From positions 1 to 29,614 of the IMG/VR virus record IMGVR_UViG_3300046524_000603: a DNA stretch of 29,614 nt; one strand, given 5' to 3'. Position numbers and translations under genes: made by a program. Shown piece after piece: positions 1-29,614 of this stretch. The stretch's first letter is position 1. Every line of letters begins with the position of its first letter. The stretch is from a virus. A model generated the notes under the pieces. It saw only the letters and a program-made list of their open reading frames with translations. It was not told the DNA's origin and did no database searches.

Positions 1-1206
1 CTAGAGGGGTACGGTTTCTGTCTGTACCAATTTTGTACCAATCAGGCTTTGCTCCAGCTTCCCGACTTCACTCCAATCTTCACTGGAGTTGATCCACCGG
101 GCGTAGGTCGACAGTAGCATTTGCACGCTGTGGCCGAGCTGATTCGCAATGAACCCGAGGTTCATGCCTGCCATTAGGCACATGGTAGCGTATGTGTGCC
201 GGCAGTTGTATTGCCGTCTGGCCCTGATCTTCAAAGCCACAAGTGCCGCCTTGAAGTGTTTGTCGGTCACGCTCGCCTGCTGGATGAACTCGAAGTTCTT
301 GGTCGGCGGGAACACATACGGCGACTGTTTGTGTTGTCTCCGGCTTTGCTTCGCCCTCAACTCGGCCACGCCTTTGGCCACCTCAATCGCATTCAATGCC
401 CTGCTGTTCAGCATGACGCGCCGTGCCTCACGGGTTTTCGTGCGCTCCTCGATCTTGTAGTCCGCCACGATTCTGCACACGTTGGCGACACGCCCCTCTG
501 TGTCCACCTCATCCCAGCGCAACGCCGCTATCTCACCTGGCCGCATGCCAGTGTAAAACGCGAACTCGAAGTAGGCCGCGTACACCCGCATCGAACTTGT
601 CAGCACCTTATATAGGTGCCCAATGATCAAATCCGCTTCGACTACCGTGAATGGATCCACCGGTTTCTTTGCCTTCACCGGCAATTCAATCGAGCCGACT
701 GGGTTTCGCGTGATCAGCTCATCATTCACTGCGCTTTCAAACATCGTGTGCAGGCGCTGGATCGCCGAACGCTTTACGGTCGACGATTTCCACTGCGTCT
801 CGCTGACAATTTTTCGGATAACTGCCGAACTGACCTGGTCGATCGGGAGCAATGCCAGGTGCGGCATCCAATAAAGGTTGAGGGATATCCGGTAGTTTTT
901 CCGGGTGCCGCCAACGACTTCGCGGCTGTCGAGCCAAGTTTGCGCATAACCCCCGAACAGGGGCGTGGCGGAATAAGTGGAATAGGTGGAGTTCGGGAAA
1001 AGCTCGGCGTAACGCTGGTCATCCATCACGCCATGCTTGATCAGGCTGGTTACTGTAGCGCGAAGATCTGCGGCTGCCTTGATGCCTTTTGGCGTTTGGG
1101 GATAGGGGAGGGTCTCGCAGCGGCGGAACTTCCAGGTGAAGCGAATCCGGACTGACTGACCCGCGAATTCAACTCCTGCGGGCAATCCCAAAGGCTTTCT
1201 AGCCAT
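1..1206 (-). CDS. int: Phage integrase, tyrosine recombinase
   Basis: Site-specific recombinase expected to insert and excise the prophage by cutting and rejoining attachment sites. The 401-residue protein has an N-terminal arm-binding region (about 1-75, similar to the DUF3596 type), a core-binding helical domain (about 80-175) and a C-terminal catalytic domain. Catalytic residues visible: R222 in TGMRPGEIAALRW, K257, R336 in the CRHTYAT motif, H359 in LGHS and Y368 in STYARW. Y333 stands where the first His of HxxR usually is, which I believe occurs in this subfamily. The TAG stop is the first three bases of the window, so the protein is complete but any attachment site lies outside. The start is next to a weak ribosome site inside the excisionase-like gene, whose last 157 bases overlap it. 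Family call is firm; the site specificity cannot be read. Confidence 0.96.
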   Translation of the reverse strand: MARKPLGLPAGVEFAGQSVRIRFTWKFRRCETLPYPQTPKGIKAAADLRATVTSLIKHGVMDDQRYAELFPNSTYSTYSATPLFGGYAQTWLDSREVVGGTRKNYRISLNLYWMPHLALLPIDQVSSAVIRKIVSETQWKSSTVKRSAIQRLHTMFESAVNDELITRNPVGSIELPVKAKKPVDPFTVVEADLIIGHLYKVLTSSMRVYAAYFEFAFYTGMRPGEIAALRWDEVDTEGRVANVCRIVADYKIEERTKTREARRVMLNSRALNAIEVAKGVAELRAKQSRRQHKQSPYVFPPTKNFEFIQQASVTDKHFKAALVALKIRARRQYNCRHTYATMCLMAGMNLGFIANQLGHSVQMLLSTYARWINSSEDWSEVGKLEQSLIGTKLVQTETVPL

Positions 1207-1391
1207 GCCTCATATCTCCTGATGCTGTAGTAAATCTGGCCATCGATTTCGTTCCACACCCCTTTCGGGATGATGTTGCGCTGACGCTTCCCCTGAAGGG
1301 CGCGGCGAGTGGTCCCGACCATCTCCGCGAAGCTCTTCTCGGGAACCTTGTCGGACAGGTACTCAGCCGGTATCTGTTCTGCTGCTGCCAT
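1050..1391 (-). CDS. xis: Excisionase-like protein (DUF1233 type)
   Basis: Probably the directionality factor that binds near the attachment site and tips the integrase toward excision. The 113-residue protein has a compact first half; the segment IPKGVWNEIDGQIYYSIRRY followed by EAWLESLW resembles the winged-helix motif of DUF1233-type phage excisionases. The tail from about residue 65 is Ser/Pro/Arg-rich and is read from DNA that also encodes the integrase N-terminus, so it is likely poorly constrained. GGAG lies 7 bases upstream of the ATG. A short inverted repeat (TGCCGC/GCGGCA, 1404-1420) lies just upstream on the transcript. Position directly before the integrase gene supports the role. 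Confidence 0.75.
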   Translation of the reverse strand: MAAAEQIPAEYLSDKVPEKSFAEMVGTTRRALQGKRQRNIIPKGVWNEIDGQIYYSIRRYEAWLESLWDCPQELNSRVSQSGFASPGSSAAARPSPIPKRQKASRQPQIFALQ

Positions 1392-1428
1392 GATGATGCT
1401 CCATGCCGCGCGTGGCGGCAGAAGGTGG

Positions 1429-1926
1429 TTATTGGGTGGCTTTGGCGAGGACGGCGTCAGCGATCTTCATCGCTGCCTGGGCATCGTTCACGTAGGCCGG
1501 GTCGAAGCCACCGGCCAGATGGATTGTTCCTTGACAGGCGCGCAGGTTCTCGCGAGTGAGTTTCAGCGCCGCGACCAGCTCTTCGCACAGCGCGCGTTCT
1601 TTCCGACCGATATCCCAGAAGCGCTGGCCCCAGTGCCCAGCGGGTGGCGGGTTGCGGTTTTGCACGCCGAAACCCATCGCTCCCACGGCCGAATCAAGCA
1701 CGTCGCGCTTGTAGGCATTGTCGCCGTCGATGCTCAGGCCGCGCCGGCGCAACGTGCTGAGCACTTCGTCGTCATCCAGTCCTTGATCCTTGAGTACGAT
1801 GTCTTCCTCGGGTTTGCCTTGGGTGTAGATAACCAATGCGATCTTGGCGCCCGGCCAAAGTTGTTCGCTGATCTTGACCAGAGCGTCGTTCGCCACCTGG
1901 TGGAAACGCTGAAGAATTGCGGACAT
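1429..1926 (-). CDS. Hypothetical phage protein
   Basis: A 165-residue soluble protein that I do not recognise. It starts MSAILQRFHQVANDALVKIS; a longer reading from 1950 is possible, but GAGG stands 7 bases before the ATG at 1926, so that start is chosen. The middle is acidic (KPEEDIVLKDQGLDDDEVL) and the C-terminal half is predicted helical (ELVAALKLTRENLRACQG). No membrane segment, Cys cluster or known catalytic motif is seen. It belongs to the leftward early arm and lies 37 bases before the excisionase-like gene, so it is probably co-transcribed with it. Confidence 0.8.
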   Translation of the reverse strand: MSAILQRFHQVANDALVKISEQLWPGAKIALVIYTQGKPEEDIVLKDQGLDDDEVLSTLRRRGLSIDGDNAYKRDVLDSAVGAMGFGVQNRNPPPAGHWGQRFWDIGRKERALCEELVAALKLTRENLRACQGTIHLAGGFDPAYVNDAQAAMKIADAVLAKATQ

Positions 1927-2123
1927 AGAAATTCCTCGCCCGCCGTTCACCGGCAGGCTGGTAGGTAAAGATGAATGATTTAGCTGGGCCTGGAAGACAC
2001 CAGAAAAAAGGCGGGTAAGGTGCAGACGTTCGCCCGGCCAGCTGTTTCAGAGAAATGCTGAGTGGCCGCAGCTGGTCCGGGTGGATCCTTGCTTCAATGC
2101 CGTGGCTCCGCACCGGCGAAGAA

Positions 2124-2198
2124 TTAAGCTGGGATGCAATATTTTTGCGATTGAGCTAATGTCCAATAGTTCACCCCGCTGGGGGGCGATATTCGCAT
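2124..2198 (-). CDS. Candidate 24-residue small protein or leader peptide
   Basis: Short reading frame MRISPPSGVNYWTLAQSQKY followed by CIPA, with a good ribosome site (AAGGGAG, about 5 bases before ATG). It lies between the 18-residue ORF at 2240-2296 and the gene starting at 1926, a stretch of 313 bases with no longer gene. Its first codons fall inside one arm of a 12-base inverted repeat, so translation could change the folding of the transcript there. Nothing in the peptide points to a function. It could be a leader peptide, a small protein, or chance. Confidence 0.35.
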   Translation of the reverse strand: MRISPPSGVNYWTLAQSQKYCIPA

Positions 2199-2235
2199 GC
2201 TGCTCCCTTCCCCCGGGCAACTGGCGGGGTGAACT
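2168..2235. repeat. 12-bp perfect inverted repeat, 44-base spacer
   Basis: AGTTCACCCCGC at 2168-2179 is matched exactly in inverted orientation by GCGGGGTGAACT at 2224-2235. The left arm lies within the 24-residue candidate ORF and the right arm begins 4 bases past the stop of the 18-residue ORF in the leftward direction. There is no T-run, so it is not a typical terminator. It could form a long hairpin in the leftward transcript that hides or exposes the ribosome site at about 2205, or be a protein-binding site. Confidence 0.6.
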
Positions 2236-2239
2236 CTTT

Positions 2240-2296
2240 CTATCGCCGCGACCCCTTGTAGATGAGCCAGAGCATGTAGAGCGGGGCGAAGATCAT
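2240..2296 (-). CDS. 18-residue hydrophobic peptide, coupled to upstream gene
   Basis: The frame reads MIFAPLYMLWLIYKGSRR and stops. Its ATG shares bases with the TGA of the cupin-like gene upstream (ATGA overlap), and AAGGTG lies about 6 bases before it, so ribosomes finishing that gene could start here. The peptide is hydrophobic for about 13 residues and ends in a basic tail, a layout seen in tiny membrane-active phage peptides. The ATGA linkage recurs in the neighbouring genes, which supports translation. Function unknown. Confidence 0.5.
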   Translation of the reverse strand: MIFAPLYMLWLIYKGSRR

Positions 2297-2880
2297 GACG
2301 CCACCTTCTGACCGAGCAGCACATCGCTGACGACCTCCCAGAGTTGCGCGGACAACCACTGGAAGCGGTCGAAGTCGACGTCAGGCTCGATGCCGATCAC
2401 GCAACTCGATTGAGCGCCGACTTTGCCTTCCCAGCCCTTTTTCATGATTGTCGCCACCTTGCCGTCACCGCCTGGCTCGGTGCGGTGAAAGTCGTAAGCC
2501 TTCATTCGGTAGGTCGACCCCGCCGGGATAACGCTGCGATATGTTTGACGCATATCAACGCGTCCGTTCGGAACCCATGGCCGCCCGCCGCGTGCGGTGC
2601 GGGCTCCTTCGTGCAGGTACAGTTCGTGAGTTTCCCGAATGAACGCAGCGGAAGTCGATGGTAGGTCCGCGTATTCAATGTTGATTTGTTCGCCGACCAA
2701 GATCGTGGAGTCAAAGTCAAAGTCGAAGCGGTGGTTGTGGATTGCCGAGTGCTCGATGCAAGTGCGCCGTGGCAACTCAGGGTGCCATACGTGCAGGCGC
2801 TGATTGCCTTCGAGCTGGATCTGCACGAAACCGAGGCCGTGCAGGGTGATCTTGTCGGTCATTACGTCATCGATGATCAT
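2293..2880 (-). CDS. Hypothetical protein with cupin-like His motif
   Basis: A 195-residue protein. The start MIIDDVMTDKITLHG is chosen over a longer reading because GAGGTG stands 6 bases upstream and its ATG overlaps the stop of the preceding gene (ATGA). The centre carries IEHSAIHNHRFDFDF, and a later segment has YDFHRTEP. The spacing of the HxH and the later His is like a cupin metal site, and the predicted mostly-beta composition agrees. I infer a cupin-like fold with a possible metal site, without a known reaction. It is the middle gene of a leftward run of three coupled genes. Confidence 0.8.
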   Translation of the reverse strand: MIIDDVMTDKITLHGLGFVQIQLEGNQRLHVWHPELPRRTCIEHSAIHNHRFDFDFDSTILVGEQINIEYADLPSTSAAFIRETHELYLHEGARTARGGRPWVPNGRVDMRQTYRSVIPAGSTYRMKAYDFHRTEPGGDGKVATIMKKGWEGKVGAQSSCVIGIEPDVDFDRFQWLSAQLWEVVSDVLLGQKVAS

Positions 2881-3302
2881 GGCTTCACCTCGCGGCGTGC
2901 CCACTGCACATACGGGCCATCATCGGTATCGAAGATCCCGATTAGGAACCATTCAGGCCCTGGTGATTCGGGATTCCAGGCGGTGCACGCGGCATCCTCT
3001 TCAGGAAGGTCATAGGTCTCGTCTCCCGAGTGCCAGCCTTTCACCTCTAACCCTTGTTCTGCTACCCAGGCCCTGTACGGCGCTGGATCTTCTCCGCCAT
3101 CGAACTCCGGGATGCCCGGGTGCCACCACCAGCCGTCCTTGTCGCGCTTCACTTCGACGGGGCCAAAGGACTTCGGACTGTGGTTCGGGCAAGGCATCAC
3201 GTAAAGCACGTCGGAGTACTCTCCACCACCAGAGCTGAATTTCATCTGGCAGCCGCACTCGGCCGGCTCGCCATTCACGAGCGTTATCTTTTCTTCAGGC
3301 AT
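2877..3302 (-). CDS. Hypothetical phage protein, Trp/acid-rich
   Basis: A 141-residue soluble protein starting MPEEKITLVNGEPAECGC. It is rich in Trp, Gly, Asp and Glu, for example GWWWHPGIPEFDGGEDPAPY and later WNPESPGPEWFLIGIFD, which gives it a domain-like look. Cysteines at about 16, 18 and 38 with a following His (MPCPNH) could bind a metal, but the set is not a known finger. AAGGA lies 7 bases before the ATG, and the stop overlaps the next gene by 4 bases. I recognise it only as a type of hypothetical protein found in Pseudomonas prophages. Confidence 0.8.
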   Translation of the reverse strand: MPEEKITLVNGEPAECGCQMKFSSGGGEYSDVLYVMPCPNHSPKSFGPVEVKRDKDGWWWHPGIPEFDGGEDPAPYRAWVAEQGLEVKGWHSGDETYDLPEEDAACTAWNPESPGPEWFLIGIFDTDDGPYVQWARREVKP

Positions 3303-3322
3303 GACTTCGTCCTTGCCGCTAT

Positions 3323-3606
3323 AGCGGCTGACTTTGAAGGGGGAGATACTTCTTACTGGTCTCTGGAGATAACAAATGGACCGGCGGGAAGAGTTTGTGG
3401 AAAAGGCTCTGGCAGCTCATCGCGAATATGACCAAGCCACAGCGGTCATGCGCAAAATGATGAGTGAGAACCAAACATATGGTCCTGAATGGGATGCCGC
3501 GGATGCCCGGCAGCGTGCAGCTCTTGAGGTTTGGTCAGCGCTACTCCGCCAATACTCCGATATCCATCAGGCGACGTGAGCACAGCGGCTGACGTTGAAG
3601 GGGGAG
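3323..3606 (+). repeat. Pair of 23-bp near-identical direct repeats flanking a small gene
   Basis: The sequence AGCGGCTGAC(T/G)TTGAAGGGGGAG occurs at 3323-3345 and 3584-3606 with one mismatch. Each copy lies upstream of a plus-strand small gene (3376 and 3670), and both are followed shortly by TTACTG. They may be duplicated leader or promoter sequences brought in with each gene, or the ends of a small inserted module. Not found elsewhere in the window by eye. Confidence 0.7.
3376..3579 (+). CDS. Small hypothetical helical protein
   Basis: A 67-residue protein on the strand opposite to the surrounding early arm. It is almost entirely predicted helix and charged (MDRREEFVEKALAAHREYDQ, then WDAADARQRAALEVWSALLR). 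GGAG lies 8 bases before the ATG. It sits between two copies of a 23-bp direct repeat, which suggests it was added to the phage as a unit with its own leader. Function unknown; a small regulatory or accessory protein is possible. Confidence 0.65.
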   Translation: MDRREEFVEKALAAHREYDQATAVMRKMMSENQTYGPEWDAADARQRAALEVWSALLRQYSDIHQAT

Positions 3607-3669
3607 GGCGTTACTGAGGTTTTTCCAATTTCAACTACATTGATAGGAGTTCACAGGGAGTGCTAAAAA

Positions 3670-3924
3670 ATGGCGTGCATAATCTGCGGGGCGCGAGACA
3701 TTCAAATTCTGTCAACCGGCCATTATGTAGAAAGGGACTGCCCTGAGTGCGGGCATTACGGGGTGCCTAAGCAGCTGGTCGAAGAAATGTTATTGCAAAA
3801 ACTACGCTTTGATATTGGGCGTGCGCGAGCTTATTTGGGTATGCGACGAGCGTATAATGAGCCTCCTAGGATAACCCCGGTCGATATCAATATTTATCAG
3901 CTCTTCGAGTGCACATCTGCCTAA
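3670..3924 (+). CDS. Small zinc-ribbon-like protein
   Basis: An 84-residue protein with two CxxC pairs at C3/C6 and C24/C27, the pattern of a zinc ribbon, followed by a helical segment (LVEEMLLQKLRFDIGRARAY). The DNA is AT-richer than its neighbours and the gene is on the opposite strand to the early arm, so it is probably a transferred accessory gene. GGGAG lies about 10 bases before the ATG and a copy of the local 23-bp repeat is upstream. It may bind nucleic acid or a protein partner; no specific function can be given. Confidence 0.7.
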   Translation: MACIICGARDIQILSTGHYVERDCPECGHYGVPKQLVEEMLLQKLRFDIGRARAYLGMRRAYNEPPRITPVDINIYQLFECTSA

Positions 3925-4019
3925 TTGGCGTAGCAGGTGACGCGATCGAGTGGTTGATTTTATTTGGCATGGAGAATCCAATGCCGGGCCATGCCCGGGC
4001 GATGGAGGGTGGTGAGAGG

Positions 4020-5825
4020 TCAGGCCGCGAGGCGCTGGTAGAGCGCAATGATATCGGCGGCGTTGGCGCTGACCAGTGCTTCAGCCTCATCCGGGCAGAC
4101 GCTGTTGCCGATCAGCCGGACCTGATCCGTTTTGTTGATGTCGCGCCATTCTTCGGCACCGGTGACCGGGTCGACGAACAGCCCGCGGTCGATGATGTAG
4201 TCCTTGTCGAAGCCTTGTGCTGCCTTCAGCTCTGGCGGTTGAAGCATGCGCAGCGTGATGTCCACCAGCACATAGCCGCCGACCATGACCAGGTCGGCCG
4301 GGTCTTTGAAGTGTTCCGGCAGATGTTCGTGCATGAAGGCGGCACAGCGGCGGGCGCCTTCCAATTGCTCCGGAGTCAAGGAGTCCGGCACCTGCACAAC
4401 CTCAACCAGCGCAACCCGGTCCTTCGTCGGCAGGGTGTGCATCGGCTCGGTGAGCGAAATGCCGTCCTTCTCGTTGCCGTAGTACTTCACCAGGTAGGCG
4501 TTCACCAATCGCTGATTGGCGCCGGACTGGCAGATGGTCGATAGCGGAGAATCGGCGGCGCGGCCGTCACCGTCGTAGAACCCGCCGTTTGCCTGCTCGA
4601 AGAACGCAGCCGATACCGCGTGATGTCCGGTACTGGTGGCGACTACGCCGAGCGGGCCGGCGACGTTGGCGCCGATTGAGCCCTTTCGCAATGTCACCAT
4701 GTTCGCCGCGGCCATTGCGAAGTGGCCACCCTTCACTTGTGCCACCTGAGTGCGCAACGGCTCCTGCACATCGAAGTTGCGCTGCGATGAGCCGTTGGCG
4801 CACTCGGTGAGAAATGGCGCTGCCACTGGCTGCACCAGCGCGTGATGTGTGCCGCCGGCGCTGATGGTCGACAGTGCCTCGTCGACGCCGTGGGTGCTGG
4901 TGTGTGCGTTAGAGGTGCCGCGCATCGGGACAATGAACGGCTTCGCACTGGTCAGCACATGCCGCCAGCAACCCTTGGCCACGCGGCGCATGGTGTTCAC
5001 TGCCATAGGCTTGTCACGAAAGATCGTGCGGCCGAGATTGCTCCAGTCGATGCATTCCGCGGCAGTGCGCCACGGTTTCTGCTTCGCCGTGGGGGCTTTA
5101 TGGCGTTTAGGCACCGGCCAGACAATCGGCTTTCCATCGCTGCGGGCCACCAGGTACAGGCGCTTGCGAATCGTCGGGGTGCCGGCGTTGGCCGCGATGC
5201 GCTCGCGCCATTCGACGTTGTAGCCGAGCCCGCGCACCAAAGCTTCCGTCGGCACGAACTCGCCGATTGATTCGAGGATCTCTGGCATGTCGGGGTGATC
5301 GGCTGCTAGGCCGGTGCTGAGTGCGGCAATGAATGACTTGAAGGTGCGCCCGCGATCGGCCTTGATTGGCTGGCCTTCCTCATCGATCGGCCCCCAGTCG
5401 CAGAACTCTTCGACGTTCTCTAGGAACATCAGGCGCGGCCGGGTTGCGTGGGCCCAGCGCACAACAACCCATGCCAGGCCTCGAACTCCGCGATCACGCG
5501 GCGCACCGCCCTTGGCCTTGCTGTGGTGCCGGCAGTCCGGCGAGGCCCAGAGAATGCCGACTGGTTGGCCGCCGGTGGCGTGTACTGGGTCGACCTCGAA
5601 CACATCAGCGACGTAGTGCGCTGTCTGCGGGTGGTTGGCGCGGTGCACGGCCAGCGCGATCGGATTGTGGTTTACCGCTACGTCCGGCTCCCGGTATGCC
5701 CGGGCAATCCCGGTGCTTGCACCGCCGCCGCCGGCGAACAGGTCCACCACCAGCTCTTTCTGAAATGGCAGGCCCATGCTTGGCTGGCCGTGGGTGAACT
5801 GGGGTTTCTTCTGTTGTGCGGACAT
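4020..5825 (-). CDS. DNA (cytosine-5) methyltransferase
   Basis: Transfers a methyl group from S-adenosylmethionine to cytosine C5 in phage DNA, probably to protect it from host restriction. Motif I is DLFAGGGGAS (28-37); the catalytic motif reads WASPDCRHHSKAKGG with C98, a variant of the usual PPCQ; ENV of motif VI is at 136-138; motif VIII resembles TPTIRKRLYLVA; motif X is near the end (GNSVCP, about 573-578). The 601 residues exceed a typical enzyme of about 400 because the target-recognition region holds several loose repeats of the form PLxTI...HALV. No restriction partner is nearby, so it looks like an orphan. GAGG lies 8 bases before the ATG. A GC-rich hairpin without a T-run (3984-3998) follows the stop. 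Confidence 0.93.
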   Translation of the reverse strand: MSAQQKKPQFTHGQPSMGLPFQKELVVDLFAGGGGASTGIARAYREPDVAVNHNPIALAVHRANHPQTAHYVADVFEVDPVHATGGQPVGILWASPDCRHHSKAKGGAPRDRGVRGLAWVVVRWAHATRPRLMFLENVEEFCDWGPIDEEGQPIKADRGRTFKSFIAALSTGLAADHPDMPEILESIGEFVPTEALVRGLGYNVEWRERIAANAGTPTIRKRLYLVARSDGKPIVWPVPKRHKAPTAKQKPWRTAAECIDWSNLGRTIFRDKPMAVNTMRRVAKGCWRHVLTSAKPFIVPMRGTSNAHTSTHGVDEALSTISAGGTHHALVQPVAAPFLTECANGSSQRNFDVQEPLRTQVAQVKGGHFAMAAANMVTLRKGSIGANVAGPLGVVATSTGHHAVSAAFFEQANGGFYDGDGRAADSPLSTICQSGANQRLVNAYLVKYYGNEKDGISLTEPMHTLPTKDRVALVEVVQVPDSLTPEQLEGARRCAAFMHEHLPEHFKDPADLVMVGGYVLVDITLRMLQPPELKAAQGFDKDYIIDRGLFVDPVTGAEEWRDINKTDQVRLIGNSVCPDEAEALVSANAADIIALYQRLAA

Positions 5826-5874
5826 AGGGGATCCTCGCCGAGCTATAGTTGCGTGAGAAAAAGGGAGGGGGAAA

Positions 5875-6540
5875 ATGAAAGGGTTATATAAGTATCAAAC
5901 GAAACAACACAACGACGGGCTGTTGGAAGTAGGCAGTATTAGGGTTGGCACGTTGTACGACTTTCGACGGCAGGATCATAAAGCCGGAATAGCTGATTCG
6001 TTTGAAGGTAAAAAAATTGTTTCCCATGAGTTGGGAGTCTTTTCTTCTAATGAATACAATCCAATTGGCTTTAAAGCTTTGAAAGAATTTGGTATCGCTG
6101 ATGCAGAGGGCGTCCAAGACTTTACAATGGGGCCCGGATTTATATTGGAGCGGGTCGTAGAAAGTCAGAATTGCTTTATTTATTGCATGTCGTCAGTGCT
6201 TTCTAATTCGATGTTTGATGAGTTTGAAGGAGCTGAGACATGCGTTTGCATTGAGAATATACGTTCTTTTTTTTGGAGACTCACGTATAGCCTTGATCAA
6301 GTTGTACCAGTTGACTTCAAAGGTTTGTTTGAGGTGATTTATACCGATGAGCCTGAGGAGTGGAATTTTAGTGATTGGGGGGCAGCTCCCGCGAATATAA
6401 AGACAATGGAGTTTTCTTCTCAGTATGAGGTGCGTGCAATCTGGACGCCAAAGAATAATGTAGATATCCAGCCTCAAATTTTGAAGGATAAAAAGCTAAG
6501 ACGATATGTTCGGCAATGTATGCCAGATGAAATCAAATGA
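5875..6540 (+). CDS. AT-rich accessory protein of unknown function
   Basis: A 221-residue protein whose DNA is clearly AT-richer than the genes around it and which lies on the opposite strand, divergent from the methyltransferase by only 49 bases. A strong ribosome site (AGGGAGGGGG) precedes the ATG. The start, MKGLYKYQTKQHNDGLLEVG then SIRVGTLYDFRR, resembles a family of uncharacterised bacterial proteins I recall with a 'LYKY...G.IRIGTLYDFR' opening. No membrane segment or catalytic triad is evident; several Cys occur around residues 100-125. Its base composition and placement are those of a phage moron, so a defence, exclusion or host-fitness role is possible but not shown. Confidence 0.8.
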   Translation: MKGLYKYQTKQHNDGLLEVGSIRVGTLYDFRRQDHKAGIADSFEGKKIVSHELGVFSSNEYNPIGFKALKEFGIADAEGVQDFTMGPGFILERVVESQNCFIYCMSSVLSNSMFDEFEGAETCVCIENIRSFFWRLTYSLDQVVPVDFKGLFEVIYTDEPEEWNFSDWGAAPANIKTMEFSSQYEVRAIWTPKNNVDIQPQILKDKKLRRYVRQCMPDEIK

Positions 6541-6546
6541 GGCGGT

Positions 6547-6566
6547 CAGGCCGGTTGCCCGGCCTG
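6547..6566. terminator. GC-rich hairpin between convergent genes
   Basis: CAGGCCGG (6547-6554) pairs with CCGGCCTG (6559-6566) around a 4-base loop, in the 32 bases between the ends of two converging genes. There is no T-run, so it is a weak or non-canonical terminator candidate, but its position suits ending both transcripts. Confidence 0.4.
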
Positions 6567-6572
6567 CATGGC

Positions 6573-7388
6573 TTACTTCGGATCGAAGGCACCAAGAGAG
6601 AGTGCCGCGTTGTTGCCGATTTTCTCCTGAAGCACGGTTTTGAATTCCTGTGCGATGTCTTCGCGCTGAACTTCCTCCCCGACCCAGCGCAGTTTCAGTG
6701 CCGGCTGGGCACCGCTGGTGATCACGGAAATCCGCAAGTTGATCTGCTGCTCGGTAAGGCCTTCAAACGGTACCGTGCTGAACAACAATGCAGCGGGCAA
6801 TGTTTCTTTGCTGCGGGCCTCGATCTGATCCATGGCACTACGGCTGGCGCTGGTGTCGCCGACGGTGGTTTCGGATTCACTGGTGGCTTTTACCGTGATC
6901 GTTCGAACTGCGGCGATTGCCTTGGCAACAGGAATCGCGTTGCCTTCATCATCCACCGGCGTCAAGTACTGGTGCCAATCTTCAATCCAGTCGCTGAGGT
7001 CTTTTTGCGACATGGCACGACCGCCGATTGCCTGAGCTGCCTTGTAGCCTGCCGACGCTTTCAGTCGCAACACCGCTCGGTCATCGGCATGACCTGGCAA
7101 CACATCGGTACCCAGGTTGAACAGTAGCGTGCAGGTCATTTCATCCTGATCGATGAAGCCCTTGGCATTTGCTACTGCCCGATCAGCAACGTAGGTGCTG
7201 AAGTCAGCCAACGAATGGGTGGAATAGACACCACGGAAACGGCTGCGGCCAGCCTGCCACTTTTCCAGAGTGACCACCTGGCACCCTTCAGGCAGCACGA
7301 TGGTAGGTGTTTGGGTGACCAGCGCTTTACCGCTCGCTTCGAGCGCGGTGTCGGTGATGAGCTGGATCGCTTCTTTGGTCAGAGACAT
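6573..7388 (-). CDS. DUF2303 (YfdQ-like) phage protein
   Basis: A 271-residue soluble protein of the DUF2303 family, found in the early region of many temperate phages; its biochemical role is not known to me. Family signs are the segment LEKWQAGRSRFRGVYSTHSL followed by a helical ADFSTYVADRAV, the middle DLSDWIEDWHQYL, and the C-terminal beta-rich part. It is transcribed leftward after the 115-residue gene at 7415-7762, with which it commonly occurs, so the two probably work together. Start chosen at MSLTKEAIQL, the only good ATG. Confidence 0.88.
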   Translation of the reverse strand: MSLTKEAIQLITDTALEASGKALVTQTPTIVLPEGCQVVTLEKWQAGRSRFRGVYSTHSLADFSTYVADRAVANAKGFIDQDEMTCTLLFNLGTDVLPGHADDRAVLRLKASAGYKAAQAIGGRAMSQKDLSDWIEDWHQYLTPVDDEGNAIPVAKAIAAVRTITVKATSESETTVGDTSASRSAMDQIEARSKETLPAALLFSTVPFEGLTEQQINLRISVITSGAQPALKLRWVGEEVQREDIAQEFKTVLQEKIGNNAALSLGAFDPK

Positions 7389-7414
7389 TGTTCAGTTCCT
7401 TGATGGTCGAGCGG

Positions 7415-7762
7415 TTAGGTGCGGGGAGTGATAGGGGCTTGTTCGCGACTGAAGAGCTGATCGTGCTTCTCTGCGAACAGTGTGATCTTGCCGCCGGAGC
7501 CAACGTGCATCGGCGTGTCCAGACTGGTGTTCTCGCTGCGGGTGCCGCGCTTGGTTGGCACCTTGTAATCGAGCTTGTGCTTGATCTTCACCTGGCTCGA
7601 TTCGCCGATCTGGCTGAAGTCCAGGGTGATCACCAACTTGCCGGTCTTGCCGTGGTCGACGACCCCGGCAGCTACTTCGGAAAGGGCGTGGCCGATTTGG
7701 CTGGCGAAGGCGCCGCCGTTGAGCTCTTCGAGGAACTCTGCGGTATCGGTAGGAGTGGGCAT
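7415..7762 (-). CDS. Hypothetical partner of the DUF2303 protein
   Basis: A 115-residue protein starting MPTPTDTAEFLEELNGGAFA. A longer frame extends to 7882, but GGAG lies 8 bases before the ATG at 7762, and the extra N-terminus is Pro/Gln-rich without features. The sequence LVITLDFSQIGESSQVKIKH suggests a small beta-sheet domain, followed by a basic, polar tail. It lies 26 bases upstream of the DUF2303 gene, and I recall the pair being conserved in Pseudomonas prophages. Function unknown. Confidence 0.82.
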   Translation of the reverse strand: MPTPTDTAEFLEELNGGAFASQIGHALSEVAAGVVDHGKTGKLVITLDFSQIGESSQVKIKHKLDYKVPTKRGTRSENTSLDTPMHVGSGGKITLFAEKHDQLFSREQAPITPRT

Positions 7763-7857
7763 GGCTGTTGCTCCGGGATGGCCAATAGGCCGCTTGGTGG
7801 AAGGTTGAATTGCGATTGACGAAGGCGCTGGCGCACCTGGTTGTTGATGCGTCTCAT
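7672..7857 (-). CDS. Candidate small ORF coupled to upstream gene
   Basis: A 61-codon frame beginning MRRINNQVRQRLRQSQFNLP. Its ATG overlaps the stop of the gene at 7854-8315 in the ATGA manner used repeatedly in this operon, which is the main support. The first 31 codons fill the otherwise empty 91 bases before the gene at 7762; the rest overlaps that gene in another frame and looks like a shadow (Ser/Pro-rich). The basic helical N-terminal part could be real, but chance is possible. Confidence 0.35.
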   Translation of the reverse strand: MRRINNQVRQRLRQSQFNLPPSGLLAIPEQQPCPLLPIPQSSSKSSTAAPSPAKSATPFPK

Positions 7858-8315
7858 GCGGCTCTCTGCTGATTCCAGACACCTACGGCGTCGAACACCC
7901 GGGCCGCCTGCTCTTCAGTCAGCGAAATCTCGGCGGGGATGGCGATCCAGCCCGATGCCACCCGATGATTCGGATTGCTCTCGGCGACCAGGTCCTTGTA
8001 GGTTTCCTCGATCACTTCTTCGAGGTGCGCGGCCAGATAGTTGCCTTGGGGCGCAACCTCTACCGATTTGGTGTAGCGGTGACCGCGTTGATCGCGGCAC
8101 TGGACGCTGAGATAGATCGTCCAGCGGTGGGCGAGGTCGCAGACTGCGTCGGCGAGGCGCTGGCCTGGTGGGATGCTCTTGCAGTTCTTCCAGTTGATCA
8201 TGCCCTGGCGACCGCTCGGATCGATCTGCACCACCGCGACGTGGTTCGTGCTGAGCAACGCCCGGCACGATCGCTCGACCCGGGCCCGCATGTTGTTGGG
8301 CTTGCGCTTGCTCAT
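7854..8315 (-). CDS. Hypothetical phage protein
   Basis: A 153-residue soluble protein, basic at the start (MSKRKPNNMRARVERSCRAL). The middle reads like a beta-sheet domain (HVAVVQIDPSGRQGMINWKN; WTIYLSVQCRDQRGHRYTKS), and the end contains EISLTEEQAARVFDAVGVW. GGAG lies 5 bases before the ATG, which overlaps the stop of the previous gene by ATGA. No known motif recognised. It is part of a run of coupled early genes. Confidence 0.8.
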   Translation of the reverse strand: MSKRKPNNMRARVERSCRALLSTNHVAVVQIDPSGRQGMINWKNCKSIPPGQRLADAVCDLAHRWTIYLSVQCRDQRGHRYTKSVEVAPQGNYLAAHLEEVIEETYKDLVAESNPNHRVASGWIAIPAEISLTEEQAARVFDAVGVWNQQRAA

Positions 8316-8545
8316 AGAGACTCCGTGAGACGTCTCAGTGCGATTCGCTCGGCGTGGGATGGGGAAGGGCGCCGACGCTTCAAGACAGTGTCGGGGTCGA
8401 TCTTGTTCGAGCGAGGCGGGCGGTGCGTAGGCTTGAAGGCGGCAGCTGGTTCAGCCTTGCCGTCGGCGCCGTAGAATTGATCCAGCTGACGGATCAGGTT
8501 CGCGACGATGGCGTCTTTCGGGTTGGGCATCGGGCCGATGTTCAT
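8312..8545 (-). CDS. Small hypothetical basic protein
   Basis: A 77-residue protein starting MNIGPMPNPKDAIVANLIRQ. A longer frame begins at 8602, but the ATG at 8545 overlaps the stop of the upstream gene (ATGA) and has GGGGGTG before it, so it is preferred. The N-terminal half is helical and the C-terminal half very basic (RPPRSNKIDPDTVLKRRRPS). It may bind nucleic acid, but nothing in the sequence proves this. Confidence 0.75.
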   Translation of the reverse strand: MNIGPMPNPKDAIVANLIRQLDQFYGADGKAEPAAAFKPTHRPPRSNKIDPDTVLKRRRPSPSHAERIALRRLTESL

Positions 8546-8904
8546 CGCGACACCCCCATGAAGGCGAAGACGAAAAGCACCGCGGCGAACACAAGCATCC
8601 AACGAGTCATCCCGCGCGCCACATTGGCAGCAGTGAGGTGCGCAGCCTGGGTGAAGTGAGCGGCGCTCTCAAAGTCCTGCGCAGACTTACAGGCGTTCAT
8701 GTGCCCGGCGACCTCTGCGCGCTCGGTACCGGTCTGGCGATCAACCACGCCAAACAGATTGTTTCCGCGCGGCACGACGGTGAAGCGCGGTGACATGGCG
8801 GGTGAGGTGATTCCTACTTTTTGATAAAACTCGGCGGTGGCCAGGGTGGCTCGCTGACGCAGCCCATCGAGGATGGCGCGGCGCTGTAGGAGAGTCTGGT
8901 TCAT
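8542..8904 (-). CDS. Hypothetical protein with C-terminal membrane segment
   Basis: A 120-residue protein. The first 95 residues are soluble and helical (LLQRRAILDGLRQRATLATA near the start; a His/Ala-rich stretch near 80-95), and a single membrane helix is at about 101-117 (WMLVFAAVLFVFAFMG), leaving a very short tail. This is a tail-anchored layout with the main part likely in the cytoplasm. GAGGAAAGGA precedes the ATG. It is the first gene past the strong leftward terminator at 9003-9031, and so depends on read-through or an unseen promoter. Confidence 0.8.
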   Translation of the reverse strand: MNQTLLQRRAILDGLRQRATLATAEFYQKVGITSPAMSPRFTVVPRGNNLFGVVDRQTGTERAEVAGHMNACKSAQDFESAAHFTQAAHLTAANVARGMTRWMLVFAAVLFVFAFMGVSR

Positions 8905-8935
8905 GTCCTTTCCTCGGATGGTTGCGTGTATTCGT

Positions 8936-8985
8936 CAGCACTCGGGCCGCCTGCTGGTTGCCGTTGGGCGCAGGGGAGAGTGTTG
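8936..8985 (-). other. Stem-loop in the leader before the gene at 8904
   Basis: CAGCACTC (8936-8943) pairs with GAGTGTTG (8978-8985) with one G-T pair, and inside it CCTGC (8950-8954) pairs with GCAGG (8970-8974). The structure lies between the terminator at 9003-9031 and the start codon at 8904. The rest of 8905-9201 holds no gene that I can support. Confidence 0.4.
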
Positions 8986-9002
8986 GCGGATAAAGGCAGG
9001 CG

Positions 9003-9031
9003 AAAAAAAGCCCGATCGAAACCGGGCTTTT
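9003..9031 (-). terminator. Strong intrinsic terminator, leftward
   Basis: Stem AAAAGCCCG (9006-9014) with CGGGCTTTT (9023-9031), 8-base loop. In the leftward direction the hairpin is followed by seven T, so it ends transcription after the lyase gene. The genes downstream, including excisionase and integrase, would need antitermination or their own promoter. Confidence 0.88.
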
Positions 9032-9201
9032 GTTTGCGTCACGAAGACCTCCCTACGTGATCGCAGGTGGCGCCATTGGGCGGGCTTCGCTATCTGTCAG
9101 TTACATGGCTGCCAATCCTCCGTGCTGGATGAACTGAACAATGCAGGTGGCCGGTATAAGCCGGGGATTCGTCCGCATTGGCTATGGAAGCTGAGGGATC
9201 A

Positions 9202-9876
9202 TCAGGCGTGGGTAATTGAAAGGTCGCTGATGATGCAGATCGAGGCGTCTTCCGGGTCGGTCGTTTCGGAGTAATCGATCTGGTTGTAAACGCCGCCGTG
9301 GAAGGCGAGCGTTTTCGTGTCCCAGGTACTGTCGAGACGCATGATTGTGGAAGTGGATTTGACGCCGTTGCAGCTCGCCGACACGGAAACGGCACCGCTT
9401 GAATTCGCATGGATATTGATTTTGAAAAGTGCACCCAGCGGCACGTCTTCCAGCACTGTTGTGTTCACTGGGTCGTCTTGCAGGTAGCTCGACCGGAACC
9501 CCATGGTGATTTTGCCCTTGTTCCAAAACACCTTCACCGGGGGGCGCTCGGAACCCTGCACATGAATCTGGGCGATCACCACTTTCTGCAGCGAGTTGAC
9601 TTTCGTCAGTCGCATTTCTTGCCGGTTCCAGTGATCGGCGGCGCTGGAGAACGGCCAGTAACCAGGCTCCTTCCACTCGCAGCGCGTGCGTTTTGTGCTC
9701 TTGCTTGAGGCGCCGAGGGTTGGTGCGGTCATCTGGAGCGAGCCGTCGGGGAGCATCGATACGACGTCAGGGCATTCGATCAGTGCGCGCCACCCAATCA
9801 GTTCCAGGGCGATCGGGTTGGTCTCGGAAATTGGAAGCGGGGTGGCAATGGTGTAGTTGCTGATGTCTACAGTCAT
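9202..9876 (-). CDS. PL7-family polysaccharide (alginate) lyase
   Basis: Probably cleaves alginate by beta-elimination. The 224-residue protein is a single PL7 jelly-roll domain of usual length. Family marks are STKRTRCEWKEP (R65, E67) for the RxExR strand, AQIHV with Q103 and H105, and HGGVYNQIDY with Y197; R, Q, H and Y are the known PL7 catalytic set. No signal peptide is seen, so release would need lysis or another route. The start MTVDISNYTIATPLP is preferred over 9906 because AAGGA stands 8 bases before it. It lies in the leftward early arm between two small genes and a strong terminator. Alginate is an exopolysaccharide of Pseudomonas, so a role in loosening the capsule or biofilm, or in host metabolism, is plausible; activity is not proven. 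Confidence 0.88.
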   Translation of the reverse strand: MTVDISNYTIATPLPISETNPIALELIGWRALIECPDVVSMLPDGSLQMTAPTLGASSKSTKRTRCEWKEPGYWPFSSAADHWNRQEMRLTKVNSLQKVVIAQIHVQGSERPPVKVFWNKGKITMGFRSSYLQDDPVNTTVLEDVPLGALFKINIHANSSGAVSVSASCNGVKSTSTIMRLDSTWDTKTLAFHGGVYNQIDYSETTDPEDASICIISDLSITHA

Positions 9877-9942
9877 GGGTCGATTCCTTAATTCATTTGA
9901 TGTCACCTTGCTCTGTTGAGCCTTTCGTTTGATGCATGCCTA

Positions 9943-9980
9943 CATCCCGCTGCCCACTCAGTGAATGGGCAGAAGTGATG
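9943..9980 (-). ncRNA. Structured RNA element A (two-stem hairpin)
   Basis: Outer stem CATC/GATG (9943-9946, 9977-9980) and inner stem CTGCCCA/TGGGCAG (9950-9956, 9966-9972) around a 9-base loop. It begins right after the stop of the 68-residue gene and lies 67 bases before the lyase start. It shares its plan and unpaired CCG and AGT bases with elements B and C, but has a different terminal loop. Confidence 0.6.
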
Positions 9981-9981
9981 C

Positions 9982-10188
9982 CTACTGAACTGCTCGCAGT
10001 TCACTACGAAGCACCCAGCTGCCGGAGACTTTCACCATGCAGCCAACGAAGGCGGCGTACTTGGTTTCTCTGTCGGTCTGGTAGCCGTAGTAGGAGCAGG
10101 CGCCCCGATTGGCGAGGCTGTTTAGGAGCACCCCCAGGGCGAAGGTCGCCCCGGAGATGATCAGCACTTTGCGCAGCCGCGTGCTCAC
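9982..10188 (-). CDS. Small membrane or exported protein
   Basis: A 68-residue protein that starts with a basic stretch (MSTRLRKV) and a hydrophobic segment (about 7-25, VLIISGATFALGVLLNSLA), followed by NRGACSYYGYQTDRETKYAA. The layout is a signal anchor or an uncleaved signal sequence with the C-terminal part outside; the Cys near residue 31 is not a clear lipobox. The start codon is GTG and overlaps the TGA of the TerB-like gene (GTGA), with only a weak ribosome site, so it relies on coupling. I recall similar small proteins in other Pseudomonas prophages. Confidence 0.78.
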   Translation of the reverse strand: MSTRLRKVLIISGATFALGVLLNSLANRGACSYYGYQTDRETKYAAFVGCMVKVSGSWVLRSELRAVQ

Positions 10189-10622
10189 GCGTCGATACCG
10201 AAGTCTTTGAGGCGCAGGCCAAGTTCATTGCCGATCTCGGCGAGAACCTTGAGCTCTTCGGCGCTGATGTTGCCGTCGCCTTCCGCAACGGTGAGCATGT
10301 TCACGAACACCTCTTCCGCATCGGCCGGGTTGTTTTTGATGTCGCGGATCTCGCGCAGGATGTTCATGCGACCGAGGCGGAAGCCAGCCTGCAACTGCTC
10401 GGTGAACAGGTTGACCGTGCTGGTGATCTCGGAGCCGAAGTGTTCCAGCGCCTTGTTGGCCCGGATCTGGATATCGATCTGAGCCGCTTCGTTCTTGCTG
10501 ATCTCGCCGTCCGACGCCGCCACCAGCAGGCAGCCACCGACGATGGCTTGCATCAGGTCGCGATTTTCCAGCTTCTTGACTGCGCGCTTGGCGCCGAACA
10601 ACTTCTTACCGATACCGAACAT
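10185..10622 (-). CDS. TerB-like protein
   Basis: A 145-residue helical protein of the TerB (tellurite resistance/DjlA-like) family. It shows two acidic helix-loop-helix segments, D38-GEISKNE and D116-GNISAEE, that look like the metal-linked loops of TerB domains. TerB proteins are linked with membrane-associated stress and phage-response functions, but the role of single phage copies is unknown. The start MFGIGKKLFG (10622) is chosen because GAGG lies 8-9 bases upstream; the frame itself runs further. It lies between csrA and the 68-residue membrane protein, with GTGA coupling to the latter. Confidence 0.85.
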   Translation of the reverse strand: MFGIGKKLFGAKRAVKKLENRDLMQAIVGGCLLVAASDGEISKNEAAQIDIQIRANKALEHFGSEITSTVNLFTEQLQAGFRLGRMNILREIRDIKNNPADAEEVFVNMLTVAEGDGNISAEELKVLAEIGNELGLRLKDFGIDA

Positions 10623-10645
10623 GGGTGAATCCTCTGGGTTGGGTT

Positions 10646-10686
10646 GCATCCCGCTGCACCCTGTCGCCAAGGTGCAGCAGTGATGC
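10646..10686 (-). ncRNA. Structured RNA element B (two-stem hairpin)
   Basis: Outer stem GCATC/GATGC (10646-10650, 10682-10686) and inner stem CTGCACC/GGTGCAG (10654-10660, 10671-10677). The terminal loop CTGTCGCCAA (plus strand; TTGGCGACAG in the transcript) is identical to that of element C while the stems differ by compensating changes. It lies between the csrA stop and the TerB-like start. Confidence 0.7.
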
Positions 10687-10693
10687 TTTTCGA

Positions 10694-10867
10694 TCAGGCC
10701 TTGGCTTCGTCCTGAATACGCTGGTAGATCTCTTGACGATGCACGGCAACCTCTTTCGGCGCCTCAACTGCGAGCTTTACTTGCTGCCCGCTAACGCTCA
10801 GCACCGTGATACTGATGTCGTCATTGATTCGGATGGTTTCGCCTGGCTTACGGGTAAGTATCAACAT
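10694..10867 (-). CDS. csrA: CsrA/RsmA-family translational regulator
   Basis: Small homodimeric RNA-binding protein that binds GGA motifs in hairpin loops or leaders and blocks or changes translation. The 57-residue protein has the family opening [14 protein letters not shown], five predicted strands and the key R44 in [10 protein letters not shown]. Length matches the family. The start at 10867 is clear from the conserved N-terminus; GGGAG and AGGA lie upstream, and these GGA motifs are possible self-binding sites. It is the first gene of the leftward transcript, after a leader of about 340 bases. A phage copy could retune host Rsm-controlled traits or control the early operon. Confidence 0.93.
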
Positions 10868-10884
10868 GGTCCTGCTCCCTGGTT

Positions 10885-10927
10885 GATTTCCCGTCTGGCC
10901 CTGTCGCCAAGGCCAGCTAGTGAAATC
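10885..10927 (-). ncRNA. Structured RNA element C (two-stem hairpin)
   Basis: Outer stem GATTTC/GAAATC (10885-10890, 10922-10927) and inner stem CTGGCC/GGCCAG (10895-10900, 10911-10916), loop CTGTCGCCAA as in element B. It ends 17 bases before the csrA start codon, close to the ribosome site, so it could affect csrA translation. Confidence 0.7.
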
Positions 10928-11127
10928 TGTTGTCCGCCCCATGCTCGGCGCCTCGGTTTCCCCACCTGGCCGGCGTCACACATTTCGTGCTCGGTGTTCT
11001 TCGCTGGCTGGCTTGCATGGTTTGGCGTTCTCCCTTGTAGGGAGTCCGGCCAGTTCCAGAGCTGGCATGGAGATCGAAATTTGTGTTTCGCGCTGTACCC
11101 GTTGCCGGGGATCGATCCGCGAAGATT

Positions 11128-11151
11128 CCTGACTGTTAAAGAGCGGTCAGG
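11128..11151 (-). promoter_or_regulatory. boxA-like antitermination element in a hairpin loop
   Basis: In the leftward transcript the 12 bases CGCTCTTTAACA (11145 to 11134) match the boxA consensus bound by NusB/NusE in rRNA and lambda nut leaders. They are framed exactly by a 6-bp stem, CCTGAC/GTCAGG. It lies about 55-70 bases after the proposed PL start, where a nut site is expected. No convincing lambda boxB is seen next to it. The rest of 10868-11309 holds element C, small inverted repeats (CTCCC/GGGAG at 11030-11044), PL and a terminator, and no gene. Confidence 0.65.
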
Positions 11152-11207
11152 CCCTTTGAGGCCCTTCGCTGTCGGTCCCGATGTGGGGACTGGGTTGCGA
11201 TGGAGCA

Positions 11208-11236
11208 AAAGTAGCACTGCTGCTAATTCAAGTAAA
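11208..11236 (-). promoter_or_regulatory. Leftward early promoter PL
   Basis: Minus-strand -35 TTTACT (11236-11231), 17-base spacer and -10 TACTTT (11213-11208). Operator copies overlap the -10 and abut the -35, in the same geometry as PR. It would drive csrA and the leftward arm. Confidence 0.6.
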
Positions 11237-11247
11237 TAGCACTGCTA
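11212..11247. promoter_or_regulatory. CI/Cro operators OL1 and OL2
   Basis: Two copies of the palindrome TAGCA-C-TGCTA: one with a single mismatch at 11212-11222, one perfect at 11237-11247, 25 bases apart. The same sequence family forms the three operators beside cI at 15012-15079. Confidence 0.75.
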
Positions 11248-11267
11248 ATATATTTTCATGCGGGCGC

Positions 11268-11293
11268 AAAAAAGCCCGCACATCGGCGGGCTT
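11268..11293 (-). terminator. Intrinsic terminator after the DUF1654 gene
   Basis: AAGCCCGC/GCGGGCTT (11272-11279, 11286-11293), loop of 6, followed leftward by six T. It separates the LexA-controlled gene from PL. Confidence 0.88.
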
Positions 11294-11309
11294 AATTCAT
11301 TCGCTAAGA

Positions 11310-11567
11310 TCAATCCTCTTTCAGCACAGTCCAGAAAACTTGCACACCGCCGTCATCCTGGTGAGCGATGGTCACGTTATCCGCCTCATCGATCGCCTCC
11401 AGCAGCTGCTCCCAATCATCCTGCAACTCGTCCGGGGCTTTATAGATGACGGCACGCTTTGCAGTCTGCGCCCCCGTCGAATTGATGATCTTCTGCACCC
11501 GCATACCCATCAGATCGTAGGAGGAGGGCGGGGTAGGGGCTGCTGCTGGCTTCTTCGCTTTAGACAA
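11310..11567 (-). CDS. DUF1654-type protein, LexA-controlled
   Basis: An 85-residue soluble protein that resembles the DUF1654 family of Pseudomonas: the segment YDLMGMRVQKIINSTGAQTA, a central ELQDDWEQLLEAIDE, and a short beta ending. The start codon is TTG, set by AGGAG 7 bases upstream and by the family's N-terminal Lys/Ala/Pro stretch. Its promoter carries a near-perfect LexA box, and a terminator follows, so it is a single-gene SOS-induced unit inside the prophage. The molecular role is unknown; timing suggests it acts when the prophage is induced. Confidence 0.8.
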   Translation of the reverse strand: MSKAKKPAAAPTPPSSYDLMGMRVQKIINSTGAQTAKRAVIYKAPDELQDDWEQLLEAIDEADNVTIAHQDDGGVQVFWTVLKED

Positions 11568-11583
11568 GATAACGCTCCTTTTA

Positions 11584-11599
11584 CTGTATGAATAAACAG
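11584..11599. promoter_or_regulatory. LexA (SOS) box
   Basis: CTGTATGAATAAACAG fits the CTG-N10-CAG consensus, with flanking TA on both sides as in strong boxes. It overlaps the likely -10 of the leftward promoter of the DUF1654 gene. Confidence 0.82.
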
Positions 11600-11624
11600 T
11601 ATTTTATCCGATGGTAAAAGGCAA
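11596..11624 (-). promoter_or_regulatory. Promoter of the DUF1654 gene
   Basis: Minus-strand -35 TTGCCT (11624-11619), 17-base spacer, -10 TACTGT (11601-11596), which overlaps the LexA box. The transcript would start about 20 bases before the TTG start codon. Confidence 0.55.
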
Positions 11625-11632
11625 TGTGGCAA

Positions 11633-11648
11633 GAGTACTTTTGTACTC
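11633..11648. repeat. Short inverted repeat GAGTAC-TTTT-GTACTC
   Basis: A perfect 6-bp palindrome with a 4-base centre, lying between the DUF1654 promoter and the hicAB promoter. It may be a second operator for one of them; nothing proves this. Confidence 0.4.
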
Positions 11649-11660
11649 CTGACGGGATGA

Positions 11661-11698
11661 TTGACCTGTTATGAAGGTGCGACTAAACTTAGTCGCAC
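11661..11698 (+). promoter_or_regulatory. hicAB promoter with palindromic operator
   Basis: -35 TTGACC (11661-11666), 17-base spacer, -10 TAAACT (11684-11689). A perfect 10-bp inverted repeat, GTGCGACTAA / TTAGTCGCAC with a 2-base centre (11677-11698), is centred on the -10, which suits autorepression by HicB. Confidence 0.72.
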
Positions 11699-11711
11699 AT
11701 AAGAAGTCCAA

Positions 11712-11960
11712 ATGTCCAAGCAAGAAAAGCTGCTCGCGAAGCTGCTGAACAAGCAAGCAGGATTCACTTGGCCGGAGTTGGTTACGCTGCTGGGCGGGCT
11801 TGGATACCATCAGATCGAGGGCGACGGCAGCCGAGTGAAGTTCGACAACGGCAACCCGCAGGCGATGATCAACCTGCACAAGCCGCACCCCGGTAATGAG
11901 CTGAAGATCTACGTTAAACGCCAGGTAATAGAACACCTGAAAGCAGGAGGATTGATCTGA
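11712..11960 (+). CDS. hicA: HicA-family toxin
   Basis: Small RNA-cleaving toxin with a dsRBD-like fold that attacks mRNA when free of HicB. The 82-residue protein shows the family plan: helix (WPELVTLLGGLGYHQI), the beta turn EGDGSRVKF, then NLHKPHPGNELKIYVKRQVI and a last helix. In classical HicA the turn is GSH with a catalytic His; here it is G-S40-R41, and H56 or H59 in the next strand may serve instead, as I recall in a HicA subgroup. The TGA shares its A with the ATG of hicB. GGAG-like sites are weak before this gene. It is driven by the palindrome-controlled promoter. Confidence 0.9.
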   Translation: MSKQEKLLAKLLNKQAGFTWPELVTLLGGLGYHQIEGDGSRVKFDNGNPQAMINLHKPHPGNELKIYVKRQVIEHLKAGGLI

Positions 11961-12301
11961 TGAGCACCATGTTGCAGCACCGGGGCTACTACGGCTCCAT
12001 CGAGGCTAGCCCTGAGGACAATTGTCTGTTCGGCAAGCTTCAGTTCATTCGCGCCTTGGTCAGCTATGAAGGCGAGACGGTGGCCGAGCTGACCCAGGCG
12101 TTCCGCGATGCCGTGGACGACTACCTCGACACTTGTGCATCACTTGGGCAGGAGCCAGAGATTCCGTGCAAGGGGTCATTCAACGTGAGGGTGGGGCATG
12201 ACCTGCATCTTGCCGCCAGCGTGGCAGCTAACCAGCAAAGCATTTCCTTGAACGATCTGACTCGTAAGGCGCTGAGCGAGTATCTGGGACAGCACGTGTA
12301 A
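11960..12301 (+). CDS. hicB: HicB-family antitoxin
   Basis: Antitoxin that binds and blocks HicA and represses the operon. The 113-residue protein has an N-terminal HicB-like domain (YYGSIEASPEDNCLFGKLQF, then VSYEGETVAELTQAFRDAVD) and a C-terminal helical segment (ISLNDLTRKALSEYL) typical of ribbon-helix-helix DNA binding. Toxin-first order and a one-base overlap (TGATG) are normal for this family. GGAGG lies about 9 bases before the ATG. Both halves appear intact, so the system is likely functional and would stabilise the prophage or act against other phages. Confidence 0.92.
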   Translation: MSTMLQHRGYYGSIEASPEDNCLFGKLQFIRALVSYEGETVAELTQAFRDAVDDYLDTCASLGQEPEIPCKGSFNVRVGHDLHLAASVAANQQSISLNDLTRKALSEYLGQHV

Positions 12302-12345
12302 GCTTGGCCTCCGAAACAAGACGCTGTTATACAAGCCTGATGAGA

Positions 12346-12564
12346 TCAATGGGGCACAGGGGAAAAGAGTGCCTTGGCGGTCTCGTCCAGCTGCCTCTCG
12401 ATCTCAATCAGCTCCGCTTCTTTGATACCAATCGCGTTTTTGTAGGTGCAGACCATGAGTCGCAGCAGTTCAAGGTCTGAAATCTTCGCAAGATCATCTT
12501 TCAGGTCGGGGCGCTGGCTGAGTAACAGCGCTCGCATCTCTTCTGCGGTTTTCGACTTGTCCAT
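12346..12564 (-). CDS. Small hypothetical helical protein
   Basis: A 72-residue charged protein starting MDKSKTAEEMRALLLSQRPD. AGGGA lies about 7 bases before the ATG at 12564; an in-frame ATG five codons earlier would place that ribosome site inside the gene. Long predicted helices (LAKISDLELLRLMVCTYKNA; EAELIEIERQLDETAKALF) suggest a coiled-coil or helical hairpin. It converges on hicAB. A TAAAAT sequence about 35 bases upstream may be its -10. Function unknown. Confidence 0.68.
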   Translation of the reverse strand: MDKSKTAEEMRALLLSQRPDLKDDLAKISDLELLRLMVCTYKNAIGIKEAELIEIERQLDETAKALFSPVPH

Positions 12565-12664
12565 GCGTAATCCCTCCATAGCTCAACCAGATTTTAGCCC
12601 ATGAGAATGTGGAGTAATGGCCGCTGATCGCCAGGTTGGGCTGAAGGAGATGATCCTAGATACG

Positions 12665-12688
12665 AAAAGCCCGGCGCTGGGCCGGGCT
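12665..12688 (-). terminator. Intrinsic terminator after the VapC45-like gene
   Basis: AGCCCGGC (12668-12675) pairs with GCCGGGCT (12681-12688), loop of 5, followed leftward by TTTT. It overlaps the stop codon of the PIN-like gene. Confidence 0.78.
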
Positions 12689-13094
12689 ATATTTTGATTT
12701 GCTCAAATCTTCCAGGGTGCAGGAATTTCCAATTGACCTTGAAAGCAGCGCCACCCTTGATCAACTCCGCCTGGCTCATAATGGCTGGCCACCACCTAAC
12801 CAGATTTTGGGCTTTGCTCCAATACGGATCAGTTGACCACTGCTTTGCTAAGCAGAAAATTGGCAGGCCACATTCACGGAACACTCGCCTCTCTGCATCG
12901 CCTTTGGAAAATCTGTCTTGAGAGATAACTGCCCATCCTCCCTCCGCCTTAAGCTCTAGAATCCAATCGACGTCCCTAGTATCCGGGGGGAATCGATCTT
13001 TTAGCGCCAATACAGAATGCCCTTCAGGCTTTGACAATTCGTTGAGGGCGCGAGCGAGAGATGGTGGAAGATTGTTATCTATCAAAAATTTCAA
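12687..13094 (-). CDS. VapC45-like toxin, PIN-like domain
   Basis: Probable ribonuclease toxin. The 135-residue protein opens MKFLIDNNLPPSLARALNEL, with D6 and N7/N8 in the acidic position of PIN-like domains; next come D-rich segments (RFPPDTRDVDWILEL) and VISQDRFSKGDAERRVF with further acidic residues, the pattern of the VapC45/DUF5615 type. The last third (AELIKGGAAFKVNWKFLHPG) is basic. The ATG overlaps the antitoxin stop by ATGA, so the pair is translated together, antitoxin first. A terminator follows. Assignment rests on motif resemblance and on its partner. Confidence 0.82.
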   Translation of the reverse strand: MKFLIDNNLPPSLARALNELSKPEGHSVLALKDRFPPDTRDVDWILELKAEGGWAVISQDRFSKGDAERRVFRECGLPIFCLAKQWSTDPYWSKAQNLVRWWPAIMSQAELIKGGAAFKVNWKFLHPGRFEQIKI

Positions 13095-13783
13095 GCAGCG
13101 ATTCCATGCTCGTAGGTGACTGCCGCATCCACTGCAGCAGGAGGGATTTCGAAAAGCATAGCGACACGTTTTATGCTCTGGCCCTCAGCTTGGTAAGCCT
13201 GATAAATCGCCGAGGTGTCTACGCCGGTCTTCGCAAGCAATGGCTTGCCGAAGTTGCGAGCAGGGTCCAGCACGACTTCCTTGCTACGCTTGAGCGGATA
13301 CCACCGCTCAGCGCCGCCGCTTCCGGTGTAGTCAATCCCTTCATAAAGGGATGGCTTGATCACCTGCTTGAAAGCATATTGCCGCCTGACCAAATCCAGG
13401 AGCGCTTCGTCACCAGTTTCATCTAGGACTGTCGCAAAAATATCTCGCCCATCCGTCTGGAAGCGCTTACACGTGAAAGGATATTTTTGGTTAAAAAGTT
13501 CCATGGCTTGTTTGGAAGCACTACGGATGGCCTGAAGGCTAACGCCGTGCTGCCGAAAGGCATGTACAAACCGAATTTCGAGAAGGTCGTGAAACCCCAG
13601 CAAGCTCTCTTCGAGGAAGGATAGCTCTGGCTTCCAGAGGCCGGGGTGCGCCACTCCGTGAGCTTTGTACCCAAACATCCAGCGGCGTATATCCTTAGCC
13701 GGGATACCGGTGTACAGGCTTGCCTCGGCTGCAGTGTAAATGCCCACCCCGATGAGGCGGCTTGGCGAATCAATACTTTTCAT
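13091..13783 (-). CDS. VapB45-like antitoxin (HTH plus DUF433)
   Basis: Likely DNA-binding antitoxin of the PIN-like toxin. The 230-residue protein begins with a MerR-like helix-turn-helix (IYTAAEASLYTGIPAKDIRR then WMFGY, about 15-37) and ends with a DUF433 domain (TSAIYQAYQAEGQSIKRVAM then LFEIPPAAVDAAVTYE, about 188-225). The middle contains LLEIRFVHAFRQHGVSLQAI, typical of the long VapB45 form. A strong GGAGGGG site precedes the ATG. The 154 bases upstream (13784-13937) hold its leader and no gene; I see no clear promoter there. Confidence 0.82.
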   Translation of the reverse strand: MKSIDSPSRLIGVGIYTAAEASLYTGIPAKDIRRWMFGYKAHGVAHPGLWKPELSFLEESLLGFHDLLEIRFVHAFRQHGVSLQAIRSASKQAMELFNQKYPFTCKRFQTDGRDIFATVLDETGDEALLDLVRRQYAFKQVIKPSLYEGIDYTGSGGAERWYPLKRSKEVVLDPARNFGKPLLAKTGVDTSAIYQAYQAEGQSIKRVAMLFEIPPAAVDAAVTYEHGIAA

Positions 13784-13937
13784 TTACCCCTCCCTATCCG
13801 TGGGCTAAACCTAAAATCCAATTCTGGGCGTCAACGACCATTCGATCAACATTTCTTAGACGATATGCGCGCTAAAAAGTCACGCGATCCAAAAGCGGCC
13901 TATAAATCAAACTACAGCATGCCGCACCACCACCCTC

Positions 13938-14165
13938 CTACTCAGCCTTCCCCCGCACAATCCTTCCCTCCTTGACCTCATCCGCCAGCGCCGCCACCCG
14001 ATCGGCATGCTCGTAAAGCTTGGCAATCACCTTCAGGACCGCTATCGCATCCACGTCCCGGCAGTCCTTGGTGATGTTGAGCACTTCGGTTGCGGCCTGC
14101 TCAAGGTCAAACCCTAGCTCCTTGAGCTCGCGGCGCAGCTGCTGGTTCGGTTTGGTGAGGGGCAT
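13938..14165 (-). CDS. Small hypothetical helical protein downstream of cI
   Basis: A 75-residue protein starting MPLTKPNQQLRRELKELGFD. CAGGAG lies 7 bases before the ATG at 14165; a longer frame to 14447 would overlap cI and lacks support. It is helical and acidic (LEQAATEVLNITKDCRDVDA; YEHADRVAALADEVKEG), with a likely coiled-coil. It follows cI by 31 bases on the same strand and so is probably expressed in the lysogen. By position it could be an accessory to immunity, like lambda rex, but no sequence evidence supports this. Confidence 0.75.
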   Translation of the reverse strand: MPLTKPNQQLRRELKELGFDLEQAATEVLNITKDCRDVDAIAVLKVIAKLYEHADRVAALADEVKEGRIVRGKAE

Positions 14166-14196
14166 GGCGGGCTCCTGCAGGTTTTCGGCTATCAGA

Positions 14197-14997
14197 TCAG
14201 CTCCGGCGAGGTGCTCGCCGAACAGTGGACCACCAGAAGACGCGGCCAAGAATCCTGATTTCCGCCATCTGTTCTGGCGTGAATATTTCGTCAGGATATT
14301 CCTCGGCGTTCTCGCTACGAGCCCTGACACTTCCACCAGGCAGCTTGTAGAGGTACTTGGTCCTGAGCATGCCGTCGTGGTCGAAGGCATAAATCTCGCC
14401 ATCAATAATGTCTGTTTGGCCGCGATCAACGCCGACAGCCGCGCCATCCAGAATCATTCGCTCCATGCTTCTGCCGTGCACCCTCGCGCACATGGCGTCA
14501 TTGATGCTTACGCCAGCCTCGCGGAGAGTAGCCTTGGAGAAGCGCAATTTCCTTCCTGGAACCTCAACAACGTGCGTCATACCACTTCCAGCGGCTAATT
14601 GAACTTCAGCAAAGTACGGAACCTCTACCTCGTCGTCGTCAAGCGGGGTGTTTTCATCCCAAATACTCATGGGAACGAGATCCATAGACCTACCCAGAGC
14701 AGCATCGCTCGGCGCCGAATTGAGGCTCACCATAGAGAGAAGACGAGGGCTGACTTGCTCTGGACTGAATTCAAGAACCTTTGCCAGCTTCAGCAGCGCC
14801 TCCACGTTCAGCGGCACTTTGCCGGTCGCGTACTGACTAAAAGCACTTTGCCCCGACCAGCCGCACGCCTCCGCCACATCGGCCTGCGTAAGGCTTGCCC
14901 CAGACGCCTTGGCTGCTGATTTTCGTGCTTCATAGATAGCCTTGAGCCTGACGCTCTCAGCGCTTTCTTCGGGAGTTAAAGGGCGTCGTTTATTCAT
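14197..14997 (-). CDS. cI: CI-type phage repressor, S24 autoprotease
   Basis: Keeps the prophage silent by binding the operators at 15012-15079 and probably 11212-11247, and is inactivated by RecA-driven self-cleavage. The 266-residue protein has an N-terminal helix-turn-helix (about 36-65, LTQADVAEACGWSGQSAFSQ) and a C-terminal S24 domain with cleavage site Ala136-Gly137 in LAAGSG, Ser177 in GRSMERM and Lys214 in RTKYLYK. The start at 14997 is preferred over the longer frame because the promoter -10 lies only 10 bases before it, giving an almost leaderless mRNA like lambda PRM. No ribosome site is seen, as expected then. Confidence 0.94.
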   Translation of the reverse strand: MNKRRPLTPEESAESVRLKAIYEARKSAAKASGASLTQADVAEACGWSGQSAFSQYATGKVPLNVEALLKLAKVLEFSPEQVSPRLLSMVSLNSAPSDAALGRSMDLVPMSIWDENTPLDDDEVEVPYFAEVQLAAGSGMTHVVEVPGRKLRFSKATLREAGVSINDAMCARVHGRSMERMILDGAAVGVDRGQTDIIDGEIYAFDHDGMLRTKYLYKLPGGSVRARSENAEEYPDEIFTPEQMAEIRILGRVFWWSTVRRAPRRS

Positions 14998-15007
14998 GCC
15001 AGTAAGG

Positions 15008-15035
15008 GTATTAGCACCGCTGCTTAAACCACAAA
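15008..15035 (-). promoter_or_regulatory. Repressor maintenance promoter PRM
   Basis: Minus-strand -10 TAATAC (15013-15008) and a weak -35 TTTGTG (15035-15030), 16-base spacer. The transcript would begin about 3-5 bases before the cI ATG. Operator OR3 overlaps the -10. Confidence 0.58.
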
Positions 15036-15079
15036 TAGCGGTGCTAGTATTTTGTTGCTCATAAAAAGCAGCACTGCTA
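15012..15079. promoter_or_regulatory. Operators OR3, OR2 and OR1
   Basis: Three near copies of TAGCACTGCTA: 15012-15022 (TAGCACCGCTG), 15036-15046 (TAGCGGTGCTA) and 15069-15079 (CAGCACTGCTA), centres 24 and 33 bases apart. The first overlaps the PRM -10 and the last overlaps the PR -10, the lambda arrangement. Confidence 0.78.
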
Positions 15080-15083
15080 CTAT
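15055..15083 (+). promoter_or_regulatory. Rightward early promoter PR
   Basis: -35 TTGCTC (15055-15060), 17-base spacer, -10 TACTAT (15078-15083). OR1 covers the end of the spacer and the first bases of the -10. It drives cro and the rightward early arm. Confidence 0.65.
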
Positions 15084-15113
15084 TCATGGTAGATACCGAA
15101 CCGTGGAAATTCC

Positions 15114-15323
15114 ATGAAAAAGATTCCTTTGACTGAATATCTCGATAAGCACGGCACCCAAGCCGTGCTGGCTGCTGCTCTCGGGGTAAATCAGAGCGCG
15201 ATTTCCCAGATGGTTAGATCTGGAAGAAATATCGAAATCTCGCTGTTTGAGGACGGCCACGTCGAAGCGAATGAAATTCGCCCGATTCCGGCGCGTCCCC
15301 GAAATACAAGTCACGCCGCCTAA
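15114..15323 (+). CDS. cro: Cro-family repressor
   Basis: Small dimeric DNA-binding protein that turns down the early promoters and blocks repressor synthesis during lytic growth. The 69-residue protein matches the lambda Cro plan: MKKIPLTEYLDKHGTQAVLA, helix-turn-helix AALGVNQSAISQMVRSGRNI (about 20-40), then beta strands EISLFEDGHVEANEIRPI. It is divergent from cI and first behind PR. The ribosome site is weak (GGAA about 8 bases before ATG). Its Arg/Pro-rich tail is typical. Confidence 0.92.
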   Translation: MKKIPLTEYLDKHGTQAVLAAALGVNQSAISQMVRSGRNIEISLFEDGHVEANEIRPIPARPRNTSHAA

Positions 15324-15358
15324 CCCAACCCAGTCACCCCAAAAGCGGAAGTGAACCT

Positions 15359-15562
15359 ATGGCCTACGACGACAAAGCGCACCGGCACGAACACCAGGTG
15401 AAGGTTCGTCTCGATGACGAAGTCTTTCAGGAGCTGAAGGACGTTGCCCGCGACATGAAGTTGCAACACAGCGTGCTCAGCCGAGAAATCATCGAGGCCG
15501 CGCTTGAGGTCAAGCGGAAGCTCGGGGAGCTGCCGTTTGAGCTGGAGAAAAGACGGGCCTGA
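15359..15562 (+). CDS. Ribbon-helix-helix-like small protein
   Basis: A 67-residue protein with one likely strand (HQVKVRLDD) followed by two helices (EVFQELKDVARDMKLQHSVL and SREIIEAALEVKRKLGEL), the order of a ribbon-helix-helix DNA-binding domain such as Arc. GGAAGTGA lies before the ATG. It lies 35 bases after cro in the rightward early operon, so it may be a second regulator of early genes. Target unknown. The stop is within a small GC-rich hairpin (15556-15569). Confidence 0.8.
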   Translation: MAYDDKAHRHEHQVKVRLDDEVFQELKDVARDMKLQHSVLSREIIEAALEVKRKLGELPFELEKRRA

Positions 15563-15584
15563 CAAGGCCGCAGAGGGGGGATTC

Positions 15585-15779
15585 ATGCCCAGTGCAGTAG
15601 TTGAACTCAGGAAGGGCGCAACAGAAGAGCTGGCGCGATGGGCGTCGGAGATTGGAATTACCCCGGACGCCTTGGCCTCCGAGCTTTTGCGATTGGCCAT
15701 CCCAGGACTCAAGAAAGCGATTTGCGATGGGGCACCGCCTGACAGCAACAACGTGGTCGCCTTCAGTCCCAAGCGATGA
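15585..15779 (+). CDS. Small ribbon-helix-helix-like protein
   Basis: A 64-residue protein starting MPSAVVELRKGATEELARWA. A frame open further upstream overlaps the previous gene, but GGGGGG stands 6 bases before the ATG at 15585. A short strand (AVVELR) and two helices (TEELARWASEIGITPDALAS; ELLRLAIPGLKKAI) suggest another ribbon-helix-helix-like domain. Tandem small regulators after cro are common in phage early operons. No target can be named. Confidence 0.75.
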   Translation: MPSAVVELRKGATEELARWASEIGITPDALASELLRLAIPGLKKAICDGAPPDSNNVVAFSPKR

Positions 15780-15967
15780 GCTCCAGCCCTTATTAGGGAC
15801 CGCAGAGCGCGAAGGACAGGCGGGTTACAGGTTTCAAGTTTGGCCCCAGTCCCTGTTTCGGGACCGGAAGAAAAGAAGGTCATGGGTTCGTCCTTGATCA
15901 GTTGATGAACGAATGATCGCCTGGTTGGCATAACGCCACCACGGAAAACAGAAGCGAGGTTTTACGA
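15780..15967 (+). other. Leader region before cII with two small hairpins
   Basis: No gene is seen in this 188-base stretch. CCCT-TATT-AGGG (15787-15798) and GTCCC/GGGAC (15849-15853, 15860-15864) are each followed by an ACCG(C/G)A-type sequence. A similar GGCC/GGCC hairpin followed by GCAGAG ends the ORF at 15562. They lack T-runs. They could be attenuation or processing sites in the PR transcript, or chance. Confidence 0.35.
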
Positions 15968-16390
15968 ATGGACAAGTTCCTGCGGGCCTGCCACGACGCG
16001 GTCAAGGACAACGAAGCTAAGTCGCTGAGCGCCAAGATGGGGGTTCCGCATGTGAGCCTGCTCCAGCGCTCGAACCCGGATAACGATGCTCACCACCTGA
16101 CCATCGAACATCTGTTCGGGATCTTGTTGCACACCGGTGATATGCGCCCGCTGATTGCGCTGGCCGACCAATTCGGCTTTGACCTGATTGCTCGCGATAA
16201 ACCTACAGCCAAACCGCTGATGGTAGCGCTCGGTCATCTGTCGGCTGAGTGCGGCGACGTAGGGCGTTTGATCTTCGACGCCGCGGCGGACAACCACATC
16301 AGCCAGCACGAAAAAGCCCAGGGCGAGAAGGCAATTCTTGAAGCGATCGACGCGCTGCAGATTCTTCGCGAATCGCTGAAGGCTGCCTGA
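15968..16390 (+). CDS. cII: CII-family phage regulator (CP76 type)
   Basis: Transcription factor of the Phage_CP76/CII family that by analogy with lambda favours lysogeny. The 140-residue protein begins MDKFLRACHDAVKDNEAKSL, then SAKMGVPHVSLLQRSNPDND, a helix-turn-helix region, followed by HHLTIEHLFGILLHTGDMRP. The C-terminal half is helical (IFDAAADNHISQHEKAQGEK). Its place between the cro cluster and the replication genes is the usual CII position. The ribosome site is weak (GAGG about 9 bases upstream). Length fits the family. Confidence 0.88.
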   Translation: MDKFLRACHDAVKDNEAKSLSAKMGVPHVSLLQRSNPDNDAHHLTIEHLFGILLHTGDMRPLIALADQFGFDLIARDKPTAKPLMVALGHLSAECGDVGRLIFDAAADNHISQHEKAQGEKAILEAIDALQILRESLKAA

Positions 16391-16409
16391 GTTTCACCGG
16401 AGAAAAATC

Positions 16410-16835
16410 ATGCTTGATTCGAGTATTCGTCAAATCGTAATCCAGGCCATTGCCTCGCGAGCGTCCGGCACGCCGGCTGATGCTGCCATGCAAATCCTGG
16501 AAGGGATTGCAGTTGTCGACTTCCCTGGCAAGCCATTTGTGATCTGGCCAGCCGACCTTACTCCTACAGAGCAGATCGAGGTGCTTGAGCTTGAGCTAAA
16601 GCAAGTCCGCCACGTCCGTCAGAGCATGGCGGATTATTGGGCTATGCGCGAGTCGCATCCTCGGGTGGGTTCAGGCGCACGCCTCGAACATCAAGATGCG
16701 CAAAGTCGTCCAGAAGCTTCTGGTGCGCCTGCTGTGGAAGCCGAAGATCAGTCAACTCCCGATGAAGCAACAGAAGAAGCTGCTCTTCATCCAGTGCAAA
16801 AGCCTGCTCGGGGAGCCAGTGATGCTTCTCAATGA
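16410..16835 (+). CDS. Hypothetical early protein
   Basis: A 141-residue protein 19 bases after cII with GGAG 7 bases before the ATG. The first 85 residues look folded (SIRQIVIQAIASRASGTPAD; helical LTPTEQIEVLELELKQVRHV), while the rest from about 85 is Ala/Glu/Ser/Pro-rich and disordered. That tail (16642-16835) is encoded opposite a convincing minus-strand gene, so it may simply be what the overlap permits. Function unknown; the pattern of small genes after cII is typical. Confidence 0.72.
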   Translation: MLDSSIRQIVIQAIASRASGTPADAAMQILEGIAVVDFPGKPFVIWPADLTPTEQIEVLELELKQVRHVRQSMADYWAMRESHPRVGSGARLEHQDAQSRPEASGAPAVEAEDQSTPDEATEEAALHPVQKPARGASDASQ

Positions 16836-17067
16836 GGTGGAGCTGGGCTGGGATAAATCCATCAAGGGCTTGCCAATGAGTGGCGTACTGCAGCCGGTAC
16901 TTCTCGCAAAAACAGAAGAGCAAGTATCCGGGGTAGGCCTTGTAAGCAGCCTCCCTGTAGTCCCGGTCGGTGACTCTGGTTCCCTCTGGAAGTGCTTTGT
17001 GAACCGCGGCGTCAATGCGGTCTCGCCATTCGCTCTCGTAGTTAGTTTTCTTCGTCGTGAAGCTCAT
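16642..17067 (-). CDS. Hypothetical protein, antisense to the early arm
   Basis: A 141-residue protein starting MSFTTKKTNYESEWRDRIDA; GGAGG lies 9 bases before the ATG at 17067. It has a protein-like composition with Tyr, Trp, Phe and Cys (YREAAYKAYPGYLLFCFCEK; WQALDGFIPAQLHLIEKHHW), and long helices near the end. It is transcribed against the flanking early genes and overlaps the tail of the upstream gene by 194 bases. It is probably an accessory gene added to the arm. I do not recognise the family. Confidence 0.7.
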   Translation of the reverse strand: MSFTTKKTNYESEWRDRIDAAVHKALPEGTRVTDRDYREAAYKAYPGYLLFCFCEKYRLQYATHWQALDGFIPAQLHLIEKHHWLPEQAFALDEEQLLLLLHRELTDLRLPQQAHQKLLDDFAHLDVRGVRLNPPEDATRA

Positions 17068-17153
17068 ATGTCCGGCCTCCGAGGCCTTTTCGTCTGGAAG
17101 CCAAAAGCTATCACGGAAGCGCCGGACACCCATAACGCCTGAATCGCAGGCAC

Positions 17154-17178
17154 AAAAAAGCCGGGCTGCAACCCGGCT
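17154..17178 (-). terminator. Intrinsic terminator, mainly leftward
   Basis: AGCCGGG (17159-17165) pairs with CCCGGCT (17172-17178), loop of 6. Leftward it is followed by six T; rightward by the weaker CTTTC. It would end the cassette at 17318-17884 before the gene at 17067. Confidence 0.78.
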
Positions 17179-17209
17179 CTTTCAAAACGCAAAACACTGA
17201 GGGGCCATT

Positions 17210-18022
17210 ATGAACACCATCGCTACTCCCGGCAATACCCGCCATGTCGCGACACTTTTGGGGCAATCGCAAAACGTGTCGTGTCACGCCATACCGTCAC
17301 GCGATGCTCGGCAAATTTCAAGCAAAAGCCGAAACGATCCATTCCCACGGATTCAGTGGCCGTACCATATTCTCTCTGCCATGCCGACGCAGGTTGCTGT
17401 TGAAACTAGGCTTCTCAAGCGCGGCGATGATATGAACGTCCTCGCCGGTCAGACTGCTAATTTTTCGATCAAGTTCTTCCAGCGACAAGAAATCTTTTTC
17501 TGCCCTCAGGTCCGACCATCGACGTTTCAGGCTCGCGTGCGTTGCTATTTTGTCTCCCGGCGCAATCAGATGTTCGATGATTGCCGTCAGTGCAATCGCC
17601 GCACCCACCCACTTTGCAGCATCTTTCAGCTCGCTGATATTGCTGAACACAGCTGTGCCGCTCACCAAAAAAATCAAGCTGAAAAGCCACTTAAGGTGTC
17701 TGTAAAGCTTGAGATGTCGGCCGTTCAACTCAATTGCGTAATCAATATCGAGCCCTGCTTCATAGGGGGTGCGGCTATAGATCATGAGTATTCCTATTTA
17801 TTCGTTCGCGGGAGCCGGTACAGGCTCGGGCGGAGGGTTTCTGAATGGTGGGACTTGAGATTTGTATTCAACGTCATCGCTCATGAGAGCTCCTTGTTAT
17901 GTGATTGGGTGCTTGGCAGCCCCAAAATCGTAGCACGCGGGCTCTCACCTATGTCTCATGTTCGTAGCGTTCGATCTCTACGAGCATCAACACTGAAGAA
18001 ATTCGATGGAGCTGTACTGTGA
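17210..18022 (+). CDS. Doubtful ORF, perhaps a disrupted early gene
   Basis: A 270-codon frame with a good ribosome site (GAGGGG about 6 bases before ATG) whose stop overlaps the start of the replication gene O (GTGA). The first 36 codons and last 45 do not face a gene on the other strand, but codons 37-225 lie antisense to the leftward cassette and look like a shadow (Cys/His/Arg-rich). One reading is an early gene split by insertion of the cassette with the frame kept open by chance; another is that only the N-terminal part is translated. Confidence 0.35.
   Translation: MNTIATPGNTRHVATLLGQSQNVSCHAIPSRDARQISSKSRNDPFPRIQWPYHILSAMPTQVAVETRLLKRGDDMNVLAGQTANFSIKFFQRQEIFFCPQVRPSTFQARVRCYFVSRRNQMFDDCRQCNRRTHPLCSIFQLADIAEHSCAAHQKNQAEKPLKVSVKLEMSAVQLNCVINIEPCFIGGAAIDHEYSYLFVRGSRYRLGRRVSEWWDLRFVFNVIAHESSLLCDWVLGSPKIVARGLSPMSHVRSVRSLRASTLKKFDGAVL
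17318..17785 (-). CDS. Two-TM membrane protein
   Basis: A 155-residue protein with two membrane helices (about 32-48 and 56-74) followed by a charged helical cytoplasmic domain (HASLKRRWSDLRAEKDFLSL then EELDRKISSLTGED) and a basic end. This plan, two TM helices then a helical cytosolic part, resembles SLATT-type effectors of bacterial defence systems, but I cannot confirm homology. AGGA lies 7 bases before the ATG. It is the second gene of a leftward two-gene unit placed against the replication arm and ended by a terminator, so it is probably expressed in the lysogen. Superinfection exclusion or defence is a reasonable guess. Confidence 0.78.
   Translation of the reverse strand: MIYSRTPYEAGLDIDYAIELNGRHLKLYRHLKWLFSLIFLVSGTAVFSNISELKDAAKWVGAAIALTAIIEHLIAPGDKIATHASLKRRWSDLRAEKDFLSLEELDRKISSLTGEDVHIIAALEKPSFNSNLRRHGRENMVRPLNPWEWIVSAFA
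17798..17884 (-). CDS. 28-residue proline-rich peptide
   Basis: The frame reads MSDDVEYKSQVPPFRNPPPE then PVPAPANE and stops. AAGGAG lies 6 bases before the ATG, one of the best ribosome sites nearby, and the stop is 12 bases before the start of the two-TM gene. It is acidic and Pro-rich, so likely unstructured. It may be a small partner of the membrane protein or a leader that sets its translation. Confidence 0.55.
   Translation of the reverse strand: MSDDVEYKSQVPPFRNPPPEPVPAPANE
17958..17987. repeat. Inverted repeat upstream of the two-TM cassette and O
   Basis: ATG-t-TCGTAG (17958-17967) is matched by CTACGA-g-CAT (17978-17987) around a 10-base centre, with one mismatch. It lies between the cassette start and gene O. 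It may be an operator for the cassette; no regulator is identified. Confidence 0.4.
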
Positions 18023-18819
18023 GTGTCCAAGCAATGTCCTGGGCGCTTTCTCTGCCCGCCGAATCCCTGAAAGACTCCAGCGCGCGGCATGTGCTGTTGT
18101 GCCTCGCCAACTATGCCGGCTCGAATGGCACTGGCGCCTTTCCATCGGCTTCGACCCTGGCGCAGGACACTGGCCTGTCAGAGCGCACCGTGCGCTACAA
18201 ACTGGACGATCTGGAGAAGGTCGGGCTGATCCAGAAGGGCAATCAGGCCATTGCCGCCGTGCATATCGATCGCCATGACCGCCGTCCAGTAGTTTACGAC
18301 CTTCAACTTTCGCGGGGTGCAAATCCTGCACCCCGTGCAAAGCGGGGTGCAGATGACGCCACGGGGTGCAATTCACAACAGAACGGGGTGCAGCCTGGAA
18401 CAGAACGGGGTGCAGCGGCTGCACCCAATACATCAATTAACCATCAAGGAACCGAAGAGCAGCTGCAGCGCGAGATCGGCGATGTGATTGCCGAGCAGGA
18501 TCAGGCAGCCATCGAGTCGCTGGATGAACGCCAACGCTTCGCCATGTTCGCCACTTGGCAGCCAGCGGCAAAGGCCATGGTTGATCAGCTCGCCATTGCT
18601 GGTTTGCCCGATGACTCGGTGACCGTCGAGTTGCTCGCTGGTTTCAAGGGCTTCTTCGTCGCCAAGCCTGCGACCTTCGATAGTGCTGCCGGCTGGTGCT
18701 TCCGACTGGTGACCTGGGTAAAGCGTGAGCGAGTGAAGGCTGCCGGAGATGCATCGTCTGCCGATTCGGACGAGTTCGACGACGACAACACCGAATGGAT
18801 GAAAAGGGGTTCGAAATGA
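18019..18819 (+). CDS. O: Replication initiation protein, lambda O-like
   Basis: Binds the phage origin and starts DNA replication. The 266-residue protein begins SVQAMSWALSLPAESLKDSS and has a winged helix-turn-helix (about 25-75, including LAQDTGLSERTVRYKLDDLE and KVGLIQKG). A Gly/Ala/Arg/Pro linker (about 95-150) is encoded by the origin iterons, then a C-terminal domain likely contacts protein P. The start codon is GTG with GGAG 7 bases upstream. Overlap of its TGA with the ATG of P and the origin inside the gene match the lambda O layout. Confidence 0.9.
   Translation: MSVQAMSWALSLPAESLKDSSARHVLLCLANYAGSNGTGAFPSASTLAQDTGLSERTVRYKLDDLEKVGLIQKGNQAIAAVHIDRHDRRPVVYDLQLSRGANPAPRAKRGADDATGCNSQQNGVQPGTERGAAAAPNTSINHQGTEEQLQREIGDVIAEQDQAAIESLDERQRFAMFATWQPAAKAMVDQLAIAGLPDDSVTVELLAGFKGFFVAKPATFDSAAGWCFRLVTWVKRERVKAAGDASSADSDEFDDDNTEWMKRGSK
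18313..18448 (+). other. Replication origin: iterons in gene O plus AT-rich stretch
   Basis: CGGGGTGCA occurs directly at 18313, 18343, 18362, 18384 and 18406, and inverted at 18327-18335, with a partial inverted copy at 18420-18428. The last three direct copies are exactly 22 bases apart, and two share 18 bases (18377-18394, 18399-18416). AT-rich DNA follows (18427-18448). Iterons next to an AT-rich unwinding region inside O is the lambda ori plan. Confidence 0.85.
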
Positions 18820-19511
18820 GATCAGTTTCCACGCTCGCGGCCAGGGCGATGACCAAGGCCAGCCAGGGCGAGTTCATCGAAGCGACCACCGACGTGTCAG
18901 TTCAGGCCCAACAGCAGCGGGCCCGCGAAACCGGCAAGGTGATCAACCAGCTGTTCCGCCAGTTGCGCTCGATCCGCACTGCTTGGCGCCAGGCGTGGCC
19001 GGACAAGAAGGCCTACATGGAATCGAAAGCCACCTGGCTACAGGCGTTCATCGAGAACGGCATCTGCACCCAGGAGCAGATCGACATCGGCCTTATCCGT
19101 TGCCGCGCCGAACCATCAGATTTCATCCCAAGCGTGGGCAAGTTCATTCAGGGCTGCGTGCCAACCCCGGACATGATCGGCTTGCCCAGCGTCGATTCGG
19201 CGTTCAATCAGGCTATGCGCAATTGCCATCCGGCGATGCGCAGCGTTGCAAAGTGGTTTCACCCGGCGGTGTACCACGCCACGGCGGCTGCTGGGTTTCA
19301 CAGCTTGCCGCTGCTCAGTCGCGAACTGGGTTTGATCAGCTTCGAGAAGCGATACATGGAGCAGGTGCGCAAGATCTGGATGGGCGAGCAGCTGCCAGCG
19401 GTACCGGTTGCGGAGTTGCCCGTGCCGGCTGCCGTGCGCAATCCGGTAATCGGAAATCAAGCGCTGGCCGATTTGCGAGCCATGCGTTCGCGGGGGATGG
19501 CCCGTGTCTAA
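18816..19511 (+). CDS. P: Replication protein, lambda P-like
   Basis: Helicase loader that by analogy with lambda P captures host DnaB and brings it to the O-origin complex. The 231-residue protein starts MRSVSTLAARAMTKASQGEF; this ATG overlaps the O stop (ATGA) and has GGGG 6 bases before, so it is chosen over an ATG 21 bases earlier. The middle (INQLFRQLRSIRTAWRQAWP; FIPSVGKFIQGC) and C-terminal helices resemble the Phage_lambda_P family. Order O then P supports the call. Confidence 0.87.
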   Translation: MRSVSTLAARAMTKASQGEFIEATTDVSVQAQQQRARETGKVINQLFRQLRSIRTAWRQAWPDKKAYMESKATWLQAFIENGICTQEQIDIGLIRCRAEPSDFIPSVGKFIQGCVPTPDMIGLPSVDSAFNQAMRNCHPAMRSVAKWFHPAVYHATAAAGFHSLPLLSRELGLISFEKRYMEQVRKIWMGEQLPAVPVAELPVPAAVRNPVIGNQALADLRAMRSRGMARV

Positions 19512-19707
19512 TCCACACCTGGTTCCTGCTGATCCCGCCGAGTACCGCTACGCCGTGCACTGCTGCGGCTACAAGTGGGACCTCACCTTCGAGCAAGACC
19601 ACGCTGCGGCCATTTTTAGGTGTATCGAGATGGCCAAAGCCTACGGTGCGCGGATGTGGCCTACGACCTTTGAAGTCATCGACCGATTAACTGGAGAAGC
19701 AGTATGA
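19504..19707 (+). CDS. Small hypothetical protein
   Basis: A 67-residue protein starting with GTG (MSNPHLVPADPAEYRYAVHC), overlapping the end of P by 8 bases and the next gene by 4. It has a Cys pair and aromatic residues (HCCGYKWDLTFEQ), and a helical segment (HAAAIFRCIEMAKAYG) ending in TFEVIDRLTGEAV. It is compact and looks like a small alpha/beta domain. GGGGGA is upstream. Function unknown; co-transcribed with the replication genes. Confidence 0.75.
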   Translation: MSNPHLVPADPAEYRYAVHCCGYKWDLTFEQDHAAAIFRCIEMAKAYGARMWPTTFEVIDRLTGEAV

Positions 19708-20135
19708 CGCCCGCCAAACCCAGGCTGTTCAAGCAGAAAACCGTCCGCTCCAAGCCTGTCGACCGGGAAGGGCAGGAGCAGGCCGCACTGATGCGTGAGC
19801 TCGAGTTGCGCTATCCGGCAGTGTTCGAGTTGATGTACCACGTTCCCAACGGCGGGCACCGCGTCAAGGCGGTCGCCGGCAAGTTGAAAGCCCAGGGTGT
19901 GAAGGCCGGTATTCCCGACCTGGTGCTGACCATGGCGCGCGGCGGGTTCTTTGGCTTGTACATCGAATTCAAGGCCACACCGCCGAATGATGCCCCTATC
20001 TCAGCCAGTCAGCATGCGCGTATACGCAAGCTCAATGAGCAGGGGTATTTGGCGGTGGTGTGCCGTGGTCACTTCGACACCATCGAACAGATCCGAGCTT
20101 ACCTGCGGCTCGCTCCCACAGTGGTGGCCGCATGA
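19704..20135 (+). CDS. VRR-NUC domain nuclease
   Basis: PD-(D/E)XK nuclease of the VRR-NUC type, which in phages is thought to cut branched DNA during replication or recombination. The 143-residue protein has REGQEQAALMRELE at the start (E/Q helix), HVPNGGHR, GI-P71-D72-LVL, and YI-E88-F-K90 with Q103 in SASQHARI, the full set of expected active-site positions. Length fits stand-alone phage members. Its ATG and stop overlap neighbours by 4 bases each, so it is tightly joined to the replication operon, where a RusA-like resolvase often sits. Confidence 0.9.
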   Translation: MTPAKPRLFKQKTVRSKPVDREGQEQAALMRELELRYPAVFELMYHVPNGGHRVKAVAGKLKAQGVKAGIPDLVLTMARGGFFGLYIEFKATPPNDAPISASQHARIRKLNEQGYLAVVCRGHFDTIEQIRAYLRLAPTVVAA

Positions 20136-21418
20136 CAATGACCGTGGCCTTCTCCGATGCCGAGATTCGTCGGCGTGCCGATGACCCGGCCGCGGTGCTG
20201 ATGCGTGATCCTCGTCACCCGGGGCTGTATTTCCGATTCACCGAGGCGCGGCCGCGCGGAACTTGGAGTCTGGTGGTGCGCAAGAAGTGGAACCGGATTG
20301 GCGCCTATCCGGATCTGTCGGCGAAGGCAGTGCTGGCCGCATTGCCTGACCTTCGCATGCGCCTGAACACCGACCCGGAAGCAGGTGCCGCTGTTTCGCC
20401 GTGGGCAACACTGGGTGAGCTGTTGAGCTGGTACGCCGACCGCATGAGTCGCGACCGCAACCTCTCCGACAAGCGCAAAGCCACGGGTAAGTCAGCCATC
20501 GCCTGCCACCTGATTCCGCGTGTGGGCGATCTGGCGCTTGCCGATGTGCGCCACGGTACCCTTGACACCCAGCTGATGTGGCCACTTCAGGAGACGCTGT
20601 CGCTGGAGTTTGTCCGGCTGATCTTCGGCCTGCTGGTGGTCGCCTGCCGTCAGGCGCACACCCTGGGTTTGATCCCGACCAACCCGATGACAGGCATCAA
20701 GTTCAGCGACTTCTCCAAGACCAAGATCAAGGCCAAGCCGGCGCGCCTTCGGGGTGTGCAGATCGAGGGGTTGCTGGGCCAGCTGCATGAGCTGTTCGAG
20801 TTCGACCCACAACCGGCCATGCTCGCGCTGATGATGCTTTGCCATGGCACCCGGATCGGCGAAACCCGCAAAGCTCAGTGGTCACACATCAGCCTCGCCG
20901 AGCGCACCTGGTACCTGCCGGTGGGCAACACCAAGACCCGCGTCGAACACTCGCTCCCACTGACCGATCAAGTCTGCACCCTTCTAATCCGGTACCGCGC
21001 AGCGCAACAAGCGAGCCATTACGACGGCGATTGCCTGTTTCGCTCCCACAGTGGAAAGGGCATGAGCGAAGGGCAGGCCAGTGCCGTGTTCACCGGGCTG
21101 GGGAAGGGCGAGTGGAGCAGTCATGACCTGCGCAAGTTGGCCAGGACGGGGTGGGCGGACCTCGGTATCGACTTCCTGATCGGCGAGATGCTGATCAACC
21201 ACGCCATGGGCCACAACGTGCAGGCCTACATCCACACCACCGTGGAAGAGCGCAAACGTGCTGCCCTCGAACTGTGGCACGGCCATTTAGACGCCAAGGG
21301 TTTTTCCCTGATTCACGGGTTGAAGGACGGTAGAAACGAAAATTCGGGTAATTCGCTGGAAGCCACAGAAAACAAGGGCTGCAAGGCCTTTCAAGAATCA
21401 ACCATAGGCGAGGTTTAA
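20132..21418 (+). CDS. Second tyrosine recombinase
   Basis: A 428-residue site-specific recombinase of the phage integrase family, distinct from the one at the left end. Catalytic residues: R241 in CHGTRIGETRKAQW, K268 in NTKTR, H331 and R334 in SHDLRKLARTGW, H357 in INHAMGH, and Y367 in QAYIHT. The N-terminal part (WSLVVRKKWNRIGAYPDLS) resembles the arm-binding domain of P4-like integrases. It starts by ATGA overlap with the nuclease gene, so it is made with replication proteins and not with the excision genes. It may resolve multimers or act on a replication intermediate; its target site is unknown. Confidence 0.92.
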   Translation: MTMTVAFSDAEIRRRADDPAAVLMRDPRHPGLYFRFTEARPRGTWSLVVRKKWNRIGAYPDLSAKAVLAALPDLRMRLNTDPEAGAAVSPWATLGELLSWYADRMSRDRNLSDKRKATGKSAIACHLIPRVGDLALADVRHGTLDTQLMWPLQETLSLEFVRLIFGLLVVACRQAHTLGLIPTNPMTGIKFSDFSKTKIKAKPARLRGVQIEGLLGQLHELFEFDPQPAMLALMMLCHGTRIGETRKAQWSHISLAERTWYLPVGNTKTRVEHSLPLTDQVCTLLIRYRAAQQASHYDGDCLFRSHSGKGMSEGQASAVFTGLGKGEWSSHDLRKLARTGWADLGIDFLIGEMLINHAMGHNVQAYIHTTVEERKRAALELWHGHLDAKGFSLIHGLKDGRNENSGNSLEATENKGCKAFQESTIGEV

Positions 21419-21420
21419 AA

Positions 21421-21747
21421 ATGATGAAAAAGCAGCATGGCCCCGCTTTCAAGGCCGCGACCATCGACCTGATCTGGTGCACCACTTGTCGTGGACAGAC
21501 CGTGACCCAGGGTGTTTTTCATGAGCTGCCCTGCACTGAGTGTCACGCATCCGGTTGGGTCTCCGCCGAAACAGGCACAGCCGTTCCGGTTGATGTGCTT
21601 GTGACGCAATTGGGCCTACTGCTGAACAAGGTGCAGCGCTCACACATCGCCCTGCAGCGTGCCTGGCCGAAGGGGGCAAGTGCGGCGGATCAATACAACG
21701 AGAACAACCGTCGCGGCGCCGGCGGATCGAACTACACAGGGGATTGA
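21421..21747 (+). CDS. Zinc-finger-like early protein
   Basis: A 108-residue protein with a CxxC-x14-CxxC arrangement (C20, C23, C38, C41: WCTTC, LPCTECHASGW), which should bind one zinc ion. A helix (VDVLVTQLGLLLNKVQRSHI) follows, and the end is polar. It starts 2 bases after the recombinase stop with GAGG about 9 bases before ATG. Similar small zinc proteins occur in phage nin-like regions; a DNA- or protein-binding role is likely, but no partner is known. Confidence 0.8.
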   Translation: MMKKQHGPAFKAATIDLIWCTTCRGQTVTQGVFHELPCTECHASGWVSAETGTAVPVDVLVTQLGLLLNKVQRSHIALQRAWPKGASAADQYNENNRRGAGGSNYTGD

Positions 21748-21750
21748 GCG

Positions 21751-22446
21751 ATGATTTATCCAGGCATTTTGAATGCAGTTGTTTCGGCCCTCGCAGCTGA
21801 AGCCATCGACAACACCAGCAAGCAGGCATGGCAGAAGCTCTACAACTCTGCCGACGAGGATGAAGGCGGCGATCTGGCGACGCTGGTTCGATCCCGTGGG
21901 GCCAGTAGCATTGATCGCACTCAAGTGGATTGCTGGGTGTCGGCCAGGTTGCATCATGGGCTTGAGCCGAAACACTGGGATGCTCTGGTCGCCAAATACA
22001 GCACGCACAAAGGCCGTAAGGTGCAAGCGATCGCAGCGCTGCAAACCATCATCACCACGCCGGCGCCGAAGTTGTTCCTCTATAAGGCGGTCACTGCTTG
22101 GGCGATCCCGCAATTGAAGGGCGCTCGGCCAAAGGTTGTGAGCTCGGTATCTGTCGAGATTCCGCTCGATGCTCCAGCATGGCGTCGCGAAGCGATGGTG
22201 AAAGCAGCTGTTGCAGCTGGTCAGGCCAAGGCCAAGAAAGACAACTCGCGATCCGCCGACATGATCGTACTGAAGGACAGCTTCTACGACATGAACACCT
22301 GGGAGAGCGATGGCACGGCGGAATCAACCCGCAGGCGCTGGCGGCAATCGATCCACCAGGCGGCTGACGATCTGGTTAATGAGGCGCTGGCTCATGCAGG
22401 GGATATCCTGGAGCAGGAAGGGTTGCTCATCGAACAAGCTGCGTGA
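21751..22446 (+). CDS. Hypothetical protein, candidate late-gene regulator
   Basis: A 231-residue mostly helical, basic protein: MIYPGILNAVVSALAAEAID, SRGASSIDRTQVDCWVSARL, then KAKKDNSRSADMIVLKDSFY and DMNTWESDGTAESTRRRWRQ near the end. I recall it as a conserved unnamed protein of Pseudomonas prophages. It is the last gene before two tandem terminators and the lysis genes, exactly where a Q-type antiterminator sits in lambdoid phages, so that role is inferred from position only. GGGGA lies 8 bases before the ATG. Confidence 0.8.
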   Translation: MIYPGILNAVVSALAAEAIDNTSKQAWQKLYNSADEDEGGDLATLVRSRGASSIDRTQVDCWVSARLHHGLEPKHWDALVAKYSTHKGRKVQAIAALQTIITTPAPKLFLYKAVTAWAIPQLKGARPKVVSSVSVEIPLDAPAWRREAMVKAAVAAGQAKAKKDNSRSADMIVLKDSFYDMNTWESDGTAESTRRRWRQSIHQAADDLVNEALAHAGDILEQEGLLIEQAA

Positions 22447-22453
22447 TTGCTTG

Positions 22454-22482
22454 TTGACATCAGTGAGTGGATGAGCGAAATT
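22454..22482 (+). promoter_or_regulatory. Candidate late promoter
   Basis: A perfect -35 TTGACA (22454-22459) with a poor -10 (GAAATT, 22477-22482, 17-base spacer) between the probable late regulator and the terminators. Position fits a PR'-type promoter that needs an antiterminator downstream. Confidence 0.35.
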
Positions 22483-22525
22483 AATCCCATCATGTCGATC
22501 TTGCGCGTTATGAGAGACGACACAC

Positions 22526-22552
22526 AAAGCCCAGCCGCCCGCTGGGCTTTTT
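22526..22552 (+). terminator. Tandem terminator 1
   Basis: AAAGCCCAGC pairs with GCTGGGCTTT (22526-22535, 22541-22550), then TT. Strong intrinsic terminator before the late genes. Confidence 0.9.
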
Positions 22553-22565
22553 GCTATCTACCCCC

Positions 22566-22593
22566 AAAGCCTCGCCATCGTGCGGGGCTTTTT
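22566..22593 (+). terminator. Tandem terminator 2
   Basis: AAAGCCTCGC pairs with GCGGGGCTTT (22566-22575, 22582-22591, one G-T pair), followed by more T. It backs up terminator 1. Confidence 0.85.
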
Positions 22594-22681
22594 CGTTCTC
22601 GGCTCCACCACACCCATTGCTCCGAGCTGGGAGTGCTGTTGGGGCCGAACCTATCCCGCTCCCCGCAAGGGAGGAATCCGG

Positions 22682-23011
22682 ATGCCAAACATGCCCGACA
22701 AACCAGACACTTGGCTCATCGTCATGGCCTGGCTCAGCCAACATTCCCCAATGCTCTATGCCGCGACACTGTCGTGCTGGATCGCCTTCTTGCGGGTCAT
22801 CTACGGGGGCGGCGGACGGCGACAGGCCCTGCTCGAATCCTGCCTGTGTGGTGCGATAACGGCCGGGGCATTCCCGCTGCTCGAGTACTTCAACCTTCCA
22901 TCGAGTCTGGCTGCAGCGCTGGGAGCCATCATCGGCACCCTCGGTGTGAAGAAGGTTGCCGCGCTGGCCGACCGATTCACCGACTTCAAATTACCCAAGC
23001 GGCAGGAGTGA
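22682..23011 (+). CDS. Phage holin, lambda S-like family
   Basis: Inner-membrane protein that forms holes at a set time to end the lytic cycle. The 109-residue protein starts MPNMPDKPDTWLIVMAWLSQ; GGAGG lies 8 bases before the ATG, so the longer frame from 22580 is rejected. Three hydrophobic segments are seen (about 12-38, 50-66 and 70-85: LYAATLSCWIAFLRVIYG; CLCGAITAGAFPLLEYF; SLAAALGAIIGTLGV) and a basic tail, as in the lambda holin family. No endolysin follows; it is likely beyond the window. Confidence 0.88.
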   Translation: MPNMPDKPDTWLIVMAWLSQHSPMLYAATLSCWIAFLRVIYGGGGRRQALLESCLCGAITAGAFPLLEYFNLPSSLAAALGAIIGTLGVKKVAALADRFTDFKLPKRQE

Positions 23012-23014
23012 CCC

Positions 23015-23071
23015 ATGCAACTGATCGACAACTGGAAACATTGTTGTTTGGAGTTGTATGCCACGACTTAA
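23015..23071 (+). pseudogene. Remnant of a small second lysis/membrane gene
   Basis: AGGAG lies 6 bases before an ATG that opens MQLIDNWKHCCLELYATT and then stops. Its first eight residues match the start I recall for small membrane proteins that follow this holin in other Pseudomonas phages (MQLIDNWK followed by a hydrophobic helix). Here the membrane part is gone and the HNH gene begins inside it. It is probably the stump of a deleted gene whose ribosome site survives. Confidence 0.45.
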
Positions 23072-23381
23072 AACGTTACCGCCTCGAATGAAGCAAGCTG
23101 AAGGTAGGCCATTCGCCATCCCCATTGCACCTGAAGGTGCAGACGGTTGGGGTTCGGGTCGAGGTGGTCGACCTTGGCGGCGTAAGCGAGCCGCGATCCT
23201 CTTGCGTGACGAGTACACGTGTCAGGCTTGCGGAGTCATCACGTCGCAGCTTGAGGTGGATCACATCATCAGCCGCGCCCGCGGCGGGTCGGACGATGAA
23301 GAGAATCTCCAGGCGCTCTGCATCCCGTGCCACAAGCTGAAGACCGCCGCCGAGTCGGCCGAGGGAGCGGGGCGAACGTGA
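23058..23381 (+). CDS. HNH endonuclease
   Basis: Metal-dependent nuclease that in HK97-type phages sits next to the terminase and assists cutting of the packaging site. The 107-residue protein has C55-x2-C58 and C88-x2-C91-H zinc ligands, the D68-H69 of EVDHI and N83 of EENLQALC, the full HNH set. A Gly/Arg-rich N-terminus precedes the core. GGAG lies 5 bases before the ATG. It directly precedes the small terminase, with a possible cos region between. Confidence 0.92.
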   Translation: MPRLKTLPPRMKQAEGRPFAIPIAPEGADGWGSGRGGRPWRRKRAAILLRDEYTCQACGVITSQLEVDHIISRARGGSDDEENLQALCIPCHKLKTAAESAEGAGRT

Positions 23382-23482
23382 TGTCCGACGATCTCGTCGA
23401 TCCAATGCGAATCGGTATCGATTGGGCTGTGTGGCACGTCAGTACCCCGGGGCGGGTCGAAACCGTGGAAGGTTTCGCATAG
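23381..23482 (+). CDS. Candidate 33-residue protein coupled to HNH gene
   Basis: ATG shares the last A of the HNH stop (TGATG). The frame reads MSDDLVDPMRIGIDWAVWHV then STPGRVETVEGFA and stops. The composition is protein-like, with two Trp, but no family is recognised. It lies in the terminase-proximal gap. Confidence 0.45.
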   Translation: MSDDLVDPMRIGIDWAVWHVSTPGRVETVEGFA

Positions 23483-23536
23483 GACACCGCCCCCGACCGC
23501 ACGGACAGATTTTTCCCCCATACAGGTTTTTTGTTA
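23483..23536. other. Gap before small terminase, possible cos region
   Basis: This short stretch (GACACCGCCCCCGACCGCAC, then ATTTTTCCCCC) has C-runs and an AT patch between the HNH and TerS genes, the usual location of cos in HK97-type phages. No repeat or known cohesive end can be read, so the call rests on position only. Confidence 0.22.
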
Positions 23537-24031
23537 ATGGCGTTAACAACCAAACAGCGTGCTTTTGTCGACGCTGTGAGGGGAGGTGCGTCCAACAAAG
23601 ACGCAGCGATAGCCGCAGGATATGCGGCCTCCAGCGCTTCGGTCGCCGGTTCACGATTGGCCAAACACCCGAACGTTCTCGCTGCATTGGCGTCCTCGCC
23701 TATTAACAAAAATGTTAACGCGGTCGACAAATCAGCAACCGTGAAACCGCCAGCTCCGGAGCTCGACGAAAGTGGGGAAGAATCCTCTTTCGACTTTTCC
23801 AAGGCGATGACGTTTACCGATCCGAAAGCATTCTTGATCGCGACCATGAACGACTACGACGCGGACGCGAAGCTTCGGGTCGACGCCGCCAAAGCACTCA
23901 TGCCGTTCATTCATCCCCGTAAAGGCGAGGGTGGAAAAAAGGAAGAAAAGGAAGACGCTGCGAAGAAAGCCGCCAAGGGCAAGTTCGGCGCCGCCACTCC
24001 ACCCCCTACTCATTTGCGATCGGTGAAATAA
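23537..24031 (+). CDS. terS: Terminase small subunit
   Basis: DNA-recognition part of the packaging motor. The 164-residue protein begins MALTTKQRAFVDAVRGGASN with KDAAIAAGYAASSASVAGSR, the helix-turn-helix of the terminase_2 family (about 5-45), a linker, and a helical oligomerisation segment (DPKAFLIATMNDYDADAKLR) before a Lys/Glu-rich end. The start is uncertain: TTG at 23531 lies closer to the AGG sequence, and ATG at 23537 has a weak site. Followed directly by the large subunit. Confidence 0.88.
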   Translation: MALTTKQRAFVDAVRGGASNKDAAIAAGYAASSASVAGSRLAKHPNVLAALASSPINKNVNAVDKSATVKPPAPELDESGEESSFDFSKAMTFTDPKAFLIATMNDYDADAKLRVDAAKALMPFIHPRKGEGGKKEEKEDAAKKAAKGKFGAATPPPTHLRSVK

Positions 24032-25720
24032 GTGAACGAACCCACCTGGGACACAGCGTGCCCGGACTGGGAGTGGCGAATCATCAACCGACAATCTCTG
24101 GTTCCGTTTCCGCCGCTGTTTCCGGATGAGGCAGCCGCATGCATGCAGGTCCTGAATGACTTGCGGATTGTCGATGCACCGGGTAGCCCGTTGATTGGCG
24201 ATTCCTGTGCTCCGTGGATAAGTGACCTGGCCGGCGCCATTTTTGGGGCGTACAACTCCAACACTGGTGAGCGGCTGATCCAGGAGTTCTTTCTCCTCAT
24301 CAGTAAAAAGAACGCAAAGAGCACCATCGCTGCCGCGATCATGCTCACGGTGCTGATCCGGAACTGGCGCCAGTCAGCGGAGTTCATCATCTTGGCGCCG
24401 ACGATCGAGGTGGCGAACAACGCCTACGCGCCGGCCCGCGACATGGTCAAACACGACGAAGAGCTTTCGGCGCTGCTGCATGTGCAGGATCACGTTCGGA
24501 CGATCACCCATCGTGAGTCCGGGGCGACATTGAAGGTGGTGGCCGCCGATCAAAACACTGTCGGCGGGAAAAAAGCCGCCGTCGTCCTGGTCGATGAGCT
24601 TCACCTGTTTGGCAAGAACCCACATGCGGCCAACATGCTGCGCGAAGCCACCGGTGGACTTGCGTCTCGGCCCGAAGGGTTCGTGATCTATCTCACGACG
24701 CAGTCTGACCAGCCCCCGGCGGGAGTGTTTCGCGAAAAGCTTCAGTACGCCCGGGGGGTGCGTGACGGCACGATTGTCGATCCGAACTTCCTGCCGGTGA
24801 TCTACGAGTTTCCGAAAAAGATCCTTGAGGCTGATGATCACCGCAAGTCGGAGAATTTCTACATCACCAACCCGAACATGGGGTACTCGGTTAGCGAGAA
24901 ATTCCTCATCCGGGAAATGAAAAAGGCGGAGGAGGCCGGTGAGGCTGAGGTGCTGGGCTTTATGTCCAAGCACCTTAACGTCGAGATCGGACTCGCGTTG
25001 CGCTCAGACCGGTGGGCAGGCGCTGATTACTGGGTCGGCGCAGCAGAAAAGAAGCTCACCCTCGATGATGTGATCGCCCGATGCGACGTGATCGACATCG
25101 GGATCGATGGCGGTGGTCTGGACGACTTACTGGGTTTTGCCGCCGTGGGCCGGGACAAACGAACCCGTGACTGGTTGATATGGACCCACGCCTGGGCGCA
25201 CCCCTCGGTACTCGAGCGAAGAAAGGCAGAAGCCCCTCGCTTCCATGACTTTGAAAAAGACGGCGATCTGACACTGTCGAAGCGAATCGGCGATGACGTG
25301 CTTGAGGTGGCTGACCTGGTTGAACAGGTGGAAGAGTCGGGCCTGCTGGACAAAGTCGGCGTCGACCCGGTCGGGATTGGCGCGATTTACGACGCAATGA
25401 TCGAGCGCGAAATCCCCCCGGAAAAGATTGTCGCCATCAGCCAGGGCTGGAAGCTCGGCGGCGCGATCAAGACGGCAGAGCGCAAGCTCGCCGAAGGCGG
25501 GATGAAGCACGGCGGACAACCCATGATGGCCTGGTGCGTCAGCAATGCGAAGGTTGAGCCACGCGCGAACTCCATCCTGATCACCAAGCAAGCCAGTGGC
25601 TCGGCCAAGATCGATCCCTTGATGGCTCTTTTCAACGCGGTGACCTTGATTTCTCTGAATCCCGAAGGCCGGGGCAACGATGACTTCATGGCAGCCATTC
25701 GGAATCCGATCATCGTATGA
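24032..25720 (+). CDS. terL: Terminase large subunit
   Basis: ATP-driven motor and nuclease that packages phage DNA into the prohead. The 562-residue protein has a Walker A-like SKKNAKST (91-98), Walker B VVLVDE (184-189), coupling region ATGGLASRPEGFVIYLTTQS, and a C-terminal RNase H-like nuclease with acidic residues in IDIGIDGGGLDDLLGF and GVDPVGIG. Length and order match HK97-type TerL (Terminase_1). The start is GTG immediately after the small-subunit stop, with a weak ribosome site, implying coupling. Its stop overlaps the next small gene by ATGA. Confidence 0.95.
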   Translation: MNEPTWDTACPDWEWRIINRQSLVPFPPLFPDEAAACMQVLNDLRIVDAPGSPLIGDSCAPWISDLAGAIFGAYNSNTGERLIQEFFLLISKKNAKSTIAAAIMLTVLIRNWRQSAEFIILAPTIEVANNAYAPARDMVKHDEELSALLHVQDHVRTITHRESGATLKVVAADQNTVGGKKAAVVLVDELHLFGKNPHAANMLREATGGLASRPEGFVIYLTTQSDQPPAGVFREKLQYARGVRDGTIVDPNFLPVIYEFPKKILEADDHRKSENFYITNPNMGYSVSEKFLIREMKKAEEAGEAEVLGFMSKHLNVEIGLALRSDRWAGADYWVGAAEKKLTLDDVIARCDVIDIGIDGGGLDDLLGFAAVGRDKRTRDWLIWTHAWAHPSVLERRKAEAPRFHDFEKDGDLTLSKRIGDDVLEVADLVEQVEESGLLDKVGVDPVGIGAIYDAMIEREIPPEKIVAISQGWKLGGAIKTAERKLAEGGMKHGGQPMMAWCVSNAKVEPRANSILITKQASGSAKIDPLMALFNAVTLISLNPEGRGNDDFMAAIRNPIIV

Positions 25721-25878
25721 ACCCATTACACGTTTTCATTTTGACTGCCCTAAGCGGGTTCGGACTAGCCGTTGCTGGCGTCTACATGCTGCTCGACCTG
25801 GGTTGGTCATTGCTGGCCGGCGCCGGCGCTCTGTTTCTTATCGCGGGCTTTGTGCGCAAGGGGCTGACAGGTGACTAA
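25717..25878 (+). CDS. Small two-TM membrane protein between TerL and portal
   Basis: A 53-residue protein, MNPLHVFILTALSGFGLAVA then GVYMLLDLGWSLLAGAGALF and LIAGFVRKGLTGD, with two hydrophobic helices separated by a short Asp-containing turn and a basic end. Its ATG overlaps the TerL stop (ATGA) and its end overlaps the portal start. Small membrane proteins at this position are common in HK97-type Pseudomonas phages. Role unknown; prohead-membrane contact or lysis help are possible. Confidence 0.78.
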   Translation: MNPLHVFILTALSGFGLAVAGVYMLLDLGWSLLAGAGALFLIAGFVRKGLTGD

Positions 25879-27172
25879 ATCCTTATCGGTCGTCATCGGG
25901 CGCGCCGCCCGCAAGCCCAGCGCTTCTTTGGGGGAGTGGTTCGGACAGTCGATCAAGTTGAGCGACGGCGGTTTCTGGGGGCAGTTCCTTGGGGTGCAGT
26001 CGAGCTCCGGTAAAACGGTCACCGTCGATAACGCCATGCAATTGTCAGCGGTCTGGTCGTGCGTGCGGATCATCTCTACCTCGGTGGCTGGACTTCCACT
26101 TGGGGTCTACCGCCGCGAGGTGGACGGCGGCAGAAGTGACGCGCGCGACTTTCCGATTTACGACGTCATCCACACCAGCCCCAACGAGGACATGACTGCC
26201 TTTCAGTTCTGGCAAGCGATGGTTGCTGCCATGTTGCTGCGCGGCAATGCCTTCGCAGAGATCATGCGGATTGGCGGACGAATCATCGCGCTTGATTTTC
26301 TGCTGCCGTCCCGGGTTGACCTTGAGGTCGATAGCGATGGCCGGGTTGAGTACTGGTACCGACCGAAAAAAGGCGCGCGACGAAAGATCGAGCGCCAAAA
26401 CATGCTGCACATTCCGGCCTTCAGCCTGGATGGCCGGGTTGGGCTGTCGGCCATTCGCTATGGCGCGGACGTGTTTGGCGCAGCGATGTCCGCGGACGAT
26501 GCCGCCAATGGGACTTTTAAGAATGGTCTGTTGCCAGCGGTGGCTTTCAAGGTCGACCGGGTACTGAAGCCCGAACAGCGCGAAGAATTCCGTGACTATG
26601 TGAAGCAGGTGTCGGGCGCACTCAACGCTGGTCGTTCGCCGGTGCTCGAGCAGGGCATCACGCCAGAGTCGATCGGCATCAATCCGGTCGATGCTCAGTT
26701 GTTGGAGTCCCGGGCCTACAGCATTGAGGAGGTCTGCCGCTGGTTTGGTGTGCCCCCTTGGATGGTCGGCAAGACGGACGCCGGTAGCAATTGGGGAACG
26801 GGCCTTGAACAACAGATGATCGCATTCCTCACATTTAGCATCAGTTCGATCACCAACCAGATACAGCAGTGCGTGAACAAGCGCTTGTTGACGGCCGTTG
26901 AGCGCCGAACCTATTACGCCGAGTTCGCCCTTGAAGCCTTTCTCAAAGCCGATAGCGCCGCACGGGCTGCGCTTTACAGCACGATGGTGCAGAACGGCAT
27001 CTACACCCGGGACGACTGCCGGGTTAAAGAGAACCTGCCCCGCATGGGCGGGAACGCCGCGGTGCTCACCGTACAGACCAACCTCACCCCGATTGATCAG
27101 TTGGGGAAAACAACCGACGGGCAAGCCGCACAGGCTGCTTTGAAAAACTGGCTTGGCCAGAACCAGGAGTAA
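25871..27172 (+). CDS. Portal protein, HK97 family
   Basis: Forms the 12-subunit ring at one capsid vertex through which DNA enters and leaves. The 433-residue protein shows family segments SAVWSCVRIISTSVAGLPLG, FQFWQAMVAAMLLRGNAFAE, QLLESRAYSIEEVCRWFGVP with PWMVG, and a helical C-terminus (ADSAARAALYSTMVQNGIYT). The GTG start overlaps the previous gene by 8 bases. Order TerL-portal-protease-capsid is the HK97 plan. Confidence 0.95.
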   Translation: MTKSLSVVIGRAARKPSASLGEWFGQSIKLSDGGFWGQFLGVQSSSGKTVTVDNAMQLSAVWSCVRIISTSVAGLPLGVYRREVDGGRSDARDFPIYDVIHTSPNEDMTAFQFWQAMVAAMLLRGNAFAEIMRIGGRIIALDFLLPSRVDLEVDSDGRVEYWYRPKKGARRKIERQNMLHIPAFSLDGRVGLSAIRYGADVFGAAMSADDAANGTFKNGLLPAVAFKVDRVLKPEQREEFRDYVKQVSGALNAGRSPVLEQGITPESIGINPVDAQLLESRAYSIEEVCRWFGVPPWMVGKTDAGSNWGTGLEQQMIAFLTFSISSITNQIQQCVNKRLLTAVERRTYYAEFALEAFLKADSAARAALYSTMVQNGIYTRDDCRVKENLPRMGGNAAVLTVQTNLTPIDQLGKTTDGQAAQAALKNWLGQNQE

Positions 27173-27174
27173 CC

Positions 27175-28038
27175 ATGGCGCTGAATATCAAAGCCAGCGG
27201 CTTTCGCTGCGAGCTGAGCCCTCGTGCGCTCGAAATGTGGAATCCGGATATCCGGGCAGCCACGGAAACCGGGACCGACACCATCACCATGTACGGGATC
27301 ATTGGCGAGGATTGGTGGGGAGAGGGCGTCACAGTGAAGCGAGTGGATGCAGCGTTGCGAGCCATCGGCGACAAGCCCGTCGACGTGTACATCAATTCGC
27401 CAGGCGGCGACATGTTTGAAGGCATCGCGATTTACAACCGGCTGCGCGAGCATTCCCAGCAGGTCACGACAAAGGTACTGGGCTTGGCTGCCTCGGCGGC
27501 ATCCGTCATCGCCATGGCCGGTGAAAAGCGCGAGGTGGCCAAAACTGCGTTTTTGATGATCCACAACTGCTGGACCTACTTTGCCGGGAATCGACACGCG
27601 ATACGTGAGCTGGCCGATACCATGGAGGAATTCGACCGCGCCATGATCGGCCTTTATGCCGACACCAGCGGTCAAGATGAGAAGACGGTCGAATCAATGC
27701 TGGATGCGGAGACCTACATGGGTGGGGCTACTGCCATGGAGAAGGGCTTCGCCACCGGGCTCATTTCCGCCGATGAGGTCAAGGAGGCCGCCGAGCAGGA
27801 ACACAGCCAGGCGCATGCCGCACGCCGCTTGGACGCCGCCCTCGCCAAGTCCGGAATGCCCCGGACCGAAAGACGCAAACTGCTTTCCGAAATCAAGACC
27901 GGTACGCCTAGCGCTGCCGGTGGCGACAAGCCTAGCGCTGTCGTGCCGGGTACGCTCCGCGCTGCCCTTGATATATCCGCGTTTGAAGAAACCGCAACCC
28001 AGGCGTCAGCGTTACGGGGTCTCATCCCTGTTCGCTAA
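27175..28038 (+). CDS. Prohead maturation protease, ClpP-like
   Basis: Serine protease of the S14/ClpP fold that cuts the capsid delta domain during maturation. The 287-residue protein has VDVYINSPGGDMFEGIAIYN, nucleophile S107 in GLAASAASVIAMAG and H130 in FLMIHNC, with the acidic residue probably in the ETYMGGATAMEKG region. The C-terminal tail (from about 210) is Ala/Lys-rich and may be removed on activation. AGGAG lies 5 bases before the ATG. A terminator-like hairpin separates it from the capsid gene. Confidence 0.93.
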   Translation: MALNIKASGFRCELSPRALEMWNPDIRAATETGTDTITMYGIIGEDWWGEGVTVKRVDAALRAIGDKPVDVYINSPGGDMFEGIAIYNRLREHSQQVTTKVLGLAASAASVIAMAGEKREVAKTAFLMIHNCWTYFAGNRHAIRELADTMEEFDRAMIGLYADTSGQDEKTVESMLDAETYMGGATAMEKGFATGLISADEVKEAAEQEHSQAHAARRLDAALAKSGMPRTERRKLLSEIKTGTPSAAGGDKPSAVVPGTLRAALDISAFEETATQASALRGLIPVR

Positions 28039-28064
28039 ACGACTGTCTCAGCAGTCCGATTACT

Positions 28065-28087
28065 AACCGCCCGTGTGGCGGTTTTTT
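28065..28087 (+). terminator. Intrinsic terminator between protease and capsid genes
   Basis: AACCGCC/GGCGGTT (28065-28071, 28077-28083), loop of 5, then further T. It lies 21 bases before the capsid ATG. Late antitermination would override it; otherwise it would lower capsid mRNA. Confidence 0.8.
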
Positions 28088-28107
28088 CATTTCTGAAGGA
28101 ACACAAA

Positions 28108-29304
28108 ATGCCAGTCGATCTTTCCCAAATCGAAGCATCCCAGAAACAAACCCAGGCCGACCTGAAAGCCGTCGGTGATCAAATCAAGACCTACGCCGAG
28201 CGCACCGAGAAGGAAATCAAAGCCTCCGGTGAGATGCAGGCGGAAACCCGCGGCAAGGTTGACGAGCTGCTGCTCAAGCAAGGTGAGCTCCAGGCTCGCA
28301 TGCAGGATGCCGAGCAGAAGTTGGTCAATGCTGGCAATCAGCATGATCCTGAAGTTCAGCAATCGGCCGGTCAGTTGGTGTCGGCCAAGATGCAGGAGGA
28401 GGGGGTCAGCAGCTCGTTCCGTGGTTCTCGCCGGGTCGAGGTTCCGCGGGCTGCGCTTACCTCAGCGCCTGCATCGGGTGGCGCACTGGTACCGGCGGAG
28501 CGCGTCGGTGTCATTCTTGCTCCTCAGCGCCGATTGACCATCCGCGATCTGGTCGCCCCTGGTACCACGGGTTCCAACGCTGTCGAGTACGTGCGCGAGA
28601 CTGGTTTCACCAACAACGCAGCGATTGTCGGCGAGGGGTTGGCCAAGCCTTACAGCGAACTGACTTTCGGCCTGGAAAACGCGAACGTTCGAACGATCGC
28701 GCACCTGTTCAAAGGTAGCCGTCAGATTCTCGATGACGCCGCCGCCCTGCAAAGCTACATCGATGCTCGCGCGCGTTACGGTCTGCTGCTGGCAGAAGAA
28801 GCCCAACTGCTCTATGGCAACGGCACTGGCAACAACCTGCACGGGATCATTCCGCAGGCCCAGGCATATGTAACGCCAGCCGGTATCACCGTTGCAGCGG
28901 AGCAACGCATTGATCGCATTCGTATGGCGCTGCTCCAGGCAACGCTTGCTGAGTTCCCATCTACCGGCATCGTGCTCAACCCGATTGACTGGGCCGCGAT
29001 CGAGCTGCTCAAGGACGGCGAGAACCGCTACATCATTGGCAAGCCGCAAGAAGGCACTTCGCCGCGACTGTGGAATCTGCCTGTGGTTGAAACGCAGGCC
29101 ATTGTCCAGAACCAGTTCCTGACAGGCGCGTTTAGCCTGGCTGCGCAGATTTTCGACCGCATGGGCATCGAAGTGTTGATCTCGACAGAGAACGATAAAG
29201 ACTTCGAAAACAACATGGTCACCATCCGCGCTGAGGAACGTTTGGCGTTCGCAGTGTATCGACCTGAAGCGTTCGTGACCGGTCCTCTGGTTGCTGCTCC
29301 TTAA
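28108..29304 (+). CDS. Major capsid protein, HK97 family
   Basis: Main shell protein of the head. The 398-residue precursor has a charged coiled-coil N-terminal delta domain (about 1-105) that acts as scaffold and is removed by the protease, probably near residues 107-115 (GSRRVEVPRAALTS). The mature part has HK97-fold marks: SGGALVPAERVGVILAPQRR, TIRDLVAPGTTGSNAVEYVR, KPYSELTFGLENANVRTIAH, and the C-terminal MVTIRAEERLAFAVYRPEAF. The start at 28108 is set by AAGGA 8 bases upstream. Confidence 0.96.
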   Translation: MPVDLSQIEASQKQTQADLKAVGDQIKTYAERTEKEIKASGEMQAETRGKVDELLLKQGELQARMQDAEQKLVNAGNQHDPEVQQSAGQLVSAKMQEEGVSSSFRGSRRVEVPRAALTSAPASGGALVPAERVGVILAPQRRLTIRDLVAPGTTGSNAVEYVRETGFTNNAAIVGEGLAKPYSELTFGLENANVRTIAHLFKGSRQILDDAAALQSYIDARARYGLLLAEEAQLLYGNGTGNNLHGIIPQAQAYVTPAGITVAAEQRIDRIRMALLQATLAEFPSTGIVLNPIDWAAIELLKDGENRYIIGKPQEGTSPRLWNLPVVETQAIVQNQFLTGAFSLAAQIFDRMGIEVLISTENDKDFENNMVTIRAEERLAFAVYRPEAFVTGPLVAAP

Positions 29305-29312
29305 CTTACTGC

Positions 29313-29344
29313 CGGTTCATGCCTCTCTGGGGAGGCATGAACCG
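29313..29344 (+). other. Strong hairpin after the capsid gene
   Basis: A perfect 13-bp stem, CGGTTCATGCCTC (29313-29325) with GAGGCATGAACCG (29332-29344), loop TCTGGG. It lacks a T-run and sits just before the ribosome site of the next gene. It may protect the capsid mRNA from decay or be a partial terminator. Confidence 0.7.
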
Positions 29345-29358
29345 ATTGGAGAATCGTT

Positions 29359-29614
29359 ATGAGTCGAGCAAAAAGGAATGAGTCAACTACCGTTTTGCCT
29401 CCTGCAACTCAGCAACAAACTGAGTCGGAAAAAACGCTGACTACAGATCAAGACGTTGTTGCCAGCCAGGCGGCGCCCGCCCAGCCTTTCGCTGGTGACG
29501 CTGGTGACGCTGGTGACGCTGGTGACGCTGGTGACGCTGGTGACGCTGGTGACGCTGGTGACGCTGGTGACGCTGGTGACGCTGGTGACGCTGGTGACGC
29601 TGGTGACGCTGGTG
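29359..29614 (+). CDS. Protein with Gly-Asp-Ala repeats (partial)
   Basis: Begins MSRAKRNESTTVLPPATQQQ and continues polar and Gln/Thr-rich to about residue 44, then (Ala-Gly-Asp)n repeats to the end of the window, still open. GGAG lies 7 bases before the ATG. It follows the capsid gene, where a head-tail connector or a decoration protein usually lies. Gly at every third position is a collagen-like pattern, so an extended trimeric fibre or flexible spacer is possible. The C-terminal domain is not in the window. Confidence 0.75.
   Translation, partial: MSRAKRNESTTVLPPATQQQTESEKTLTTDQDVVASQAAPAQPFAGDAGDAGDAGDAGDAGDAGDAGDAGDAGDAGDAGDAGDAG
29491..29614 (+). repeat. 9-bp in-frame tandem repeat (minisatellite)
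   Basis: The unit GCTGGTGAC repeats 13 times without error from 29491 to 29607 and continues into a 14th copy at the window end. The perfect identity points to recent expansion by slippage, and the unit length keeps the frame. The true length is not known because the window ends inside it. Confidence 0.97.

Follow-up and report, generated by a model that had tools for sequence, protein, structure and literature searches.

A pure 9-bp coding minisatellite in the acidic linker of a probable gpFI-like head accessory protein of a D3-type Pseudomonas phage

The window, that is, the whole stretch of DNA analysed here, is a 29,614-base virus record from IMG/VR and represents a Pseudomonas phage of the D3/HK97 type. 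A head module on the forward strand occupies its right end, comprising the genes for the terminase large subunit (24032–25720; PHROG 9, E 2.4e-124), the portal protein (25871–27172; PHROG 12, E 3.1e-123), a head maturation protease of the ClpP type (27175–28038; PHROG 1684, E 1.1e-110) and a major capsid protein of the HK97/D3 type (28108–29304; PHROG 10, E 1.1e-87). The capsid gene is about 76% identical in nucleotides to that of Pseudomonas phage D3, with half of the query covered, and its near relatives are found in Pseudomonas prophages and IMG/VR contigs. Directly after it follows the gene with the repeat array, of which the window contains only the 5′ part (29359–29614, forward strand; ORF list and family alignment), with the N-terminal region and the start of the linker of a putative gpFI-like head accessory protein. 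With these four genes upstream, the sequence-only reading had correctly placed the repeat in a head-region gene.

Several other features of the window deserve mention in their own right. Two genes of the tyrosine integrase family are present, one at the left end (1–1206, reverse strand) and one ahead of the packaging genes (20129–21418, forward strand). The region between them encodes a 601-aa protein resembling C5 cytosine DNA methylases (4020–5825, reverse; PF00145), a TerB-like protein (10185–10670, reverse; PF05099), a phage-borne homologue of the global regulator CsrA/RsmA (10694–10942, reverse; PF02599, E 4.9e-26) and adjacent toxin-antitoxin-like pairs, namely HicA/HicB (11712–12301, forward) and a PIN_10 protein with an HTH/DUF433-like protein (12687–13783, reverse). 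Inside the head operon, a hairpin with a run of T after it (AACCGCCCGTGTGGCGGTTTTTT) lies between the protease and the capsid genes (28039–28090) and resembles an intrinsic terminator.

A strong hairpin (29313–29344, forward strand; −26.7 kcal/mol, z −5.3), a possible attenuator or terminator, separates the capsid stop codon from the array gene. Hairpins of different sequence were found at the same spot in all 11 relatives examined, D3 included, so that the position of the element is kept and its sequence is not; it possibly sets the dosage of the capsid protein versus that of the downstream products. The likely ribosome-binding site, GGAG, was read directly from the sequence at 29348–29351 (forward strand), 8 bases 5′ of the ATG at 29359. 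The frame opened by this ATG reads MSRAKRNESTTVLPPATQQQTESEKTLTTDQDVVASQAAPAQPFAGDAGDAG..., enters the array in phase (...PFAGDAGDAG...) and is still open at the end of the window.

The array is a 9-bp coding minisatellite, (GGTGACGCT)n, which encodes (Gly-Asp-Ala)n and extends from 29490 (start according to TRF; in-frame GCT at 29491) to the last base, 29614, on the forward strand, where it runs off the window. TRF described it as 125 bp with 13.9 copies, 100% matches and no indels, and so the pure Gly-Asp-Ala minisatellite first noticed from the sequence alone was confirmed. Windows simulated with a first-order Markov model (30 in all) contained pure arrays, counted from three copies upwards, of at most 14 bp. 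Moreover, if codons were drawn as they are used in the four head genes, all 13 Gly-Asp-Ala triplets would come out as GGT-GAC-GCT with a probability of about 2e-22. The array is therefore genuine and arose by amplification of DNA; its purity is due to this duplication rather than to a choice made at the protein level. The unit is also rare, since a pattern of four GDA units, in which the third position of two Ala-ending codons was left free, was absent from all 399 Pseudomonas genomes searched. Matches of the window ORF to PHROG tail-fibre profiles were rejected, as the greater part of them fell on the low-complexity array.

An exact search for five array units in IMG/VR returned two contigs. 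One of them, L003, was set aside because its GDA stretch has mixed Ala codons and lies in an unrelated ORF; this unrelated phage contig carries the mixed-codon array at about 3000–3110, within a very Gly-rich reading frame. The other, L004 (13,420 bp), starts inside the same array, of which it holds 136 bp, and then continues with the rest of the gene: at least 15 GDA units are followed by a conserved C-terminal domain of about 45 residues and then by the head-tail connector gene. The closed frame reads (GDA)15-ATSGNQMVIYPVRSYLDGKEIRQAGGAGYVSPKHEALLLIAKGLATDTDPKA*, the part after the array being GDATSGNQMVIYPVRSYLDGKEIRQAGGAGYVSPKHEALLLIAKGLATDTDPKA-stop. Both the tail of the window and the start of L004 have the same contig, L089, as their best match (92.8% and 93.2%, respectively), and L004 is therefore very probably the continuation of the window or a contig of the same phage type, an assignment drawn from sequence in which the overlap consists of repeat only. 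The suspicion that the window end within the repeat marks an assembly break was correct, for L004 begins within the same array and carries the gene on, and its frame closes with a conserved C-terminal domain; the unit count in the window is accordingly a lower bound. The break-prone nature of the array explains why contigs of such phages end at this gene. A correspondence of the break point to the assembler's k-mer length was considered and dropped, since the array is 125 bp long at one contig end and 136 bp at the other. When searched exactly in IMG/VR, the upstream flank yielded no further contig and the downstream flank yielded L004 only. No second isolate of the exact phage was found in these flank searches, and hence no change in GDA copy number was seen.

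On the window together with L004, as well as in the relatives, the array gene lies between the capsid and the head-tail connector genes. Most of the 51 aligned relatives start with M-A/S-R, followed by a low-complexity region whose length varies greatly and then by the conserved domain, in which P, R, D, Y and L residues are invariant across the alignment; the linker varies in both length and sequence. In the members with a C-terminal domain, this region is enriched in Ala, Ser, Gly, Asp, Pro and Thr, nearly devoid of aromatic residues and mostly acidic, with a net charge down to −24. The D3-type members, such as orf6.5 of D3, have the reverse order, with the domain N-terminal and the low-complexity tail last, and no array was present in those seen; because of these relatives, the domain/tail architecture cannot be called fixed, a point against the likeness to gpFI discussed below. 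Several genes downstream in L004 and the relatives, the same head modules encode another short protein, whose C-terminal motif is similar (such as KGEEFTVDAKTGAELVNRGLVR).

The same site of the linker is occupied by quite different arrays among these relatives: (GACGCT)11 in L088, (GATGCT)6–7 plus GACGCT units in L089, about 12 GACGCT units in L090 and L100, about 13 GACGCTGCT units in L007, few Asp-Ala units (two to four or fewer) in L085–L087, and essentially no array in L005 and L006. The number of units thus differs between close relatives at one and the same place. The periods are 6, 9 or 12 bp, built on GACGCT/GATGCT and always in frame, and they recur in several lineages, whereby the common theme is Asp plus Ala and not Gly at every third residue. 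When 105 distinct loci were examined, pure arrays of 36 bp or more numbered five in 39 kb of array gene and zero in 1.16 Mb elsewhere.

In the AlphaFold2 model of the L004 protein, the GDA array had no secondary structure (pLDDT 50–58), and the C-terminal domain was folded with a pLDDT of about 95 into four short strands and a helix. The L088 protein was modelled likewise, with a disordered array and a folded domain, and its N-terminal region was also disordered (pLDDT about 50). A Foldseek search of the PDB with two models placed the C-terminal domain of lambda gpFI, 2LSM, at rank 4 (E 0.94 and 0.63). The Z-scores of 2LSM against the models were 5.0 and 5.6, and GINS and ribosomal L9 domains scored just as high; the fold, which is small and common, thus agrees with gpFI without pointing to it alone. 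The best match in BFVD was the D3-type homologue from phage PP9W2, after which came phage proteins without a name and several DUF7210 proteins.

At the level of sequence, no family protein had an above-cut-off match in Pfam or NCBIfam, and a search of PDB sequences with the family profile gave no match. PF14000 (Packaging_FI) gave no above-cut-off match either, the one obtained, at E 0.14, falling in the linker. Alignment of the window family with gpFI by hhalign reached a probability of 22% over 21 columns, and an HMM of the C-terminal domain reached gpFI at E 0.1–0.6, the best reversed decoy being at 1.0. The sequences thus lend weak support to common descent of the two families, and for this reason the array protein is likened to gpFI in its working and not filed as a member of that family.

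In lambdoid gpFI, the behaviour of such arrays can be seen directly. The FI proteins of N15, phi80, HK225 and mEp237 carry a pure 9-bp in-frame repeat, (GACAGCACC)n, which encodes (Asp-Ser-Thr)n in the acidic linker that precedes the C-terminal domain and ranges in N15-type proteins from (DST)2 to at least (DST)10. Five viral records with identical compared flanks (777 + 810 bp for four of them, 268 + 301 bp for mEp237) had 2, 3, 4, 4 and 5 copies. Moreover, in four complete E. coli genomes the prophages had 2, 3, 4 and 5 copies, while the 714 bp compared outside the array were identical. In comparison, five complete genomes of the strain series 2020S05-013 all showed the same match length at this array, which is thus not wildly unstable. 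In the isolate genome 2703718696, one contig ends and another starts inside the gpFI array, a break of the same type as that between the window and L004. The sequence-only reading had proposed active expansion and contraction, and these observations, together with the differences at the same site among close relatives, support it: copy number is not invariant, either in the relatives' arrays or in the analogous gpFI array, and the frame closes with a C-terminal domain, so that neither outcome which that reading had named as refuting it came about. Our literature searches found no paper on variation in repeat number in the array gene, although this is weak evidence that none exists.

Overall, the array is a length-variable acidic linker, and the explanation we favour, with a probability of about 0.6, is that of a slippage-prone coding minisatellite in the disordered acidic linker of a gpFI-like packaging and head-assembly accessory protein. 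By analogy, the array protein is probably a DNA-packaging helper like lambda FI; this predicted way of working is suggested by the position of the gene, the preceding hairpin, the architecture and, weakly, the sequence and fold of the C-terminal domain, all of which resemble gpFI. The C-terminal domain, encoded on L004 beyond the window fragment, would attach to the procapsid shell, from which the acidic arm would extend as a tether and help the terminase-DNA complex to find the portal. Replication slippage would add or remove whole units, so that the reading frame would be kept and the length of the tether would drift, either neutrally or within a tolerated range.

Whether this length matters is a separate question. 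According to the simplest view, the linker need only be long enough and acidic, and its copy number has no consequence; neutral slippage of this kind has about an even chance of being correct and is compatible with the favoured explanation. The N-terminal arm of the relatives, some of which lack an array, has a length of about 20 to 150 residues, and this wide range argues for tolerance. Against it stands the fact that arrays recur in this gene across several lineages, and also in lambdoid gpFI, albeit mutational bias could give the same recurrence. The opposite view, that a hypermutable in-frame minisatellite was kept independently in D3-like and lambda-like packaging helpers with its copy number as a selected, reversible "length knob", seems quite unlikely to us; if true, the knob would tune packaging or capsid docking. 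The natural gpFI alleles, with two to five copies and no other change in 714 bp, could make the effects of linker length on packaging measurable in laboratory phages.

Apart from a packaging helper, the protein might decorate the head, its domain docking on the mature capsid and its disordered acidic arm being displayed on the virion surface as a brush or an adhesin, but we consider this unlikely. The gene adjoins the capsid gene and combines a small domain with a long flexible arm, and SPP1 gp12, T5 pb10 and T4 Hoc, known decoration proteins which extend from hexamers, are precedents (PMC7602432). However, gpFI, the analogue in position and architecture, is absent from the mass-spectrometry list of lambda virion proteins (PMC10721106), no adhesin domain was seen, and in the D3-type relatives domain and tail come in the opposite order.

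A collagen-like, triple-helical acidic fibre on the virion, as had been imagined from the Gly-Asp-Ala pattern, is very improbable. The at least 15 uninterrupted triplets are suggestive of it, and a capsid binder predicted to be collagen-like is known in SPP1 gp12 (PMC7602432). However, the Gly periodicity is missing in the homologues, which have (DA)n, (DAA)n or no repeat at the same place, so that the linker is kept without it. In characterised prophage collagens, about half of the X positions are Pro, with D/E found in X and K/R in Y (PMC3368898); Pro, Lys and Arg are all absent from the array, which hence has neither the Pro richness nor the paired charges. Structure prediction, which had been proposed as a check, modelled the array as disordered. 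What was supposed to be a collagen fibre becomes instead a testable statement on phage assembly, namely that a protein encoded directly after the capsid protein has a linker whose length differs by whole units from one related phage to another. Finally, that the repeat was made by the assembler is hardly conceivable: the window contig does end within it, but the independent contig L004 begins with the same unit and carries the gene further, relatives have similar arrays far from the ends of their contigs, and the gpFI arrays are present in complete genomes.

Returning to the favoured packaging-helper explanation, lambda offers the closest parallel. The C-terminal domain of lambda gpFI binds the capsid protein, and the N-terminal region of lambda-type gpFI is helical. 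This region is conserved in lambda-type gpFI, as opposed to the window family, where the N-terminal part is variable and, in the L088 homologue, modelled as disordered. In lambda, FI lies directly after the capsid gene (order E-FI-FII), just as the array gene lies between the capsid and the connector genes; FI also follows the capsid gene in N15, phi80, HK225 and mEp237, with an annotated terminator or stem-loop between them in the first three. As in the array protein, a small C-terminal alpha/beta domain of gpFI (PF14000, 2LSM) comes after an acidic linker. Lambda itself has no array in this linker, and the residues repeated in the other gpFI proteins (Asp-Ser-Thr) differ from those in the window (Gly-Asp-Ala). 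The part of the gpFI literature drawn on here (PMC4856287, PMC4493119) includes the proposal that gpFI on the prohead lattice aids the association of the terminase-DNA complex with the prohead (PMC4856287).

Among other known systems, orf6.5 of D3 is a homologue at the same locus. PHROG 26753 and PHROG 7993, both of unknown function, are matched by homologues in the conserved domain, before which the window fragment ends: the C-terminal part of the L004 protein matches them at E 4.1e-6 and 1.4e-8, and the L007 homologue reaches E 1.9e-10. Small phage proteins of the DUF7210 type have a similar predicted domain fold in BFVD, with weak E-values that speak for likeness of fold only, and are short and without a long linker. 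The collagen-like phage proteins, SPP1 gp12 and the EPcl proteins of EHEC prophages, share Gly at each third residue with this one array; in contrast to them, the homologues do not conserve the Gly periodicity, the array is free of Pro and basic residues, and no trimerisation domain was recognised.
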